Shown: positions 1-64,000 of the stretch, in pieces | Layout: every line of letters starts with the position of its first letter | Position numbering within the stretch: position 1 is the first letter of the stretch | Assembly (NCBI GenBank): GCA_947501695.1 | Contig: CANMWO010000003.1 | Coordinates: 459,001 to 523,000, forward strand | Source of the DNA: an uncultured Sphingomonadaceae bacterium | Lineage (GTDB): Bacteria; Pseudomonadota; Alphaproteobacteria; Sphingomonadales; Sphingomonadaceae | Direction: 5' to 3' | DNA: 64,000 nucleotides | Notes under the pieces: generated by a model | Seen by the model: the letters and a program-made list of their open reading frames with translations, nothing else | Told to the model about the DNA's origin: nothing | Database searches by the model: none | Position numbers and translations under genes: made by a program

Positions 1-92
1 AGAATTTGGGATGATGGGGATGAAAAAGACGGGTCCAAATATCCCGCATTCATCCCTTGCTTTATCCACAATGAAATCACAGGGTTGCGGGC

Positions 93-926
93 ATGAACAG
101 ACTCCATTTGCATATGTTATCGGACTCCACTGGCGAGACGCTGGAGAATATCGCAAAAGCGGCGTTGGCGCAATTTGATGGTGTCGAAATTATCAAGCAT
201 TTTTGGCCGATGGTGCGGTCGGAGACCCATCTCAACCGGATATTGGTAGAGGTTGCTGACAATCCGGGTTTGGTGATTTTTACCTTGGTTAACAGTGATA
301 TACGGGCAAGATTGGAGCGAGAATGCCGCCATTTGGGGCTGCCAGTGGTCCCTGCGCTCGATACGGTCACCGACGCTCTGTCCAATATGTTGGGACAAGA
401 AGCCAAAGCGCGGCCAGGTCGCCAACATATATTGGATGCCGCCTATTTCGAGCGGGTCGAGGCTATTCAGTTCACCATCGCTCATGATGACGGCATTGGC
501 TGGGAAAATTGGGAAGAGGCGGATATTGTTCTGGCGGGTGTGTCGCGGACCTCCAAAACGCCAACGTCCATTTATCTGGCCAATCGCGGCTATAAAACGG
601 CGAACATCCCAATAGTTCCGGAATCACCGCCACCCCAATCCCTATTTCATCTGAAAAATCCGCTGGTCGTTGGTTTGATCACAGGGGCTAGCCGATTGGT
701 GCAAGTGCGACGCAACCGCTTGCTATCGCTCAATCAAGCGCCCGAAACCGACTATGTCGATGAAGAAAAGGTCAAGGCCGAAACCCAATATGCCCGGCGG
801 ATGTTTGCCGACAATGGCTGGCCGATGATCGATGTGACACGGCGTTCGATCGAGGAATCTGCTGCGGCGATCATCAACTTTTACAATGAGCGGCATACGG
901 AACAGCAGGGCGGTGCCGATGAGTGA
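93..926 (+). CDS. ppsR: Pyruvate,phosphate dikinase / PEP synthase regulatory protein (DUF299)
   Basis: Bifunctional serine/threonine kinase and phosphorylase that switches pyruvate phosphate dikinase or PEP synthase on and off, using ADP as phosphate donor and Pi for the reverse step. The 277-aa protein has the family N-terminus with SDSTGET (residues 11-17) and the P-loop-like GVSRTSKTPTS (149-159), the nucleotide-binding signature of PF03618. Length is normal for the family. A GC-rich AGGG-containing stretch precedes the ATG. It is the first gene of a tightly packed + strand cluster, and the next gene starts inside its stop region (8-bp overlap). Whether the target is PPDK or PpsA cannot be told from this window. 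Confidence 0.95.
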   Translation: MNRLHLHMLSDSTGETLENIAKAALAQFDGVEIIKHFWPMVRSETHLNRILVEVADNPGLVIFTLVNSDIRARLERECRHLGLPVVPALDTVTDALSNMLGQEAKARPGRQHILDAAYFERVEAIQFTIAHDDGIGWENWEEADIVLAGVSRTSKTPTSIYLANRGYKTANIPIVPESPPPQSLFHLKNPLVVGLITGASRLVQVRRNRLLSLNQAPETDYVDEEKVKAETQYARRMFADNGWPMIDVTRRSIEESAAAIINFYNERHTEQQGGADE

Positions 927-1536
927 CGATGTGCCTGAACCAATGCTGATATTAGCCTCCAAAAGCAAAGCCCGGCGCGCGATGTTGGAGGCGGCGGGTG
1001 TTATTGTTGAAGCACTAGCGCCCAATGTGGATGAAGAAGCGTTGAAAGAAGGGTTACAGGCCGACGGCGTAACCGCCCGCAATCTGGCCGATGCGCTGGC
1101 GGAAGCCAAAGCCGTGCGATTGTCTCGGCGCATCGGGCCCGCGCTTGTCCTGGGCGGGGATCAGGTTCTCGCGTTGGAAGATGGATCGATGCTTGACAAG
1201 CCGGCTGGTCCTGACGACGCCAAGGCGCATTTGCGTTTGCTTTCTGGCAAAAAACATAAATTATTCAGTGCGGCAGTGATCGCGGATCAAGGATCACCGG
1301 TCTGGCGGCATATAGATATCGCGACTTTGACCATGCGGACCTTGAGTGACGCATTTATCGATAGCTATGTAGAAGCGGAATGGAACAATATCCGCTATTG
1401 CGTTGGCTGCTACGAGATTGAAGGCCGCGGGGCGCAGCTTTTTTCAGACATTAAAGGGAGTCAGTTTACGATCATGGGTCTGCCACTAATCCATTTGCTC
1501 GACTATCTGCGTGTCAGAGGCGTTATGCCGTCATGA
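919..1536 (+). CDS. maf: Maf-family nucleoside triphosphate pyrophosphatase
   Basis: House-cleaning pyrophosphatase that hydrolyses non-canonical or excess NTPs in the cytoplasm. Family signatures are LASKSKARRAML near the N-terminus, GGDQVL in the middle and YEIEGRGAQLF followed by GSQFTIMGLPL near the C-terminus. I chose ATG 919 (205 aa, starting MSDDVPEP), which overlaps the ppsR stop by 8 bp and fits translational coupling. An in-frame ATG at 886 would add 11 residues inside ppsR with no family homology expected. It overlaps aroE by 4 bp (ATGA). The exact substrate subclass (dTTP/UTP or m7GTP) is not certain. Confidence 0.93.
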   Translation: MSDDVPEPMLILASKSKARRAMLEAAGVIVEALAPNVDEEALKEGLQADGVTARNLADALAEAKAVRLSRRIGPALVLGGDQVLALEDGSMLDKPAGPDDAKAHLRLLSGKKHKLFSAAVIADQGSPVWRHIDIATLTMRTLSDAFIDSYVEAEWNNIRYCVGCYEIEGRGAQLFSDIKGSQFTIMGLPLIHLLDYLRVRGVMPS

Positions 1537-2351
1537 CCGGTATGTCCCCCTATGCTGAAGTTATTGGTGACCCGATTGCACACAGCAAATCGCCCATCAT
1601 TCATAAATTCTGGCTGGAAAAACTCGGAATCAAAGCCGATTATAAAGTGTTCCACGTGAAACCGGACGAATTGGGAGATTATATCGCTAACCGCCGCGAT
1701 GATAGCAATTGGCAGGGCTGCAACGTCACGATTCCGCATAAGTTGGCGGTGATGGATCATGTGTCCGATCCCGGCAAGGTCCGCGCTTCTATTGGTGCAA
1801 TGAACACGATTGCACGGACAGAAAACGGAGACCTTTTTGGCACCAATACTGATGCTGGCGGTTTTTTTGCGCCCATTGCCGATGTTCCGCTCAGCGGTCA
1901 GGATGTAGTTGTCATCGGGGCTGGCGGTGCTGCCCAAGCGGTGTTGTTTGCCCTGTCCCGTATTGATGTTGGTTCTGTCACGATCATCAACCGCAATGTC
2001 TTAAAGGCTTCTGCTTTGTTGATGCGATTTGGCCTTAAGGGGCAGGCTTTGGAACATGGGTCAGCCCTGCCGGACGCGCGATTGCTGGTGAACGCCAGTG
2101 CGCTGGGTATGAAAGGACAGGATGAGCTTGTCGTGGATCTAAGCACCTTTCCCGATGATGCGATTGTCTATGACCTTGTCTATGTACCAATAAAAACCCA
2201 ATTGCTTAAAGCTGCAAAGGCACGGGGTCTTGAGACAATTGATGGATTATCGATGTTGATTGGGCAAGCGGCGGTCGCGTTTGAAATTTTCTTTGGTCAA
2301 TCCCCGCCGCTGGAACATGATGAAGAATTAAGAAAGCTGCTTCTAGCATGA
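1533..2351 (+). CDS. aroE: Shikimate dehydrogenase (NADP+)
   Basis: Reduces 3-dehydroshikimate to shikimate with NADPH in the chorismate pathway. The 272-aa protein shows the substrate-binding IGDPIAHSKSP (11-21), the catalytic lysine in NVTIPHK (Lys70), the partner Asp in GTNTDAGG (Asp107) and a Rossmann glycine loop GAGGAAQAV (129-137). The start overlaps the maf stop as ATGA; a second Met lies three codons in. It is followed by coaE with another ATGA overlap, so maf, aroE and coaE are probably co-translated. Confidence 0.96.
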   Translation: MTGMSPYAEVIGDPIAHSKSPIIHKFWLEKLGIKADYKVFHVKPDELGDYIANRRDDSNWQGCNVTIPHKLAVMDHVSDPGKVRASIGAMNTIARTENGDLFGTNTDAGGFFAPIADVPLSGQDVVVIGAGGAAQAVLFALSRIDVGSVTIINRNVLKASALLMRFGLKGQALEHGSALPDARLLVNASALGMKGQDELVVDLSTFPDDAIVYDLVYVPIKTQLLKAAKARGLETIDGLSMLIGQAAVAFEIFFGQSPPLEHDEELRKLLLA

Positions 2352-2947
2352 CCAAACCGATGATCATTGGTCTGACAGGTTCGATCGGCATGGGAAAATC
2401 GACTGTCGCTCAGATGTTTGCCGATGAAGGCGTGCCGATTTTCGATGCCGATGCCGCAGTACATATCTTGCAGGGCCCCGGCGGGGCATTGGTTGACGAA
2501 ATTGAGGCTTTATTCCCGGGTACAACCGATGAAAATGGCGTCGATCGTCAGAAGCTGGGTCCAGCGGTATTGGGTAATCCCGACGCGTTAAAACAGCTCG
2601 AGGCGGTGATTCACCCGGCAGTTGGAATGATGCGTTTGAAATTTCTGGACGAGAATCAAAATGCACCGATGCTTCTCTTTGATATTCCACTCCTGTTTGA
2701 GAAAAGTGGCGCTGATGGCATCGATCATGTGATTGTAGTGTCAGCTACAGACGCAGATCAGCGGGAACGGGTATTGCGCCGCCCTGGTATGACGCCGGAC
2801 AAATTTGAGAAGATTAAGTCCCTGCAAATGCCGGATGATGAAAAGCGCAAACGGGCTGATTTTATCATCAATACATCACAGCCAATAGAAGAAACGCGGC
2901 AGCAGGTTCAAAATACTATAGAAAAATTGAAAGCTTCCCTTGCGTAA
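2348..2947 (+). CDS. coaE: Dephospho-CoA kinase
   Basis: Catalyses the last step of coenzyme A synthesis, phosphorylating the 3'-hydroxyl of dephospho-CoA. The 199-aa protein has the P-loop GSIGMGKST (11-19), the DADAAVH segment just after the first strand, and the PLLFE segment of the CoA-binding lid region. Length is standard. It overlaps aroE by 4 bp and is followed after 27 bp by dnaQ. The aroE-coaE-dnaQ order is a common alphaproteobacterial arrangement. Confidence 0.95.
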   Translation: MTKPMIIGLTGSIGMGKSTVAQMFADEGVPIFDADAAVHILQGPGGALVDEIEALFPGTTDENGVDRQKLGPAVLGNPDALKQLEAVIHPAVGMMRLKFLDENQNAPMLLFDIPLLFEKSGADGIDHVIVVSATDADQRERVLRRPGMTPDKFEKIKSLQMPDDEKRKRADFIINTSQPIEETRQQVQNTIEKLKASLA

Positions 2948-2974
2948 CCGGAAATTGAGTCCGATATTGGGCTT

Positions 2975-3673
2975 ATGCGGGAAATAATTTTCGACACTGA
3001 AACCACCGGCTTTGACCCTCAAAGCGGCGACCGGATGGTTGAAATTGGTTGTATTGAAATGATCGACCGGGTCGAAACCGGTGAAAGTTTTCACTGCTAT
3101 TATAATCCTCAACGCACGATGCCCAAAGCGGCAGAGCAAGTGCACGGGCTGTCCGATGTATTCCTTTCCGATAAAAAGCTGTTTGCTTCCGGCGCTGACG
3201 AATTGCTGGAATTTCTCGGAGAGGCGAATCTCGTGGCGCATAATGCGCAATTTGATTTTAATTTTCTCAATGCCGAACTGGTGTTGTGCGGCAAAAAACC
3301 GGTTTCTCAATTTCGTATGGTCGATACGCTAGCCATTGCCAAAGTGAAGCACCCGGGGGCAAAATTGTCGCTCGATGCGCTATGCAGCCGCTACGGCATA
3401 GATCGCAGCCACCGTGTCAAACATGGCGCGTTGCTGGATGCTGAATTGCTTACGCAGCTTTATATAGAGCTGACTGGCGGCCGTCAGATCGGCCTTGGTC
3501 TAGCGGATGACAAGGCGGATTCCAAAGACGATGAGCGACAACCCACCCAGAAAGAATCTGCGTTGCGGCGACAGTTTATCGCCCCGCGCCCACATAGCGC
3601 CAGTGCCGAAGAATTGGCGCGCCATGCGGCTTTCATGGAAGGGATAAAGGACTCTCTCTGGGCAGAAACCTGA
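2975..3673 (+). CDS. dnaQ: DNA polymerase III epsilon subunit (3'-5' proofreading exonuclease)
   Basis: Proofreading exonuclease of the replicative polymerase. The 232-aa sequence has the Exo I motif with catalytic Asp7 and Glu9 (FDTETTGFDP), the Exo II motif HNAQFDFNFL, and Exo III around HGALLDAELL. A C-terminal tail of about 60 residues, polar and partly charged, is where epsilon normally contacts the alpha subunit. It is the last gene of the ppsR-dnaQ cluster. The divergent secB often seen next to it in alphaproteobacteria is absent here; hpf follows instead. Confidence 0.95.
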   Translation: MREIIFDTETTGFDPQSGDRMVEIGCIEMIDRVETGESFHCYYNPQRTMPKAAEQVHGLSDVFLSDKKLFASGADELLEFLGEANLVAHNAQFDFNFLNAELVLCGKKPVSQFRMVDTLAIAKVKHPGAKLSLDALCSRYGIDRSHRVKHGALLDAELLTQLYIELTGGRQIGLGLADDKADSKDDERQPTQKESALRRQFIAPRPHSASAEELARHAAFMEGIKDSLWAET

Positions 3674-3739
3674 CGGTTCGGATCTCTTTTCCTGTTGAAT
3701 AGTTATAAAATCTTTGCGCAACCATAATGGAGAAAAAAT

Positions 3740-4312
3740 ATGGAAATTCGTGTTTCAGGACATCAAGTGGACACCGGCGATGCGCTCCAAGGCCATGTTG
3801 ACGATCGAATGAATGCGATAGCCGACAAATATTTCCCCAAGGCCATTTCGACCCACGCAACATTTAGCAAAGCCCCTCACAATCATTTTAAATGCGATAT
3901 TGTGTCCCACATAATGACCGGTCTTATGCTGAAATCAGAAGCTCAGGCAGGTGATGCGCATCAAGCTTTTGACCAAGCCTCTGACAAAATTGAAAAACAG
4001 CTGCGCCGCTATATGCGCCGGCTAAATGATCATCATGTTCAGGCCCAATATGCTGCGAAGCAGGAAGAAGCGGCTTATCGTGTATTTGACGCTGGAGACG
4101 ATGAGGTCGAGGTGGAAACCAATTCCGAAGCACCGGCCATTATCGCTGAAACGAGCACCGACATCCCAGAAGCGAGTGTTTCCGATGCCGTGATGATGAT
4201 GGATTTGCGTAATACCGGCGCGCTATTGTTTAAAAATGCTGGAACTGGATCGCATAATATGGTCTATCGCCGGTCAGACGGCACTATCGGTTGGGTTGAA
4301 CCACAAGCATAG
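3740..4312 (+). CDS. hpf: Ribosome hibernation promoting factor, long form
   Basis: Binds the 30S decoding region in stationary phase and dimerises ribosomes into 100S particles. At 190 aa this is the long form: an S30AE-type N-terminal domain (residues 1 to about 105, beginning MEIRVSGHQVDTGDALQ), an acidic linker, and the conserved C-terminal dimerisation domain (about 130-188, with FKNAGTGSHNMVYRRSDGTIGW). A GGAG ribosome binding site lies 8 bp upstream. ptsN follows after 155 bp. In many proteobacteria this pair sits directly behind rpoN, but here rpoN is about 50 kb away. Confidence 0.94.
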   Translation: MEIRVSGHQVDTGDALQGHVDDRMNAIADKYFPKAISTHATFSKAPHNHFKCDIVSHIMTGLMLKSEAQAGDAHQAFDQASDKIEKQLRRYMRRLNDHHVQAQYAAKQEEAAYRVFDAGDDEVEVETNSEAPAIIAETSTDIPEASVSDAVMMMDLRNTGALLFKNAGTGSHNMVYRRSDGTIGWVEPQA

Positions 4313-4467
4313 CGCTTTGTTTCGCTTTTGAATCCCCTGATTCGCCCAGATTATTGGTAATTTCTGGCGGAATATATTTGTGATCTAGCGCATCTCGTAA
4401 TGGCGACTCGCCTGTAATGATGCTTTGCGTAGTAATATTGTCAGGCTGTTGAGCCTGTGAGGATAAA

Positions 4468-4935
4468 ATGAAGTATTTGTCAGTTCATATGGACGCTGCC
4501 GCTGTGACGGCGAGTGCAACCGCTCTGTCCAAGCAAGAAATTTTTACGGCTTTGGCCAAAAAGGCATCCCAATGTTATGGGTTGAATGCAGAGATGGTCG
4601 TGGATCGTCTTAATGATCGCGAAGCGCTGGGTTCAACTGGCTTTGGCGGATCCGTTGCTATTCCTCATGCCAGAATCAAAGAGTTGGACCAATGTGTTGG
4701 CTTGTTCATCCGTTTAAAGCAGTCCATCGGCTTTGACGCCCATGATGGTCAGGATGTTGATCTAATCTTTGGTCTATTGTCACCAGAACAGGGTAGCGCA
4801 GACCATCTAAAAGCCTTGGCAGAAGTCTCCCGTTTTCTGCGTGACGAGTCCATTGTTGCAAAGTTACGCGGTGCTGCTTCCGAGGACGCACTATATGTGC
4901 TGCTGACCGGGCAGCAGGATCAGCAAGCGGCTTGA
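4468..4935 (+). CDS. ptsN: PTS IIA-like nitrogen regulatory protein (EIIA-Ntr)
   Basis: Phosphate-accepting output protein of the nitrogen PTS, relaying signals from EI-Ntr and NPr to regulators of nitrogen, potassium and stringent responses. The 155-aa protein has the PTS_EIIA type-2 fold with the phosphorylatable His67 in SVAIPHARI, and GSTGFGGSVAIPH is the family signature. The next gene starts at its stop codon. No PTS permease genes are visible, consistent with a purely regulatory role. Confidence 0.94.
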   Translation: MKYLSVHMDAAAVTASATALSKQEIFTALAKKASQCYGLNAEMVVDRLNDREALGSTGFGGSVAIPHARIKELDQCVGLFIRLKQSIGFDAHDGQDVDLIFGLLSPEQGSADHLKALAEVSRFLRDESIVAKLRGAASEDALYVLLTGQQDQQAA

Positions 4936-4937
4936 TA

Positions 4938-5417
4938 ATGTCTTCAGAGACCGATTCAGAGCAAGGACAGGACGGATCACACGAACATTTTCGTGCTTTG
5001 GAGCGGCTTTACAAAAAAGCACCTATCAACACATTGTTTGAATCCGATCTTGAGATTATCGAGCGCGGCTTTGCACGCATTACATTTGCGGTCGATGAGC
5101 GGCACTATCACGCGGCGGGTGCTGTTCATGGTACGAGCTATTTCAAAATGCTTGATGATGCTGCCTTTTACGCAGCCAACAGTCTGGTTTCCGACAGATT
5201 TCTGCTGACTACAGCTTTCAATTTGCTGTTCACCCGACCGCTAAAATCTAGCACTGTGACTGCAGAAGGGCGCTGGGTTAGCGGGAAAAGACGGGTTTTT
5301 GTCGCCGATTCTCGGCTCATAGATGAAGAGGGTGAGGAAATTGCCCGCGGTACTGGAACATTCATGCGGTCTCACATCCCGCTGGCATCGCTTCCCGGCT
5401 ACAAGCAGGACATATGA
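4938..5417 (+). CDS. PaaI-family hotdog-fold thioesterase
   Basis: Probable acyl-CoA thioesterase; the substrate is unknown. The 159-aa protein has a single hotdog domain with the family stretch HAAGAVHGTSYFKMLDDAAFYAANS, in which the helix after HG carries the usual catalytic acidic residue, followed by TTAFNLLFTRPL. ATG 4938 is preferred; an in-frame TTG at 4932 sits inside the ptsN stop. The gene follows ptsN almost without a gap and is followed by a 4-bp overlap with the DUF1491 gene, suggesting one transcript. Confidence 0.82.
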   Translation: MSSETDSEQGQDGSHEHFRALERLYKKAPINTLFESDLEIIERGFARITFAVDERHYHAAGAVHGTSYFKMLDDAAFYAANSLVSDRFLLTTAFNLLFTRPLKSSTVTAEGRWVSGKRRVFVADSRLIDEEGEEIARGTGTFMRSHIPLASLPGYKQDI

Positions 5418-5749
5418 TCGAACCGCGACTGTCTTCCGAGATGACAGTGCAGTCCTTGTTGCGCAAAGTGAATCAAGAAGGCGGCTTTGCGATGGTCCTT
5501 CGCAAGGGTGACCGGATCGCAGGTGCGATTCTCATAATATGTCTGGAAAAGGGTAAAGATCCGCGGCTTCTGGAGAAGATGCCGAGTCTCGATGGCCCAT
5601 CGACATGGCAAAAGATTTGGCCTCAAGACACTGATAATAAACAAGATTTAGATGAATATTTGAATCGTAGAACCGGCTTTGATCCCGATTTGTGGTTAAT
5701 TGAACTGGACATCGCGGATGCGGAACGGCTCATCGCTGATATGACCTGA
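5414..5749 (+). CDS. DUF1491 family protein
   Basis: Small 111-aa cytoplasmic protein of the alphaproteobacterial DUF1491 family; function unknown. Visible family features are the N-terminal EPRLSSEMTVQSLLRKVNQEGG and the KGDRIAGAILI segment, followed by a C-terminal half with DLDEYLNRRTGFDPDLWLIELDI. It starts inside the stop of the thioesterase gene (ATGA), with GCAGGA just upstream as ribosome binding site, so it is probably the last gene of the ptsN transcript. Confidence 0.8.
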   Translation: MIEPRLSSEMTVQSLLRKVNQEGGFAMVLRKGDRIAGAILIICLEKGKDPRLLEKMPSLDGPSTWQKIWPQDTDNKQDLDEYLNRRTGFDPDLWLIELDIADAERLIADMT

Positions 5750-5941
5750 TTTCTTGACTTTGTTGCACTGCACCCTAAATGGCCAATAACTTTTGAGCGA
5801 AGGTTGTTCCTAGGGATTGTCAATGATGACAGGGAATAAACACGCAGACGGAGGGAACAGGGATAAGCTGTTGGTTGGTTTTTAGGCTTATTTAAGCAGA
5901 CTTTCGTCTGCACTGGACTCACTGCATAATATAATGGTTTT

Positions 5942-6643
5942 ATGAGCAAGGTTTTTAAAGCTGCAAGCGCGTTGTCGCTTGCTTTTTTTGCGGTCACCAC
6001 TTTTGCAGTGGCCGACGCATCGTTCGCTCTTGAAGCGAATGATGATATTCCGGAAGTTGATATCGTCATCGATCCGGCAATGCTAAAGTCCACTGACGAT
6101 GCCGCTCCAGTAGTTTTTGGAGAACCGCAGGAAGTGGTTGCAACAATTCCTCAAGATGTGATCGACGCAGATAAGCTCGCTAATGAAGAGCGGGCTTCGG
6201 CCGAAACCGTTGATTTTAATAATTCAGGCGCTGGTTCACTGCGTGAACTAGTGAAACAGCAGACTGTTAATGGCCCGCTGAGCAAAGAAATGCAGTGCCT
6301 TGCTGGAACGGTCTATTTTGAATCCAAAGGCGAAACACTAGCTGGTCAACTTGCGGTAGCGCGGGTTGTCATGGCGCGGGCCGCGTCCTCGCGTTTCCCG
6401 GACAGTCTTTGCGGTGTAGTTTACCAGCGTAAGCAGTTTTCCTTCATTCGTGGTGGTAAAATGCCGCGGATTGACAAAGGACATCGTCATTGGCGCAATG
6501 CTGTTGCAATTTCCAAAATTGCGATAAATGACGGTTGGAAAAGCCCTGTAGAAGGCGCTCTATTTTTCCACGCGCGCTATGTTTCGCCGGGTTGGCGGCT
6601 GAAACGGATGGCGACGATTGATAATCATATCTTCTATCGCTGA
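5942..6643 (+). CDS. Exported cell-wall hydrolase, SleB type
   Basis: Peptidoglycan hydrolase of the Hydrolase_2 (SleB/CwlJ) family, presumably periplasmic. The 233-aa protein has a signal peptide (about 1-29, hydrophobic stretch AASALSLAFFAVTTFAV), a disordered acidic stretch to about residue 100, and the catalytic domain at 115-233. Glu127 in GTVYFESKGE is the expected catalytic acid, and RKQFSF and AVAISKIAINDGW match the family core. It stands alone with 192 bp upstream and a strong terminator 24 bp downstream. Non-sporulating alphaproteobacteria use these enzymes for wall remodelling. Confidence 0.88.
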   Translation: MSKVFKAASALSLAFFAVTTFAVADASFALEANDDIPEVDIVIDPAMLKSTDDAAPVVFGEPQEVVATIPQDVIDADKLANEERASAETVDFNNSGAGSLRELVKQQTVNGPLSKEMQCLAGTVYFESKGETLAGQLAVARVVMARAASSRFPDSLCGVVYQRKQFSFIRGGKMPRIDKGHRHWRNAVAISKIAINDGWKSPVEGALFFHARYVSPGWRLKRMATIDNHIFYR

Positions 6644-6667
6644 TTTCGAACATCAATAGATTTCATA

Positions 6668-6698
6668 AAGGCTCCCACCCGGGGGCCTTTATTTTGTT
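6668..6698 (+). terminator. Rho-independent terminator after the sleB-like gene
   Basis: A 9-bp stem (AAGGCTCCC pairing with GGGGGCCTT, one G-U pair) closes a 4-nt loop ACCC and is followed by the T-rich run TATTTTGTT. It starts 24 bp after the hydrolase stop codon and ends about 25 bp before mmcB, so it separates the two transcripts. Confidence 0.85.
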
Positions 6699-6722
6699 CC
6701 GTTTATGTTCTAGTCTCCTGTC

Positions 6723-7265
6723 ATGATGATAGAAACTAGCGATTCGCCTTTGGCTACCTCTGCTTTGATCACTAAATCCGATCTAAAGGAGGAACATTTG
6801 ACTCCATTGACTGGTGCGGCGGCAGTGGCTCGCGGTGTGGCGCGGCTATTTTCGCGACATGATATCATGGTCCTTTCCGAAGTCAGCCTACCCAATAAAC
6901 GGCGGGCAGACCTGATGGGCGTAGATGCCAAAGGGCAGATAGTGATTGTCGAGATAAAGGTCGCGCGTGGAGACTTGTTGGGTGACAATAAGTGGATGGA
7001 ATATCTGGATTATTGTGACCGGTTTTATTGGGCGGTACCTGGTGAACTGGACGCCTCACCACTTAATCGCCCGGATTTCTTACCCGAAAGGTCCGGATTG
7101 ATCATCGCGGATGCTTATGATGCAGAAATAATCCGGCCGGCCGCAACCCATGCTCTAGCGCCAGCACGGCGCAAGACCGAGACGATGAGGCTGGCGCGGC
7201 GATCGATGTCGCGTTTGTCTGCTGTCAACGGTTGGATTGACCCTGAGACACGAGAATTTTACTGA
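6723..7265 (+). CDS. mmcB: MmcB family DNA repair protein (PD-(D/E)XK nuclease fold)
   Basis: Alphaproteobacterial SOS/mitomycin-C-associated DNA repair protein; in Caulobacter mmcB is damage-inducible. The 180-aa protein has a nuclease-fold core with RRADLMGV (Asp63) followed by VEIKVARGD (Glu77, Lys79), the typical D...ExK constellation, then a YLDYCDRFYWAVP segment. Two adjacent ATGs at 6723 and 6726 are equally possible. It is the last + strand gene before a convergent ankyrin gene. No clear LexA box was identified by eye. Confidence 0.87.
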   Translation: MMIETSDSPLATSALITKSDLKEEHLTPLTGAAAVARGVARLFSRHDIMVLSEVSLPNKRRADLMGVDAKGQIVIVEIKVARGDLLGDNKWMEYLDYCDRFYWAVPGELDASPLNRPDFLPERSGLIIADAYDAEIIRPAATHALAPARRKTETMRLARRSMSRLSAVNGWIDPETREFY

Positions 7266-7289
7266 ACGAAAATATGCCCGATCGGTGAC

Positions 7290-7997
7290 TTAGCCTTTCG
7301 GCCCAAAAAACTTGCCTTCGGTTTTTGGTTTTTTCTCCGCATCCGCTTTTTCAATTTCATTCAATATAGAGGCAGCCCGCCGGTCACGTGTCGCATAGTC
7401 GCGAGCGGAAAGTCCCGCCAACGTGTCGGGGCGGTCGGGGTCTGCACCGTTTTTTAGCAGCAGTCGCGTCATTTCCGAATCCCGCAACTGCACGGCGCGG
7501 ATCAAGGCTGTCTCACCTTGATTATTAGTCTCATTAACATTGGCCTTTTTAGCGAGCAATACTCTCGCCCCTTCCATGAAACGCAATTGCGTGGCGAGCA
7601 TCAGCGGTGTGGTACCCTGCTTATCGCGGAGATTAGGGTTAGCTCCCTTTTGCAACAAAAAACCTGTCCAAGTGGCATCGCGACGGGCAACCACGATGTG
7701 CAACGCGGTCTCACCGGTGGAAATATCCCGTGTGTTGACGATCACCGTACCCGGCTGATTCAAAAATTTGGTGGCTTCGGCCCCGTCCCTATCTTTCACG
7801 GCTTTCAGAAAATTATAACTGCTGGAAAATTGTGCGGTGGCCACACCAGGAAGTACCAGGGAACAGACGACTATAAGCCTAAGGAAAAAACGCCGAATGC
7901 TGCTTTTTCCATTATTTGGATCATTGGATTGTGAAATTTCGCTGTTGCCCCAAAACATAAATATAGCCCTATCCAGATTTGACGGCCCAATTGTCAT
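7290..7997 (-). CDS. Exported ankyrin-repeat protein
   Basis: Protein-interaction protein of unknown partner. About four ankyrin repeats are visible, with consensus pieces GETALHIVVARRD, QGTTPLMLATQLR, QGETALIRAVQLRD and GLSARDYA, and a basic C-terminus. A hydrophobic stretch after two arginines (RRFFLRLIVVCSLVLPGVATAQ) looks like a signal peptide, so it likely works in the periplasm. The start is ambiguous: the longest frame begins at 7997, but ATG 7958 has a better AGGG-type ribosome binding site and puts the signal sequence nearer the N-terminus. Confidence 0.82.
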   Translation of the reverse strand: MTIGPSNLDRAIFMFWGNSEISQSNDPNNGKSSIRRFFLRLIVVCSLVLPGVATAQFSSSYNFLKAVKDRDGAEATKFLNQPGTVIVNTRDISTGETALHIVVARRDATWTGFLLQKGANPNLRDKQGTTPLMLATQLRFMEGARVLLAKKANVNETNNQGETALIRAVQLRDSEMTRLLLKNGADPDRPDTLAGLSARDYATRDRRAASILNEIEKADAEKKPKTEGKFFGPKG

Positions 7998-8048
7998 CTG
8001 CCAATAGATTCCGTCAATTATCGGTTGAATATTATCCCCTAGCAGACC

Positions 8049-8666
8049 ATGTCTGGCCGCATGATGAACAAATTTCTATCCGTTTTCTCTGCGGTTCTTG
8101 TAATGGCGCTGTTGTCCGCCTGCAACCCGGCTTCTTCAGATAATGTTGAAGAAGAAGCGCCGCTGGCCGGTGCCAAAATTGGCGGCAGTTTTACGCTCAC
8201 CAATCAGGATGGTGGGAAAAGTTCAGACACTGATTTTGCGGGCAAATACCGTATCATCTATTTTGGTTTTACCTACTGCCCTGATGTTTGTCCGATAGAT
8301 CTCGCCAATTTGATGAATGGGCTTACGCTCGCGGAAAAGGAAGACCCGGCGCTAGCGGAGAAGATCCAGCCGATATTTATTTCCATCGACCCGGAGCGTG
8401 ATGGCCCGGAACAGCTCAAGCAATATACCGACAATTTCCACCCACGGTTGATCGGACTAACAGGCAGTATCGACGAAATTGCAGCGGTCGCGAAGAAATA
8501 TCTGATCATTTATAACAAGCGCGAAAGCCCAGGTTTTAGCGAATATCTAGTGGACCACAGTCGGCAGGGTTATTTGTTTGGACCGGATGGTGAACCGATT
8601 GCACTTCTCCCCTTTGATGGGACACCGCAACAGGTGGCGGACGAAATCAAGCGGTGGACACGATAG
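8049..8666 (+). CDS. SCO1/SenC-family copper chaperone lipoprotein
   Basis: Thioredoxin-fold protein that delivers copper to the CuA centre of cytochrome c oxidase or handles its thiols. The 205-aa protein has a lipobox LLSAC (acylated Cys25), the copper-binding CxxxC in TYCPDVCP (Cys77, Cys81) and the third ligand His170 in YLVDHSRQGYLF. It is membrane anchored on the periplasmic side. No cytochrome oxidase genes lie nearby. The following gene starts with GTG inside its last codons. Confidence 0.93.
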   Translation: MSGRMMNKFLSVFSAVLVMALLSACNPASSDNVEEEAPLAGAKIGGSFTLTNQDGGKSSDTDFAGKYRIIYFGFTYCPDVCPIDLANLMNGLTLAEKEDPALAEKIQPIFISIDPERDGPEQLKQYTDNFHPRLIGLTGSIDEIAAVAKKYLIIYNKRESPGFSEYLVDHSRQGYLFGPDGEPIALLPFDGTPQQVADEIKRWTR

Positions 8667-9100
8667 TCGATACTCCTCCTTTTTGGGAACAGCCGCTTGA
8701 TAAGCTGGACCGCGGACAATGGGAGGCCTTGTGTGATGGATGCGGAAAATGTTGCTTGCTCAAAGCCGAAGATGAGGATGACGGCCGGATCTACATGACC
8801 AACATTGCTTGCAAGTTGCTGGATACGCAAAGCGCCCAGTGTAGTGATTATCGCCGCCGCCGCTATTATGTACCTGATTGTGTGCGGTTGACGCGCGGTA
8901 AGCTGGAAACTTTCACCTGGCTACCCGACAGCTGTGCTTATAAGATGCGGGCGCGGGGATTGCCGCTCCCGGAATGGCACTATCTGATTTCCGGCGATCG
9001 TGAAACCATTCACGACACCGGAAATTCCATTCGCGGAAAGGTTATTACGGAGGTTGAAGCTGGGCCGATTGAACAGCATATTCTCGATGAGCCGCTCTAA
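8654..9100 (+). CDS. YcgN family cysteine-cluster protein (UPF0260)
   Basis: 148-aa cytoplasmic protein of unknown function with the conserved cysteine pattern of the family: CDGCGKCCLLK near the N-terminus, then NIACKLLD, AQCSDY and PDCVRL, suggesting a bound metal or Fe-S cluster. The start is GTG at 8654, overlapping the SCO gene by 13 bp. The start region matches the family opening PFWEQPLDKLDRGQWEALCDGCGKC. It overlaps the next gene by 14 bp, so SCO, ycgN and the YgjP-like gene are probably co-transcribed. Confidence 0.9.
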   Translation: MDTIVDTPPFWEQPLDKLDRGQWEALCDGCGKCCLLKAEDEDDGRIYMTNIACKLLDTQSAQCSDYRRRRYYVPDCVRLTRGKLETFTWLPDSCAYKMRARGLPLPEWHYLISGDRETIHDTGNSIRGKVITEVEAGPIEQHILDEPL

Positions 9101-9836
9101 TTCCCGATCCGTCCCGGTGGGCCAGGAGGAACTGGAAATCGAGCTCGAGGGGCGTTTCTATCCCTTGCGCGTTCGTAAATTGGCGCAGTCGCGTTCGATC
9201 GCGGTCTCGGCTGACACCGTGAAAGGTGAGGTCCGGCTGACGATGCCGCGTTATGCCAGTACTGCTCATGCACTGCGCTTTGCAAAGTCTAAGTCGGATT
9301 GGCTGGCAGCCCACTTTGCTGATGCGCTGCCGCCGGTTCCGATTGTCAACGGTACCGAATTGGCATTTGCCGGCCAAAGTCATTTCGTTCGCTGGTCCAG
9401 TGATTTCAGTCGAAAGCCATTGAAAAAAGACGATGAAATCTGTGTTGGCGGCCCGGAAGAGCGCGTTGAAGCCCGTGTATTAGACTGGATGAAAGATCAG
9501 GCACGGGCCATTTATGCTGATGACCTGGCCTTTTATTGTGAGCGAGCGAGCGCTGACTTACCAACGCTATCCGTAGGTGACGCTCGTCGCCGCTGGGGCA
9601 GCTGTTCCGGGCGTAAGGCGATAAGGTTAAGCTGGCGGCTAGTCATGGCTCCGCCGATGGTGCGCCGTTCGGTCGTCGCGCATGAAGTCGCCCACTTGCG
9701 TCACATGAACCACAGCCCGTCATTCTATGACCTGCTTGATGCCATTTTTGAAGGGGAGCGGCGCGAAGCGGATAGTTGGCTTAAACAGCATGGAGCTGCC
9801 CTGCATCTTATCGGCGCCCCAGCTCGCGAAATATAA
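9087..9836 (+). CDS. YgjP/SprT-like zinc metallopeptidase (M48-type, DUF45)
   Basis: Predicted zinc-dependent hydrolase; substrate unknown. With ATG 9087 (249 aa, starting MSRSNSRSVPVG) the zinc motif HEVAH falls at residues 199-203 with a further His in HMNHSPSF. The upstream block RRRWGSCSGRKAIRLSWRLVMAP is the signature of the YgjP family. A longer frame from 9000 would lie inside ycgN and lacks family-like sequence. It overlaps the ycgN stop by 14 bp. Confidence 0.87.
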   Translation: MSRSNSRSVPVGQEELEIELEGRFYPLRVRKLAQSRSIAVSADTVKGEVRLTMPRYASTAHALRFAKSKSDWLAAHFADALPPVPIVNGTELAFAGQSHFVRWSSDFSRKPLKKDDEICVGGPEERVEARVLDWMKDQARAIYADDLAFYCERASADLPTLSVGDARRRWGSCSGRKAIRLSWRLVMAPPMVRRSVVAHEVAHLRHMNHSPSFYDLLDAIFEGERREADSWLKQHGAALHLIGAPAREI

Positions 9837-9859
9837 GCAGAAAAGCTGTGGCCTCGGGT

Positions 9860-11980
9860 CTATTCGTCTGCTGGTTTGGGCAAGATAGACACCGGCGCAT
9901 TCGGTCTGGCCGGTTCCGACGGCTCATCCGCCGGCGGTGTATTCTGGCTTTGCTCTGGTTTTTCAGGCGCAGCTTGCTCACCCCGGCCCAACACTGAATC
10001 AATCCATCCCTGGTCTAGTTGCGGTGGGCCATCTTCGGCTTGACCGCCTTCCAGATCATATTCCAAGCCCTGACCAGATTCTATCGGCATGCCATTTTCG
10101 TCAACATAGATTCCGTCTTCCGGTGCGCCGTATAATTCTTCTTCATCCGGCTCCAGCTGCCAATCGGGTAAGATCAGTTCTGTTTCAAACTTCTCGACTT
10201 TCCGTTTCGCGACAGCAACTTTCATAAAGGAGGCGAAAGCAGCGGCTGGCGCTCGTCCTCCTTGCAGTCCGCGCACTGCTTTTGCGTCGTCTCGGCCCAT
10301 CCAGACACCTGTCGTCAGGCCGCTAGAAAAGCCCAGAAACCAACCATCCTTGTTGCTGCTCGTCGTCCCGGTTTTGCCGGCGACCGGGCGTCCGATCTTT
10401 GCTGCCCTGCCAGTGCCGGCATTGACCGCCGTTTGCATGAGGTCGGTAATCCCGGCAGCCACCCAGGGGTCTACGAGAACCCGGCTGCCATCAAATTTGC
10501 TTTTGTAAAGAACGTCACCCTTGATGTTTGTCACTTTGGTGATCGCATAGGGGGTAATAGCGATGCCCTTGGCATTGATGGAAGCGAAAGCGCGCGTCAT
10601 TTCGAGCAACCGGACGTCTGAGGTACCGAGCACCATGGAAGGATAGACGTCAATAGGGGTGCTGATGCCGAACCGCCGTGCCATGTTGGCAACGGTCGAG
10701 GTACCGATATCATTGCCAATCGCAGCCGCGACAGTATTTTTTGAATAAGCAAAGGCGCTACGCACGCTGATATCACCGGCATAATTTCCGCCACTGTTAC
10801 GCGGCCTCCAATCGCCAATCTGGATAGGTTGATCGGTGACGATGTCATTGGGCGTATAGCCTGCCTCTAGGGCGGCCATATAGACGAATATTTTCCACGC
10901 GGACCCTGGTTGACGTACGGCTTGGGTTGCGCGGTTATAATTGGAGGTGACATAATCGGTTCCCCCAACCATTGCTCGCACAGCACCATCGCGGTCAATC
11001 GCAACCAGCGCACCTTGTACACCAGCAGGAACACCGGTTTGGATAGAGTTGGTCGCTGCGCGCTGCATTCCAAGATCCAATGTGGTCCACACTTCAATCG
11101 GCTCCACCGTTTCGTCGATCAACAGATCAAGTTGCGGCAAGGCCCAGTCGGTAAAATAACGGACACTGTTTTGACGCGGTTCGGGTGCCATCTCGACCGC
11201 TGTTGGCTTGGTTTCGGCAGCTTGGGCTGCAGTTATCGCGCCGGCATCCTGCATAACTCGCAGAACAACAGTTGCACGGTCGATCGCGGCTTGCGCATCG
11301 GCGGTTGGGGAATAGCGCGATGGGGCCTTGACCAGTCCTGCGATGATCGCTGCTTCTGCGAGACTCAATTCGGTCGCGCTATGGGCAAAAAACCGGCGAG
11401 AGGCCGCGTCAATTCCGTAAGCGCCGCCGCCATAATAGACCTTGTTGAGATAGAGCTCCAAAATCTGCTCTTTGGAGAATTTGCGCTCCATAGCTAGAGC
11501 CAGCATGATCTCGCGGCCCTTACGGCCAAAGGTCCGGCTGTTGTTGAGAAAGATATTGCGGGCCAACTGCTGGGTAATGGTCGAACCGCCTTGCGCCCAG
11601 CGCCCGCGTTCCATCCGCACTTTTATGGAACGCGCAATGCCGATCGGATCGACGCCCAGATGGCTCTCATAGCGCCGATCTTCCACCGCCACCATCGCGT
11701 CGATCATGACTTGTGGAATATCTTCATAGTCAAGCCACTGACCATAGCTCGGCCCCATCGAGAAGAGCTCTCGGCCGCTCACGTCCAGCACGCGGATCAT
11801 TTGGCCGTTGGGAGAAGATTTTAGGTCTTCATATCCTGGCAGGGATGACCGTATCACCGTAACTGCGACGATAAGCGCGATTAAACCCAGCAGGCCAATG
11901 ACCAGACCGGTTTTGAATATCCGGAAAAACCATTTGCGAACCGGTCCCGGTTGTTTGCTGCGTTTTTTGCCCCGCGCCAT
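9860..11980 (-). CDS. Class A penicillin-binding protein (PBP1A family)
   Basis: Bifunctional peptidoglycan glycosyltransferase/transpeptidase anchored in the inner membrane. The 706-aa protein has a basic cytoplasmic N-terminus, one membrane segment (about 24-45), a GT51 domain with catalytic Glu100 in AVEDRRYESH and GGSTITQQLARN (131-142), and a transpeptidase domain with SxxK (Ser360-Lys363), SKN (413-415) and KTGTT (536-540). The last 70 or so residues are acidic and proline rich, probably a disordered periplasmic tail. At 706 aa it is shorter than E. coli PBP1A and seems to lack the inserted OB domain. It is convergent with the protease gene. Confidence 0.94.
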   Translation of the reverse strand: MARGKKRSKQPGPVRKWFFRIFKTGLVIGLLGLIALIVAVTVIRSSLPGYEDLKSSPNGQMIRVLDVSGRELFSMGPSYGQWLDYEDIPQVMIDAMVAVEDRRYESHLGVDPIGIARSIKVRMERGRWAQGGSTITQQLARNIFLNNSRTFGRKGREIMLALAMERKFSKEQILELYLNKVYYGGGAYGIDAASRRFFAHSATELSLAEAAIIAGLVKAPSRYSPTADAQAAIDRATVVLRVMQDAGAITAAQAAETKPTAVEMAPEPRQNSVRYFTDWALPQLDLLIDETVEPIEVWTTLDLGMQRAATNSIQTGVPAGVQGALVAIDRDGAVRAMVGGTDYVTSNYNRATQAVRQPGSAWKIFVYMAALEAGYTPNDIVTDQPIQIGDWRPRNSGGNYAGDISVRSAFAYSKNTVAAAIGNDIGTSTVANMARRFGISTPIDVYPSMVLGTSDVRLLEMTRAFASINAKGIAITPYAITKVTNIKGDVLYKSKFDGSRVLVDPWVAAGITDLMQTAVNAGTGRAAKIGRPVAGKTGTTSSNKDGWFLGFSSGLTTGVWMGRDDAKAVRGLQGGRAPAAAFASFMKVAVAKRKVEKFETELILPDWQLEPDEEELYGAPEDGIYVDENGMPIESGQGLEYDLEGGQAEDGPPQLDQGWIDSVLGRGEQAAPEKPEQSQNTPPADEPSEPARPNAPVSILPKPADE

Positions 11981-12092
11981 ATCATCCCATTCACTATACG
12001 CTTAACTATATACGTTTTTAGCGTGTTGCCGTCTTACTGCATGCTGAACGATGGTGGACAGTAAAATCTCCGCAAAACTTGTCGAAAGGCTA

Positions 12093-12491
12093 TCAGGTCT
12101 CTTTTGGTTCGAATTCCAACGCTGCGCTGTTCATGCAATAGCGCAGGCCATTTTCTGCGGGACCATCGGGGAAAACATGACCCAAATGCCCGTCACAGCC
12201 GGTGCAGCGCACTTCAATCCGGCGCATGCCATGGCTCAAATCTTCGATTTCAGTGACGGCTTCGGCTTCTGACGGCTCTGTAAAACTTGGCCAGCCGCAT
12301 CCGCTGTCGAATTTTTTTGTCGCATCAAATAATTTGGTGCCGCATCCGGCGCAGAAAAACTCGCCGTCGCGTTTTTCCGCGTTGAGTTGGCCGGTAAAGG
12401 CGCGTTCAGTGCCCGCTTCGCGTAGCACATGATATTGTTCAGGCGAGAGTTTTTCGCGCCATTCTTCGGCGCTTAATGTGATTTTTTCCAT
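12093..12491 (-). CDS. msrB: Peptide-methionine (R)-S-oxide reductase
   Basis: Reduces methionine-R-sulfoxide in oxidised proteins. With ATG 12491 the product is 132 aa, starting MEKITLSAEEWREKLS as usual for MsrB; the longer frame to 12683 adds 64 residues with no family character. Two CxxC zinc-binding pairs are visible (CAGCGTKLF and CTGCDGHLGHVF) together with the catalytic Cys in RYCMNSAALEF. It lies downstream of nothing on its strand and upstream of the PBP1A gene, 112 bp away. Confidence 0.95.
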   Translation of the reverse strand: MEKITLSAEEWREKLSPEQYHVLREAGTERAFTGQLNAEKRDGEFFCAGCGTKLFDATKKFDSGCGWPSFTEPSEAEAVTEIEDLSHGMRRIEVRCTGCDGHLGHVFPDGPAENGLRYCMNSAALEFEPKET

Positions 12492-12689
12492 AAACTCAAA
12501 ATGGGGTGAAATGGTCCGAACGTCAAGCGTGTCGGGATGAAGCCTACAATGTGCACACTGTGCTTTTGGGACAGATGATACCGCTGCAGATATCTTCAGG
12601 GCTGAGAAAGAGCTACGCGTAATATATTTCCAAGTCACGGATGTAGGAAAGTCCGAAGTTTGTTGGCTTTGGACCATAATCATAAAAAA

Positions 12690-12697
12690 TTAACCAT
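12690..12697 (+). promoter_or_regulatory. TTAACCAT motif, possible CtrA half-site
   Basis: TTAACCAT lies about 20 bp before the DUF4402 gene start, in the 218-bp divergent region between msrB and that gene. The sequence matches the half-site of the alphaproteobacterial cell-cycle regulator CtrA. The same octamer occurs upstream of three other genes in this window. Binding is an inference. Confidence 0.3.
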
Positions 12698-12709
12698 TTT
12701 TTCAGGCAT

Positions 12710-13282
12710 TTGCTGCAAAATCATCCGGTGGAAATAATATATGCAAAATTTTGGACAGTTCTTGCGGTTCTGATGCTGTTGATCGGCTGGACGGTCGTTC
12801 AACCTGATAGCGCAGCAGCGCAGTGCCGTTTATGTGCCGCGGTACCAAGCAGCGCGTCTTCCGCGGCCACTTCTGGAGAGACAGAGACCCCGCTAAACAT
12901 CGAAATTACCGCCAATCTTGATTTTTCCCGGCTTGCTTTGCTCAGTCGAGCAGGTGGTGAAGTGGAACTGGATCCCGAATCGAGACAGCGTCGGATCAGC
13001 GGCGGTATCACCGATCTTGGCGGACTATCTTTGCATGGCGAAGGCCGTCTGACCGGTGAACCGGGACGGCTGGTGCGCGTCCAGTTGCCCGAACGGATCA
13101 CTTTAAGCGCTCCCAACGGCTCGACCGCCGAATTGGTGAAACTCGATACCGATTTACCAGCGCAGGCGCGACTTGACCGCGATGGACGACTGACCTTTTC
13201 CTTTGGTGGCAAGCTTCGGGTGACCGGCAGCGCTAGCGGCCAATTTCGTGGCCGGATCGCTATTACCGCTAATTATGAGTAA
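12710..13282 (+). CDS. Exported DUF4402 domain protein
   Basis: Secreted protein of unknown function. After a hydrophobic signal segment (about residues 13-37, ending SAAAQ) it has two cysteines (CRLC), a low-complexity Ser/Ala linker, and a DUF4402 beta-sandwich domain (about 60-190) with LNIEITANLDFSRLALL at its start and GRIAITANYE at its end. Such domains resemble pilus-type or surface proteins. The start is doubtful: the longest frame uses TTG 12710, GTG 12728 is an alternative, the ATG at 12741 is out of frame, and none has a good ribosome binding site. Confidence 0.72.
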   Translation: MLQNHPVEIIYAKFWTVLAVLMLLIGWTVVQPDSAAAQCRLCAAVPSSASSAATSGETETPLNIEITANLDFSRLALLSRAGGEVELDPESRQRRISGGITDLGGLSLHGEGRLTGEPGRLVRVQLPERITLSAPNGSTAELVKLDTDLPAQARLDRDGRLTFSFGGKLRVTGSASGQFRGRIAITANYE

Positions 13283-13288
13283 GGTGCG

Positions 13289-14317
13289 CTAGCGCAGTCG
13301 GGCAGCTTTTCTGGCGATGGTCAATAATTCCTGCTCAACCAGCACATGGTCCGGCTGACCGCTGCTTTTCAAAGAAATTTCAAGTGCCAAAATCCGTTCA
13401 ATTAGCCGCGCAATATGGGGTGATGACCAGATGTTAAGTTGCCGCGAAAAATTGTCGCGATCCTTCCAAAATACGCTGGGATGGTTGACCAGTTTGCCAA
13501 TGCCAGCCCCCTGGTCAACTTTGGTGCGTAGTTCTGCGAGCTTAGTCAGGTGGCGGAGCATCAATCGGATCAATCCCACTTCGCTGAAGCCAGTGGTGCT
13601 GGCCGCGGCCAGTTCATGGGTCAGCTTTTTGGCATCACCGCTGATCGCTGCGTTGATTAGCAGGCCGAGGTCCTCTTCGTCATTTTCTGCGCCCAGCAAA
13701 GCAAGCAATTCTGTCTCGGCCTCTTGAGGGTTATCCGGAGACGCATCGAGATAAAGTGCGATTTTCTCGACCTCGAGCTTTGCAAGGACCAGATCATTGC
13801 TGGTTAGCGCAGCAATCGCCGCGCCCATATCGCGCGACATTTTCACACCTTCATCGCGGGCCATATTTGATATGGCGGCGACAGCGTCGCCTTGCGAGGT
13901 TTCATAACAGGTGGCAATTAATGCGTCTGGGGCGGCCGCAATTTTTTTGGCTAAGGCGGTTTTGTCCGCCATGCCCGCTGCGACGATGAAAACCGGATCA
14001 CCCTTGGTTTCGCTCGCGAGCAGATTCTCGATTGATGCCGTTGCACGCACCGCTTCGCCGCTGTTGAGGCGGACCATGATGAATCTTTTGTCGCCAAATA
14101 GAGAGGCCGATGTCGCCTCGTCATTCAGCCGGGCGGGGCTTTCGGTAAGGTCGGCTATGGTTAGATCGACTCGTTCTGCTGATGCTGCAAGCGGGGCGGC
14201 CAGTTCATTGGCCAAAGCCTGGCAGCGCGTTGCATTGGGGCCGCAAAGGATGGCAAGACGGATAGCGTCGGGGGCGCTGTGAAAGCGACGGACGATTTCA
14301 TTGTCTTTGACTTTCAC
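13289..14317 (-). CDS. holA: DNA polymerase III delta subunit
   Basis: Clamp-loader subunit that opens the beta sliding clamp. The 342-aa product has the HolA layout: an N-terminal AAA+-like domain without Walker motifs (FHSAPDAIRLAILCGPNATRCQALA), the middle KKIAAAPDALIATCYE segment, and the C-terminal collar domain ending LTIARKAARLR. It begins with GTG. The gene follows lptE after 37 bp, continuing the leuS-lptE-holA order that is conserved across many Gram-negative bacteria. Confidence 0.92.
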   Translation of the reverse strand: MKVKDNEIVRRFHSAPDAIRLAILCGPNATRCQALANELAAPLAASAERVDLTIADLTESPARLNDEATSASLFGDKRFIMVRLNSGEAVRATASIENLLASETKGDPVFIVAAGMADKTALAKKIAAAPDALIATCYETSQGDAVAAISNMARDEGVKMSRDMGAAIAALTSNDLVLAKLEVEKIALYLDASPDNPQEAETELLALLGAENDEEDLGLLINAAISGDAKKLTHELAAASTTGFSEVGLIRLMLRHLTKLAELRTKVDQGAGIGKLVNHPSVFWKDRDNFSRQLNIWSSPHIARLIERILALEISLKSSGQPDHVLVEQELLTIARKAARLR

Positions 14318-14354
14318 GGCTTTATTCTCATGCCGCTGCCACTAGTTTCCGTTG

Positions 14355-14870
14355 TCAATTTTCATCGGCGCTCGCCTGTTCGCGGGCAAAGAGGGAGAGC
14401 CTTTTGACGATCTGATCAGCGACTCGTGTGGACAGGTTTTCCAGCGCTGTTTCTTCTGCGGCAACGGTGGCATATTCCGACGAGACGACGTCGATACCAG
14501 CGTCGGAACCGGCGGTGGCATCCAATACGACCATGCTGTCGGACAGGCGGACCAATTGATAGCGCGCGCGTAAAGTCCGGCGTTCGCGGGTGATACGGTC
14601 ATTGCTGCGCACGCCAAAACCGGCGATCTTGTCATCCAGTTCGATGATCAAGCGATATTTGGCCTCGCTGCCTTCAAATGTGGAGAGTTGATCGTTGAGC
14701 GCATTGCGCATCAGCCACCCCGCTTTTCCCTTAATCGGTTCTACTGTGACATTGCCCAACTGAGTCGCAACCACGCCATTCGTACCACCGGAATACAAAG
14801 GTTGCAGGCCGCAAGAAGCAAGTAGGGCACTAGCGACAACAAGCGCGGAGATTTTGCGCATCAGTTTCAT
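14355..14870 (-). CDS. lptE: LPS-assembly lipoprotein LptE
   Basis: Outer-membrane lipoprotein that plugs the LptD barrel and inserts LPS at the cell surface. The 171-aa protein has a signal peptide with lipobox LLASC (Cys20) directly followed by the LptE opening GLQPLYSGG. The rest is the compact LptE fold with [19 protein letters not shown] and a C-terminal helix. It starts inside the leuS stop (ATGA) and is followed by holA. The inner-membrane Lpt arm genes lie at 52-54.6 kb in this window. Confidence 0.93.
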
Positions 14871-17422
14871 ATAACGATGTTCACCAGTCGGTCGGGCACG
14901 ACGATCACCTTCTTTATGTCCGCTCCATCTATGGTACGCTGCACTTTCTCAGAGCCAAGTGCAAGTTCCTCCAAGGTGGATTTGTCGCTGCCCTTGGCCA
15001 CGGTAATCGTATCGCGCAGCTTGCCGCGGACCTGAATAGCAATGGTGACCTCATCCTCGACCAGCAGGCTTTCGTCGACATCGGGCCATGGGGCGTTGGC
15101 GATTAAATCGCTTTCTCCGAACAGCGCCCATGCCTCTTCGGCTATATGCGGGACCATCGGGGCTGTAATTCTGGCAAGCGCGCGAATGGCGTCATGACGA
15201 TCAGCTGATGGTGCAGACTTCTCGATCAAATTGATCAGTTCAAAAATTTTCGCGACCGCTTTGTTGAAAGACAGCGCTTCGACATCTTCGGCGACGCCGG
15301 CAATGGTTTGATGTAGTTTGCGTTTAACGGCTTTGTCTTCGCCAGCGGGATTCGGTTGATCAGCGACCGATACAAATAGACGCCAAAGACGCTGGACAAA
15401 GCGCCAGCTGCCCTCAATTCCCGCCTCTGACCACGGCAGGTCGCGTTCGGGCGGGCTATCGGACAGCATGAAGAAACGTACCGCATCTGCGCCATATTGT
15501 TCGATAATCGGATCAGGATCGACGACATTTTTCTTCGACTTCGACATTTTTTCAATACGGCCGACTTCAATCGGCGCACCACCGGATGCTTTGAACACGC
15601 CGCCTTCGCGGTGACTAATCTCATCCGGGCTGTAATAAACAATTTGGTCGGCCCCGGTTTCTTCGTTCTGAACCGTTTCGAAATAGGTTTCGTGCGTCAC
15701 CATGCCCTGCGTGAACAGGCTTTCAAACGGTTCTGCAAAATCAAGCTTGCCGATCGATGCCAGCGCCCGCGTCCAGAAACGTGCATAGAGCAGATGCAAA
15801 ATCGCATGTTCGATGCCGCCAATATATTGCGACACCGGCATCCATTTTTTTACGATTTCGGCATCAAACGGCTGGTCATCCGGCTGACTGGCAAAGCGCA
15901 GGAAATACCAGCTCGAGTTGGTAAATGTATCAAGCGTATCGGTTTCGCGCCGCGCTGCTTTACCGCATTTCGGGCAATCGACGTTTTTCCAACTGTCATG
16001 ACGTTCCAGCGGATTGCCCGGAATGTCAAAGCTGACATCTTCGGGCAGGGTGACCGGCAATTGATCTTTCGGAACCGGAATCGCGCCGCAATCATCACAG
16101 TGGATGATCGGGATCGGCGTGCCCCAATAACGCTGGCGCGATACGCCCCAGTCGCGCAGGCGCCATGTTGTCTGGGCTTTGCCCCAACCCTCCGATTCTG
16201 CTTTGTCGATGACGGTTTTCTGAGCGATCTCGATATCCATGCCATCGAGCATGCGGCTGTTCACCAGTTTGCCGGGACCAGTGTAGGATTCGTCGTGTAT
16301 TGGCGCGTCTTCTTCGCCCTCAGCTGCGACCACTCGGGTCACGGGCAGTGCATATTTGCGCGCAAAATCAAGATCGCGCTGATCGTGGGCCGGCACACCG
16401 AACACGGCGCCCGTGCCATAATCCATCAACACGAAATTGGCGACAAACACCGGCAATTCCCATGATGGATCGAGTGGATGGGTCACTTTCAGGCCCGTAT
16501 CAAAACCCTTTTTCTCCATTGTTTCGAGCTCGGCTGCTGTCGTCCCGCTCTTTTTGCACTCTTCGCAAAAGGCCGCGAGCATCTCATTGTCTTGAGCCAG
16601 TTGCTGGGTCAGCGGATGATCAGCGGACAAAGCGATAAAGCTCGCACCAAAAATCGTATCCGGGCGGGTCGAGAATACCTCGACTGTTTCAATGCTTTGT
16701 TGTTTTTCCGACAGTGTGAAATGAAATTGCAGGCCCTGTGACTTGCCGATCCAATTTTCCTGCATTGTGCGGACTTTTTCCGGCCAGCCTTTCAGGTCAT
16801 CCAGACCGTCGAGCAGCTCTTCAGCAAAATCAGTGATTTTCAGGAACCATTGGCTCAGCTTGCGCTTTTCGACCGGCGCGCCGGAGCGCCAGCCTTTGCC
16901 GTCAATCACCTGCTCGTTGGCGAGCACGGTCATGTCGACCGGGTCCCAATTGACAGCTGATTCTTTTCGATAAACCAGCCCGCCCTCGAACATGTCGATA
17001 AACAGCGCCTGTTCCTGCCCGTAATAATCCGGTTCGCATGTCGCGAGTTCGCGGCTCCAATCGAGTGCAAAGCCCAGGCGTTTAATCTGATCGCGCATCC
17101 CGGATATATTAGCGCGGGTCCATTCGCCGGGATGGACTTTCTTTTCTATAGCGGCATTTTCCGCAGGCATGCCAAAGGCGTCCCAACCCATGGGATGAAG
17201 CACTTCAAAGCCCTGCATCCGCCGGAAACGGGCCAGAACATCGCCCATCGTATAGTTGCGGACATGGCCCATATGGATGCGGCCAGAGGGATAGGGAAAC
17301 ATTTCAAGCACAAAGCTGCGCGGTTTGGTCGACGAGTCATCGGCCTCAAAAACGCGGCTTTCGGACCAACGGGCTTGCCAGCGTTTGTCCGCCGATAAAG
17401 GGTTAAAACGCTGATCGGTCAT
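14867..17422 (-). CDS. leuS: Leucyl-tRNA synthetase
   Basis: Class I synthetase charging tRNA-Leu, with an editing domain that hydrolyses mischarged norvaline and isoleucine. The 851-aa product has the HIGH-type motif HMGH (50-53) in [14 protein letters not shown], a CP1 editing domain with the T-rich stretch [13 protein letters not shown], a zinc-ribbon-like DCPKCG segment and the KMSKS loop (MSKSKKN) in the C-terminal half, then the anticodon-binding domain. It is the first gene of the leuS-lptE-holA operon; 64 bp separate it from the DUF3576 gene. Confidence 0.97.
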
Positions 17423-17486
17423 GCTGGTCCTATAAATATGTGACCCGCTTCAGCAGGCTCGTCGTGAGATTAGTTGCTGGTCCAGC

Positions 17487-17948
17487 TCAATTGGTCAAAG
17501 CCCCGCGCCGTAAATCGCGCGCCTTGGTCAGGATGATCTGTTCCAGCTTTTGCGTGGTGGCTGCTTTTACAGGTGCGTCTACCCAAGTGCCGCCATTACG
17601 TACTTGCCGAGAAGCGCCAACACGCAGGGCATCGGCCCGTAAATCCTGATCGAGGATCGAGATATTCAACTTCATCCGCTCCGAAGGATTTTGTGGATTC
17701 ACATACCAGTCGGTCAGGATTACGCCGCCATTACTATCGGTCTGGGTCAACGGCATGAACGAAAGGCTATCAAGCGTAGCACGCCACAAATAGCTGTTCA
17801 CACCGATGGTCGTAATCTGCGATGCGGCTAGATCGGCCTTAGGGCGCTCTTTACCGCCGCAGGCTGAAAGTCCGGAAACGAGTGCCAAGGCCGAAAGGCT
17901 CATTACCAAAGGACGCAATTTCGCGGCGGACAAAGAAAGGCGGGACAT
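17487..17948 (-). CDS. DUF3576 family lipoprotein
   Basis: Small predicted lipoprotein of the alphaproteobacterial DUF3576 family; function unknown. ATG 17948 gives 153 aa with lipobox GLSAC (acylated Cys30) and has a clear AGGAG ribosome binding site 9 bp upstream, so it is preferred over the frame starting at 17987. The mature part has IGVNSYLWRATLDSLSFMPL and DWYVNPQNPSERMKLNISIL, typical of the family. It precedes leuS on the same strand and may share its transcript. Confidence 0.83.
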   Translation of the reverse strand: MSRLSLSAAKLRPLVMSLSALALVSGLSACGGKERPKADLAASQITTIGVNSYLWRATLDSLSFMPLTQTDSNGGVILTDWYVNPQNPSERMKLNISILDQDLRADALRVGASRQVRNGGTWVDAPVKAATTQKLEQIILTKARDLRRGALTN

Positions 17949-18342
17949 GTACAAGCTCCTCATGGGCAGTCTGGCGCAGGTTTTCAAATAGTGCCGCGTG
18001 CCGGTAAATCTAATCTCAACGCTCTCTATAATTGCTTTGCCGCAGGGGGCAAGCCAAAGCGCAACAAATCGCTCATGCTAAGCGGAGCGTGAATGCTAGT
18101 TGAATAAGGGCGGGCCATAGCGATCTTAATTAGGCTGGCTTAAATTGGGTTGGATGAGCGATTCGATAATCTTTGGTTCAGCTTGGCCTATCTATATTGT
18201 TGAGGATGGCATGTGAAACCGTAACCGATCTGCAACAGATTGCATCTAGATCGAGAAAATCCGACAAAATCAGCAAGTTGACTCGTGTCACGGCTGAAAA
18301 TTTGTTATAGATAAAACTCAGCAAGGGGAAAATAACGTCGTC
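17949..18342. other. 394-bp intergenic region between divergent genes
   Basis: No coding sequence is evident. It must hold divergent promoters for the DUF3576-leuS-lptE-holA transcript and for the exported protein at 18343. A TTGACT hexamer at 18278-18283 could be a -35 element for the rightward gene, but no well-spaced -10 was found. A short inverted repeat (TGCAA-N4-TTGCA) lies around 18231-18244. No tRNA or riboswitch structure was recognised. Confidence 0.4.
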
Positions 18343-19077
18343 ATGAAGAAAAATGGCAATCTTTTGGGTTGGTTAGCTGCGGGACTCGCAGCTTCTGGCC
18401 TTGCCATGACTCCTGCATTGGCGCGTGTTCTTTCCGGGCAGAGCGACGCGGTTTCGCTGAACACGATAGGTTCTTTTACAACTGCTGGCGCTGATCCTGA
18501 GCTGGCCGCGCGTTTCAAACGCAATAGTTTGGGCGGCAAGACCCAATTCAAATTTACGCCTGCTGGCGGTAACACAAGCGGTAAGCGCGCCGTTACCGTC
18601 GTTGTTCGTCAGGATGCATCCAGCAAAGCTATCTCGATTCGTGAGAATATTGCTCTAGCAGCTCCCGGCGCAGGTGTATTGACGCCAACAGAGATTACGC
18701 AAACATCTTTCAGTCTTGGCACGGCCAAAGGCCTAAAGAGCTTCGCTATTCCAGTTAAGAAGCTAGGCGATAACCTGCCTGATCTTTCCGAAATCGGTAT
18801 TGGCGTTGATAGTGATGCAAATGACGCTGGCAAGAAGAGCCGGTTTAATCCGCGCGTATCCATCGATGCAAAAACCCCGATGGGGGCAGCACCAGGTGCT
18901 TTGACCGCCAGCGAAAAAGACTATTCGCTTGATTTGGGCGGTAGCTACTCGGTCACCCGTAACCTTGCTGTGACCGCTGGCGTTCGTTTGAAAAATGAGC
19001 GTGACCGGATGGCCCCACTGACCGATTCGCGTCAGGATAGCCAAGCCGTTTATGTTGGAACGCAATTCCGTTTCTAA
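18343..19077 (+). CDS. Exported protein with outer-membrane-barrel-like C-terminus
   Basis: 244-aa protein of unknown function. It has a clear signal peptide (basic MKKNG, hydrophobic core, cleavage near PALA at about 27). The middle part is Ser/Thr/Lys-rich with alternating hydrophobic residues, and the last third (YSLDLGGSYSVTRNLAVTAGVRLKNERD to YVGTQFRF) reads like paired amphipathic beta strands ending in phenylalanine, the signature recognised by the BAM machinery. It may be a small barrel or a barrel-anchored passenger. A purine-rich AAGGGGAAAA stretch lies about 11 bp before the ATG. Confidence 0.72.
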   Translation: MKKNGNLLGWLAAGLAASGLAMTPALARVLSGQSDAVSLNTIGSFTTAGADPELAARFKRNSLGGKTQFKFTPAGGNTSGKRAVTVVVRQDASSKAISIRENIALAAPGAGVLTPTEITQTSFSLGTAKGLKSFAIPVKKLGDNLPDLSEIGIGVDSDANDAGKKSRFNPRVSIDAKTPMGAAPGALTASEKDYSLDLGGSYSVTRNLAVTAGVRLKNERDRMAPLTDSRQDSQAVYVGTQFRF

Positions 19078-19119
19078 TATTTGGCTTTACAACCAGCCGC
19101 TATCCAAAATCTTAAACCT

Positions 19120-19674
19120 TCAAGTGCTTAGTCCATCAATGGCCGCCCATCCATGTGCGCCGAGATGATCTCGTTGCTGAAACCGAAGGGCATTCATACC
19201 GCCGAGCAAGATCACTGGTTTTCTGCATATTGCGATAAGCCGTTTAAGCTGTAGTTGGCTAAGCGGCCTTTGACCGGCGTGGGACCGGGTTGCAAAAGCA
19301 GGTGACAGAAAGAGAAGGTCTGCGCCGTTATGATTGGCGGCTTTTATTTCCCCAGGATTGTGAACCGGCGCACTGTGGACCAAGCCGCTGGTCTGATGCC
19401 TTTTCCATTGTCGCCCGTGAACGCCGTCTGCACCCCATTGACGCGCCAGTTTCGGCGATCCGGCGAGCAGCAATATATGATCGCTTCTCTTTGCCATTGC
19501 TTTAATCGATAAAAACCTGTCTTGCCGCGTATCCCCATCCAGATGATAGTGCCGAAAGATGATCCCGCTTCCGCGCGGCAGTCGTTTTACTGAGTCTTCC
19601 AGCATCGCATCGTTTCGACGATCCGTCATCAACCAGATTTGCGGATAGAGATCGGAAAAGCAGGGGTGGTGCAT
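19120..19674 (-). CDS. Thiamine-phosphate synthase-like (ThiE/TenI family) protein
   Basis: TIM-barrel protein of the ThiE/TenI superfamily, 184 aa from ATG 19674, which has AGGTGA 6 bp upstream (a GTG at 19683 would add three residues). Family pieces are LMTDRRN near the N-terminus, GADGVHGRQW (compare GADGVHLGQ in ThiE) and PVILLGGMNA near the C-terminus. Several ThiE active-site stretches are degenerate, so it may not make thiamine phosphate. It is convergent with the exported-protein gene and divergent from the YggS gene. Confidence 0.72.
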   Translation of the reverse strand: MHHPCFSDLYPQIWLMTDRRNDAMLEDSVKRLPRGSGIIFRHYHLDGDTRQDRFLSIKAMAKRSDHILLLAGSPKLARQWGADGVHGRQWKRHQTSGLVHSAPVHNPGEIKAANHNGADLLFLSPAFATRSHAGQRPLSQLQLKRLIAICRKPVILLGGMNALRFQQRDHLGAHGWAAIDGLST

Positions 19675-19720
19675 ATCGGTCACCTGCCATATAGGCGGCC
19701 AATAGCCAATTGAGAATTTT

Positions 19721-20392
19721 ATGACGCAGATGATGGAATGTAACGAGCGCCTGAATATCGTTCAGGCAAAAATTGCCAAAGCGGCCAATTTGGCGCAGCG
19801 TAACGCGGAAGATGTACGCCTCATGGCGATTTCCAAAACCCGTTCTGCTGATGAGATCCGGCCGCTGCTGGATACCGGGCACAGGCTTTATGGTGAAAAC
19901 CGGGTGCAGGAGGCTGCCGCAAAATGGCCAGCTCTGCGCGATGCATATGACGATGTAGAAGTGCATCTGGTGGGCCAATTGCAATCCAATAAGGCAGAAG
20001 ATGCCGTGCAGCTATTTGATGCAATCCATTCGCTTGATCGAGCATCTCTGATCAAGGCACTGGCAAAGGCAATGGATAAATTGGACCGGCGGGTTCCTTG
20101 TTTTTTGCAAGTGAATATAGGTGAAGAATCGCAAAAGGGCGGCTGCGCGATTGGTGATATACCGGGACTTCTGGAATCTGCACGTTCGGCTGGCATAGAA
20201 GTGGTTGGTTTGATGGGTGTGCCACCATCAGAGGTCAATCCGGCGCCCTATTTTGCACTGCTGGCCAAGCTCGCCAAAGACAATGATCTAACCGGCCTTA
20301 GCATGGGGATGTCCGGTGATTTTGAAAGCGCGATCAAACTTGGCGCTACACATGTGCGAGTGGGAACTGCTCTGTTCGGAGCGCGGTCCTAG
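19721..20392 (+). CDS. YggS-family pyridoxal-phosphate homeostasis protein
   Basis: Single-domain PLP-binding TIM-barrel protein (PLPBP/YggS) that buffers PLP and affects amino-acid pools. The 223-aa protein has the PLP lysine Lys39 in LMAISKTRSADEI, the HLVGQLQSNKA segment, and the C-terminal phosphate-binding LSMGMSGDFESAIKLGATHVRVGTALFG. It starts 37 bp from the divergent ThiE-like gene and overlaps the convergent antiporter stop by 4 bp. Confidence 0.93.
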   Translation: MTQMMECNERLNIVQAKIAKAANLAQRNAEDVRLMAISKTRSADEIRPLLDTGHRLYGENRVQEAAAKWPALRDAYDDVEVHLVGQLQSNKAEDAVQLFDAIHSLDRASLIKALAKAMDKLDRRVPCFLQVNIGEESQKGGCAIGDIPGLLESARSAGIEVVGLMGVPPSEVNPAPYFALLAKLAKDNDLTGLSMGMSGDFESAIKLGATHVRVGTALFGARS

Positions 20393-22239
20393 CTCTGGCT
20401 TTTGGCCGAACCGTTTTTTTCGGCCTCTTTGGCCGCGCGATCCGCTTTGCGTTCCTCAGGTGTATCGGGAGCAACAAAACTAATCACAATATCACCGTCT
20501 TCGATGACGGGACGCGCATCGGTTGAAAAGAATAATATCCGACGATCTTTTTTAACCAAGGCTAGGGGTTCTTCGCCCGATTCCAGATTTTTACGATATT
20601 CGTCAGCTGTGAATATCTCGGTGATATTTGTTTTGCTAAAACGCCAACCCGCGCGTTCCCGATCATGCAAATCGTTAAAATCCGCGCCGGATTCAAATAG
20701 TAACCGGCCATGGCCGATTTTGCTCTTGCTGCGACTATCATTGGATAGACGGCTAATCTGGTCAAAGCCCATTTCAGGGCCAAGGTCAGCGGTAATAAGC
20801 TGGTTGTGGCTATCATTGTCAGTAGCGACAATCATATGCTGAAATTCACCCAGTTCAATATGATCATTGTGAGCTTCGTCCAATATATCGCCTTGATGGA
20901 CGGTTAATTCTTCATGGCGCGCACGGCGTAAAGCAAAGGGACTGGTATCCGCCATCAGGACCTTAACATCCAAAGATTTAAGGATTTTTCCAAGAGCGAT
21001 CGTCCAGCGGGTTGAACCGACAATCAATATGCCTTCCCCCTTGCCTTCATTGATGCCAAGCTTTTCAGCGACCCAGGCAGCCGAGAAGCCGTGCGCAAAA
21101 ATCGTTGCAATAACCACCGCAAAGCTAAGTGGTACGAGGGCTTCTGCTCCCGGGAAACCATGGTCGACCAGTCGAATGGCGAAAAGACCAGTGATTGCAA
21201 CCGCAACAATACCGCGTGGTGCAATCCATGCGATGAAAAGACGTTCCCGCCACGGCAAGGAACTGAACATGAGTGCGACCAGAACCGATATCGGACGCAC
21301 AACAAATAGCAGCAAGATAAGGAAGATGACAAATTGCGGTCGGAACTGCTGGACCGTTTCCCAGTCAAGCGTTGCGGAAAGTATTATAAACACACCGGAA
21401 ATCAGCAATACTGCAAGATCTTCTTTAAACCGGTGAAGCGCCTGGCTTGAATAAATATGACGGTTTGCGAGTACGACGCCCATAACCGTTACCGTAATCA
21501 AACCGGTCTCATGCATGATCAGGTCTGCAACAACAAAGCCGCCGATAACCGTAATGAGCAAAAACGGTGCTTTCAGATATTCAGGAACATGACCACGCGG
21601 AAATAGCCAGGTAATCGCAAAGCCCAATGCGGCACCAATAAGTCCAGCCAGAAAACTAGCAGCCAACACATCCATGCTAATGGCCGCGATGTTCGCATTG
21701 GGACCTTCATAGGTGATATACGCATAGATACCGACTGCCAGCAGTGCACCGATCGGATCGTTGACTATACCTTCCCATTTGAGAACATTGCGAACACGCG
21801 ACGGTACACGCAACGTGCGCAGCATCGGTCCTATAACCGTAGGACCGGTGACAATCATAATACCGCCCAGTAACGCCGAAATTTCCCAGGATAGACCGGC
21901 GCCATAATGTGCAGCCGCCGTGCCTAATATCCAGGCAATGGGTCCCGCAATAAGCACCATCATCGTTACAGCGCCGCCGGCCTGGCGAAGCTCTCGGAAG
22001 TTCAGACTCAATCCGCCTTCAAACAGGATAACCGCAACCGCGAGTTTGATAATCGGTTCTTGCAGCGCGCCAAAGTCGCGTTCGGGGTCTATAATTCCCA
22101 ATATCGGTCCAGCGATGATGCCGACAATAAGCATCAGAGCGATGGCCGGTCGACCCGTACGCCAAGCTACCCATTGTGCGCCAATGCCCAAAAGGCCAAT
22201 CAACGCAATTTTCACCATCAGCGAATCAACAATAATCAT
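20389..22239 (-). CDS. CPA-type cation:proton antiporter with cytoplasmic regulatory domain
   Basis: Inner-membrane monovalent cation/proton antiporter, 616 aa. Residues 1 to about 390 hold some twelve hydrophobic segments of the Na_H_Exchanger fold (VILFEGGLSLNF, GAALSWEISALLGGIMIVTGPTVIGPML and GIVNDPIGALLAVG are family landmarks). The C-terminal third is an RCK/TrkA-N-like nucleotide-binding domain (ILIVGSTRWTIALGKILKS), but its glycine loop is atypical. The last residues are charged. NhaP and KefC-type functions cannot be told apart here. Confidence 0.88.
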   Translation of the reverse strand: MIIVDSLMVKIALIGLLGIGAQWVAWRTGRPAIALMLIVGIIAGPILGIIDPERDFGALQEPIIKLAVAVILFEGGLSLNFRELRQAGGAVTMMVLIAGPIAWILGTAAAHYGAGLSWEISALLGGIMIVTGPTVIGPMLRTLRVPSRVRNVLKWEGIVNDPIGALLAVGIYAYITYEGPNANIAAISMDVLAASFLAGLIGAALGFAITWLFPRGHVPEYLKAPFLLITVIGGFVVADLIMHETGLITVTVMGVVLANRHIYSSQALHRFKEDLAVLLISGVFIILSATLDWETVQQFRPQFVIFLILLLFVVRPISVLVALMFSSLPWRERLFIAWIAPRGIVAVAITGLFAIRLVDHGFPGAEALVPLSFAVVIATIFAHGFSAAWVAEKLGINEGKGEGILIVGSTRWTIALGKILKSLDVKVLMADTSPFALRRARHEELTVHQGDILDEAHNDHIELGEFQHMIVATDNDSHNQLITADLGPEMGFDQISRLSNDSRSKSKIGHGRLLFESGADFNDLHDRERAGWRFSKTNITEIFTADEYRKNLESGEEPLALVKKDRRILFFSTDARPVIEDGDIVISFVAPDTPEERKADRAAKEAEKNGSAKSQS

Positions 22240-22300
22240 TTGTAATCTATGCCGTTTCTTTGAGGTTTATGCAAAAAGTCTTATGACTCACGTCAAGCGG

Positions 22301-23056
22301 CTAAGCAAAATAATCTATGGTCTCTTCAACGCTCAGCGGCAATGTAAGCTGCTTTTTAGAGATGGATACCGGCCGCGATTGGGATGGTAGAGGCGCGAAG
22401 CCTAGATCAAAACGCACCAGCTTTTCTTTGAGAGCAATGACCGCTTCAGCGGGTCCGGCAACAGCCTGTTCAATCGCTGGATGATTGGCGGCAAGCCCGC
22501 CTGTCAGCGCGCCAAAAGCAGGCATTATCAAATGCGCCTGACCTTTCACAAAACAGCGCCGGGATACATGTCGACCGCGTACAGGCACGCGCAACTTAGG
22601 GTGAAAATGACCGGAAATTTCGGGTAATACGGTTTCTGCTGTCGCTTCGTGGCGCAGCGCAAGTCCATCTCCGATCCATTCGGCCATGACATTGCCACCC
22701 CACAGCCCGCTGACGTCGCGGTCATGATTGCCGCTAATCCAAATCCACTCAGTGCTTTGGGTCAGCTTTGTCAGTAGGCTTGCTGCTTCGGCTTCCAGCC
22801 GCGCTTCACCCCCATCGTCATGATAATTATCGCCAAGGCAAAAGACTTTTTCCGCCGCCGTTGTTGCGATTAAACCCGCCAATTCATCAAGCGTCGCGCG
22901 ACTGTCATAAGGCGGTAGCATCTGCCCCTGACGCGCATAAAAACTAGCTTTCTCAAGATGTAAGTCGGCCACCAGCAAAGCCTTTTGCGCTGGCCAATAG
23001 AGCGCGGCCGGAGCGACCACATGAAACAGGTGATTGGCGAACGAAAGGGGAACCAT
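22301..23056 (-). CDS. pdeM: Ligase-associated DNA damage response endonuclease PdeM
   Basis: Calcineurin-like metallophosphoesterase acting with the Lhr-type helicase in DNA damage response. With ATG 23056 it has 251 aa; the track-long frame to 23353 lies over the divergent trhO gene and is unlikely. The metal motifs are complete: VADLHLEKASF (DxH), GDNYHDDGG (GDxxHD), GNHDRD (GNHD) and GHFHPKL (GHxH). In many sphingomonads it is adjacent to the helicase, ligase and exonuclease genes; here the helicase is 3.7 kb away and no ligase is seen. Confidence 0.88.
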   Translation of the reverse strand: MVPLSFANHLFHVVAPAALYWPAQKALLVADLHLEKASFYARQGQMLPPYDSRATLDELAGLIATTAAEKVFCLGDNYHDDGGEARLEAEAASLLTKLTQSTEWIWISGNHDRDVSGLWGGNVMAEWIGDGLALRHEATAETVLPEISGHFHPKLRVPVRGRHVSRRCFVKGQAHLIMPAFGALTGGLAANHPAIEQAVAGPAEAVIALKEKLVRFDLGFAPLPSQSRPVSISKKQLTLPLSVEETIDYFA

Positions 23057-23137
23057 TGCTCTGCTATGCGATGATCTGGTGGTCCATGCAAGCGGGAAGG
23101 GTTGGAATTTGCCGCGGCGCGCGACTATATGCGCGTC

Positions 23138-24076
23138 ATGACGGAAACAAATAGTTCTTACAAAGTGGCTGCGCTCTATCATTTTGCGGTGGTGGATGAT
23201 CCAGCGGCGTTGAAGCCGGAGATATTGGCAGCCTGTGAAGCCAATGGTCTGAAAGGCACGATCCTGCTCGCGCCAGAAGGGATTAACGGCACGATTGCCG
23301 GTGAATCCGATGGTGTCGATGCTGCCATTGCCTTCCTGAGAAGCCTCCCCCAATTTGCAGGACTGGAGGTCAAATATTCTACCGCCGATGATATGCCGTT
23401 TCTGCGGATGAAAGTGCGGCTGAAGAAGGAGATAGTGACCATGGGCGTGGACGGCATCGATGCCGCACGGGCCAAGGGGGATTATGTCGATCCGCTCGAC
23501 TGGAATGCGATGGTTTCAGACCCCGATACGATCGTTATCGATACGCGCAACGCCTATGAAGTGGCAATTGGTAGTTTTGAAGGCGCGATCAACCCGGATA
23601 CCGAAACGTTCCGCGATTTCCCGACATGGTTCGACGATTTTGCCAAGCAATTGCAAGAAAAGCCGGACAAGCAGCCGAAGATCGCAATGTTTTGCACGGG
23701 CGGGATACGGTGTGAAAAGGCTACCGCCTATGTGAAGGCGCAGGGTTTTGACGATGTCCATCATCTCAAAGGTGGTATCCTCAAATATCTTGAAAATGTG
23801 CCTGAAGAAACCAGCCGCTGGAATGGCGATTGTTTCCTGTTCGACCAGCGGGTCGCCGTTGGCCACGGCTTGAAACAGAGCGATTATGATCAATGCCATG
23901 CCTGCCGCATGCCTTTGAACGCGGAAGAGCGAGCATCGGACAAATATGTTCCGGGCGAAGCCTGTCCGCATTGCTATGACAGCCGCACCGAAGAGCAGCG
24001 TGAACGCTATCGCGAACGGCAGCGGCAGGTGGAAAAGGCTGCGCAAGAAGGCCGCAAGCACTTGGGAACAATATGA
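23138..24076 (+). CDS. trhO: tRNA uridine(34) 5-hydroxylase TrhO (rhodanese family)
   Basis: Oxygen-dependent hydroxylase forming 5-hydroxyuridine at the tRNA wobble position. ATG 23138 gives 312 aa starting [16 protein letters not shown], like YceA/TrhO; an upstream in-frame start at 23102 adds 12 residues. The N-terminal UPF0176 domain ([10 protein letters not shown]) is followed by a rhodanese domain with the catalytic Cys in [12 protein letters not shown] and a C-terminal cysteine cluster ([20 protein letters not shown]). It overlaps the GST gene by 4 bp. Confidence 0.93.
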
Positions 24077-24726
24077 GCGGCGCACCGATCCTCTACAGTT
24101 TTCGGCGCTGTCCTTATGCCATGAGGGCACGCATGGCGTTGTTGATCAGCGAAACGCCTGTGCGCTTGCGGGAAGTGGTGTTGCGTGACAAGCCGGATGA
24201 AATGATCGCGGCCTCACCCAAGGCGACCGTGCCGGTATTGGTGCAGGATGATGGCGCTGTCATTGATGAAAGTCTGGCGATCATGCATTGGGCATTGGAC
24301 CGCCATGACCCAAACGGTTGGTTGGAAAATCAAGCGGCGGGCGACGATTTGATCACCGAGGCTGACGTTGATTTCAAGGGCAATCTTGACCGTTATAAAT
24401 ATCCGACGCGCTATGATGATGTTGATCCCATCGTTCACCGGAGCGCCGGGCTTGAATTTCTAATGAAGCTGGAGAAACGGCTTGCCGCAAACGACCAGTT
24501 GCTCGGAAATCGGGCCAGCCTAGCTGACTTTGCGATTTTTCCATTCATCCGCCAATTTGCAAATAACGACCGGAACTGGTTCGATGTGCAGTCGCTCCCG
24601 GCGTTGCAAAACTGGCTCGCAACTCACTTGGAATCCGATCTGTTCACCACCGCAATGACGAAATATGCCCAGTGGAAAACGGGTGATACGGAGCCGTTAT
24701 TTGCGTCTGATGATGCTATGACTTGA
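24073..24726 (+). CDS. Glutathione S-transferase family protein
   Basis: 217-aa protein with a thioredoxin-fold N-terminal domain ([17 protein letters not shown], a CPYA motif like glutaredoxin-2 and omega-class GSTs, and [24 protein letters not shown]) and an alpha-helical C-terminal domain ([17 protein letters not shown]). The active Cys suggests thiol-transferase or reductase activity rather than classical conjugation. Its start lies inside the trhO stop codon, so the two are probably co-translated. It overlaps the convergent protease gene by 11 bp. Confidence 0.87.
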
Positions 24727-25690
24727 TGCGGGTATTTTTCGGCCGCTCGTAATGACGTTTGGAGTTTTTGGGCAACAAGAAATGGATTTTCCGTTTCTTA
24801 AAGTCGATCGCAACTTGGTCAAATTTACGCAAAACATCCATGCCCAACAATAGCGCCGGCTTCTTGGCCATGCCAAGACGATCAAAGGGCGGCGCATCCG
24901 CAAAGGCTAGAGGCAATCTGTCAAATTGGGCGCGACCGATGCGGAAATCGCGAGCCCAACCAAATTCAACACCAAGCGTTTCCCCGGTTACGGCGATCAG
25001 ACTATTTTCTTCGCCCAGCTCTTTTGCGCGTTGCCGTAATCGTTTTTGCAAGACGGGATTGGCAATGGAAACCTGAGCACCAGTGTCGACGATGACGTTG
25101 ACTTTAAGCCCTGAAATGGTCGCCTCGGTAAAAATAAGTTGTCCGGATTTGCGTCGGGCAGTCACCACAATTTCACGGCTCGATGCCATTGACGTTGGTT
25201 CAGCGGTGTCTTCGATCGAGATTTGATTGGCAAGAAAATCAAACAATATCCGTTGATCTTGTAAACCGTCGAGTCCCAATATCCCGTCTGCGCCAATGTG
25301 CCGGGCGAGCAAAACCGGCGCAATCAGGCTGTCATAGCTTTTCGAGCCAAGCGTTAATTCGGGGACATAGACCATGTCGACCGTGCTGCTGCCAGCAATG
25401 CTCATAAGCTGCGCTGGTTCTTCCGCATCCAAGGCCAGGCGATTAGCGATCTTTCGCGATAGGACGGTTCGTTCTGCGCCAGTATCAATAACAAAGGAAA
25501 ACGGCCCGCGGCCTTCGATGCTAACGGGCACGGTCATCCGCCGGGCGCCGTCTTCGTCGATGGCAACAATTTCGCCTTCCGGTTTGGTGAGGCTGCCGGG
25601 TTCAATCGATTGACCCATCGGAACCGGATAAGCCAAAGCCAGCGCGGAAGCGGCAATCGCGGGGATCAGGCTCGTGGAAAAAAATGGCAT
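24716..25690 (-). CDS. Exported retropepsin-like aspartyl protease with two domains (paralog A)
   Basis: 324-aa protein with an N-terminal signal peptide (MPFFSTSLIPAIAASALALAYPVP) and two consecutive retropepsin-like domains. The first has VIDTGAERTVLS (about residue 68) and the second IVDTGAQVSIAN (about residue 205), so both active-site motifs are the intact DTGA. Retropepsins normally need two subunits; here two lobes lie in one chain. It is followed upstream by a paralog (25756-26739) of the same layout, a tandem duplication. Likely periplasmic; substrate unknown. Confidence 0.86.
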   Translation of the reverse strand: MPFFSTSLIPAIAASALALAYPVPMGQSIEPGSLTKPEGEIVAIDEDGARRMTVPVSIEGRGPFSFVIDTGAERTVLSRKIANRLALDAEEPAQLMSIAGSSTVDMVYVPELTLGSKSYDSLIAPVLLARHIGADGILGLDGLQDQRILFDFLANQISIEDTAEPTSMASSREIVVTARRKSGQLIFTEATISGLKVNVIVDTGAQVSIANPVLQKRLRQRAKELGEENSLIAVTGETLGVEFGWARDFRIGRAQFDRLPLAFADAPPFDRLGMAKKPALLLGMDVLRKFDQVAIDFKKRKIHFLLPKNSKRHYERPKNTRIKS

Positions 25691-25755
25691 CTTACTCTCC
25701 GGAAATAATTATGTCTTTCCATCTTACCATCAATGTGCCTGTAGCCAAAATTAGC

Positions 25756-26739
25756 TCACGACGCGCCTTTTGGAAGCAGGAAATAAATTTTGCGATTGGC
25801 GAAATCAATCGCCATGCGGTCGAATTTTCGCAGTGCATCCATGCCCAAGAACATGGCGGGTTTTTTCTCCAGATTCAGTGCTGCGAAAGGCGCGATATCG
25901 GCAAAAGCGATCGGGATGACCCCAAAGCGTGCGCGACCGATATGTAGTTCGCTCGCTACACCATAGTCAGCAGCCACGGAGCGGCCGGTCACGTCAACGA
26001 GATTAATCTGTTGCAACGCAGAACGTTTCATCCGCAAGCGGCGTTGCAACGCCTTGTTGCCTATCGACAGTTCCCCGCCGGTATCGATGATGACACTGAC
26101 TTTAATCCCTGAAATTTCGGCATTGGTAAAAATCAACTGGCCGGAACGCCGGCGGGCCGTCACGACAATTTCGCGGCGGGAGCGGGCTTTCCGTTTTTTG
26201 GATGTGTCTTCAACGGAGATGGTGCTGTCTATAAAATCGAACAATATGCGTTGCCCTTGCAGGCTGTCGAGACCCAATACGCCATCTGCACCAATATTGG
26301 TGGATCGAAACGTTGGTGCGACTATGCCGCCATAGCTGCGGCTACCCAAGGTCAGTTCCGGCACGTAGACGGTTTGGACAATAGTGCTTCCCGCCAAAGC
26401 AATAATATTGACTTCGTCTTCCAGTTCGAGGGTCAGGCTGCCGGCCACTTCTTTGGACAATATGGTGCGCTGGGCCGCGGTATCGATAATGAAATCAAAG
26501 GGCCCACTGTTTTCGATGCTAACCGGCACCGTCATGCGTGCCATCCGGTCTTCGGCAATGGTAATTTGTTCCGCATCCGGCTGAATGAACTGATCGGGCA
26601 GGCGGTCTGCCAATATGGCTTCCGGTTCGACAATTTCAGGAATGGCTGCTGCGGCTTCCGGCAAAGGCGCAGCTGGTTCAGCAATTTGCAAAGAAAACAG
26701 CAACGGTAACGCGGCACTTATCGGGGAAAACATACTCAT
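25756..26739 (-). CDS. Exported retropepsin-like aspartyl protease with two domains (paralog B)
   Basis: 327 aa from ATG 26739 (a TTG at 26775 would add 12 residues), with a hydrophobic signal segment (SAALPLLFSLQIAEP). It is collinear with paralog A: shared pieces include RMTVPVSIE, YVPELTLGSRSY, GADGVLGLDSLQGQRILFDF, the arginine-rich REIVVTARRRSGQLIFT and FLGMDALRKFD. Its active sites diverge: DTAAQRTILS in lobe one instead of DTGA, and DTGGELSIGN in lobe two. Lobe one may therefore be impaired. It lies 66 bp before paralog A on the same strand. Confidence 0.85.
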   Translation of the reverse strand: MSMFSPISAALPLLFSLQIAEPAAPLPEAAAAIPEIVEPEAILADRLPDQFIQPDAEQITIAEDRMARMTVPVSIENSGPFDFIIDTAAQRTILSKEVAGSLTLELEDEVNIIALAGSTIVQTVYVPELTLGSRSYGGIVAPTFRSTNIGADGVLGLDSLQGQRILFDFIDSTISVEDTSKKRKARSRREIVVTARRRSGQLIFTNAEISGIKVSVIIDTGGELSIGNKALQRRLRMKRSALQQINLVDVTGRSVAADYGVASELHIGRARFGVIPIAFADIAPFAALNLEKKPAMFLGMDALRKFDRMAIDFANRKIYFLLPKGAS

Positions 26740-26799
26740 GTTTGTATAGTTACTCCAATTTTGGACCGACGACAAATATCTTGGAGGTAACGGGCACCT

Positions 26800-29235
26800 C
26801 TAGTCTCCGCGCATTGCCTCTTCGATCAGGCTTTCCGCTTCAATGAGCAACGCTTCGTCGGTTGCGCCTTGGGCAACATGTTCGCGGCCAATCATGACCA
26901 GTACCGGCACTGCCAACGGGCTGACCCGGTCCAGATCGACATGCACCATGGAACCAACCGCGCGGTCTAGAAGGTCTCCCAAGCGCGCGACATCAGTCAT
27001 TCGTGCTCGCGCATCGGCCCAGGCTGCCTGCATCAAAAGATGGTCCGGTTCATATTTGCGCAAAACGTCGAAAATCAGATCAGTGGAGAAGGTCACCTGC
27101 TTGCCAGTTTTGCGCTTGCCGGGATGTTGCCGGTCGACGAGGCCGCTGATGACGGCGACTTCACGGAACGCGCGTTTGAGCAGATATGAGCCTTCAATCC
27201 ATTCGAAAAACTCGTCTTCCAATATGTCGGCGCTGAACAGGGACGCAGGGTCCGTGATTGGTTCTACGCTCCAGCAGGCCAGAGCATAATCATTGGCGAC
27301 AAAGCCAATTGGTTTCAGCCCGCGTGTCTCCATCCGCCGAGTTAGCAACATACCGAGCGACTGATGAGCGTTCCAGCCCTCGAAGCTATAGACCGTCATA
27401 TAATGGAGGCCTTTGTGCGGAAAGGTCTCGATGAGCAGCTCGCCCTGCTCCGGCAAGCGTGAGCGATGGTCCTGCATCTCTAGCCATTCGCGGACATCAT
27501 CAGGGAAGCGCGCCCACCCTGCCCGATCCGTCAGAAAGCCGCGCACCCGGTCGGACAAATGGGTGGTCAGCGGCAAGCGTAGACCCATATAGCTCGGGAT
27601 CATCGCGGCTTTCTTGGTCGCGCGAACAATCACGTCGGACGTTTCGATCTTGACCAGTTCCAAACTCATGCCCGCAAAGAAAAACGTGTCCCCGGTGCTG
27701 AGCATAGCGGCAAAGCTTTCCTCGACCTTGCCGAGGTTGCGGCCATTTTTGAAACGTACCGTCATCATCGCTGCATCGACAATGATTCCGGCATTCAAAC
27801 GGTGCTGAATCGCAAAGCGGGGATGGACGAGATGCCATACTCCCTCGGCATCACGCCGGAGCCGTTTGAACTTGTCATAGGCTTTCAGCGCATAACCGCC
27901 GTCGCGCGTGAAACCGAGCACACGGTCGAACGTGTCTTTGTCGAGCGCGCTAAACGGCAGTGACGATTGCAGTTCATCGAGCAAATCATCTTCCTGAAAC
28001 GGCGCGGCACAAGCACAGGTCATGACATGCTGTGCGAGCACATCCAGCCCGCCGGGGCGGAACGGTTCGCCATCGCGCTTGCCTTCGTTGACGGCATCCA
28101 GTGCGGCTTGCGCTTCGAGATATTCGAACCGGTTGCCCGGGACTAACAAGGCTTTGGACGAGACATCCAGCCGGTGATTGGCACGGCCAATGCGCTGAAG
28201 CAGGCGCGAACTGCCCTTCGGCGCGCCCATTTGGATCACGCAATCAATGTCGCCCCAATCAACGCCGAGATCGAGCGATGCGGTACAGACCAATGCGCGC
28301 ATCTTGCCGTTTGCCATCGCGTTTTCGATCTTGCGTCGCGCTTCTTTTGAAAGGCTGCCATGATGAACCCCGATGGGTAGGGTTTCTTCATTGATATCCC
28401 ATAATTTCTGGAAGATAAATTCGGCCAGAAAGCGCGTGTTGGTAAAAACCAATGTCATCCGATTGGCTTTGATCTGCTCCATCACCTGTGGGATGGCATA
28501 GACGCCGGCATGCCCCGCCCATGGCACACGGATCTTATGGCCTTCCGGCGTTTCGGGAATCATGATGGATATATCCGCTGGCGCACCTTCTTCGCCCAGC
28601 ACATGAGTGACCGTGTCGATATCGCCATAGGGAGCAAGCCACGCGCGAAAATCGTCGGGATCAGCAACAGTGGCCGATAAGGCTGCGCGGCGCATGTTCG
28701 GCGCGATCCGTTGCAGTCGCGCGAGAGACAGCGACAGCAAATCGCCACGCTTACCGGACGCAAAGGCATGAACCTCATCGATAATCACATGCTTCAAATT
28801 GGCGAATAGTGTGAAACTATCCTCCTGACTGAGCAGCAGGTTGAGCGACTCCGGCGTGGTGAGCAGAATTTGCGGCGGCTTCACACGCTGGCGTGCCTTG
28901 CGATTGGCAGGTGTATCACCGCTGCGGGTTTCGACTTTGATCGGTAGCCCCATTTCGTCAATGGGCGTCAACAGGTTGCGCTGCACATCGACGGCCAAAG
29001 CTTTGAGAGGAGAAATATACAGCGTGTGGAGACCGTCAAAATCCGGCTGGTCAATAAGATCGACCAGCGTCGGCAAAAACCCGGCCAACGTCTTACCGGC
29101 TCCCGTCGGCGCGGTCAGCAGGGCATGGCGCCCTGCCCCTGCGGCTTGCAACATTTCCATCTGATGCCGCCGCACGGACCATGTGCGCGCCGCGAACCAG
29201 TTGGAGAGGGGTTCAGGAAGTAGGTTGCCGCTCAT
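26800..29235 (-). CDS. Ligase-associated DNA damage response DEXH-box helicase (Lhr family)
   Basis: Superfamily 2 ATP-dependent helicase of the Lhr type, 811 aa from ATG 29235. Walker A is APTGAGKTLAGFLP, the DEXH box is IIDEVHAFASGKRG, motif III is ALSATVADP, and motif VI is QRIGRANHR, with the winged-helix/DUF4145-like C-terminal region of the Lhr core following. It normally works with PdeM and an ATP-dependent DNA ligase and exonuclease. Here pdeM is 3.7 kb downstream, separated by two proteases, trhO and a GST, and ligase and exonuclease are missing from the window. Confidence 0.93.
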   Translation of the reverse strand: MSGNLLPEPLSNWFAARTWSVRRHQMEMLQAAGAGRHALLTAPTGAGKTLAGFLPTLVDLIDQPDFDGLHTLYISPLKALAVDVQRNLLTPIDEMGLPIKVETRSGDTPANRKARQRVKPPQILLTTPESLNLLLSQEDSFTLFANLKHVIIDEVHAFASGKRGDLLSLSLARLQRIAPNMRRAALSATVADPDDFRAWLAPYGDIDTVTHVLGEEGAPADISIMIPETPEGHKIRVPWAGHAGVYAIPQVMEQIKANRMTLVFTNTRFLAEFIFQKLWDINEETLPIGVHHGSLSKEARRKIENAMANGKMRALVCTASLDLGVDWGDIDCVIQMGAPKGSSRLLQRIGRANHRLDVSSKALLVPGNRFEYLEAQAALDAVNEGKRDGEPFRPGGLDVLAQHVMTCACAAPFQEDDLLDELQSSLPFSALDKDTFDRVLGFTRDGGYALKAYDKFKRLRRDAEGVWHLVHPRFAIQHRLNAGIIVDAAMMTVRFKNGRNLGKVEESFAAMLSTGDTFFFAGMSLELVKIETSDVIVRATKKAAMIPSYMGLRLPLTTHLSDRVRGFLTDRAGWARFPDDVREWLEMQDHRSRLPEQGELLIETFPHKGLHYMTVYSFEGWNAHQSLGMLLTRRMETRGLKPIGFVANDYALACWSVEPITDPASLFSADILEDEFFEWIEGSYLLKRAFREVAVISGLVDRQHPGKRKTGKQVTFSTDLIFDVLRKYEPDHLLMQAAWADARARMTDVARLGDLLDRAVGSMVHVDLDRVSPLAVPVLVMIGREHVAQGATDEALLIEAESLIEEAMRGD

Positions 29236-29294
29236 CGCACTACCCATAAGCAAGGCGGCTGGATTATCGAATCATTTTCGGATGGCCGAGATAT

Positions 29295-29966
29295 CTAATA
29301 TGTCCCTATCGCAGCCTCAATGAGGTCGAGTGTATGTTTGCGCACAGCAACTTTGTTAGCCCCATAAGCACGCCCGGGCAGCTTGCTCAGCAGTTCTGCT
29401 TGCTCCGTTGCGGTTTTCAAAACCATTTCGGGATCAACCAACATGTCGATATATCCGACGTCGAGAGCCCCTGCTGGCTCGTAAAGCTGCGACTGGATTA
29501 GCGCTTGAGTAAGTTTGCGGCCATCCAGGCGGGCTTTCGGAAGCTCGATGGCAAAGACCGGCAGATTCATATTGTTAATCGTCTCGTTCGCACCATAGCG
29601 AAACGCGCCGTTTGCACCGATGCGTGTATCGCAGGCCAATAGGAGAAACGCACCCATAGCGATGGCATGTCCATTACATGCGGCAATGACAGGAACCTGG
29701 CTGCTATAAACTTTAAGCAGCATGTTACTGGCCTGATCAAGCAATTCGCCAGAGCGCGCCGCGCCTTCTGCCGCCAGCCATTTGAGATCAAAGCCACCGC
29801 TGAAAACGCCTTCGCGACCGGATATGACGATTGCTTTGGCGCCGCTTTCCGCTTCTTCGAACTTCGCGATAAAATCTGTCATCCAATCCGGATTGATCGC
29901 ATTGGCTTTGCCGTCATCCATCATCAAATAGGCAATATCGCCGTCTATTTTTACCGTAATGCTCAT
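29295..29966 (-). CDS. Crotonase/enoyl-CoA hydratase family protein
   Basis: 223 aa from ATG 29966. The crotonase oxyanion-hole motifs are present (GVFSGGFDLKWLAAEG and NGHAIAMGAFLLLACDTRIG), but the usual catalytic glutamate pair of true enoyl-CoA hydratases is not obvious; ANETINNMNLPVFAIEL occupies the region of the second one. It could be a hydratase, isomerase or hydrolase in acyl-CoA metabolism. It lies 59 bp behind the helicase gene start on the same strand. Confidence 0.85.
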   Translation of the reverse strand: MSITVKIDGDIAYLMMDDGKANAINPDWMTDFIAKFEEAESGAKAIVISGREGVFSGGFDLKWLAAEGAARSGELLDQASNMLLKVYSSQVPVIAACNGHAIAMGAFLLLACDTRIGANGAFRYGANETINNMNLPVFAIELPKARLDGRKLTQALIQSQLYEPAGALDVGYIDMLVDPEMVLKTATEQAELLSKLPGRAYGANKVAVRKHTLDLIEAAIGTY

Positions 29967-30051
29967 TTGAGGCTCCACATCTAAAGTTTAATCAATCGAT
30001 TAAACTGGACGGGAAAGCAATTGTTATTTGTGGCAGTGATGAATTGGCGGC

Positions 30052-30999
30052 TTATCTTTTTAATTCTGCCATCAATCCAAATAATTGTGTCACATCGGGC
30101 GGAGTCGTATCGCCAGCATATTCCCGATAAAGGGTAGACACATTGACCGCGATCCGTTCGCTATCGCCCCAGCTGGAGAAATCGCCCAGCTTAATATCAT
30201 GCGCAGCATCACGCACCGAGAGGCCGGCATCATAGCGTTGGCGGGCCTCGCCATCGATATAGTGCAGATAGTCTTGCACCCGCCGGACACCGGCTTCGTC
30301 GGTGATCGGACCATGACCCGGAACAATGGTGTCAGGTTTCAGGTCGATGATATGATCGCAAGCGGCAATCCAGTTGGATACTGGCCCTGCCCACATTATC
30401 GGCGTACCCTCGATAAACAGGATGTCGCCGGTGAAAACAGTCTTGTCTTCAGGCACATGGACCAACACGTCACCGGCGGTATGCGCGGGGCCGACTTCGA
30501 TGAGATCAACCTGCTTGTCACCAACCTTTACACTATATTCGCCGCTAAATGTCTTGGTCGGATGTTTTTCCGCGACATCGGTAAAGTCAAAGCTGCCAAA
30601 AATATCGACAAGATATTGGCCCGCTGGTCCCATGTCCTTCGCCTGTGCCATGATCGCGGCCAAGGCAGGCGCAGGCAATTCATCCATTTCGCGCGCGCTG
30701 GCGTCGGATGCGATGACTTCGGCATGCCGGCAACAGCCATTGCCGTGCGTATGATCGCCATTGGCATGGGTGTTGACGATTGTACCAATATCATCCGCGC
30801 CAACACCTGCTGCATCGGCCATGGTCGCCAACATATCGCGTGTCAGGCTCGCGTCGAACAGCGTATCCACGAGCAGCGACTGATCACCATCCGTAATCAG
30901 CCCTGCATTGGACCAGCCCCAACCGCCATCGGGCTGCAAATAGGCAAATATGCCATTGCCGGTTTCATACAGACCTTTCTGGAAGGGGATGTTGTTCAT
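30052..30999 (-). CDS. MBL-fold metallo-hydrolase
   Basis: 315 aa from ATG 30999 (a GTG at 31005 is the alternative). The metal-binding motif is NTHANGDHTHGNG, i.e. HxNxDH, so the second His of the standard HxHxDH is replaced by Asn, as in some MBL subfamilies. VGPAHTAGDVLVHVPEDKTVFTGDILF and PGHGPITDEAGV supply later ligands. The remaining C-terminal half is helical. The reaction cannot be assigned. It is divergent from the AI-2E permease gene. Confidence 0.85.
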   Translation of the reverse strand: MNNIPFQKGLYETGNGIFAYLQPDGGWGWSNAGLITDGDQSLLVDTLFDASLTRDMLATMADAAGVGADDIGTIVNTHANGDHTHGNGCCRHAEVIASDASAREMDELPAPALAAIMAQAKDMGPAGQYLVDIFGSFDFTDVAEKHPTKTFSGEYSVKVGDKQVDLIEVGPAHTAGDVLVHVPEDKTVFTGDILFIEGTPIMWAGPVSNWIAACDHIIDLKPDTIVPGHGPITDEAGVRRVQDYLHYIDGEARQRYDAGLSVRDAAHDIKLGDFSSWGDSERIAVNVSTLYREYAGDTTPPDVTQLFGLMAELKR

Positions 31000-31141
31000 G
31001 CTCACTCTCGCCTTGTCGCTATTTTATTTTTGATGTTTTGGCAGTTTTCGATAGTTTTGGATAGGGCGACAGAATCGGCTGCTTGGCTGCACCTTCATTG
31101 TGTCCGAACTCAATTTGTTTTACGGTTGCAACAGCAAACCT

Positions 31142-32257
31142 ATGAATGAAACAGAACGCCCTCAATTCGGAATAGAACGGCTATTTGTCTTAGCCCTGCT
31201 GGTGATTATTTCACTCGCCTTTGCCCTGTTGATCGAACCGTTTTTTGGAGCGATTGTTTGGGCGGTTGTCGTCGCGGTTTTGTTTCAGCCGGTTTACCAG
31301 AAAATATCCGGATGGCTGTTTCCACGCAGCAATCTGGCGGCCTTTCTCACGCTGATATTGGTCATATTGCTGGTGATCGTTCCTGCGATATTGCTCGGCA
31401 TGGCCTTGGTGCAAGAAGCGACCAGCGCTTATGCCAGCATACAGGCGGGGGAAATTGATTTTGGCGGTGCTTTTGTCGCCTTGCAGAATAGCATGCCGGC
31501 TTGGGTGCAAAATCAGCTCTCCGCGCTGGGCTATGGTGATTTGGCAACGGTGCGGCCACAGATTGAAGAGGCAATTGGCAGCAGTCTGGAATTTCTGATC
31601 GCTCAGGCCTTTAGCGTTGGCCAGGGCGCTTTTCGTTTTATACTCGCTCTTGGCGTGATGCTTTACCTGACCTTCTTTTTGCTCCGGGACGGGCGCGCGT
31701 TGGCCGGTCAGATTGAATATGTTGTCCCGCTTTCAGAGAGCAAAAGCCGCATATTGATTGATAAATTTTTCGTTGTGATCATTGCGACGATCAAGGGTAG
31801 CTTTGTTGTTGCCTTGCTTCAGGGAACTATTGGCGGCCTGATCTTCTGGGCACTAGATATTCGCGGGGCTTTGCTCTGGGCCGTGTCGATGGCGATATTG
31901 TCGCTCATCCCTGCTATTGGAACCGGGTTTGTCTGGGTACCGGTGGCCATTTATTTGCTCGTGACGGGGGCGATCTGGCAAGGGGTGGTGCTGATTCTTG
32001 CTGGTATCTTCATCATCAGCTTGGTCGATAATCTCGTCCGTCCGATATTGGTCGGCCGCGACACGCGCATGCCCGATTATATCGTATTAATCTCGACATT
32101 AGGTGGCCTGCAACTGTTCGGTTTTAACGGCATTGTGATCGGGCCACTATTGGCGGCCTTGTTCATTGCGGTCTGGCGAATATTTGCGGAAATGAACAAA
32201 GCGGAGAGAGAACGACTAGCGCCGGTCAAGATCGCAAGTGATACGTCAAAGCCATAG
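31142..32257 (+). CDS. AI-2E family transporter (PerM/YdiK-like permease)
   Basis: 371-aa inner-membrane protein from ATG 31142 (the frame opens at 31100). It shows about eight hydrophobic segments in the AI-2E/UPF0118 order: two near the N-terminus (LFVLALLVIISLAFALLIEPFFGAIVWAVVVAVLF), a long periplasmic section (about 90-160), then TM segments with the signature LIPAIGTGFVWVPVAIYLLVTG and the DNLVRPILVGRDTRMPDYIVLISTLGGL block. The substrate is unknown; family members export diverse small molecules or cations. Its end overlaps the convergent DUF1801 gene by 32 bp. Confidence 0.88.
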   Translation: MNETERPQFGIERLFVLALLVIISLAFALLIEPFFGAIVWAVVVAVLFQPVYQKISGWLFPRSNLAAFLTLILVILLVIVPAILLGMALVQEATSAYASIQAGEIDFGGAFVALQNSMPAWVQNQLSALGYGDLATVRPQIEEAIGSSLEFLIAQAFSVGQGAFRFILALGVMLYLTFFLLRDGRALAGQIEYVVPLSESKSRILIDKFFVVIIATIKGSFVVALLQGTIGGLIFWALDIRGALLWAVSMAILSLIPAIGTGFVWVPVAIYLLVTGAIWQGVVLILAGIFIISLVDNLVRPILVGRDTRMPDYIVLISTLGGLQLFGFNGIVIGPLLAALFIAVWRIFAEMNKAERERLAPVKIASDTSKP

Positions 32258-32633
32258 CGACACAATGTTTCACCGCCTCTGTCGGAATATCCTGATCCAC
32301 ATCAAAAACAATCGCGCGTGATCCTTCGAATTTCAGAATATCTCCATATAATTGCTTGTACCGTTCAACCAGATCGGTCTGGCAATGCACATATATTGCA
32401 TATTCATTGTCAGATTTTTTGTGACGATTGATGCGGATGGTCGTCCCGGATTTGGTGGCTGACGTCAGATAGGCAGGCTCTCCCCATTTCAGGGTTTCTT
32501 CGAGTGGACCGATGACGGAGTTTTCGGCTGCGGTTTCGAGGATCAGGGTTCTGAGCGTCACCAGCTGCTTGGCCAAAGCTTTTGGCAAGCCGTCGAAAAC
32601 CGATTGCGTTTGTGACGGTAGCCTAGTGTTCAT
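32226..32633 (-). CDS. DUF1801 domain protein
   Basis: 135-aa cytoplasmic protein of the YdhG/DUF1801 family, which resembles an Sso-like small alpha/beta fold; function unknown. The family stretch ETLKWGEPAYLTSATKSGTTIRINRHK and YAIYVHCQTDLVERYKQLYGDILKFEGSRAIVFD is easily recognised. The gene overlaps the 3' end of the convergent AI-2E gene by 32 bp. No operon partner; the next gene on its strand is the ArsR regulator, whose 3' end lies 94 bp upstream of its start. Confidence 0.85.
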   Translation of the reverse strand: MNTRLPSQTQSVFDGLPKALAKQLVTLRTLILETAAENSVIGPLEETLKWGEPAYLTSATKSGTTIRINRHKKSDNEYAIYVHCQTDLVERYKQLYGDILKFEGSRAIVFDVDQDIPTEAVKHCVAMALTYHLRS

Positions 32634-32727
32634 GGCGTCATCCTGCTTTGCCGATGGCGAGATATTTGCTGGCTCAAGCGATCAATAGAGCAAGGCAATG
32701 ATTCTTGCCAATCCGAACATAGATAAT

Positions 32728-33084
32728 TTATCGCGTGACTATAGCAGGCACCCCGGTAGCAGCTTCGACTAGTTTCTGGTGATCGGGCTCATCTTTTAAC
32801 AAAGCTTCCATTGTTCTCACGCACAGGCGGGCGGTGTCATCCGCCAGATCATACCAAATCTGTTTGCCATTGCGGCGCGTCTTGACGATTTCTGCGCGGC
32901 GGAGTGCAGCGAGTTGCTGACTTAACGCTGGTTGTCCAATTCCTGTTTCTTTGTTGATTACACTCACAGTATTCTCTCCGCCGAGCAAAAAAGAAAGAAT
33001 CATAAGGCGCTGGGGTTGCGCGAAGATCCTCAGTTTTTCGCTGGCGGTTTCGGCCCATTCCCGGCTTTTATAGATTGCGGTCAT
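32728..33084 (-). CDS. ArsR-family repressor, BigR/SqrR type
   Basis: 118-aa winged-helix repressor. The HTH region reads INKETGIGQPALSQQLAALRRAEIVKTRRNGKQIWYDL (residues 43-80). Placement divergent to a persulfide dioxygenase, YeeE/YedE and SulP genes matches the BigR/SqrR persulfide-responsive regulators. Those proteins sense persulfide with two cysteines, but this sequence has only one (Cys88, in helix 5); the N-terminal position in GGENTVSV carries none. A perfect 21-bp palindrome lies 68 bp before its start and is its probable operator. Confidence 0.87.
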   Translation of the reverse strand: MTAIYKSREWAETASEKLRIFAQPQRLMILSFLLGGENTVSVINKETGIGQPALSQQLAALRRAEIVKTRRNGKQIWYDLADDTARLCVRTMEALLKDEPDHQKLVEAATGVPAIVTR

Positions 33085-33151
33085 ATGAGGTTCACCAGTT
33101 GCCTTTCTTTAGAAATGGGTTTTGATCCTTGTTGACGCCTTATAGATAAAC

Positions 33152-33172
33152 ATTTACATAAATTATGTAAAT
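33152..33172. promoter_or_regulatory. 21-bp perfect palindrome, probable ArsR/BigR operator
   Basis: Two 10-bp arms, ATTTACATAA and TTATGTAAAT, flank one central A and are exact reverse complements. The site lies between the divergent repressor and persulfide dioxygenase genes, 21 bp before the latter's ATG. A TTGACG hexamer at 33132-33137 is a possible -35, so the palindrome would cover the -10 region and block it. AT-rich 12-2-12-like palindromes are typical ArsR-family operators; direct control is an inference. Confidence 0.75.
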
Positions 33173-33193
33173 ATGTATTTATAAGGACGGACA

Positions 33194-34111
33194 ATGGCCG
33201 ATCTAGCACTTATCCAAGCGACCAATCAAATGTCTTTGGCACAAAATAAAGCTCCGGTGATTAGGGGCTTTTTTGACGAGGCCAGTTTCACGGTCACTTA
33301 CGTTGTCCACGATGCGGATTCCAAGGGCGCGGCAATTATCGACAGCGTTTTTGATTTCGATCCCGCATCAGGTCGTACATCTTTTGATTCTGCCGACAAA
33401 GTGATTGCTTATGTCACAGAACACGATCTGAAAATCGAATGGCTGCTAGAAACACATGCTCATGCAGATCATCTATCTGCGGCGCCCTATTTGCAGGAAA
33501 AGCTTGGCGGCAAGATCGCGATCGGCGAACATATAGTGTCGGTGCAGCAGGTTTTTGGAAAGCTGTTCAACGCCGGAACTGAATTTCAGCGCGATGGATC
33601 AGATTTTGATCGCCTATTTTCGGATGGCGATACATTCCAGATTGGAGGAATAGACGTCACCGTCCTGCATGTGCCAGGCCACACACCTGCCGATATCGCC
33701 TATGTGGTCGGGGACGCGGCGTTTGTTGGTGATACGATGTTTATGCCTGACTATGGCTCGGCCCGTGCCGATTTTCCTGGAGGTGACGCGCGGCAGCTCT
33801 ATCGGTCGCTCCGCCGAATATTGGAGCTTCCTGCGAACACTCGCCTTTTCATGTGCCATGATTATTTACCGGAAGGCCGCAACCAATATATGTGGGAATC
33901 CACTGTTGCGGCGCAGCGCAAAGACAATATTCATGCACATGACGGAGTGAGCGAGGATGAATTTGTCAAGATGCGGATGGCGCGTGACGAAACACTCGAC
34001 ATGCCACGTCTGATTCTACCTTCAGTACAAGTCAATATGCGCGCAGGCCATTTACCGCCACCAGAAGAAAACGGCATGCGCTATCTCAAAGTTCCGTTGA
34101 ACGGAGTATGA
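33194..34111 (+). CDS. Persulfide dioxygenase-like MBL-fold protein (Blh/ETHE1 type)
   Basis: Oxidises glutathione persulfide to sulfite in sulfide detoxification. The 305-aa protein has the MBL motif ETHAHADHLSAA (HxHxDH), VPGHTPADIAYVVGDAAFVGDTMFMPDYGSARADFPGG with metal ligands and the Blh/ETHE1 signature, and CHDYLPEGR. The position next to a BigR-like repressor and sulfur transporters supports Blh rather than a general glyoxalase. It overlaps the next gene by 4 bp, starting an operon of four genes. Confidence 0.92.
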   Translation: MADLALIQATNQMSLAQNKAPVIRGFFDEASFTVTYVVHDADSKGAAIIDSVFDFDPASGRTSFDSADKVIAYVTEHDLKIEWLLETHAHADHLSAAPYLQEKLGGKIAIGEHIVSVQQVFGKLFNAGTEFQRDGSDFDRLFSDGDTFQIGGIDVTVLHVPGHTPADIAYVVGDAAFVGDTMFMPDYGSARADFPGGDARQLYRSLRRILELPANTRLFMCHDYLPEGRNQYMWESTVAAQRKDNIHAHDGVSEDEFVKMRMARDETLDMPRLILPSVQVNMRAGHLPPPEENGMRYLKVPLNGV

Positions 34112-34551
34112 TATTCTCGTCATTTCCTCACGCCATGCCTTTCGAAGGCCTTATTGGCGGGCTGATGATTGGCGTAGCTGCAGCTTTATTGCTGCTTGGC
34201 CTCGGTCGGATAGCAGGCGTTAGCGGGCTAGCGGCGCGCGCCACCGGCATTGCGGATGGGGGGACGCCTCGTATGATAGCGGTTGCATTTATCTTCGGCT
34301 TGCCAATGGGGGCTCTCATCATCTCGGCATTGACGGGTGGCGTGGAAACCCGTTTTCCCACCACCGTTGTGCCTCTCATTATTGGCGGTTTGCTTGTCGG
34401 CTTTGGTACCCGGCTCGGGTCGGGTTGCACAAGTGGGCACGGAGTGTGCGGCATGTCCCGGCTTTCGCCGCGTTCTTTAGTCGCAACGGCCGTCTTCATG
34501 GTCAGCGGGTTTGTTACGGTGGCGCTAATGCGCCTTGGTGGCCTGCTATGA
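34108..34551 (+). CDS. YeeE/YedE-family sulfur-compound transporter, N-terminal half
   Basis: 147-aa membrane protein with about four hydrophobic segments. The family signature is GFGTRLGSGCTSGHGVCGMSRLSPRSLVATAVFM: the buried cysteines in GSGCTSGHGVCG are the thiosulfate-conducting residues of YeeE. Together with the next gene it forms a split YeeE/YedE protein, common in proteobacteria. The start overlaps the dioxygenase stop (ATGA). It likely moves thiosulfate or another reduced sulfur species across the inner membrane. Confidence 0.9.
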   Translation: MIFSSFPHAMPFEGLIGGLMIGVAAALLLLGLGRIAGVSGLAARATGIADGGTPRMIAVAFIFGLPMGALIISALTGGVETRFPTTVVPLIIGGLLVGFGTRLGSGCTSGHGVCGMSRLSPRSLVATAVFMVSGFVTVALMRLGGLL

Positions 34552-34955
34552 TACGCCTGATTGTCGCTCTTCTTTCAGGATCGCTCTTTGGCGCGGGCTT
34601 GGCATATTCGGGTATGTCCGATCCGCATCGGGTTCAGGGATTTCTGGACCTATTCGGTAATTGGGATCCAACTCTCGTTTTCGTTATGGGCGGCGCTATG
34701 ATTCCCATGACCATTGCATGGATGATCCAGAAAAGGTTCGAAAAACCTCTAGCCGATCAGCTTTTTTATCTGCCTGCGACAACCACCATAGACCGCAAAC
34801 TAATAATGGGTGGAATTCTCTTTGGAGTCGGTTGGGGAATTGGCGGCCTTTGTCCCGGTCCCGCCATTGCTGATCTGGCTTTGAACCCTCTACCTGCTCT
34901 GGCCTTTGTTGGGGCGATGTTGGCCGGGATGGCCATACAACGTGTCACCAGTTGA
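34548..34955 (+). CDS. YeeE/YedE-family (DUF6691) transporter, C-terminal half
   Basis: 135 aa from ATG 34548, overlapping the previous stop as ATGA; the longer frame from 34425 runs over that gene and is not used. Four hydrophobic segments and the mirror signature GVGWGIGGLCPGPAIADLA, with its buried Cys, mark it as the partner of 34108-34551. The opening LIVALLSGSLFGAGLAYSGMSDPHRVQGFLDLFGNWDP is typical of this half. Expected to act as a pair with the preceding gene. Confidence 0.9.
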   Translation: MIRLIVALLSGSLFGAGLAYSGMSDPHRVQGFLDLFGNWDPTLVFVMGGAMIPMTIAWMIQKRFEKPLADQLFYLPATTTIDRKLIMGGILFGVGWGIGGLCPGPAIADLALNPLPALAFVGAMLAGMAIQRVTS

Positions 34956-34963
34956 CGCGTAAA

Positions 34964-36733
34964 ATGAAAATCTCCCACTATTTCCCGATCCTCGACTGGG
35001 GGCGTAAATATAATACAACCACATTTACCAATGATGGCATGGCAGCAATCATTGTCACAATCATGCTGATCCCACAAAGTTTGGCCTACGCGATGCTGGC
35101 AGGATTGCCGCCCCAGATCGGTTTATATGCTTCGATACTGCCGCTAATCGCTTATGCTGTCTTTGGCACCAGCCGCTCGCTGGCAGTGGGGCCGGTGGCG
35201 GTTGTATCGCTCATGACGTTGACAGCTGCGAGCTCCATCGCTCCGCCAGGAAGCGCAGATTTTATAGCCGCTGCGCTGGTGTTGGCTCTGCTCTCCGGTC
35301 TGTTCCTATTGTTGATGGGACTTTTAAAGCTCGGTTTTCTCGCCAACCTTCTTTCCCATCCCGTTGTTTCAGGATTTATTACGGCCAGCGGCATCATCAT
35401 CGCGACCAGTCAACTGAAGTCGATTTTTGGCATCCAAGCGAATGGAGCAACCATGCCCAAGCTTGTTTCTAGCCTTGTTGCGTCCATCGACACGATCAAT
35501 CTGCCGACACTAGCTATTGGCGTTGTGACAACCGCCTTTCTATTCTGGGTTCGCAAGGGATTGAAGCCTCTGCTCGTGCGCATTGGTCTGCCCAATAGGC
35601 CGTCAGAACTAGTCGCCAAAACGGGACCAATTGCCGCCGTTGCCCTATCCACTATTGTAACCATTGCGCTGGGTTTAGAGGCGCAGGGGGTCAAGGTGGT
35701 TGGTGATATACCTCAAAACCTGCCGCCTTTTTCTGTGCCATTGATTGATCTAGAACTTTGGAAAGCGCTCGCCGTTCCAGCGCTGCTTCTCAGTATCATC
35801 GGCTTTGTCGAATCTGTTTCAGTCGGACAAACACTTGCAGCTAAAAGGCGTCAGCGCATTGACCCGGACCAGGAGCTAATCGGGCTGGGTGCAGCAAATT
35901 TGTCTGCAGCATTCTCCGGTGGCTACCCTGTCACAGGGGGATTTGCTAGGTCGGTGGTCAATTTTGATGCTGGAGCAGAGACACCTGCAGCTGGTGCCTT
36001 TACAGCTGTTGGCATTGCGGTTGCTGCTCTGTTTCTAACTCCATTTCTGGCATCGCTCCCCATCGCGACGCTGGCAGCAACAATCATTGTGGCTGTGCTC
36101 AGTCTGGTTGATCTAAAAACCCCGCGTATGATCTATCGCTATTCCAAGGCCGATTTTGCTGCAATGGCAGCAACCATCGGTATCACGCTGGTTGCCGGTG
36201 TCGAACCAGGAGTTATTGCCGGAGTTGGCCTGAGCCTTGCGTTGTTTCTGTGGCGCAGCTCGCGTCCGCATGCAGCCATTGTCGGGCGGGTACCTGAAAC
36301 AGAGCATTTTCGAAACATTGACCGCCATAAAGTCTTCACCGATCCGCGCATATTGACAATCCGGATCGACGAAAGCCTGACCTATCTTAACGCCCGCTGG
36401 CTAGAGGAGTTTGTTCTGGAGCAAGTTGCCGAACAGAAAACTGTTCGCCACGTCGTACTCATGTGTTCTGCCGTTAATGCAATTGATGCATCCGCCCTCG
36501 AAAGCATCGAAGCAGTAAATTATCGCCTTCAGGATTCAGACATCTGCCTGCACCTCTCCGAAGTGAAAGGGCCGGTGATGGATGCGCTAAAACGGTCACA
36601 TTTTATCGATCAGCTCACAGGCCAAGTGTTCTTGTCTCAAAACGCAGCATTTACTAAAATCATTCAAATGAGTGATCGGGAGGATGCAGCTGCAGAGAAA
36701 AATGATATGTGGGACGCGAGAGGCCTAATATGA
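34964..36733 (+). CDS. SulP-family (SLC26) anion transporter with STAS domain
   Basis: 589 aa from ATG 34964; a TTG at 34952 gives 593. The membrane part (about 1-430) opens with the SulP signature MLIPQSLAYAMLAGLPPQIGLYASILPLIAYAVFGTSRSLAVGP and carries about twelve to fourteen hydrophobic segments. The cytoplasmic STAS domain (about 460-560) includes HVVLMCSAVNAIDASALESIEAVNYRL. In BigR-type operons SulP proteins are thought to export sulfite or take up sulfate. It is the last gene of the sulfide-response operon. Confidence 0.93.
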   Translation: MKISHYFPILDWGRKYNTTTFTNDGMAAIIVTIMLIPQSLAYAMLAGLPPQIGLYASILPLIAYAVFGTSRSLAVGPVAVVSLMTLTAASSIAPPGSADFIAAALVLALLSGLFLLLMGLLKLGFLANLLSHPVVSGFITASGIIIATSQLKSIFGIQANGATMPKLVSSLVASIDTINLPTLAIGVVTTAFLFWVRKGLKPLLVRIGLPNRPSELVAKTGPIAAVALSTIVTIALGLEAQGVKVVGDIPQNLPPFSVPLIDLELWKALAVPALLLSIIGFVESVSVGQTLAAKRRQRIDPDQELIGLGAANLSAAFSGGYPVTGGFARSVVNFDAGAETPAAGAFTAVGIAVAALFLTPFLASLPIATLAATIIVAVLSLVDLKTPRMIYRYSKADFAAMAATIGITLVAGVEPGVIAGVGLSLALFLWRSSRPHAAIVGRVPETEHFRNIDRHKVFTDPRILTIRIDESLTYLNARWLEEFVLEQVAEQKTVRHVVLMCSAVNAIDASALESIEAVNYRLQDSDICLHLSEVKGPVMDALKRSHFIDQLTGQVFLSQNAAFTKIIQMSDREDAAAEKNDMWDARGLI

Positions 36734-36872
36734 GGGATTACCCGGCAAGGCAAATTTGCGCTTTCGGGATATAGCTTTCGTCAGAACATCAGTTTTTATC
36801 GCTCCAACTTACTTTTCGCTTGGAGTAATATAACCAACAGCCAATCCAAATAATCAGGCTCCTAGTGTTTGT

Positions 36873-37568
36873 TCACAGGACGTTGAGGCCAAGCTCGCTG
36901 AGTAACTGCCCGGCTTGCTCCCTGGAAATCGTAGCGCCGCGAAACAAGGCCGCATCGATTAGCCGCAGGCCGCCAAGGTCTGCGCCGCGAAGATCAGCGC
37001 CTGCAAACCGTGATCCTCCCATGTTCGCATCACGCAGGCTGCAATCTTCAAACACGGTCGCGCGGAAGTCGCATTTGTGCAGGTCGGCGTGGCTGAAATC
37101 GATTTTATGCAAGGTCTGTTTATGGAAACTATAGGCAGGCAGTTTGGCATTGATGAGGAGTGTCTCCTCAAAAGTCGCGCCCATAGCACGTGCTTCCGAC
37201 AGATCTGCACCGGTCAGTTTGCAGCTTCGGAATGATACAGACAAGAGAGTCGAACGGCGCAGCACGGCATTGTTGAAGTCGCTCGATTCGAACAATGCCT
37301 CCGTCACATCAGCACCGACAAATGTCGCAAAGGCACCACGGCAGGACTGCCATATTGTGCCCTTGAGGTTGGTCCCGGAAAAGTCGACCCGGCGCAAGTT
37401 ACATCGTTCAAATTTCCATCCAACGAGATCAAGATTGGCGAGATTAACGTCTTCCAGATCGCAGTTGATCAAATGGGCGGGCAATGGAATTGACGCTAGT
37501 CGTTCTATGTCATCTCGCGAAAGTGCTTGCTCACGCACGGTGTTATCGGAAAACAGATCATCCATCAT
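36873..37568 (-). CDS. Pentapeptide-repeat protein
   Basis: 231 aa from ATG 37568 (a TTG at 37577 is the alternative). From about residue 40 to 210 it is built of pentapeptides of the A(D/N)LxX type (CDLEDVNLANLDLVGWKFERCNL, ADLRGADLGGLRLIDAALF), which fold into a right-handed quadrilateral beta helix. The size and acidic face recall Qnr/McbG-like DNA mimics that protect gyrase, but no such role is shown. The short C-terminal helix (ISREQAGQLLSELGLNVL) is family-like. It stands alone, 61 bp upstream of the phosphomannomutase stop. Confidence 0.85.
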   Translation of the reverse strand: MMDDLFSDNTVREQALSRDDIERLASIPLPAHLINCDLEDVNLANLDLVGWKFERCNLRRVDFSGTNLKGTIWQSCRGAFATFVGADVTEALFESSDFNNAVLRRSTLLSVSFRSCKLTGADLSEARAMGATFEETLLINAKLPAYSFHKQTLHKIDFSHADLHKCDFRATVFEDCSLRDANMGGSRFAGADLRGADLGGLRLIDAALFRGATISREQAGQLLSELGLNVL

Positions 37569-37628
37569 GCCACTCAAAAATTATGAGATTTCAATATCAG
37601 TTTTCTATAAAAGCCGGTGTTGCGGCAA

Positions 37629-39038
37629 TTAATGCCCTACTGTCTCACCGCGTTCCAGACCGGAGAGCGCTAGCTGCTCATCGATCTGGGCCATCAATCG
37701 TTCCAGCCCGTCTTCGGATTTCGCTTCAGCGCGAGCGACCAGCACATCCTGTGTATTTGATGCTCTGAGCAGCCACCAGCCGTCGTCCGTGTTCACCCGA
37801 GCGCCATCCGTATTGTTGACGTCGGCACCGCTGTTCGCAAGCCGTTCGAGTATTTCCTCGATCACGGTGAATTTACGGCTCTCATCGACCTGAAAGCGCA
37901 TTTCCGGCGTGTTGATCATCTCGACCATATCGCTGCGCAGCTGCGTTACGCTCTTGCCAATATTGGTTGCCGCCTGAATCAAGCGAATGGCGGCATAGGG
38001 AGCATCATCAAAACCGTAATAATCATGTTTGAAGAATACATGACCGCTCATTTCGCCCGCGAGCGGCGAAGAAACTTCCTTCATTTTGGACTTAATCAGG
38101 CTGTGTCCGGTCTTCCACATGAGCGGCTTGCCGCCCAGTGCGGCGATCCGATCATAAAGCGCTTGGGACGCCTTCACATCGGCGATTATCGTTGAGCCCG
38201 GTTCGGATTTCAGGACGTCTTCGGCATAGATTTGCAAGAGCTGATCGCCCCAGATTACCCGGCCTTCGCCATCAATCGCGCCGATGCGGTCGCCGTCACC
38301 ATCAAAAGCTACGCCGAAATCGAGGCTTTTCTCCGCGACAAGCGCTTTGAGGTCGGCCAGATTCTTCTCTTCCGTAGGGTCGGGATGATGATTAGGAAAA
38401 CTGCCATCGACATCTGTGTAGAGAAGGTGATGCTCGCCCGGCAGGTTCGCGGTGAGCTTTTCGATGACTGGCCCAGCCGCGCCATTGCCGGCGTCCCAGC
38501 CGATTTTCATTGCGCTTCCGGTAAAATTCTTGGTCAGCCGCGCAACATATTCATCGATGATATCAATGCGCTCAATGCTTCCAACCGCGTTATCGCTTGG
38601 CGCATCCCAGTCGCCGCTCGCCGCCATCGCGCCGAGTTTCTGGATGTCCGCTCCGAAAAACGGACGTCCCTGAAATACCATTTTGAAGCCGTTATAATTG
38701 GCGGGATTATGGCTGCCGGTTATCTCGATGCCGCCTTGCACCTGTTCTAGCACGCATTCGGCATAGTAAAGCATCGGGGTTGGCCCCATGCCAATTGAAA
38801 CCGCATTAACCCCGGCATCGTTAAGTCCCTCGATCAAAGCATCTTCGAGCATCGGTGAGCTGGTCCGGCCATCATAGCCCGTAGCGACTGCGGTTCCCCC
38901 TGCCCGCGCGATCAGCGTTCCAAAGCCGCGCCCAATGGCATAGGCATCATCATTGCCCAAAGTTTCTCCGATGATCCCGCGAATATCATATTCCCGCAGG
39001 CTGGACGGATCGAACTGATGGGATGTGCGTGCAGTCAT
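37629..39038 (-). CDS. Phosphomannomutase/phosphoglucomutase
   Basis: Interconverts hexose 1- and 6-phosphates for GDP-mannose, exopolysaccharide and LPS precursors. The 469-aa alpha-D-phosphohexomutase has the phosphoserine loop ITGSHNPANYNG (Ser109), the metal-binding loop FDGDGDR (Asp246, Asp248, Asp250), and the substrate loop SPLAGEMSGHVFF. Domain order and length match AlgC/ManB-type enzymes. It may support the surface-polysaccharide functions suggested elsewhere in the window. Confidence 0.94.
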   Translation of the reverse strand: MTARTSHQFDPSSLREYDIRGIIGETLGNDDAYAIGRGFGTLIARAGGTAVATGYDGRTSSPMLEDALIEGLNDAGVNAVSIGMGPTPMLYYAECVLEQVQGGIEITGSHNPANYNGFKMVFQGRPFFGADIQKLGAMAASGDWDAPSDNAVGSIERIDIIDEYVARLTKNFTGSAMKIGWDAGNGAAGPVIEKLTANLPGEHHLLYTDVDGSFPNHHPDPTEEKNLADLKALVAEKSLDFGVAFDGDGDRIGAIDGEGRVIWGDQLLQIYAEDVLKSEPGSTIIADVKASQALYDRIAALGGKPLMWKTGHSLIKSKMKEVSSPLAGEMSGHVFFKHDYYGFDDAPYAAIRLIQAATNIGKSVTQLRSDMVEMINTPEMRFQVDESRKFTVIEEILERLANSGADVNNTDGARVNTDDGWWLLRASNTQDVLVARAEAKSEDGLERLMAQIDEQLALSGLERGETVGH

Positions 39039-39160
39039 GGGCTATTTTCCTTTGGGGAAGTTGATCTTGTATCAAGAAATGTTGACAGAATGATGATATA
39101 TAAGGCTACCGTACAAAAGCTAGCCCAAGATTGGAGTCTGTATCGCGCTGGACGGGCGGT

Positions 39161-39595
39161 TTATCGGTGATTGATAGTCTCCAGTTCCTCCAGCAAAATA
39201 TCTCGCGCCCGGTTAATTTGACGCGCCACTTGCTCGTCTCCGCCGCGGTCTGGATGATGTTCGGTCAGGCGCTCGCGCCATGCGGCATTAATCGCTGCCC
39301 GGCTGGCTCCGTCTTCAACGCCCAAAAGAGATCGAGCCCGGTCGAGCTCGAAGTTACGGGGTTGCCGCTCGTCCGATTTGCCAAAATCGAGCGCGCCGAA
39401 AAATTTTGAACCGCGCCACGCGGCCGCAGCAACCACAAGCCCGCCTCCCATGACCCAGTTTCCGCCGCGTAGCATGTTGACGCCGAGCAAGGCGATGGCG
39501 ACGGCGATCCAGTCATTGGCGCTCATCGTTTTGGCACGGCCCGACAGGAACAAGGCGGCGATAACGGCCGCGCTAAGTATCAACATGAAAGTCAT
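39161..39595 (-). CDS. Membrane-anchored J-domain protein
   Basis: 144-aa Hsp70 co-chaperone-like protein. Two hydrophobic segments (about 3-17 and 27-60) at the N-terminus anchor it in the inner membrane; the C-terminal J domain (about 87-140, LDRARSLLGVEDGASRAAINAAWRERLTEHHPDRGG) has the HPD motif. This is the reverse of normal DnaJ order and resembles Tim14/DjlC-like proteins. The stop of mipZ is only 4 bp upstream, so the two are probably co-transcribed. Confidence 0.87.
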   Translation of the reverse strand: MTFMLILSAAVIAALFLSGRAKTMSANDWIAVAIALLGVNMLRGGNWVMGGGLVVAAAAWRGSKFFGALDFGKSDERQPRNFELDRARSLLGVEDGASRAAINAAWRERLTEHHPDRGGDEQVARQINRARDILLEELETINHR

Positions 39596-39598
39596 ACT

Positions 39599-40411
39599 CT
39601 AGGCAACCAATTGGGGTTTGCCAAAACTCGGCCGTTCGCCCGTTGGTTGCGGTAGTGCAAGATGCTTGATCAATTCGCGCAATTCCTGGCGGGCGGCTAT
39701 ATGGCTGGTGGCGAGGCGCCCAAGATGCTGTTTGTCGAGCATCGTTAGTCCCGCGGGAAATAGCTCGCGATAGATGACACGCTCGCTCAACCCTGGAATG
39801 ACCCGAAATCCGACGCGTTGCGACAATTCGGTAAGCGCTGAAATGACGCGCTGCATATTATGGGCCTCGACATGCTGGGTCCGGTTGCGCAAAACGACCC
39901 AGTCGATCGTTGTACCATCTGCCACGGCACGGGCTTTACGGGCCTCCCAAATCAGTTCGGCATAGAAGCTGAGTTTGCGGACTTTAAAGGTCTCGGGGTC
40001 AACTTGTCCGATCAAATCGAAATCGACAAAGCTGTCATTGATCGGTGTGACAAGCGTGTTGGCGCGGGTTGCAACAAAGCGCGCAAATTTATCATCACGA
40101 CCCGGCGTATCATAAAGCAGATAGTCGACGCCATGACCCATACGCTCGATCAATTGTTCGAGCCGAGCCAGATTATCATGCTCGAACACTTCAAAATAGG
40201 GTTGAGGAACATCAATACTCAGCCGGTCCATCGTGGATTGGCGGTTTTCCAGATAACGATAGAGCGTGCGCTGGCGCGGATCGAGATCAATGACAGCAAC
40301 CTTATGCCCTTGATAGGCGAGCGCAACGGCAACATGCACGGCCGTGGTGGATTTTCCGGTGCCGCCTTTTTCATTGGCGAATACAATATGATGCACTTTG
40401 CTATCGGCCAC
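39599..40411 (-). CDS. mipZ: Division-plane positioning ATPase MipZ
   Basis: ParA-like ATPase that forms a gradient from ParB at the poles and blocks FtsZ assembly away from midcell. I prefer GTG 40411 (270 aa, starting VADSKVHHIVF); the frame open to 40507 adds a non-homologous N-terminus. The deviant Walker A is FANEKGGTGKSTTAVH, followed by VIDLDPRQRTLYRYLENR, the stretch that separates MipZ from ParA and MinD. Known in alphaproteobacteria without MinCDE. ParB is not in the window. A J-protein gene follows 4 bp later. Confidence 0.88.
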   Translation of the reverse strand: MADSKVHHIVFANEKGGTGKSTTAVHVAVALAYQGHKVAVIDLDPRQRTLYRYLENRQSTMDRLSIDVPQPYFEVFEHDNLARLEQLIERMGHGVDYLLYDTPGRDDKFARFVATRANTLVTPINDSFVDFDLIGQVDPETFKVRKLSFYAELIWEARKARAVADGTTIDWVVLRNRTQHVEAHNMQRVISALTELSQRVGFRVIPGLSERVIYRELFPAGLTMLDKQHLGRLATSHIAARQELRELIKHLALPQPTGERPSFGKPQLVA

Positions 40412-40646
40412 TTGCTTTTGCCCTACCCTATATCGTGAAGTTAATGGGTAGTAGCTATAAGAAACCACCGCAAGTATCAGAATGCAGATGGTATCGTGCC
40501 ATATCAAGATAACTCTTTCCTACATGTTCTTTATTTGTTCCTTTAGGGCCTTCTCTTTTGATTCGAATTTCAAAAGAGAAATCCGCGGACTGGCGCCTGT
40601 CATGAGGCGTCATTTCCTAATCCTGCTTTTCCCTCAAGGAGCCCCT

Positions 40647-42971
40647 ATGCTACAACAAATTACATTTCTCCCGCTAATATTCGGCATGGCGACCAGCGCA
40701 GCCGTTGCCGCGCCTTTGCGTTTGCCGGTGACGGTAAAACCCTTTGATAGCGTCAAACTGATTGGGCCTCCCCGCCAAAATCAGGAACTGCGTATGGAAT
40801 ATCAGGGCGACCCCAGTAACACCGCGAAATTTGCCTGCTACCGGGATGGCGTCAAAGTGACTGGTCTTTCGCAAAGACTGCGCTCGTACCGGACAAGCAT
40901 CGCCGATGTCGGGAAGCTGGTGGAATGTTCCCTGACCGATGCATCCGGCGGTTTTGAGATGCGGTCACCGCCCGTCGGCCCAATTCGTTCGGGAAATCTG
41001 GGGCCTGAAGACGAGATAATCAGAGTGGAGGATCTCCATTCAATTCCCGATGGCGCCTATTCAAAAGTCGTGAAAAATTTGCGGCACATGCCGTCAGTCG
41101 TAACCTATCACGGTGCGACTTATTTCATTTATGTAGACGAAAATCTGTTTCCCATTGTCGGAAAGGTTGCTCGGGACGGTGAGGTGACGGAGTATCGTCT
41201 TGAGTCTGACGATGCTTTTAAGGTCGTTGCAGATGGCCACCATAATTTTTCCATCGGCGTTGATAGCGAGGGCTATCTTCATGTGGCCGGCAATATGCAC
41301 CGCTATACCGGGCGTGCGAATTCCGCTGCCGAAAAAAACCTGCCGAAAAAATATCAAGGTCAACGCATTTTGCTTTGGCGCAGTCAAGATCCAGAAGATG
41401 TTTCACAATTTGATTTCAAGGGTCAAACCGTCGACGGGACGCCGGAGGGGACCGGATTCACCTATACCGCTTTTAAATCTGGGATGGATGCCGAGCTATA
41501 TATGCGCGCGCGGGTTAATCTGGGTCGGTCTACACCCTTTCGACATCCGCTCAGTGCTTGGGCGCTCTATAAATATGACCCTGTAAAAAAGGCCTGGAAT
41601 GCAATTGAAGGCGATATTGATCGGGAGAAATATGGCGCTTACTTCAATTTCACTCCACGGGCATTTTTATGGGAAGATAACGGGAATGATGGCTTGGGCT
41701 ATCAGGGATATCTGTCCGGCATGATGATCGACTTTGATAATAATATTCATATTGCCAGCGCGGTGAACAATGATGATGGTCCCGCTGCCACCCATATTGT
41801 ATATGCTCGTTCCAACGATGGCGGGGTTTCTTGGGAAAGAAGCAACGGAACAGCAATAAATGCCCTGCCGCTGCGCGTTGACGCAGGTCCGGGGCAAGCG
41901 GACATTATCTCTTCACCCAAAGACAACCCTAATGGTTTTTTTACGCAAGTTCATCTGTCTGCGAGCATGACCGGCGCGCCAATTGTGACGAACGGAAATA
42001 TGAATCCCGCAACAGACTCGGGCTTCGAACAAGGCAAATTTCGCGTCTATGATGACCGTATCCGGGCGTGGCAATCACTGCAGCCAGACCCGTTCGACGC
42101 AACAAACGATACTTCTGTTGTTACAGATGTGAATGGTATCGTTACCATGATGCACCATAAAGGACATGGCCGAACCTATCGCATGTATGACGGCGAAGTG
42201 ACCGGTTATGAGAAGTCGGTAATGGATGCTTATGGCTTGAGCGGTCATGATGAACGTGCTTTGCGTGAAAAGGCGGCGATTATTGGACTGGGCTATTGGT
42301 CAAAAAGCGGTGACGCGCCAGGTGCGCGGGATCTGAAACTATTCAGCATAAAAACCGACCTCACAGGCATCCCGCTTCCCGAACTGGAAGAGTTGGAGCA
42401 GCAAAATGAAGGAGATTGGAAATGGAAGCGCACACAAATCGGAGGTAAGCAAGGCGCGGTCACGATTGCCAATAATATCTTCAAATTCACCGGAACAGGA
42501 GAGGGGTTTGACGATCAAGGGCTAAAAAGCCTGCAGTATACCCATAAGATTATTCGCGGAGATTTTGAACTAAAGGCTCGGGTCGTCAATATCGACTTTA
42601 CCGATCCAAAAAGTTTCGCAGGGTTGATGGTAGCAAATGACCTCGGCGAAGAAAGTGATGCCGTCTCGGCTTATATTACAGCCGGCGAAGGCATGTTTAC
42701 ACATAAACAAATCAACGGCGAGAGGCTTCCGCTGAACTTTGTCAGGCGTGAGGCCAGTGAATGGCTGAAATTCACGCGGATCGGCGGTTTGGTCCGCGTC
42801 TACCATGGCTCCAACAACAAGGATTGGAAGCTATTGTCTGAGACATTTGTCGCATCGCTCAATCCGCAGGTCCATGTCGGTTTAATTAATGGCGGGGGCG
42901 GCAAATCGGATGAGGATTCAACCGAGATGGGCATAGCGCGCATCGACAATATTCAGCTGTTCAAGATGTAG
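40647..42971 (+). CDS. Secreted BNR-repeat protein, putative ulvan lyase-like polysaccharide lyase
   Basis: 774 aa from ATG 40647, which has AAGGAG 5 bp upstream (the frame opens at 40482). A signal peptide (LQQITFLPLIFGMATSAAVA) is followed by an Ig-like stretch (about 25-110), a BNR_4 beta-propeller (about 120-570) and a C-terminal jelly-roll/DUF1349-like carbohydrate-binding domain (about 610-774). The segment DGHHNFSIGVDSEGYLHVAGNMHRYTG carries the two histidines spaced as in PL24/PL25 ulvan lyases. It stands alone with no other polysaccharide genes beside it. Substrate not shown. Confidence 0.72.
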   Translation: MLQQITFLPLIFGMATSAAVAAPLRLPVTVKPFDSVKLIGPPRQNQELRMEYQGDPSNTAKFACYRDGVKVTGLSQRLRSYRTSIADVGKLVECSLTDASGGFEMRSPPVGPIRSGNLGPEDEIIRVEDLHSIPDGAYSKVVKNLRHMPSVVTYHGATYFIYVDENLFPIVGKVARDGEVTEYRLESDDAFKVVADGHHNFSIGVDSEGYLHVAGNMHRYTGRANSAAEKNLPKKYQGQRILLWRSQDPEDVSQFDFKGQTVDGTPEGTGFTYTAFKSGMDAELYMRARVNLGRSTPFRHPLSAWALYKYDPVKKAWNAIEGDIDREKYGAYFNFTPRAFLWEDNGNDGLGYQGYLSGMMIDFDNNIHIASAVNNDDGPAATHIVYARSNDGGVSWERSNGTAINALPLRVDAGPGQADIISSPKDNPNGFFTQVHLSASMTGAPIVTNGNMNPATDSGFEQGKFRVYDDRIRAWQSLQPDPFDATNDTSVVTDVNGIVTMMHHKGHGRTYRMYDGEVTGYEKSVMDAYGLSGHDERALREKAAIIGLGYWSKSGDAPGARDLKLFSIKTDLTGIPLPELEELEQQNEGDWKWKRTQIGGKQGAVTIANNIFKFTGTGEGFDDQGLKSLQYTHKIIRGDFELKARVVNIDFTDPKSFAGLMVANDLGEESDAVSAYITAGEGMFTHKQINGERLPLNFVRREASEWLKFTRIGGLVRVYHGSNNKDWKLLSETFVASLNPQVHVGLINGGGGKSDEDSTEMGIARIDNIQLFKM

Positions 42972-42995
42972 GGGCGATTGAACACCATCGAATGC

Positions 42996-43035
42996 CGGCA
43001 TACCGCCCGATTCATATGCATCGGGCGGTATGCCG
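42996..43035. terminator. Perfect 16-bp inverted repeat behind the lyase-like gene
   Basis: Arms at 42996-43011 and 43020-43035 are exact reverse complements, starting CGGCATACCG, around an 8-nt loop containing CATATG. It lies 25 bp after the lyase-like stop codon and about 96 bp before panC. No T-run follows, so it may be a terminator of low strength, a transcript-stabilising hairpin or a protein site. Its position suggests 3'-end formation. Confidence 0.55.
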
Positions 43036-43130
43036 ACGAACAAAACTGAAAAAGCGGCCGTTGTTCCCAACCACTCTTATCTACAAAAGCTGCGTTGCTA
43101 GGAATATAATCTATTGATAGTTGAGGCACT

Positions 43131-43970
43131 ATGGAAATTATAAGACAGCTTGACTCGCTCCGCTCAGCTTTGGCCAAAATTCGCGAAACCCGCTCAGTCG
43201 TCGGTTTGGTGCCGACTATGGGTGCGCTTCATGCCGGGCATATGCATTTGGTTGAGACCGCAATGGCTCAGTGCGATAGCGTGGTTGTGTCGATTTTTGT
43301 CAATCCGACACAATTTGGTGAAGGCGAAGATCTTAATGCCTATCCACGGCAAGAGGCGGCTGATGCTGCGCTTCTGGAGGGGGCCGGTGTTGACCTGATC
43401 TGGGCGCCTACCGTTGATCAGGTCTATCCAGATGGCTTTGCCACCAATGTCAGCGTGACCGGGGTCAGCGCCGGTTTATGTGGTGGATCGCGTCCAGGCC
43501 ATTTTGATGGAGTTGCTACGGTTGTGGCCAAATTGTTCAATCAGATACGGCCTGATGCCGCCTTTTTTGGGGAAAAGGATTATCAGCAACTGGCGGTTAT
43601 CCAGCGGATGGCGCGCGATCTTGATTTCACGCATGATATTGTTGGCGTCCCGACCGTTCGCGATGCGGATGGCCTCGCGCTGTCCTCGCGCAACGCTTAT
43701 TTGACGCCGGAACAGCGCGGCCAGGCGGTGGCTTTGCCCGACACCATGCGCGATGCCGCGAAATCAATCGCAAAGGGTGATGATATCGCTTCTGTTTTGG
43801 AAGAAGCGAAGGAAAAATTGATTGCATCAGGCTTTCATAATGTTGATTATTTTGAAATGCGAAATGCCGAAACACTTGAAAATATGACGGTTTTTGTAAA
43901 GCCAGCCCGTTTGTTGGCGGCAGCGCATATTGGTAGCACCCGATTGATTGATAATATCGCTGTAACTTAG
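43131..43970 (+). CDS. panC: Pantothenate synthetase
   Basis: Joins pantoate and beta-alanine using ATP to make pantothenate, the precursor of coenzyme A. The 279-aa protein has the nucleotidyl-transferase motif PTMGALHAGHMHLV, the FVNPTQFGEGEDLNAYPR segment, and FFGEKDYQQLAVIQRM with the KMSKS-like catalytic lysine region. It ends with a normal C-terminal domain. It has no panB or panD next to it; coaE at 2348 handles the last CoA step. Confidence 0.95.
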   Translation: MEIIRQLDSLRSALAKIRETRSVVGLVPTMGALHAGHMHLVETAMAQCDSVVVSIFVNPTQFGEGEDLNAYPRQEAADAALLEGAGVDLIWAPTVDQVYPDGFATNVSVTGVSAGLCGGSRPGHFDGVATVVAKLFNQIRPDAAFFGEKDYQQLAVIQRMARDLDFTHDIVGVPTVRDADGLALSSRNAYLTPEQRGQAVALPDTMRDAAKSIAKGDDIASVLEEAKEKLIASGFHNVDYFEMRNAETLENMTVFVKPARLLAAAHIGSTRLIDNIAVT

Positions 43971-44064
43971 GCTGCAGGCGGGATCTGTTAACCTTGCAAA
44001 AACATGTAAAATGTAGGTTTTTTGACGTTTTGGACGCCTGTCCGGCAAGATTTTGCCGCCCCTG

Positions 44065-44072
44065 TTAACCAT
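44065..44072 (+). promoter_or_regulatory. TTAACCAT motif, possible CtrA half-site
   Basis: TTAACCAT followed after 6 bp by TTAA, 73 bp before the Sel1-like gene. A related TTAACCTT occurs at about 43988 in the same intergenic region. The exact CtrA spacing TTAA-N7-TTAA is off by one. The octamer also precedes three other genes in this window. Binding is an inference. Confidence 0.3.
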
Positions 44073-44144
44073 TCTTTTAAGAAATTGCTGTGAAAGTCCA
44101 CCTGTCGCCAAATGAGGCGCAACAGGAACAGGGACTTGAAGACT

Positions 44145-44441
44145 ATGGGCAACAGCATGAAAAGCGCAGCCTTTTTAATCGAAAGCCGGCTCGCAGAAGC
44201 GGCGCAAGGCAGCAGCAATGCTTATTTTGATCTCGGCGTAATTTATTCGACCGGTTCGGAAGGTGTGGACGTTGATTTGATCGAAGCGCATAAATGGTTC
44301 AACCTAGCATCGCTATCGGGCCACGATGAGAGCAAAGTGTGCCGCGCAGAAATTTCACTGGAAATGACTGCTCGCGAAATTGCCGAAGCACAGCGCGAAG
44401 CACGCAGCTGGTTGCAGGAAACCTCGCGTCGCGCAGCCTAA
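44145..44441 (+). CDS. Sel1-repeat (TPR-like) protein
   Basis: 98 aa from ATG 44145, preceded by AGGGA 10 bp upstream; the frame opens at 44112. The Sel1 repeat unit is AQGSSNAYFDLGVIYSTGSEGVDVDLIEAHKWFNLASLSGHDES, and the C-terminal helix (MTAREIAEAQREARSWLQET) is basic and amphipathic. Sel1 proteins are adaptor-like interaction proteins. The function of this one is unknown. It converges with the FemAB-like gene 4 bp away. Confidence 0.8.
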   Translation: MGNSMKSAAFLIESRLAEAAQGSSNAYFDLGVIYSTGSEGVDVDLIEAHKWFNLASLSGHDESKVCRAEISLEMTAREIAEAQREARSWLQETSRRAA

Positions 44442-44445
44442 AAGT

Positions 44446-45612
44446 CTAATCGGACTTTTTGAACGGCCCCATTTGGGCCAGAAATTCGATATCCGCGGCA
44501 ACGGCTTGCCGTTCGCGATCCAGATAGTCGGATATGGCTGATCGGAATCCTGGATCAACAATATAATGGGCTGACCATGTCGGCACAGGTTGATAGCCAC
44601 GCGCCAATTTATGACTGCCCTGCGCGCCGGCTTCGACATATTTCAGACCCCGTGCAATCGCGGCATCGATGGCTTGATAATAGCAAATTTCGAAATGTAG
44701 AAATGGCACGTCTCGGCTACAGCCCCAATAGCGGCCATATAGGGTGTCCTCCCCGACAACGTTAAGTGCCCCCGCAATCGGTATACCGTCTTGAAGCGCA
44801 AATATGAGCAATAGTTTTTCGCCCATTTTTTGGTGCAAAAGATCAAATGCAGAGCGTGTCAGATAGGGCGTTCCCCATTTGCGGGCTCCGGTATCTTGAT
44901 AAAATTCCCAAAAATAGTCCCAATGCTCGTCGGTGATATCATTGCCGGAAACTTGAATTATTTCCGCCGCTTCCTGAGCTTTGCGGCGCTCTTTCTTGAT
45001 TGCCTTACGTTTGCGGGAAGACAAAGCCGCTAGAAAATCGTCAAAGTCAGTATATTTATCATTGCGCCAATGGAACTGGCTATCGGAACGGATCATCCAT
45101 CCGGCATCACGGAAATAATCCAGTTGATCCTCCGCAATAAAAGTCGCGTGCACCGATGATATGCCATTATTGGCTGCCAGCTGTTCGGCGGCACGCAATA
45201 TCGGAACAGCCATGGCTTGATCCCGCAGCAACAGGCGTGGACCCGGCACTGGTGAGAAGGGTGCAGCAATCTGGATTTTCGGATAATATTGGCCGCCAGC
45301 ATTTTCAAAGGCATGGGCCCACTGCTGGTCAAAAATATATTCGCCTTGGCTATGAGATTTTAAATAGCTTGGTAGGCAAGCCGCAATTTTACCGGCTTCA
45401 TCCTCGATGATGATCGGCAGGGACTTCCATCCGGTACCCGGTCCCACGCTACCTGATTCTTCCATGGCGGAGAGAAAAGCATGGGATACAAATGGATTGG
45501 CGGTGCCGGCGCAGGAATCCCACTCAGCGGCTGGCAAGCTGGCAATATCATCCGCCACGCGAGCGATAATGCCGGTTGAATTTTCGGTTGGTGGCGGAGG
45601 GGAATCAGACAT
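44446..45612 (-). CDS. FemAB-like GNAT-fold protein (PF04339)
   Basis: 388-aa protein of the peptidoglycan-biosynthesis-like DUF482/PF04339 family. Typical pieces are FVSHAFLSAMEESGSVGPGTGW near the N-terminus, FHWRNDKYTDFDDFLAALSSRKRKAIKKERRKA, and the C-terminal GNAT-type block CYYQAIDAAIARGLKYVEAGAQGSHKLARGYQPVPTWSAHYI. It probably transfers an acyl or aminoacyl group, but the acceptor is unknown. It ends a minus-strand run (DUF3572, HAD, RidA, GDPD, this gene) with short gaps or overlaps. Confidence 0.86.
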   Translation of the reverse strand: MSDSPPPPTENSTGIIARVADDIASLPAAEWDSCAGTANPFVSHAFLSAMEESGSVGPGTGWKSLPIIIEDEAGKIAACLPSYLKSHSQGEYIFDQQWAHAFENAGGQYYPKIQIAAPFSPVPGPRLLLRDQAMAVPILRAAEQLAANNGISSVHATFIAEDQLDYFRDAGWMIRSDSQFHWRNDKYTDFDDFLAALSSRKRKAIKKERRKAQEAAEIIQVSGNDITDEHWDYFWEFYQDTGARKWGTPYLTRSAFDLLHQKMGEKLLLIFALQDGIPIAGALNVVGEDTLYGRYWGCSRDVPFLHFEICYYQAIDAAIARGLKYVEAGAQGSHKLARGYQPVPTWSAHYIVDPGFRSAISDYLDRERQAVAADIEFLAQMGPFKKSD

Positions 45613-45626
45613 GAGCAGATACGCTA

Positions 45627-46400
45627 TCAGGAATGTGGCATCTCATAAACCGGTTCATCTGCATGAATCGCTGCAATTTTTTCCTGTTCCGCTGTGCGAA
45701 CGGTCCATGTGACGACGGGCAAACCCCTCGCACGGTTCGATGCGGCGAATGTAGAAGGAAAATCGCGAACATCATAAGCTAGGAAATCCGGCTTTGCTGT
45801 CCATAAACTCTGATGGCGTGCAATCCGCCCTTTGAGATTCTTGCTATCTTCTTCAGTCACTACCAATCCACGGACTATGTGAGCAGCATTTTTGCGAAAC
45901 CAGGCAGATACTAAAGGATTGAAAGACATGATAGCTGCTTTGCCGGTATAACCTTCCAATGCCCGACGTACCGAGAGGCAAAGGGGGCCTACCCGCATAT
46001 CGTTCGATTTAATCTCAATGAGTATCGGTACTTGTCCGGCTACTTGCGCCAATATGGCGCGCAATCGCGGGATTTTGCCATGACCATCGTTCAGGTCTAT
46101 TTGGTCTAGGTCGCTGGCACGCATATTGGCCAGCTTCCCTTGTTGTCCCGTCAATCGATCCAGCTCAAAATCGTGGAAGACAAAAGCTGTACCATCTTCG
46201 GCGGCTTGCACATCGCATTCAATGCCATGGCCCAGCTTTATCGCACCAACAAAGGCGGCCGGGCTATTTTCCAGAACGCTCCCATTTTGTGAAGGGCCAT
46301 GTAGCCCCCTATGAGCATAGGGTTGGCCTTTCAGAAACGCGACGCGCGCCGGTTCCGGCGCCGGTGCCAGTAGAGTATCAAGCTGGCTTGATAGCGACAA
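45627..46400 (-). CDS. Glycerophosphodiester phosphodiesterase
   Basis: Hydrolyses glycerophosphodiesters to glycerol-3-phosphate and an alcohol. The 257-aa TIM barrel has the catalytic His in PYAHRGLHG, ENSPAAFVGAI, and the metal-binding pair in GIECDVQAAEDG with FVFHDFELDRLTG. No signal peptide, so cytoplasmic. The start is TTG at 46400 with GAGGT about 10 bp upstream; the gene overlaps the RidA stop by 23 bp, consistent with coupled translation. The next gene begins 14 bp after its stop. Confidence 0.9.
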   Translation of the reverse strand: MSLSSQLDTLLAPAPEPARVAFLKGQPYAHRGLHGPSQNGSVLENSPAAFVGAIKLGHGIECDVQAAEDGTAFVFHDFELDRLTGQQGKLANMRASDLDQIDLNDGHGKIPRLRAILAQVAGQVPILIEIKSNDMRVGPLCLSVRRALEGYTGKAAIMSFNPLVSAWFRKNAAHIVRGLVVTEEDSKNLKGRIARHQSLWTAKPDFLAYDVRDFPSTFAASNRARGLPVVTWTVRTAEQEKIAAIHADEPVYEMPHS

Positions 46401-46845
46401 TAGCGTCTACCTCTACCGCAACACCTAGAGGAAGCGCCGCCACTCCAACGGCGCTGCGAGCATGTTGCCCAGCGGCACCAAAAATGACTTCCATCATGTC
46501 AGAGCAGCCGTTGGCCACTTTCGGATGATCGGTATAATCCGCGGTACTGTTGACGAAAACACCCAGTTTGACGATCCGGTCGACGCGGTCGAGCGAACCT
46601 AGTGCTAGCTTTATTTGTGCGGCAATCATCAGGGCACAGGCTTTGGCGGCTTGCTGCCCTTCTTCCAAAGACATACCGTCTCCTAACCGGCCGGTAATCA
46701 GCTTACCGTCGGCCATCGACACCTGTCCGCTGATGTGCAGCAGGCCGTTTATTTCGACGGCCGGGACGTAGGAAGCAACAGGCGCAGCGGCTTTGGGAAG
46801 CTCTATGCCTTTGTCGTTCAATGCTTTTTCAATATTGTCTGTCAT
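46378..46845 (-). CDS. RidA family protein (enamine/imine deaminase)
   Basis: 155-aa YjgF/YER057c/UK114-fold protein. It contains the family substrate pocket pieces LLHISGQVSMADGKLITG, FVNSTADYTDHPKVANG, and the arginine in GQHARSAVGVAALPLGVAVEVDAI. Members hydrolyse reactive enamine intermediates such as 2-aminoacrylate. The longer N-terminus (about 25 residues) is typical of the RidA-like subgroup found in alphaproteobacteria. It overlaps the GDPD gene and follows the HAD gene by 13 bp. Confidence 0.88.
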   Translation of the reverse strand: MTDNIEKALNDKGIELPKAAAPVASYVPAVEINGLLHISGQVSMADGKLITGRLGDGMSLEEGQQAAKACALMIAAQIKLALGSLDRVDRIVKLGVFVNSTADYTDHPKVANGCSDMMEVIFGAAGQHARSAVGVAALPLGVAVEVDAIVAIKPA

Positions 46846-46858
46846 GGTGCTGAATCAA

Positions 46859-47533
46859 TCATGTCTTGGCAAACTGGTCAAGTTCTTCTGGCGGCAAATT
46901 TATGGCCGGTGCGGCTTTGCCTGATTCAAATTTATCGATGATCCAGCTAAACGCATCAGGCCAAAGGTCGATGCGGTCATGGGCTGCGGGGTTGGTCTTG
47001 ATATGTTTGGTCAATATCGGCTCACCGACCATTTGTAGTCGCCAAACGTCTGGTGCATATTTCGCCACACTGCCATGTTGGTGTCCTAGATCATCAACAA
47101 ATACAGTGACGCTAGGATTGTGATCGGCAACGATTTTTGCCAGCGGTTCTCCTTTCCCGCCTTGATTGCAATAGACCGGAAAATCAATGCCAACCGCGCG
47201 CAACTGCTCAGCACGGGCTTCCCGGCGATCATCGAGTAAGTTGGTGAGGATCACGACATCGGCCGTTTCCGCAAGCTTGTTTATCGCTTCAACGGCGCCA
47301 TCAATCGCACCTTGTCGGTACATTTCGCCATCGAAAAACTCCTTGAGCATTGGCCAAACGGCATCCTGAGGGACCAATGTCCCATCATGTTTGTGGCGAA
47401 GCGCATCTACAAAACTGCCGGATTCAAGGTCGAAATGGATATGTTTGTCAGCGTCTAGCCATTCACGGAACGGGACGACCATATGCAGCAATACTTCGTC
47501 GCAGTCGCTTATTAGAAGCGGCTTTTGGCTCAT
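46859..47533 (-). CDS. HAD-superfamily hydrolase
   Basis: 224-aa phosphatase-like protein. HAD motif I is ISDCDEVLL (DxDxV, residues 8-16), motif II lies in VVILTNLLDD, and motif IV in TVFVDDLGHQHGSV. Substrate unknown; the cap region (about 20-75) is helical. It starts inside the stop of the DUF3572 gene (ATGA overlap) and is followed by ridA after 13 bp. Confidence 0.82.
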   Translation of the reverse strand: MSQKPLLISDCDEVLLHMVVPFREWLDADKHIHFDLESGSFVDALRHKHDGTLVPQDAVWPMLKEFFDGEMYRQGAIDGAVEAINKLAETADVVILTNLLDDRREARAEQLRAVGIDFPVYCNQGGKGEPLAKIVADHNPSVTVFVDDLGHQHGSVAKYAPDVWRLQMVGEPILTKHIKTNPAAHDRIDLWPDAFSWIIDKFESGKAAPAINLPPEELDQFAKT

Positions 47534-47817
47534 GTAAACTCTCCGGGATTATTCAGATATTGGGCGGCAGCGGCCAGTTTTTCAGGTGGAACACCTATGG
47601 ATTCAGCACAGGCGACTAGATCCGGCTCATGGTTGGCGAGGAAACCCAAAAGCGAGGATAACATGGCGGGGTCTTCCAATCCCGAGCGCAACTCTCTGGG
47701 ATCCAGCCCGGTCAATGCCAATAATCGCTGGGCACGATCTTCATCCTGCAAGACCCAGCCTAAGGCTTGCAGTGCCAATATTTCGGTTTCTCCAGAGATA
47801 TTGCTGTTTGTGTCCAT
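47530..47817 (-). CDS. DUF3572 family protein
   Basis: 95-aa cytoplasmic protein of the alphaproteobacterial DUF3572 family, all helical with the conserved stretch AEILALQALGWVLQDEDRAQRLLALTGLDPRELR. Function unknown. It is the first gene of the minus-strand operon running to the FemAB-like gene, and it is divergent from divK, 53 bp away. That divK pairing recurs in sphingomonads as far as I recall, which would suggest shared control. Confidence 0.83.
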   Translation of the reverse strand: MDTNSNISGETEILALQALGWVLQDEDRAQRLLALTGLDPRELRSGLEDPAMLSSLLGFLANHEPDLVACAESIGVPPEKLAAAAQYLNNPGEFT

Positions 47818-47870
47818 TTGGGCTTTCGCCTAAAGGGTTAACGGGACGTTTGGAAGGGGCAAGTCGCACA

Positions 47871-48239
47871 GTGGCGAAAAGAGTTTTAGTGGTCGAGGAT
47901 AACGAGCTGAACCTGAAGCTGTTCTGCGATCTGCTACGCGCGCATGGTTTTGTTGTCGAACCGGTGAAGGATGGCCGTGAAGTATTAGAAAAGGCGCGGA
48001 GTTTTGTCCCTAATCTGGTGATTATGGATATTCAGCTACCGCATGTCAGTGGGCTGGAACTCATTGAACAGATCAAAAAGGATGTTCAACTTAAAATCAT
48101 TCCGATTATGGCCGTTACCGCCTATGCCGGCAAGGGCGATGAAGATCGGATTTTGAGCGCCGGGGCGGAAGCTTATGTCTCCAAGCCCATATCGGTAGCG
48201 AAATTTATCGAATCGGTACAAGGCGTTTTGCAGCGTTAA
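47871..48239 (+). CDS. divK: Single-domain response regulator DivK
   Basis: Essential cell-cycle response regulator that acts through DivL and CckA on CtrA. The 122-aa receiver domain starts at GTG 47871 (AKRVLVVEDNELNLKL) with GGAAGGGG about 11 bp upstream; a longer frame opening at 47586 is unrelated. Conserved residues are the acidic pair Glu9-Asp10, phospho-acceptor Asp53 in VIMDIQLP, and Lys in YVSKPIS. The DivK-typical DLLRAHGFVVEPVKDGREVLE is close to the Caulobacter protein. No pleD follows; rpmG is convergent. Confidence 0.92.
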   Translation: MAKRVLVVEDNELNLKLFCDLLRAHGFVVEPVKDGREVLEKARSFVPNLVIMDIQLPHVSGLELIEQIKKDVQLKIIPIMAVTAYAGKGDEDRILSAGAEAYVSKPISVAKFIESVQGVLQR

Positions 48240-48277
48240 TACCGTTCAGTAATTTCAATTTTTCGGCAAAAAGCGTT

Positions 48278-48445
48278 TTACTTGATTTTCGCTTCTTTAA
48301 ACTCAACATGCTTGCGCACGACGGGATCATATTTGCGCTGCACCATTTTTTCGGTGAGATTGCGGGGGTTTTTACGGGTCACGTAGAAAAAGCCGGTATC
48401 CGCTGTGCTGACGAGTTTGATTTTTACATTGGCTGGTTTCGCCAT
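48278..48445 (-). CDS. rpmG: 50S ribosomal protein L33
   Basis: 55-aa ribosomal protein, starting [23 protein letters not shown] with the alphaproteobacterial ending [11 protein letters not shown]. It lacks the zinc-binding CxxC pairs (C- form). The longer frame to 48466 adds seven residues that are not part of the family. The long region upstream (48446-48649) separates it from the divergent unknown gene. Confidence 0.96.
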
Positions 48446-48605
48446 GGCGTATTCCTTAAAAAGCAATTTTCTGAAAAAGCGGGTTGCCCAAAAATTTGAC
48501 CCAATCCGCTGTAATTGAGCGCGCTAATGCTGAAAGTGGCGACGATTGTCAAGAAAAAGCCGTTATCGTCCAGTGCGAAACGGTCTGAGCATCATTTACT
48601 GCCCT

Positions 48606-48613
48606 TTAACCAT
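48606..48613 (+). promoter_or_regulatory. TTAACCAT motif, possible CtrA half-site
   Basis: TTAACCAT lies 37 bp upstream of the unknown gene at 48650, in the promoter region shared with rpmG. It is one of four such octamers placed before genes in this window and lies 370 bp downstream of divK, the regulator acting upstream of CtrA. Binding is an inference. Confidence 0.3.
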
Positions 48614-48649
48614 ATTTTTGCATGGTGAACCGGTAAATGAGGCAATCCT

Positions 48650-48985
48650 ATGGATCATGATCAAAATCTACTCGTTCAGGCAGAAATGCTAGCTTTGCTG
48701 GAAGGCATGCCACCTTCTTTGGTGGAAAAGCATCCCGTGCAATTTCTGATGCATCTCGATCAGGTGCGGCAAAAGGCAGCACAGCATCATTTGACGGCGT
48801 TACATGATCTTAGCTGCGCGTGTGAATCTGCTCTGCAACAGGCGTTGCAAAATGGTGCCGGTGTTGTTGTGGCAGAATCTTATCTTACGGCCATGCAAGA
48901 AGCCTTGAAATGCGGGCCGTTAAGTGGAGCTATGTCTGAGGCTTTGATGGCCAACGTTGCACTGCGCTTGGGCGGCCAGCCTTAA
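48650..48985 (+). CDS. Hypothetical helical protein
   Basis: 111 aa, no family recognised. It is predicted all-helical with a heptad-like pattern (LLEGMPPSLVEKHPVQFLMHLDQVRQKAAQHHLTALHDLSCACESALQQAL), three cysteines and no signal or membrane segment. A GAGG ribosome binding site is present 8 bp before the ATG. It is followed 12 bp later by the GDT1-type transporter, so the two may form a transcript. Confidence 0.7.
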   Translation: MDHDQNLLVQAEMLALLEGMPPSLVEKHPVQFLMHLDQVRQKAAQHHLTALHDLSCACESALQQALQNGAGVVVAESYLTAMQEALKCGPLSGAMSEALMANVALRLGGQP

Positions 48986-48996
48986 CGGCCAAGCTT

Positions 48997-49563
48997 GTGG
49001 ATGCATTCCTCACCTCACTATTTGCCCTACTCCTAGCGGAAATTGGTGATCGGCCGCAGATATTATGTGCGGCGCTTGCCATTCGCTATGGCCGTGTTGT
49101 CCCTATAATCTGGGGCTTGGGATTGGCAACTTTACTCAATTGCTTGATATCGGCGCTTGGCGGATCAGTGGTAAACCAGTGGATTAGCGAGGAACCGCTG
49201 CGGCTCTTTTACGCCCTTTCTTTGCTTTTGGCAGGAGCTGGAATGTTGGCATGGCGGCGTCCAGTGGATTTGCTTGAAAAATGGACATTGGGCCCGTTTT
49301 GGACGTCTTTTCTCGGCCTCTTTATCCTGCAGTTTGGAGACAAGGGACAATTTATACTGGCAGCGACGGCAGCACGAACTGGCGCCTGGGAGTTTGCTGC
49401 TGTGGGTGGATGGATAGGTGTTATGCTGGCGTGTGTTCCCGCTTTGTTATTTCAAGAAAAGTTGGCGCAGATGTTTCCGATCAAGCCTATTCGCTATTCT
49501 GGCGGTGCTATATTTCTAGTGATCGGCGCGGCGATGGCACTGAGCGCATGGGGAATTATTTAA
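48997..49563 (+). CDS. TMEM165/GDT1 family membrane protein (UPF0016)
   Basis: Predicted cation exchanger for Mn2+ or Ca2+ in exchange for protons. The 188-aa protein starts at GTG 48997 and has six hydrophobic segments in two repeats. The family signature ExGD(K/R)(S/T)xx appears as AEIGDRPQILCAAL in repeat one and LQFGDKGQFILAA in repeat two, where the Glu is replaced by Gln. That asymmetric variant might alter transport. It lies 12 bp after the unknown gene. Confidence 0.85.
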   Translation: MDAFLTSLFALLLAEIGDRPQILCAALAIRYGRVVPIIWGLGLATLLNCLISALGGSVVNQWISEEPLRLFYALSLLLAGAGMLAWRRPVDLLEKWTLGPFWTSFLGLFILQFGDKGQFILAATAARTGAWEFAAVGGWIGVMLACVPALLFQEKLAQMFPIKPIRYSGGAIFLVIGAAMALSAWGII

Positions 49564-49696
49564 AGTCAGGTAATCGATTATAAAATTAATTAAACATCGA
49601 CAAAAACGATTATACAAAGCCATGTTTTGCGTTGGCTCTGGTTCGATGGGCTCCTTATATCATTCTCATAACGTACCCAAGGTGATGGAGATTGAT

Positions 49697-50161
49697 ATGA
49701 CAACTGGTGATAATGCAAGAAAAGCTCTGGCAGATTCGTTAAATGCGGTTTTGGCAGACAGTTTCGCACTATATTTTAAAACTAAGAACTTCCACTGGCA
49801 TGTGTCTGGACCACATTTTCGCGAATATCATTTGATGTTCGATGAGCAAGCTACGCAAATTTTGATGACGACAGACGTAATTGCGGAGCGTGTACGTAAA
49901 AATGGTCAACGGACTCTGACATCAATCGGCGATATATCCAAACGTCAGAATGTTTCCGATAATGATGCCGATAAAGTGTCGGCCGATGATATGCTCAACG
50001 AGTTGCGTCAAGATAACTTAACGCTGGTGGCCAATTTACGGGCGGCTAAGGAGCTCGCTGGCGAAGCGGGAGATAACGCGACGGACGGCATAATCGACGA
50101 TTGGACCGATCAAGCAGAGCAGCGAGCCTGGTTTCTGCTTGAAAGTTCTCAGAACGCCTGA
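49697..50161 (+). CDS. dps: DNA starvation/stationary-phase protection protein Dps
   Basis: Ferritin-like dodecamer that oxidises and stores iron and protects DNA from peroxide. 154 aa from ATG 49697, with GGAG 6 bp upstream; the frame opening at 49622 is much longer but has no ribosome binding site. The ferroxidase residues are in NFHWHVSGPHFREYHLMFDEQ (His, Asp, Glu) and the stretch NVSDNDADKVSADDMLNELRQDNLTLVANLRAAKELA is typical of the family. A terminator follows 18 bp after the stop. Confidence 0.94.
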   Translation: MTTGDNARKALADSLNAVLADSFALYFKTKNFHWHVSGPHFREYHLMFDEQATQILMTTDVIAERVRKNGQRTLTSIGDISKRQNVSDNDADKVSADDMLNELRQDNLTLVANLRAAKELAGEAGDNATDGIIDDWTDQAEQRAWFLLESSQNA

Positions 50162-50179
50162 TTGAGACCTGGCAGGGCA

Positions 50180-50216
50180 AAAAAGGGTCATTGGTATCTT
50201 ATCCGTGGCCCTTTTT
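50180..50216 (+). terminator. Rho-independent terminator behind dps
   Basis: AAAAAGGGTCA (50180-50190) pairs with TGGCCCTTTTT (50206-50216), an 11-bp stem with one G-U pair and a 15-nt loop, ending in five T residues. The A-run on the other side makes it usable for the minus-strand cold-shock gene as well, whose stop is about 90 bp away. Confidence 0.85.
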
Positions 50217-50305
50217 CTATTTGCTCAACCAATAGAGAAAAAGACAAAAAAATAGCGGACTTGCGCCCGCTAAATTTTATCATTTTGGCTATCAGTTTTT
50301 GGCAG

Positions 50306-50986
50306 CTATTTGGAAACTAGGTTCACTGCTGCGGTCTTGCCGCGGCGATCTACTTCCAGTTCAAATTCAAGCTTATCGCCTTCTTCCAGGCCGCTTATCC
50401 CGGCGCGTTCTACCGCTGAAATATGGACGAATGCATCTGGCTGACCGTCATCACGCTGGATAAAGCCAAAGCCCTTCATGCTATTGAAGAATTTTACTGT
50501 ACCAGTTGCTTTCTCGCCAGTCAGTTCGCGCGTTGGCGGCGCACCGCGCTCTTCGCGTGCTGCAGGCTCAGCCACTTCGATCAAATCACCTTCAATCTGA
50601 ATATCGGATGCAGACACTTTTCCGCCACGATCAACTAAAGAGAAACGCAAGCCTTGTCCTTCGGCGAGACCTTTAAGGCCAGCACGCTCAACTTGGCTGA
50701 TGTGCACAAAGACATCTTCCCCGCCGGCATCTTGCACGATGAAGCCAAAGCCCTTTTGGGCGTTGAAGAATTTTACCTTGCCGGTACTTTCGCCAACGAC
50801 CTGGTCCGGCATCCCGCCGCCTTGGCCACCGCCGCCACGCTGTCCGCCGCCGCTATAACCTGTATCTGGTCGTGTGTATCGTTCTACTGGTGGTGCACTA
50901 TCACCTTGATATCCATCAAAATTCTCATCACCAAAGCTATCACGCTTGTCCCGGCCTCTGCCACGCCGGTTTCTATCAAAACCCAT
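50306..50986 (-). CDS. Cold-shock protein with two CSD domains
   Basis: RNA/DNA-binding cold-shock protein, 226 aa from ATG 50986 (a GTG at 51004 would add six). An Arg/Gly/Asp-rich N-terminus (about 1-65, with a GGGQRGGGGQGGG run) precedes two cold-shock domains: GKVKFFNAQKGFGFIVQDAGGEDVFVHISQVERAG and GTVKFFNSMKGFGFIQRDDGQPDAFVHISAVERAG, each with RNP1 (KGFGFI) and RNP2 (VFVH/AFVH). Double-CSD proteins of this size are common in alphaproteobacteria. It stands alone; no cold-box was identified. Confidence 0.93.
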   Translation of the reverse strand: MGFDRNRRGRGRDKRDSFGDENFDGYQGDSAPPVERYTRPDTGYSGGGQRGGGGQGGGMPDQVVGESTGKVKFFNAQKGFGFIVQDAGGEDVFVHISQVERAGLKGLAEGQGLRFSLVDRGGKVSASDIQIEGDLIEVAEPAAREERGAPPTRELTGEKATGTVKFFNSMKGFGFIQRDDGQPDAFVHISAVERAGISGLEEGDKLEFELEVDRRGKTAAVNLVSK

Positions 50987-51175
50987 TCTTGAATCGTCTT
51001 TCACTTCGTCCGATAAATCAAATCAAATGTCGTAGCGGACGATGGCACGAACATTTTCTTACGCGAATCCCTATATTGCGCAGCATAAGCATATAGAAAA
51101 ACCATGGCTTATGCGAATAAAAATCCGCACAAGGTTAATTTCTACTCAAGACCGGTTCGCCTGCGAACAGGTAAT

Positions 51176-51538
51176 TTAAAAGAGCCAGGTCTTGGGATCG
51201 GCAATGGGTTCCTGTTTCTGCGCTTTCAAAAGCGCCAGAAGGGAACGCACGAAAACCCAAACGGCTACGGCAATCAGGATGGGTATTCCAATCAGTATAA
51301 TTGACAAAATGATGCCGATCACGCTGCCCACCAGGCCTACGACGAAAGTCATGATGTGAAATTGTAAATGACTCTCTTCCCAGGTGCCTGCAACTTCGTC
51401 TTTCCAGACAAATGCTAATACAATGCCGACCAGACCGGTGATACCAACGAAAAACCCAGCCAGGTATAGCAACGAAATAATCGTCGCTTTGTTCATATCA
51501 AAACCGCCCGAAGTCGGCTGTGGTGATTGGTCAGTCAT
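51176..51538 (-). CDS. DUF4870 domain membrane protein
   Basis: 120 aa from ATG 51538 (the frame opens at 51562). After a short hydrophilic N-terminus (MTDQSPQPTSGGFDMNKA) it has three to four hydrophobic segments: TIISLLYLAGFFVGITGLVGIVLAFVW, FHIMTFVVGLVGSVIGIILSIILIGIPILIAVAVWVFV, and a short Lys/Gln tail (KAQKQEPIADPKTWLF). Function unknown; these proteins resemble small DUF4870/DUF805-like integral membrane proteins. It stands alone. Confidence 0.8.
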   Translation of the reverse strand: MTDQSPQPTSGGFDMNKATIISLLYLAGFFVGITGLVGIVLAFVWKDEVAGTWEESHLQFHIMTFVVGLVGSVIGIILSIILIGIPILIAVAVWVFVRSLLALLKAQKQEPIADPKTWLF

Positions 51539-51682
51539 TCTTAGTTTCCCCTGTTGTTGCACAATTTCTGTGCTTTCTCAGCAATCTAATTCTTGCTGTT
51601 TATCCCGTGCTGCGGCACACACTATAGCCTAACAATTTCTTTTTTGAAATATTTTCGAAGCCACGAATATGGAGCAAGGCTA

Positions 51683-52300
51683 ATGGCCGTATTTTTTCAC
51701 GAAGAAGATCTTCCAGCAGACGTCCTAGCGGAGGGCCCTGTTGCTGTTGATACAGAGACAATGGGCCTGCAAACATTGCGGGACAGGCTCTGCCTGCTCC
51801 AGATATCTGATGGTAACGGTGATGAACATCTAGTGCGTTTTAATCCCGGTAGCGATTATGGTGCCCCCAACTTGAAGAAGATATTGGCCGACCCGAACCG
51901 GACGAAATTATATCATTTCGCACGCTTCGATCTCGCGGCGATAGAATATTATATGGGTGTTATGGCTGAACCCGTCTTCTGCACGAAAATAGCATCACGA
52001 CTAATCCGCACTTATACAGATCGCCATGGCCTGAAAGAACTTGTGCGCGAACTGCTGGGTCAGGATATATCCAAGCAACAACAGTCGAGCGATTGGGGAG
52101 GACCCGTGCTGAGTGAAGCACAGCGCGATTACGCGGCATCCGATGTTCGTTTCCTCCACCGCCTAAAAGACGAACTCGAAATTCGTCTGGAAAGGGAAGG
52201 GCGCACGGCAATGGCGCAGGCCTGTTTTGACTTTTTACCGCATCGCGCGCGCCTTGATATTGCAGGCTGGCCGGAAACAGATATATTTGCCCATGCTTAA
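51683..52300 (+). CDS. Ribonuclease D-like 3'-5' exonuclease (single domain)
   Basis: DEDDy-type exonuclease, 205 aa from ATG 51683 with GGAG about 9 bp upstream; the frame opens at 51593. Exo I is VAVDTETMGLQT (Asp, Glu), Exo II lies in LYHFARFDLAAIEYYMG, and Exo III is SDVRFLHRLKDEL with the upstream Tyr in QRDYAASDV. The HRDC domains of full-length RNase D are missing, a common short form in alphaproteobacteria. Its last four codons, ending AHA, form the first unit of a 12-bp tandem repeat. Confidence 0.9.
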   Translation: MAVFFHEEDLPADVLAEGPVAVDTETMGLQTLRDRLCLLQISDGNGDEHLVRFNPGSDYGAPNLKKILADPNRTKLYHFARFDLAAIEYYMGVMAEPVFCTKIASRLIRTYTDRHGLKELVRELLGQDISKQQQSSDWGGPVLSEAQRDYAASDVRFLHRLKDELEIRLEREGRTAMAQACFDFLPHRARLDIAGWPETDIFAHA

Positions 52301-52324
52301 GCCCATGCTTAAGCCCATGCTTAA
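52289..52324. repeat. Three tandem 12-bp repeats at the ribonuclease D stop
   Basis: The unit GCCCATGCTTAA is present three times without mismatch at 52289, 52301 and 52313. The first copy encodes the end of the ribonuclease D-like protein (Ala-His-Ala-stop), so copies two and three repeat the stop codon in the 3' region. Each junction contains GCTTAAGC, an 8-bp palindrome. It lies 58 bp before lptC. Most likely slipped-strand copying. Confidence 0.95.
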
Positions 52325-52381
52325 GATTGTACAGAATTCAGTCTTCATACATTCTAACAGGCGCCCTGAACATAGGTAGAG

Positions 52382-53026
52382 ATGACCGTTACAACCGAAT
52401 ATATCAAAACCAAACGCCAACAGTTTGCATCGCCAGGAGGCAGCCATGATCGCAATATCCGCTTGTTGCGGGTGTTGTTGCCACTCGGCGTGGGCGCTTT
52501 GGGAGCGCTATTGGCGCTGGCGCCATTTACAATGAGCGGAGAACTAAGCTTTGTTCTCGACAAGAATAGCGTCGATGTTGCGAAAGAGCGCATGCGCGTA
52601 ACCGAAGCTCTTTATCGCGGTGAAGATAGCCAAGGCCGTCCATTTTCGATCAAAGCAGGATCGGCGGTCCAGAAAAGTTCGCGTGAAGCGGTGGTCCAGT
52701 TGAAGGACCTTTCGGCGCGCATATTATTGAATGACGGACCAGCCCAGATCCGTGCCGGCGAAGGCCGCTATGATATGGACCGGGAAGATGTCAAAATACC
52801 GGGCGCAGTGCAGGTGGAAAGCGCAGGGGGCTATCGGCTGACAACGAATAATGTGACAGTTGATTTGAAAGGCCGAACATTGAAAAGTGACGCTCCGGTT
52901 GAAGGGCGTACTAATATTGGGACATTCCGGGCCGATAGCCTGAATGCGGATATGTCGGAACGCACGGTGACCCTGGACGGTAGCGCGAAGTTGCGTATCG
53001 TGCAAAACGGATTAAGAGGGCGATAG
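52382..53026 (+). CDS. lptC: LPS export ABC transporter periplasmic protein LptC
   Basis: Bitopic protein that passes LPS from the LptB2FG transporter to LptA. The 214-aa sequence has a single N-terminal membrane segment (about 26-50, LRVLLPLGVGALGALLALAPF) and a periplasmic beta-jellyroll that begins MSGELSFVLDKNSV. It is the first of lptC-lptA-lptB-rpoN; lptA starts directly after its stop codon, with GAGGG as ribosome binding site. Confidence 0.88.
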   Translation: MTVTTEYIKTKRQQFASPGGSHDRNIRLLRVLLPLGVGALGALLALAPFTMSGELSFVLDKNSVDVAKERMRVTEALYRGEDSQGRPFSIKAGSAVQKSSREAVVQLKDLSARILLNDGPAQIRAGEGRYDMDREDVKIPGAVQVESAGGYRLTTNNVTVDLKGRTLKSDAPVEGRTNIGTFRADSLNADMSERTVTLDGSAKLRIVQNGLRGR

Positions 53027-53575
53027 ATGAATAAAGGTTCTTTTCTTTCGGCCTCCATGGGCGCGGTGGTCGCGACTGCGATAGTCATTGCTTTTGCTGG
53101 GCCAGCACCTGCCCAGGTTTTTGGCGGCCATAACAGTAATGCCCCCGTGAATTTTGATGCTGGGCGGATCGAGGTTCAAGACCGGGCCGACCGTGTCGTG
53201 CTGTCGGGCGCTGTTCGGGTTGAGCAAGCTGGATTGGTTCTAAACTCTACCCGAATGACGGTTGCATATCGTAATACGGGCGGAGTTGAAGTGGACCGGA
53301 TTGATGCGTCAGGTGGTGTGACTATCCGCAAGGGTAGCGATACCGCTACAGGTAATGTTGCGATATATGACTTGAACCGCCGCCTTATTACCTTAGTTGG
53401 TAATGTCACGTTGACACAAGGAACTAACCGATTGTCCGGCGGCCGTGTGATTATCGACCTCACATCAGGTCGCTCGACTATAGACGGTCGTTCGGCGGGC
53501 GGGTCGGCGCCTGGCACGCAAAATTCCAACGGCCGTGTTTCGGGTACTTTTACGGTCCCTCAACGCAAAGAATAG
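53027..53575 (+). CDS. lptA: LPS transport periplasmic bridge protein LptA (OstA-like)
   Basis: Forms the head-to-tail bridge carrying LPS across the periplasm. The 182-aa protein has a signal peptide (ASMGAVVATAIVIAFAGPAPAQ, cleavage near residue 28) and an OstA-type beta jellyroll: NAPVNFDAGRIEVQDRADRVVLSGAVRVEQ, then DTATGNVAIYDLNRRLITLVGNVTLTQGTNRLSGGRVIIDL. The stop TAG of lptC is immediately followed by its ATG. The next gene lptB is 214 bp away, longer than in most relatives, and the gap contains a TTAACCAT site. Confidence 0.9.
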   Translation: MNKGSFLSASMGAVVATAIVIAFAGPAPAQVFGGHNSNAPVNFDAGRIEVQDRADRVVLSGAVRVEQAGLVLNSTRMTVAYRNTGGVEVDRIDASGGVTIRKGSDTATGNVAIYDLNRRLITLVGNVTLTQGTNRLSGGRVIIDLTSGRSTIDGRSAGGSAPGTQNSNGRVSGTFTVPQRKE

Positions 53576-53734
53576 ATGCAACCAGATCCTTAATGGATTT
53601 AATTTTTGGATCGGCTTGCTGTGTCGCTGCGCTGGCAAGTAAGCGTCAGCCTCATGTATTATCGCGCCAAAAAGAACCATTTTCGACCAATCATGCATAA
53701 AGCTTGCCAATTTCGAGTAAATTGGGCCATGTTG

Positions 53735-53742
53735 TTAACCAT
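53735..53742 (+). promoter_or_regulatory. TTAACCAT motif in the lptA-lptB gap
   Basis: TTAACCAT lies 47 bp before the lptB start, inside the 214-bp gap that follows lptA. A gap and a regulator-like site here suggest lptB-rpoN may have its own promoter in addition to read-through from lptC. Matching CtrA is an inference; no -35/-10 pair was identified with confidence. Confidence 0.3.
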
Positions 53743-53789
53743 TACACAATCTTATCGGGTACAAATAGGGCCAGAGTTAAAGGACTGAG

Positions 53790-54584
53790 ATGAACGAAAC
53801 GACCACATTTGATGCGGCTGTGATGACCGATCAGGCTTCTGCTATGGCGAGTGATGCCATGGAACATGGCCTCGCTGTTGTGTCTATCGCGAAAAGCTAT
53901 GACAAGCGTTCAGTATTGTCGGATGTATCACTGTCTGTCGGTCGCGGGGAAGTGGTCGGCCTCTTAGGACCCAATGGTGCTGGCAAGACGACATGTTTTT
54001 ATTCTGTGATGGGATTGGTGCGCCCCGATGCTGGCCGGATCATGCTCGATGGTGAAGATATTACGCCGCTTCCGATGTATCGCCGAGCCATATTGGGCCT
54101 CGGTTATTTACCTCAGGAGACATCAATTTTTCGCGGGATGACGGTTGAACAGAATATCCTCGCCGTTCTTGAAATGGTTGAGAGTGACCAAGCTATTCGC
54201 GCTGAAGCACTCGACCGTTTGCTCGACGAATTCGGTTTGACCAAATTGCGCAGTTCTCCGGCCATGGCATTGTCAGGTGGTGAACGTCGCCGTTGTGAAA
54301 TTGCGCGCGCATTGGCGGCCAATCCGTCGATCATATTGCTTGATGAGCCGTTTGCCGGGATTGATCCGATTTCGATTTCCGATATTCGGGATCTTGTGGT
54401 CCAATTGAAGAATCGCGGCATCGGCGTTCTGATAACTGATCATAATGTCCGCGAAACGCTCGATATTGTGGACCGCGCCTGCATCATTTATGATGGCCAA
54501 GTCCTGTTTGCTGGCAGTCCCGAAGCATTGGTCAAAGATGAAAATGTCCGGCGGCTATATTTAGGCGAGGGCTTTGCATTGTGA
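53790..54584 (+). CDS. lptB: LPS export ABC transporter ATPase LptB
   Basis: Cytoplasmic ATPase that powers LPS extraction through LptFG. The 264-aa protein has Walker A GPNGAGKTTCF, signature LSGGERRRCEIARAL, Walker B IILLDEPFAGID and the H-loop LITDHNVRE. It carries an N-terminal extension of about 25 residues compared with E. coli LptB (MNETTTFDAAVMTDQASAMAS), so the true start may be a later Met. AAAGGA lies 7 bp before ATG 53790, which supports the listed start. rpoN follows 34 bp later. Confidence 0.93.
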   Translation: MNETTTFDAAVMTDQASAMASDAMEHGLAVVSIAKSYDKRSVLSDVSLSVGRGEVVGLLGPNGAGKTTCFYSVMGLVRPDAGRIMLDGEDITPLPMYRRAILGLGYLPQETSIFRGMTVEQNILAVLEMVESDQAIRAEALDRLLDEFGLTKLRSSPAMALSGGERRRCEIARALAANPSIILLDEPFAGIDPISISDIRDLVVQLKNRGIGVLITDHNVRETLDIVDRACIIYDGQVLFAGSPEALVKDENVRRLYLGEGFAL

Positions 54585-54618
54585 TTAGGCACCAAAAAAT
54601 TAGGAGACGGCCAGAATA

Positions 54619-56142
54619 ATGGCTTTGGGGCCCCGTCTTGACCTGAGGCAAAGCCAATCGCTGGTGATGACGCCGCAATTGCAGCAGGCGATCAAGCTGC
54701 TGGCGTTGTCTAATCTTGAACTTGAAACCTATATTGCCGAAGAGATTGAGAAAAATCCGTTGCTCGATACCGGCGAGCTCAGTGCCGAACCGAAGAGTGA
54801 CGACGGCGGTGAAAATGGCGCTGACCTTCCCCCGGAACCGGGTTCACAAGGCAGCGATGAGATTTTATCTTCTGGTCCAGCTGAAGCTGAATCCCCGCTC
54901 GATATGGCAGGAGATGCAGACCAATTCTCGAACAATAGCCTAAGCGAAAGCGATGGCGCATTGGACGGAGGCCTTGGTTTGAATGGCACGGCTTCCTCGG
55001 GCAGCGGTGCTGTTGGCGGCGAGGCGCCTGATTTTGAGAATATGCTGGTCGCGGAAACGACGCTGGCCGAACATTTGATGGAACAAGCGGGCGCGATATT
55101 ATCGGGCACGGATTTGTTCATTGCCCAGCATCTGATCGACCAGATTGATGAATGCGGTTATTTGCAGGCCGATCTGCTGGAATTTGCACATCGGCTGGGC
55201 GTGCAGCTGGATGATGTGAAACGTATATTGGTTGAGGTTCAAAGCCTCGAGCCGGTGGGCGTAGGTGCTCGGGATCTGGCAGAATGTCTGGCGCTGCAGG
55301 CGAAGGAAGCGGATCGCTATGATCCGGCTATGGCGCGGCTGATTGATAATCTCGAGCTGCTAGCCAAGGGCGCTTTGCCGCAGCTCAAACGCATGTGCGG
55401 TGTGGATGATGAAGATCTGATGGATATGATATCAGAGATCCGGGCCTATGATCCTAAGCCCGGTTGCAAAATTGGCGGGGGCGATGTGCAGGCGGTTGTC
55501 CCGGATATATTCATTGCAGAGCGCGGCGGTAAATGGCTCATTGAAGTGAATAGCGCGACGCTGCCGAAGGTACTGGTGAACCGCACTTATTTCACGGAAC
55601 TGAAAGACGGAGCGCAGGATAAGGCATCGAAGGAATGGCTGAATGATTGTCTCGCCGACGCCAGCTGGCTGGTCAAAGCGCTCGATCAGCGGCAACGCAC
55701 GATCGTCAAAGTAGCCACCGAAATCGTGAAGCAACAAGAAAATTTCTTTCGCGAAGGCGTTGAGCATCTGCGCCCGCTAACGCTCAAAAATGTGGCGGAC
55801 AAGATTGAGATGCATGAATCGACCGTGAGCCGGGTAACATCCAACAAATATCTCTCCTGTTCTCGGGGTACATTTGAACTCAAATATTTCTTCACCAGCG
55901 GTATCCAGTCATCCACCGGCGGCGAAGCAGCGTCAGCGGAAGCGGTAAAGAGTCATATCAAGGCGCTGATCGACAATGAGGATCCCAAGAAGATACTCTC
56001 CGACGACAAGCTGGTTGCGCTGCTCAAAGACAAAGGCTTCGATATCGCGCGCCGGACGGTAGCGAAATATCGCGAAGCGCTTGGCCTTGGCAGTTCGGTG
56101 CAGCGGCGCCGGCAAAAGGCGCTTGAGGGCAAGGCGGCCTAA
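54619..56142 (+). CDS. rpoN: RNA polymerase sigma-54 factor
   Basis: Alternative sigma factor for -24/-12 promoters, active only with AAA+ enhancer-binding proteins. The 507-aa protein has the activator-interacting region I (LDLRQSQSLVMTPQLQQAIKLLALSNLELETYI), an acidic region II (about 60-135), the core-binding region, the HTH (MHESTVSRVTSNKYLSC) and the RpoN box ARRTVAKYREALG that reads the -24 element. It is coupled to lptB. The window also holds a sigma-54 activator (61776) and a matching -24/-12 promoter (63862). Confidence 0.95.
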   Translation: MALGPRLDLRQSQSLVMTPQLQQAIKLLALSNLELETYIAEEIEKNPLLDTGELSAEPKSDDGGENGADLPPEPGSQGSDEILSSGPAEAESPLDMAGDADQFSNNSLSESDGALDGGLGLNGTASSGSGAVGGEAPDFENMLVAETTLAEHLMEQAGAILSGTDLFIAQHLIDQIDECGYLQADLLEFAHRLGVQLDDVKRILVEVQSLEPVGVGARDLAECLALQAKEADRYDPAMARLIDNLELLAKGALPQLKRMCGVDDEDLMDMISEIRAYDPKPGCKIGGGDVQAVVPDIFIAERGGKWLIEVNSATLPKVLVNRTYFTELKDGAQDKASKEWLNDCLADASWLVKALDQRQRTIVKVATEIVKQQENFFREGVEHLRPLTLKNVADKIEMHESTVSRVTSNKYLSCSRGTFELKYFFTSGIQSSTGGEAASAEAVKSHIKALIDNEDPKKILSDDKLVALLKDKGFDIARRTVAKYREALGLGSSVQRRRQKALEGKAA

Positions 56143-56666
56143 CTGGCCCCAATCTCTTTCCGCAACACCGCAAATTCCAGTTCCTGCGTCTTCGGCAGAC
56201 CGTAGCGTGGATCGTCGAGCGGGAAGGGACGCCGCTCGCCGGTCAGCGCATATCCCCGCCGTTCATAATAAGCGATCAGATCAGCACGCTGGCGGATGAC
56301 GGTCATTTCAATCGCCTCAGCCCGCCAGTTTTCGGCAACATATTGTTCCGACTTGTCCAGCAATTTTTTACCCAGTCCACCCGCTTGCCGGTCTGGATCG
56401 ACCGTCAGCAGCCCGAGATAGGCCAGCCCTGTTTTGACGCGCACCAGTTGCACACAACCGGCAAGATTAGCGCCTTCCATCGCGAGCAGGATGACTTGAT
56501 TCTGATCGGCCAAAATCTCGCGCAGAGCTTCCAGATCAGTTCGCTGGCCGCCCAGCAAATCCGCTTCATGGGTCCAGCCGCGCTTGGCGCTGTCCCCGCG
56601 ATAGGCGCTTTCGATTAACCTGTGCAGGGCCGCAATGTCCTGCTGTGTCGCTGCTCGTATGATCAT
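56139..56666 (-). CDS. GNAT-family N-acetyltransferase
   Basis: 175 aa from ATG 56666 with GAGAAG just upstream (a GTG at 56681 would add five). The acetyl-CoA binding region is GLLTVDPDRQAGGLGKKLLDKSEQYVAENW, with the Q/RxxGxG/A motif as RQAGGLGK, and the C-terminal YERRGYALTGERRPFPLDDPRYG is typical of small-molecule acetyltransferases. Substrate unknown. It overlaps the rpoN stop by 4 bp on the other strand. Confidence 0.86.
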   Translation of the reverse strand: MIIRAATQQDIAALHRLIESAYRGDSAKRGWTHEADLLGGQRTDLEALREILADQNQVILLAMEGANLAGCVQLVRVKTGLAYLGLLTVDPDRQAGGLGKKLLDKSEQYVAENWRAEAIEMTVIRQRADLIAYYERRGYALTGERRPFPLDDPRYGLPKTQELEFAVLRKEIGAS

Positions 56667-56684
56667 ATCTTCTCGCGCCACCGT

Positions 56685-56897
56685 TCAGCTTCCGTCTGCC
56701 AGCCGAACGCCTTCGGCCTCGATCTGATCGCTTCCGATCAACGTCCCGGTGACGATGACCCGCTTTTCCACTTCATCTATCGGTGTACGCAGCAATTCTA
56801 GGCGATAGCGCTGGCCATCATCGGATTGCAGCACAAAACCGGTACCATCACGGACCAACAGTCCGGCATATTCGCTGTCGCTCGAAATTTCTTTCAT
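56685..56897 (-). CDS. DUF5818 domain protein
   Basis: Small 70-aa protein from ATG 56897 (MKEISSDSEYAGLLVRDGTGFVLQSDDGQRYRLELL), likely an OB-fold-like beta barrel. The start overlaps the SDR gene stop by one base (TGATG), so it is probably translated from the same mRNA. Family of short sphingomonad proteins; function unknown. A longer frame to 56933 would run into the SDR gene. Confidence 0.72.
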   Translation of the reverse strand: MKEISSDSEYAGLLVRDGTGFVLQSDDGQRYRLELLRTPIDEVEKRVIVTGTLIGSDQIEAEGVRLADGS

Positions 56898-57868
56898 CAG
56901 GCCTCTGCGAGTAAGGTCTCGCTTAGATCCCAAAGCCGCTCGGCGCTCTCTTCTTCGGTAATATGCGGGGCGCAGTGGAGATAGGGTGGGCTGTCCTCAC
57001 CCACCAATTGCGCAACATCGCAATCCTCGCAATAGACGCCGTGCTTGTCATTCAGCAGCGGCGATGTCGCGGCCCACAGGCTGGTCGTACAGCCTTGCGC
57101 CGGAGTCTTGAAAATCGCGGCAACATTCTTGTTGAGCTCGCCATTCTCGTCAATCCAGCCCAGTTCAATCTGTTCTTCCTTGGGCAAATGACGCTGGAGC
57201 GGCGTCAATATACCGCCCGGATGGACAGAAAAAGCGCGCCCGCCAAAACCAGCCATGCGGCGGCTGAGACCATTGGCGAACAGAGCGTTGGCGCTCTTTG
57301 CCTGTGCATAAGCGACCCATTTATGATAGTCGTTGTTCTCGAACTGGATATCATCCCACAATATTCCGTTGCGCTTATGAGCAACAGAAGACAGCGCCAC
57401 CACACGCGGCGCTTCGGCTTTTTCGAGCAGGGGCATCACGCCTTTGGTCAGAGCAAAATGGCCCATATGATTGACACCAAATTGGCTTTCCCAACCGGGG
57501 CCCACACGCTCTAAGGGGCAGGCCATTATCCCGGCATTGTTGATCAACAGATCCAGCTGACTCAGGCTGCCGCCCATGGCATCGGTAAATTTCCGCACCG
57601 AAGCAATGTCCGACAAATCCATGGTTGCGGAAGACACATTGCCTTCCACATCGGACAGATTATCTGCCGCTTTGGCTTCATCGCGCACCGGAACGATCAC
57701 CTTCGCGCCTTTGGCTGCAAGCGCCCGCGTGGTTTCGAGACCAATGCCGGAATAGCCGCCGGTGACAATCGCGATCTTGTCTGTCAAATCAATGTCAGCC
57801 AGCACGTCTTGCGGTTCGCTCTTGGCTGGAAAGCCGGAACCGAGTGGTTTCTGATCTGCTGCCGCCAT
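56897..57868 (-). CDS. Short-chain dehydrogenase/reductase
   Basis: 323-aa NAD(P)-dependent oxidoreductase. The Rossmann motif is VTGGYSGIGLETTRALA (35-51), followed by LLINNAGIMAC and the active-site YAQAKSAN (YxxxK). It belongs to the WW-domain-oxidoreductase/retinol-dehydrogenase-like group with an extended C-terminus (about 240-323) containing YCEDCDVA. Substrate not assignable. It lies downstream of alanine dehydrogenase after 14 bp, on the same strand. Confidence 0.88.
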   Translation of the reverse strand: MAAADQKPLGSGFPAKSEPQDVLADIDLTDKIAIVTGGYSGIGLETTRALAAKGAKVIVPVRDEAKAADNLSDVEGNVSSATMDLSDIASVRKFTDAMGGSLSQLDLLINNAGIMACPLERVGPGWESQFGVNHMGHFALTKGVMPLLEKAEAPRVVALSSVAHKRNGILWDDIQFENNDYHKWVAYAQAKSANALFANGLSRRMAGFGGRAFSVHPGGILTPLQRHLPKEEQIELGWIDENGELNKNVAAIFKTPAQGCTTSLWAATSPLLNDKHGVYCEDCDVAQLVGEDSPPYLHCAPHITEEESAERLWDLSETLLAEA

Positions 57869-57882
57869 ATCGAAAAATCCTT

Positions 57883-59007
57883 CTATTCGGGTTTATGTCC
57901 CACAATCTCTGACACAGGCATATAATCATAGCCCAAATCTTCGGCCACCGCGCGATAGGTGACATGGCCGTTCCATACGTTCAGCCCCTCGGCGAGATGG
58001 ATATCGTCGCGCAAGGCCGCTTCCCAACCCTTGTTGGCAATGGCCAGCGCGTGGGGCAGGGTGACGTTGTTGAGCGCATAGGTCGATGTCCGCGATACCG
58101 CGCCCGGCATATTGGCGACGCAATAATGAACCACATCATCGACAACATAGGTCGGGTCCTGATGGGTCGTCGCCTTGGATGTTTCAAAACAGCCGCCTTG
58201 ATCAATCGCCACATCGGCAAGCACCGAGCCGGGCCGCATGGTCGAAAGCATCTCGCGAGTTACCAGCTTGGGCGCTTCGGCACCGGGGATGAGCACCGCG
58301 CCGATAACCAGATCGGCCTCGGCGACACATTCAGCGAGATTGGCTTTGTTCGAGAAACGTGTTTTCGCGCGCGCCTCAAAATAATTGCCAAGGCTTTCGA
58401 GTACATCGGGATTGCGATCAAGAATAGTCACATCCGCGCCCAGACCGGCCGCCATTTGCGCGGCGTTAAACCCGACGACACCGCCGCCGATGACAGTCAC
58501 TTTGCCCGGCGAAACGCCCGGCACGCCGCCGAGCAATATGCCGCGGCCACCATGGGCTTTTTCAAGCGCGGTGGCACCGGCTTGAATCGACATGCGTCCA
58601 GCGACTTGGCTCATCGGTTTGAGTAGCGGCAGGCCACCGGACCCGGTGACGGTTTCATAGGCAATGCAGGTCGCTTTGGATTTGACGAGATCAGCGGTCT
58701 GATCCGGATCGGGCGCGAGGTGAAGATAGGTGAACAAAATCTGTCCCTCGCGCAGCATTGCGCGCTCGGCGGCCTGCGGTTCTTTAACCTTCACGACCAT
58801 GTCGCATTTTTCAAATATGTCTGATGCAAGACTAGCGATAGTCGCCCCGGCCGCTTCATATTCGCTATCGTCTGCGCCAATGCCAAGACCTGCGCCGGTT
58901 TCGACCAGCACATCATGGCCATGAGCGGATAGTTCCCGCACTGATTCCGGCGTCAGCCCGACGCGATATTCATGGTTTTTCACTTCTTTCGGGGTACCGA
59001 CGCGCAT
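57883..59007 (-). CDS. ald: Alanine dehydrogenase
   Basis: NAD-dependent oxidative deamination of alanine to pyruvate. 374 aa from ATG 59007 ([40 protein letters not shown]), preceded by AGGAG 8 bp upstream; the frame opening at 59043 adds 12 residues. Further marks are VKVKEPQ with the substrate lysine, TYLHLAPD with the active His, the nucleotide loop [27 protein letters not shown], and [21 protein letters not shown]. It is followed by the SDR gene. Confidence 0.94.
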
Positions 59008-59095
59008 GGGGAGGCTCCTGTTTTTGTCGATTCTTATCCTCATCCATTATCAGCAAAATATGATATGTGCGAGTGGCTTGCGTAATATAATTACA

Positions 59096-60079
59096 CTATT
59101 CAGCAATTTTCCGTATCGGCACGGGAACGGTGCAAATATTGCCATAACCGCCATGGGCCTCAATATATTGCAGCAGCGACGGGCTATAGCTGGCAAGATA
59201 TTCATAGCGCGGCTGATCCGCGACCGGCAGTTCACTAGCGAGCCGGACCGACGTGATCGTTATGTGCTGAGACTTGTCGGCATAAAACCCGCCGGCTGCG
59301 GTCCCGAGCGGCAGGTTGGTGACATGTTCGATCCCGTCAATCACCCGCCCGACCATGCCAAAGGTCATATCGAGACTGCGCGCCGCTTCGCCCGTAATGA
59401 TCGAGATTTCCGCACCTGTGCCGGCATCGGGTGGATCATAATGGGCCGGCGATAGCGACCCGCGGCAGGTGATCGGAAAGGCTTTGCCATCTTTGGTCCC
59501 AATCGGCCAGCCCGCGCCAAAGCCGACTTTGCTGCCATAGCTTTCATAGATCATCTTCATCAGCGGCCGGATTTCCGTGCCCTGATATTCATTGCTATAA
59601 GCAACCGCTGCATCCAGCGCGGCTTGGTCCGTAGCGCGCTTTGCACCGAGCGCCGCGTTAAAATAGTCGCTTTCCGGCACTGTCTCGAGATTTTTCGGGA
59701 CCTTTTTATTGTCGGGATTTCCGCCAAATTGGGTGACGAAATCCTTGGAGACGCGGTATATTTTCGTGCCATCCCACCAGCGCTGGGCGGCAAATTTACG
59801 GACATTGCGGACATGCGCGCCGGACATTTGCGCGGGGATCAGTTGGATCACCGTCTGGCGGGGGTTTCCTTCGGTATCATCGGGCAGGGTGAAAATCATC
59901 AGGTCGCTCACCGGGATGGGGAGCCAGTGATCGGCGGGCGCAGCGGAGAGCACTTGTTCCGGTGTGGGCGGTGGCGCTGCTTCCTCAGGCACTTCATCCT
60001 GCGCGTGGGCGGGCAGGGCTATCAGCGCCCATCCGGCGAGCAAAAGAAAGAGGCACTTTGTGCTGTAAAAGGGTCTCAT
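59096..60079 (-). CDS. Exported cyclophilin-type peptidylprolyl isomerase (paralog 1)
   Basis: Periplasmic proline isomerase of the cyclophilin fold. 327 aa from ATG 60079, with AGGAA 9 bp upstream, and a signal peptide ending near AHAQ (residue 27). Core motifs include WWDGTKIYRVSKDFVTQFGGNPDN (the FxxQxGD region), GWPIGTKDGKAFPITCRGSL, GTGAEISIITGEAARSLDMTFGMVGRVIDGIEHVTNLPLG. The second half has an unusual extra region around residues 130-200 relative to a bare cyclophilin. A paralog lies next to it. Confidence 0.85.
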   Translation of the reverse strand: MRPFYSTKCLFLLLAGWALIALPAHAQDEVPEEAAPPPTPEQVLSAAPADHWLPIPVSDLMIFTLPDDTEGNPRQTVIQLIPAQMSGAHVRNVRKFAAQRWWDGTKIYRVSKDFVTQFGGNPDNKKVPKNLETVPESDYFNAALGAKRATDQAALDAAVAYSNEYQGTEIRPLMKMIYESYGSKVGFGAGWPIGTKDGKAFPITCRGSLSPAHYDPPDAGTGAEISIITGEAARSLDMTFGMVGRVIDGIEHVTNLPLGTAAGGFYADKSQHITITSVRLASELPVADQPRYEYLASYSPSLLQYIEAHGGYGNICTVPVPIRKIAE

Positions 60080-60097
60080 CTCAAGCAGTTCCTTTTT

Positions 60098-60228
60098 CAA
60101 AGTTCACACAATTCGCAGTCTGATATTCGCGCTTATTCTCTGACTGTCCATGGGTAACAGGGGAACGAATATCAGCCCAAGGGTGATCATGATCCGGTCG
60201 ATCCATAGTGCCAAAGTTCACACAATTC
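60098..60228. repeat. Pair of identical 17-bp direct repeats in the cyclophilin intergenic region
   Basis: CAAAGTTCACACAATTC occurs at 60098-60114 and again at 60212-60228, both in the 277-bp region between the two cyclophilin genes. A degenerate third copy (CAAAATTCACAC) lies around 60329. The first copy sits just upstream of the paralog 1 start. These could be protein sites or remnants of a duplication; no role is known. Confidence 0.9.
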
Positions 60229-60356
60229 ACACCCCAATGATGACCGGCTAGCAAGAAACAGTCTGGAGCAAGAGGTGCAGCAATCGGCATAACCAGAATT
60301 TATCGTTTTCGCCTGCTGTAGGAAAGGCAAAATTCACACGCCCCCGCCAGCGCGAT

Positions 60357-61406
60357 TCACTCCGCCTTCACCCGCCGCACCGGGACCGGAATATTGCAAA
60401 TATCCGCGCCGCCTGCCGGTTTGATAAAAAAAGGATCACGGCGATTGGCGCGGGCATCGGCATATTGGGCAAAGGCTTTGCTATCAGTGCTGAGATATTC
60501 AAACTGGGGCTGCTCTGTTGCGGGCAGGGCCGTGCCCAGTCGGACCGACTGTATCGGCACGCGTTTCTTGGGATCGGCATAAAAGCCCAGTTGTCCCTTG
60601 CCACGCGGCAGGCTGGAGAGATGTTCGATACCTTCTATAATCCGCCCGACCACCGCGATATTGCGATCGAGATGGCGTGGCGCATGACCGATGACGGTAT
60701 AGAGTTCTGCGCCACTACCGGTGTTGGGGGAGAGGTTGCGGCCTACGCCGACCATGCCGTAGCAGTGGACGGGCCAAAAATTCCTTCTTCTTGCGACCGG
60801 CCATCCCGAATAAAAGCCAAATCCTACACTATATGAATCTCTGTTAAAGGAATTAACGACAAGTCTGTTATGTACCTCGTCTATTGTAGCTGCGCCTCGT
60901 GACGCTAAAACGCTATCCACATTGAACCAGAACTTACGATATGATCGCCAAATTCGACCAGATCCTTCTGGCTTGTTTGCGATGACATACTCACTCTCCG
61001 GCACCTCAACCAAACCCTCCGGCAAAGCCTTCTGCTCGGTCTCCCCCGATTCCGGATTGTCGTACCCCGCATCGCCCCATTGCACGACATAATTATCCTG
61101 CACCCGGTTGATGCTGGTGCCATCCCAGAATTTGGCGGCGGCGAGTTTACGGATATTGCCGATCCAGCCTTGTGAGAAAGGCGGCGGCATCAATTGTATG
61201 ACCACGCGGCGTGCTTCACCCTTTGCATCGGGTGCCAGATCCATGACCAGCAGATCGCTGGCCGCTATGGCTTGCCAGTCATTCGCCGGGGCCGCATCGA
61301 CTATCGCATTGGGGCTGGGATATTCCTGTTTTGGCGGCTCTTGCGCCGAAAGTGGAGTTAGTGTGAATAACGCAGCGAATGGCGCGATCAGGATATTTTT
61401 TCTCAT
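60357..61406 (-). CDS. Exported cyclophilin-type peptidylprolyl isomerase (paralog 2)
   Basis: 349-aa paralog of the neighbouring gene with a signal peptide (MRKNILIAPFAALFTLTPLSAQ). Shared core includes KFWDGTSINRVQDNYVVQWGDAGYDNPES, NTGSGAELYTVIGHAPRHLDRNIAVVGRIIEGIEHLSSLPRG and RVPIQSVRLG. The central section (about residues 149-209, bases 60780-60960) is visibly richer in A and T, uses different codons, and aligns poorly with paralog 1. This suggests a recombined or fast-evolving insert. It probably helps periplasmic or outer-membrane protein folding. Confidence 0.84.
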   Translation of the reverse strand: MRKNILIAPFAALFTLTPLSAQEPPKQEYPSPNAIVDAAPANDWQAIAASDLLVMDLAPDAKGEARRVVIQLMPPPFSQGWIGNIRKLAAAKFWDGTSINRVQDNYVVQWGDAGYDNPESGETEQKALPEGLVEVPESEYVIANKPEGSGRIWRSYRKFWFNVDSVLASRGAATIDEVHNRLVVNSFNRDSYSVGFGFYSGWPVARRRNFWPVHCYGMVGVGRNLSPNTGSGAELYTVIGHAPRHLDRNIAVVGRIIEGIEHLSSLPRGKGQLGFYADPKKRVPIQSVRLGTALPATEQPQFEYLSTDSKAFAQYADARANRRDPFFIKPAGGADICNIPVPVRRVKAE

Positions 61407-61512
61407 CTGCGCACCCTAACCATCATCAAGCTCTTGCGAAAGAGCGTTTCGCGCCCTAGGGGAGGCGGCGCTGTCAGAGTTTCGAACCACTTATGATTCT
61501 GATCAGCATTGC

Positions 61513-61602
61513 GGAGTCGTGGCAGAGTGGTCGATCGCGCACGCTTGGAAAGCGTGTATAGGGTTAAACCTATCGAGGGTTCGAATCCCTCCGACTCCGC
61601 CA
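61513..61602 (+). tRNA. tRNA-Ser (anticodon GGA)
   Basis: A complete cloverleaf of 90 nt. The acceptor stem GGAGTCG pairs with CGACTCC, discriminator G, and CCA is encoded (61600-61602). The anticodon stem CACGC/GCGTG encloses TTGGAAA with anticodon GGA (61547-61549). A long variable arm (TATAGG/CCTATC), as in serine tRNAs, and the T-arm GAGGGTTCGAATCCCTC complete it. It reads UCC and UCU codons. It stands alone and is the boundary before the H-NOX region. Confidence 0.97.
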
Positions 61603-61775
61603 TTTTTCTAAAAAACCGACAAAAAATTTTGTGTTTGAAAAAACAGTCCTTCACCTTGTCCTAACTAGATGCTTGCTGGGCAAGCGGCTATAAATCTAGA
61701 TTTTGACGTTACAAGCGCAGTTAAACTACAAGGACTTTTGGTGTCTCATCTCGATCAGCTAAGATACCCAGCCAG

Positions 61776-63170
61776 CTAAGAGGCCCAGCGTTCAATTTTT
61801 CGGTAGAGCGTTGAAGGACTGAGTTTTAGTGCTCTCGCTGCGGCCGGCACATTCCCGTCTTCGCGGGTTAGGGCGCGATCGACGACATAGCGTTCAACTT
61901 CCTCCATCGACATCTTGTCCAACGGATTTATACTAGGTCCGCCGGCCATTTTCTCTAGCTCATTGGGTTGATCGACAGCATTATTAACGTCCCTGGACAA
62001 AATTCCGATCATCTCCGCCGTCAGAACAGCACCTTCGTTCATCACTATCGAGCGTCTGATACGGTTCTGCAATTCGCGGACATTGCCTGGCCAGTCATAA
62101 GCGGCCAATGCCAGTGCTGCGTCACCGTCCAAACTCTGAAAGGATTTGTCTTCTTCTTCCGAAAAGCGGCGCAAAAACTCATTGGCGATCAGGGAAATAT
62201 CATGTCCACGATCACGAAGTGGAGGAATCTCAATAGGGATAACCGCCAACCGATAGAATAGATCTTCCCGAAACCGTCCTTCAGCTACTTCATGGGCCGG
62301 GTCTCTATTTGTTGCACAAACCACGCGCACATCGACCTGTTCAGTGTTTGAACTGCCCACTCGCTGAATGGTTCCAGTTTGTAGAAACCGGAGTAATTTT
62401 ACCTGGAGCTTAATGTCCATCTCGCAGATTTCGTCGAGAAACAGCGTCCCGCCGCTGGCTGCGAGAGCAGCCCCCACTCGATCCGAAGTGGCCCCGGTAA
62501 AGGATCCTTTCATATGACCAAAAATTTCGGACTCAAGCAAATCTGCGGGAATTGCACCACAGTTTATCGCAACAAACGGACCTTTTGCGCGCTTACCCTG
62601 CTTGTGCACCGCTTCTGCGGTAACTTCCTTGCCGGTCCCGCTTTCACCGGTAATGAAAATTGTCGCTTTGCTATCCGCAACATTTTCAATAGCTTTATAC
62701 AGAGCTTGCATTTGCGGCGATTTTCCGATGAATCCATGAAAATTCGTTCGGTCCCGAAGATGTTTAACCGCCCGGACTTCCTGAACCAGTTCACTTTTTT
62801 CACTCGCATTGCGAGCGGTTGTCATCAATCGTTCCGGGGCAATCGGCTTGACCAGAAAGTCGTATGCGCCAGCCTGCATCGCTTTGATCGCACGATTGAT
62901 AGATCCATCGGCCGTTACCACAATCACAGAACTATTTTGTAGATAAGCACTATTCTGTTGTAAAAGGTCCAGACCATCAATGTCAGGCAATTGAAGATCG
63001 AGAAGGATAATAGAATAGGGCTTTTTGGCAGATTGCAGCAATTGCAAGGCCGTTGCGCCGTCATCTGCAATATCTACTTCAAAACCCTCATTCTTAAGCT
63101 GCTCAGAATAGTTGAACGCAAGACTGGCCATATCTTCCACAACCAGCGCATGATGAACGGATTTGGACAT
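61776..63170 (-). CDS. Sigma-54-dependent response regulator, LuxO/NtrC type
   Basis: 464 aa from ATG 63170, which follows the H-NOX stop with a 1-bp overlap (TAATG). Receiver domain: acidic pair Glu12-Asp13 and phospho-acceptor Asp58 in ILLDLQLPDIDG. AAA+ domain: Walker A GESGTGKE (174-181), sigma-54 loop GSFTGA (222-227, a Ser in place of the usual first Ala), Walker B GTLFLDEI (241-248). The Fis-type HTH (about 440-464, NVPAAARALKLSPSTLYRKIERW) resembles LuxO. Upstream of the divergent lipoprotein gene two LuxO-like sites and a -24/-12 promoter are present. Confidence 0.9.
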   Translation of the reverse strand: MSKSVHHALVVEDMASLAFNYSEQLKNEGFEVDIADDGATALQLLQSAKKPYSIILLDLQLPDIDGLDLLQQNSAYLQNSSVIVVTADGSINRAIKAMQAGAYDFLVKPIAPERLMTTARNASEKSELVQEVRAVKHLRDRTNFHGFIGKSPQMQALYKAIENVADSKATIFITGESGTGKEVTAEAVHKQGKRAKGPFVAINCGAIPADLLESEIFGHMKGSFTGATSDRVGAALAASGGTLFLDEICEMDIKLQVKLLRFLQTGTIQRVGSSNTEQVDVRVVCATNRDPAHEVAEGRFREDLFYRLAVIPIEIPPLRDRGHDISLIANEFLRRFSEEEDKSFQSLDGDAALALAAYDWPGNVRELQNRIRRSIVMNEGAVLTAEMIGILSRDVNNAVDQPNELEKMAGGPSINPLDKMSMEEVERYVVDRALTREDGNVPAAARALKLSPSTLYRKIERWAS

Positions 63171-63718
63171 TATGCTGCCGCCGCACTCGGCGGTGCAATA
63201 ATGAACGATGCGCTGAAAGCGGGGGCGTCCCGTTCCCAGCTCACCTCGCGATTGTCGCCATAGTGGATCAAGCATTGTTCAATTAAACCAAAAGCAATTG
63301 CCGCCATTGGTCGATGGGACGAATAGCGCACGATCAATCTGTCACCTTTTTTTTCGGTGCTGACCTGCGGCGGTTGAGCATCTGGATATAGCGTGCATAC
63401 TTCGGTGTGAATATGTGGTCCGACATTGTCCAATAACTCCGACGCATTCTTGTAGCGTGACAGAATCTCGGGAAATAATATGATGAAGCGTGAGAATAGT
63501 GTTCGCCCAAATTGCCGGCTAAGTTCAGAAGCGTCAATCCCGCTGAGTTCGACTGCTGCCTCGATCATCTTGGCGGCATGGGCGGTGGGATAATTCCCTA
63601 CGCTCGTAAATGCACCATTATTGGGTAGATCCGCATTGACCAATACTTTGTCTGCGAATTCGGGCGAGACGGTCTCCTCCATAAACCGAACCAATTCTGT
63701 AAAAATCACGCCTTTCAT
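63170..63718 (-). CDS. H-NOX / heme NO-binding (HNOB) sensor protein
   Basis: 182-aa standalone H-NOX domain that binds NO (or O2) at heme b. The proximal histidine is His102 in LLDNVGPHIHTEVCTLYPD, exactly the canonical position. The heme-propionate motif YxSxR is Tyr132-Ser134-Arg136 (YSSHR), and Pro116 matches the conserved proline. The N-terminal MKGVIFTELVRFMEETVSPEFADKV and GAFTSVGNYP are family hallmarks. AGAGGA lies 7 bp before the start. It is translationally coupled to the sigma-54 regulator; no histidine kinase is in the window. Confidence 0.88.
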   Translation of the reverse strand: MKGVIFTELVRFMEETVSPEFADKVLVNADLPNNGAFTSVGNYPTAHAAKMIEAAVELSGIDASELSRQFGRTLFSRFIILFPEILSRYKNASELLDNVGPHIHTEVCTLYPDAQPPQVSTEKKGDRLIVRYSSHRPMAAIAFGLIEQCLIHYGDNREVSWERDAPAFSASFIIAPPSAAAA

Positions 63719-63762
63719 AGAAATATCCTCTTTTTGATAGCAGCTACCATAGCTCTCGATAG

Positions 63763-63797
63763 TTGCATTTTGCTAATATTCCGTTTGCATTTTGCAA
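63763..63797 (+). promoter_or_regulatory. Two LuxO-like enhancer sites (TTGCA-N3-TGCAA type)
   Basis: The right copy (63785-63797) is TTGCA-TTT-TGCAA, a perfect match to the published LuxO consensus TTGCAW3TGCAA. The left copy (63763-63775) is TTGCA-TTT-TGCTA with one change. The copies start 22 bp apart, close to two helical turns, as expected for a dimer-of-dimers on one face. They lie 65-100 bp upstream of the -24/-12 promoter at 63862, in normal enhancer range. Confidence 0.75.
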
Positions 63798-63861
63798 TTA
63801 ATGACAATTATTTATTGGATGAATTATTGTAACCCACTGATATAATAGAATATATTAATTC

Positions 63862-63877
63862 TGGCATATGATTTGCG
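63862..63877 (+). promoter_or_regulatory. Sigma-54 (-24/-12) promoter
   Basis: TGGCATATGATTTGCG matches the consensus TGGCAC-N5-TTGCA at all core positions: GG (63863-63864) and GC (63875-63876) are 10 bp apart and the T of TGG and the TT before GC are correct; C6 and the last A differ. Transcription should start near 63888, 25 bp before the lipoprotein ATG at 63913. It lies downstream of LuxO-like enhancer sites. Confidence 0.75.
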
Positions 63878-63912
63878 AAGTTGGGGGAAACCCATTGTCA
63901 GGATTTTGAAGA

Positions 63913-64000
63913 TGAATTTGTTTACCCGCCTTATCACATCGCTATCCGTAGTTTCGCTGCTGAGCGCTTGCGCGGCAGGTCCTGCGCCAAGCAATTTGTC
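63913..64000 (+). CDS. Lipoprotein, N-terminal fragment (runs off window)
   Basis: Only 29 codons are visible: MNLFTRLITSLSVVSLLSACAAG, a signal peptide with lipobox LLSAC (acylated Cys20), then PAPSNLS. The mature part is outside the window, so no function can be assigned. Polysaccharide-export (Wza-like) and efflux lipoproteins have similar openings. Its promoter region carries two LuxO-like sites and a -24/-12 promoter, linking it to the divergent H-NOX/regulator pair. Confidence 0.7.

Follow-up and report, generated by a model that had tools for sequence, protein, structure and literature searches.

A probable NO-responsive phosphorelay controlling an exopolysaccharide cluster in a sphingomonad

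NO is a known biofilm signal. Reported outputs of H-NOX proteins include c-di-GMP (PMC8738867), quorum sensing together with LuxU (PMC6759604), and a polysaccharide locus reached through HahK, SypF/LuxU and SypG (PMC12369376). According to these papers, NO-bound H-NOX inhibits HqsK, which acts via LuxU on LuxO (PMC6759604). For HnoX the inhibited kinase is HahK, with SypG and the syp polysaccharide downstream of it (PMC12369376).

Here we describe a locus at the right end of a 64,000-nucleotide stretch of DNA (the window) from an uncultured Sphingomonadaceae bacterium, in which a NO sensor, a signalling kinase and a gene activator probably switch a secreted sugar coat on and off. All the parts, from sensor, kinase and activator to operators and polysaccharide genes, fall within 15 kb, and we consider it likely that they form a self-contained, NO-responsive phosphorelay controlling the exopolysaccharide cluster. 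With all parts in one locus, the NO-to-matrix pathway is testable with few deletions. A search of the open-access literature, with subscription papers mostly outside its reach, returned no recognised description of a sphingomonad H-NOX/LuxO-type polysaccharide system.

The H-NOX sensor and the LuxO-type activator

The heme NO sensor (63170..63718, reverse strand) is an H-NOX protein of 182 aa. Its match to the Pfam HNOB model (E 2.6e-28) is full length, covering model positions 1-161 of 163, in agreement with the first-pass annotation, which had called the H-NOX intact. The heme residues named there are correct for the heme-propionate motif YxSxR (Tyr132-Ser134-Arg136); the proximal heme ligand is His104, and not His102, in the alignment to the PDB H-NOX 6ocv. 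Both His104 and YxSxR are invariant across 22 aligned H-NOX sequences, from 22 of 30 genomes; the eight omitted include G020, whose H-NOX has no His at the proximal position, and G211, where it is broken.

That the H-NOX responds to oxygen or to redox state rather than to NO, its predicted ligand, is very improbable; the link between regulator and polysaccharide would be real in this case too. The displaced proximal His of some relatives (L080 and the second copies in L174-L176 and L178) would fit such a reading. The residues retained in the 22 aligned sequences argue against it, as does Ile141, which the window protein carries at the place of the O2-binding distal Tyr, a residue we take to be Tyr140 in Tt H-NOX.

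The H-NOX stop codon overlaps the start of the next gene by one base (TAATG). This gene (61776..63170, reverse strand) encodes a LuxO-type sigma-54-dependent response regulator of 464 aa, bearing out the earlier claim that the H-NOX is coupled to a LuxO/NtrC-type regulator. The features of a group I enhancer-binding protein are present: a receiver with its Asp, an AAA+ domain with Walker A and B motifs and a GAFTGA-type loop (GSFTGA here), and a Fis HTH. The best PDB match is LuxO 5ep0 (E 8e-116). LuxO is also the best NCBIfam model, at 531 bits against an equivalog cut-off of 800; the regulator is LuxO-like, and not LuxO proper. Membership of the PrsR/PEP-CTERM regulator family (TIGR02915) was rejected at 411 bits, below the cut-off of 502.6. 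The genome holds 13 Sigma54_activat matches, of which this regulator lies in the polysaccharide cluster. The gene rpoN, which encodes the required sigma factor (54619..56142, forward strand, 507 aa), is found 6 kb left of the regulator gene; its product has Pfam matches to Sigma54_DBD (E 2e-68), Sigma54_CBD (4.9e-54) and Sigma54_AID (1.4e-18).

Operators and sigma-54 promoters of the polysaccharide cluster

Divergent from the H-NOX gene, a wza-like gene for a polysaccharide-export lipoprotein occupies the end of the window (63912..64000, forward strand) and runs on to G000:C3:524120; its product has 402 aa and, taken at full length, matches Poly_export (E 9.6e-10). The first-pass annotation had recognised this gene, placing its start at 63913 where the ATG is at 63912, and had proposed it as the target tying NO to surface or export functions. 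This fits its position at the head of a polysaccharide cluster, which is the predicted target to the right of 64000; the last gene of the cluster, 10 kb further on, encodes a hybrid histidine kinase.

The LuxO-like enhancers and the -24/-12 element proposed for the lipoprotein promoter are all located, within 63763-63877. The LuxO operator consensus is given as TTGCAWWWTGCAA in PMC10162802. Pattern searches place site 1, TTGCATTTTGCTA, at 63763..63775 and site 2, TTGCATTTTGCAA, which is perfect, at 63785..63797, both on the forward strand with a spacing of 22 bp. The sigma-54 element TGGCATATGATTTGCG lies before wza at 63862..63877 (forward strand) and is found in 25/25 homologous regions, the wza promoters of the genomes with cluster Wzy. 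Predicted TTGCAWWWTGCAA-type operators upstream of a sigma-54 promoter are what is expected of a LuxO-like activator.

A chance origin of the sites was ruled out by a whole-genome pattern search and by shuffles. The 3.6-Mb genome has two matches to the paired-site pattern, each of them within the polysaccharide cluster, against none for the reversed-pattern control; this is more than chance. Single TTGCANNNTGCAA sites prove little, given 6 exact places and 160 with at most one mismatch in the genome (reversed control 39). Across 22 homologous wza/H-NOX regions, which are related and not independent, we observe 45 sites, whereas 200 dinucleotide shuffles gave 0.49 on average and never more than 4. 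Every region has a sigma-54 element facing wza (shuffle mean 0.075). These regions cover 22 of 25 wza promoters in the family; the other three, those of G020, G204 and G236, were inspected later, and the G236 promoter contains no strict LuxO-type site. Simple sigma-70 and terminator scans gave counts near the shuffled expectation.

A sigma-54 element facing H-NOX is found by the strict pattern in 7 of the 22 regions. A looser core pattern, picked after the alignment had been seen, finds it in 21 (shuffle mean 0.475, maximum 3), the window genome being the one that lacks the core. Through this second, opposite promoter, the H-NOX-regulator operon of most relatives would be driven by its own activator.

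Together with RpoN, the phosphorylated activator would fire the sigma-54 promoter of wza-wzc-wzy. Further predicted targets are the wzx/wecG interval with its two-headed promoter (20 such regions in the main scan, with 3 of 23 inspected later), the gene of a PEP-CTERM protein past the kinase, and a gene for a 99-aa protein located on a different contig. Binding of the regulator is predicted at 63763-63797 in the window, at about 531111-531154 and 535637-535681 of G000:C3, and at C1:1047634. In two genomes of the same genus, the 99-aa protein gene has a promoter of this kind and is 1.2 kb away from the activator; structure prediction of the protein is uninformative (mean pLDDT 46).

The cluster-end kinase and its relatives

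The hybrid kinase that ends the cluster (G000:C3:532723-535341) has HisKA, HATPase_c and receiver domains over their cut-offs and lies outside the window, 10 kb to its right. The first-pass annotation was right that the window contains no kinase; the apparent lack of one at the locus is an artefact of the window edge, since the cluster continues to this gene. Its Hpt match is weak (17.8 bits on a fragment; cut-off 24.6), and the motif HxxKG is present.

The N-terminal coil of the kinase, RRLARSEAARQEAETLLEDK, is common to H-NOX-adjacent kinases of other phyla, and the cluster-end kinase is the single coil-bearing protein of its own genome. Of 71 kinase ORFs in loci with H-NOX, 36 match the coil pattern, in a version loosened after the N-termini of examples had been read (a first version matched none). 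H-NOX, a kinase-family protein and the activator are neighbours in L131, L132, L142, L146, L147, L184 and L187. The window genome encodes the hybrid kinase together with the H-NOX, and we infer that the two function as a pair.

With their PAS domains, the kinases may have additional inputs. It is unlikely that the cluster-end kinase answers mainly another, PAS-borne signal, with H-NOX using a kinase elsewhere and NO as one of several inputs. Such an arrangement would suit the PAS domains, the separate membrane-type HAMP/CHASE kinases beside the cluster-end protein in relatives, and the several kinases that feed LuxO and SypG in Vibrio (PMC12369376, PMC6759604), but it sits poorly with an H-NOX-type coil confined to the cluster-end kinase in its own genome and with an H-NOX adjoining a kinase-family protein in several relatives.

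Of 22 clusters in which H-NOX adjoins wza, one runs off its contig, and each of the other 21 has a kinase-family protein of PAS-HisKA-receiver type at its end. The reading that every related cluster closes with a hybrid kinase was abandoned: the ATPase domain is over the Pfam cut-off in 7 of the 21 and not in 14, so the layout with one hybrid kinase does not hold generally. The Hpt cut-off is passed by none of the seven proteins with an ATPase domain and by 9 of the 14 without it (9/21 overall). From their domains, these 14 look like H-NOX-coupled receiver-Hpt relays beside a separate kinase: in their clusters the ATPase-less PAS-HisKA-receiver-Hpt protein often has such a kinase next to it, and H-NOX would gate the relay step. 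No description of this variant was found in the open-access literature searched.

The first-pass annotation had offered two options, with H-NOX acting on the regulator directly or on a kinase encoded elsewhere. Direct action on the co-translated regulator, kinase not involved, was rejected as the main reading, and we give it hardly any credence. The one-base gene overlap would fit it, as would the adjacency of the H-NOX and regulator genes in 27/31 family genomes and 53/58 named loci. Against it, a kinase-family protein is present at the cluster end in 21/21 clusters in view, or beside H-NOX, and in G236 and G020 the H-NOX lies 10-12 kb from the regulator yet adjoins the kinase. Furthermore, the phospho-acceptor Asp is retained in 84 of 85 aligned regulator rows (rows below 48% identity excluded; some species appear twice, 67 being distinct) and is lost where neither H-NOX nor kinase is in view.

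That exception is G204, the sole genome with an activator orthologue and no H-NOX. Its receiver has Asp replaced by Ala and Thr by Asp, no kinase match occurs in the 6.7 kb beyond wecG, and its wza promoter retains the sites and the sigma-54 element. This correlated loss is a single case.

In the family as a whole, the activator orthologue is present in 31 of 249 genomes, 30 of these with H-NOX; 12 of the remaining 218 have an H-NOX. Cluster Wzy occurs in 25 of the 249, all with the activator. The pairing with the lipoprotein is likewise conserved: H-NOX, regulator and divergent Wza are found together in 22/31 genomes, and regulator and divergent Wza in 25/31. Six of the 31 have the activator and H-NOX but not the polysaccharide cluster, so targets vary. 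Genera with the system include Sphingorhabdus, Erythrobacter, Qipengyuania and Novosphingobium.

Predicted signal path and comparison with known circuits

The genes, sites, promoters, conservation and correlated loss are the part of the explanation that is visible in the sequence. For the steps between them we infer the following path. NO would bind the H-NOX heme, and H-NOX would dock on the cluster-end hybrid kinase, probably via the N-terminal coil, lowering kinase activity. Without NO, the kinase His would hand phosphate to the receiver Asp of the same protein, from where it would move on to the C-terminal Hpt-like domain and finally to the activator Asp; the phosphorylated activator would then bind the paired TTGCAnnnTGCAA sites and act with RpoN. 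NO would thus lower polysaccharide production, the sign of the response being taken from Vibrio.

A broader scenario is quite possible, and we put it forward tentatively. The one-locus NO-to-polysaccharide phosphorelay of sphingomonads would have arisen by the addition of H-NOX to a LuxO-like/kinase switch that is widespread in alphaproteobacteria, and its two-headed sigma-54 promoters would make it self-reinforcing. The partner of H-NOX would, in many lineages, have lost its ATPase domain and become a NO-gated receiver-Hpt relay fed by a separate membrane kinase, so that NO controls the relay step and not the kinase; in one lineage, without sensor and kinase, the activator has no phosphorylation site and is perhaps constitutive. 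The G204 regulator without its Asp and the relays without ATPase in relatives, such as those of the L055 and L142 types, offer natural comparisons.

LuxO-like regulators 47-59% identical to this one occur in 73 of 385 genomes of the class (the window genome and G014 included). Of 18 such loci outside the family, 14 were taken as controls, and none of these 14 has an H-NOX match within several kb on each side; 8 of the 14 have a kinase ORF, and the coil is matched in none of the nine kinase ORFs, unlike in the window kinase. One of these loci, L249, has TTGCA-type sites near polysaccharide genes.

The HnoX-HahK-SypF/LuxU-SypG-syp pathway of Vibrio fischeri shares with our locus the control of a kinase by NO and H-NOX, a sigma-54 activator and a polysaccharide locus (PMC12369376), the NO-H-NOX-kinase step being a prediction for our locus. 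In V. fischeri, however, hnoX and hahK form their own operon and the signal is relayed by SypF/LuxU. The SypG site is given as TTCTCANNNTGMDWN in PMC10162802, whereas the sphingomonad sites match LuxO.

The H-NOX-HqsK-LuxU-LuxO pathway of V. harveyi and V. parahaemolyticus has in common with our locus the H-NOX, hybrid kinase, LuxO-type sigma-54 activator and 13-bp operator class, and also the Hpt step that we predict for the sphingomonad relay (PMC3759921, PMC6759604, PMC10162802). In Vibrio, LuxU is a separate Hpt protein, LuxO receives input from further kinases, and the output consists of Qrr small RNAs and quorum sensing. In the sphingomonads, the kinase or the ATPase-less relay protein carries a fused Hpt-like domain, and the sites precede polysaccharide genes of the same locus. 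The H-NOX/kinase/LuxO-type locus of sphingomonads thus appears to be a compact relative of the Vibrio circuit.

Sensor, regulator and polysaccharide cluster

The H-NOX gene (window 63170-63718, minus strand) lies at the right edge of the 64-kb window (C3:459001-523000), which was taken from a 3.6-Mb genome. It overlaps by a single base its neighbour at 61776-63170 on the same strand, which encodes a LuxO-type sigma-54 response regulator, and RpoN is encoded at 54619-56142. A Wza-like lipoprotein, with its ATG at window 63912, opens a polysaccharide cluster that continues past the window edge. The subsequent genes encode, in order, a Wzc-like protein (named by length and position, with no Pfam match), a Wzy/O-antigen-ligase protein, three glycosyltransferases, a Wzx-type flippase, a WecG–sugar-transferase fusion, a hybrid histidine kinase with PAS, HisKA, HATPase and receiver domains, and a PEP-CTERM protein. 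The kinase is located on the minus strand at positions 14723-17341 of L002, a stretch of DNA whose coordinates plus 59000 give window positions. Thus, the kinase that the first-pass annotation had reported as absent from the window is found 10 kb off, beyond the window edge.

Alignment to the PDB chain 6ocv places the heme ligand at His104, rather than at the previously assigned His102. Both histidines, together with Tyr132, Ser134, and Arg136, are invariant in 22 aligned H-NOX proteins from the 30 genomes having both H-NOX and activator; among the eight genomes left out of this alignment, G020 (locus L080) has Asn in place of His104 and the H-NOX of G211 is broken. Position 141, which we take to correspond to Tyr140 of the O2-binding Tt H-NOX, is Ile, a residue that would be consistent with NO selectivity. 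Four Novosphingobium loci contain a tandem pair of H-NOX genes. In the second copies (L174 and L175, 10719-11243; L176, 10717-11241; L178, 10716-11240), as in the single copy of L080 (12998-13537), the His is one residue off the proximal position, making heme ligation doubtful.

Among NCBIfam models, LuxO scores highest for the regulator, with 531 bits (equivalog cut-off 800), and the top PDB match of the protein is LuxO 5ep0. Among 85 aligned regulator rows (67 distinct, with at least 48% identity to the window protein), the GA/SFTGA loop is present in all and the phospho-Asp is retained in 84.

PF07700 is present in 42 of 249 family genomes and activator orthologues (51-61% identity; next matches at most 45%) in 31, our own included. 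H-NOX is found in 30 of these 31, directly adjacent in 27, and in 12 of the 218 genomes without an activator orthologue, as counted across related genomes without correction for kinship; one of the 12, G130, contains a 42-residue regulator remnant. Wza is divergent from the regulator or H-NOX in 25 of the 31 genomes, the same 25 of 249 that possess the cluster Wzy. H-NOX lies between regulator and Wza in 22 of them, while the regulator itself faces Wza in G020, G204, and G236; in G236 and G020, H-NOX has shifted to the far cluster end, beside the kinase. The cluster is absent from the other six activator genomes (G003, G014, G097, G146, G159, and G211), where the regulator must therefore serve other genes, and this counts against reading the module as a polysaccharide switch. 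A named collection yielded 126 relatives, of which 80 were retained. In 58 loci (L121-L178), many on short contigs, the activator is present in 54, adjacent in 53, and Wza in 40.

Predicted operators and sigma-54 promoters

Two LuxO-type sites precede wza, at window 63763-63775 and 63785-63797. Both match TTGCAWWWTGCAA, given as the Vibrio LuxO operator in PMC10162802, the second perfectly. A -24/-12 element follows at 63862-63877, before the lipoprotein ATG (63912). Genome-wide, the two-site pattern occurs only at the wza and wzx/wecG promoters, both within the cluster, and the reversed pattern, a control, has no match in the whole genome.

A set of 22 homologous wza/H-NOX regions, 6,304 bases in total, contains 45 strict sites distributed over 21 regions, against a mean of 0.49 sites in 200 shuffles. 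All 22 have a wza-facing sigma-54 element (shuffle mean 0.075), and 21 an H-NOX-facing sigma-54 core (0.475), the window genome being the sole exception. The remaining three family genomes with divergent Wza (G020, G204, G236) all carry the sigma-54 element and two have strict sites; the wza promoter of G236 has no site. In wzx/wecG regions, sigma-54 elements are directed towards wzx in 21 of 23 and towards wecG in 13, with a strict site in 18.

The PEP-CTERM gene of our own genome has two sites and TGGCATGGAAATTGAA within L002 17637-17760. Since TGGCATGGAAATTGAA overlaps the first ATG, the true start is likely downstream. On a contig other than the cluster's, the gene of a 99-aa protein (L098 1653-1949; G000:C1:1047786-1048082) has a perfect LuxO-type site and, 99 bp further, TGGCATTGAAGTTGCT. 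In two same-genus genomes this gene, with a similar promoter type, lies 1.2 kb from the activator. The protein has no Pfam match over cut-off and its structure model is uninformative.

Kinases, putative relays and natural losses

The N-terminal coil of the window kinase, RRLARSEAARQEAETLLEDK, is common to H-NOX-adjacent kinases of planctomycetes, Verrucomicrobia, Bacteroidota, rhodobacters, and Limnobacter. Searched against our own genome at E 1, it retrieves the window kinase itself and nothing else. Among 71 kinase ORFs in H-NOX loci, 36 match a coil regex, which none of nine near LuxO homologues without H-NOX does. The last 119 residues of the window kinase contain an HRVKG motif and a weak Hpt match (17.8 bits; cut-off 24.6).

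Of the 22 clusters in which H-NOX neighbours wza, 21 encode a PAS-HisKA-receiver protein tail to tail with wecG; in the remaining one (G082) the contig ends before the cluster does. An ATPase domain in this protein exceeds the Pfam cut-off in seven (the window genome, L059, L060, L065, L067, L068, and L072). None does so in the other 14 (L054, L055, L058, L061-L064, L069, L071, L073, L075, L077, L078, and L081; sub-threshold in L069), nine of which have Hpt over cut-off. Examples of H-NOX-associated, ATPase-less PAS-HisKA-receiver-Hpt proteins are L055 17564-19654, L063 425-2536, and L142 8004-9803.

In seven of the eight ATPase-less clusters for which the DNA beyond was read, a kinase with an ATPase region is directly next (L094, L254, L255, L256, L257, L258, and L259; in L256 identified by tblastn only); in L260, no neighbouring kinase was found in the flank read. 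Six of these kinases were scanned by Pfam, of which four are without a receiver (L255, L257, L258, L259) and two with one. In Polymorphobacter-type loci L131, L142, and L147, an ATPase-less coil protein adjoins H-NOX, beside a large coil-less kinase. The simplest reading is that the hybrid kinase has been divided into two proteins, one a kinase and the other a relay coupled to H-NOX. At six loci (L131, L132, L142, L146, L147, L171), two kinase-family proteins (~1200 aa and ~600-840 aa) lie beside H-NOX and regulator, with no polysaccharide cluster in view.

We consider it probable that signals pass from H-NOX through a single hybrid kinase to the activator, at odds slightly lowered by the missing ATPase domain in 14 of 21 clusters. 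H-NOX would contact the kinase, from which phosphate would reach the activator.

G204 (L084, G204:C1:159000-178999), the sole one of the 31 genomes without H-NOX, has the polysaccharide cluster, but a search of the 6.7 kb to the left of wecG revealed no kinase. In its activator the phospho-Asp is replaced by Ala, uniquely among the 85 rows, and a conserved Thr by Asp; the wza promoter retains two sites and the sigma-54 element. G130 (L088) has only fragments of H-NOX, regulator, and kinase, and in G211 (L083) H-NOX and regulator are broken. These joint losses, a correlation across few genomes, form the pattern expected of a single pathway.

Comparison with Vibrio and other LuxO-like systems

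In V. parahaemolyticus, PMC6759604 describes inhibition of HqsK by NO-H-NOX, with phosphate passing His-Asp-His from HqsK to LuxU and then to LuxO. In V. fischeri, HnoX restrains HahK, which stands upstream of both SypG and the syp polysaccharide (PMC12369376). By analogy with these two systems, NO would be predicted to reduce expression of the sphingomonad cluster.

LuxO-like regulators occur in 73 of 385 alphaproteobacterial genomes at E 1e-110 or better; no H-NOX match was found in 14 alphaproteobacterial LuxO-like loci with several kb read on either side, which argues that the sphingomonad system is a new version of the Vibrio scheme. We found no description of it in the open-access papers searched. 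At four H-NOX-less loci (L249, L250, L240, L243), LuxO-like regulators lie near pairs of TTGCA-type sites and near sigma-54 elements; L249 also contains polysaccharide genes. These loci point to a broader LuxO–polysaccharide theme.

The sphingomonad system would share the logic of Vibrio and differs in gathering it all in one locus. Its Hpt-like domain is part either of the kinase or of a putative relay that lacks the ATPase domain, and the putative targets are directly structural genes, with two-headed sigma-54 promoters.
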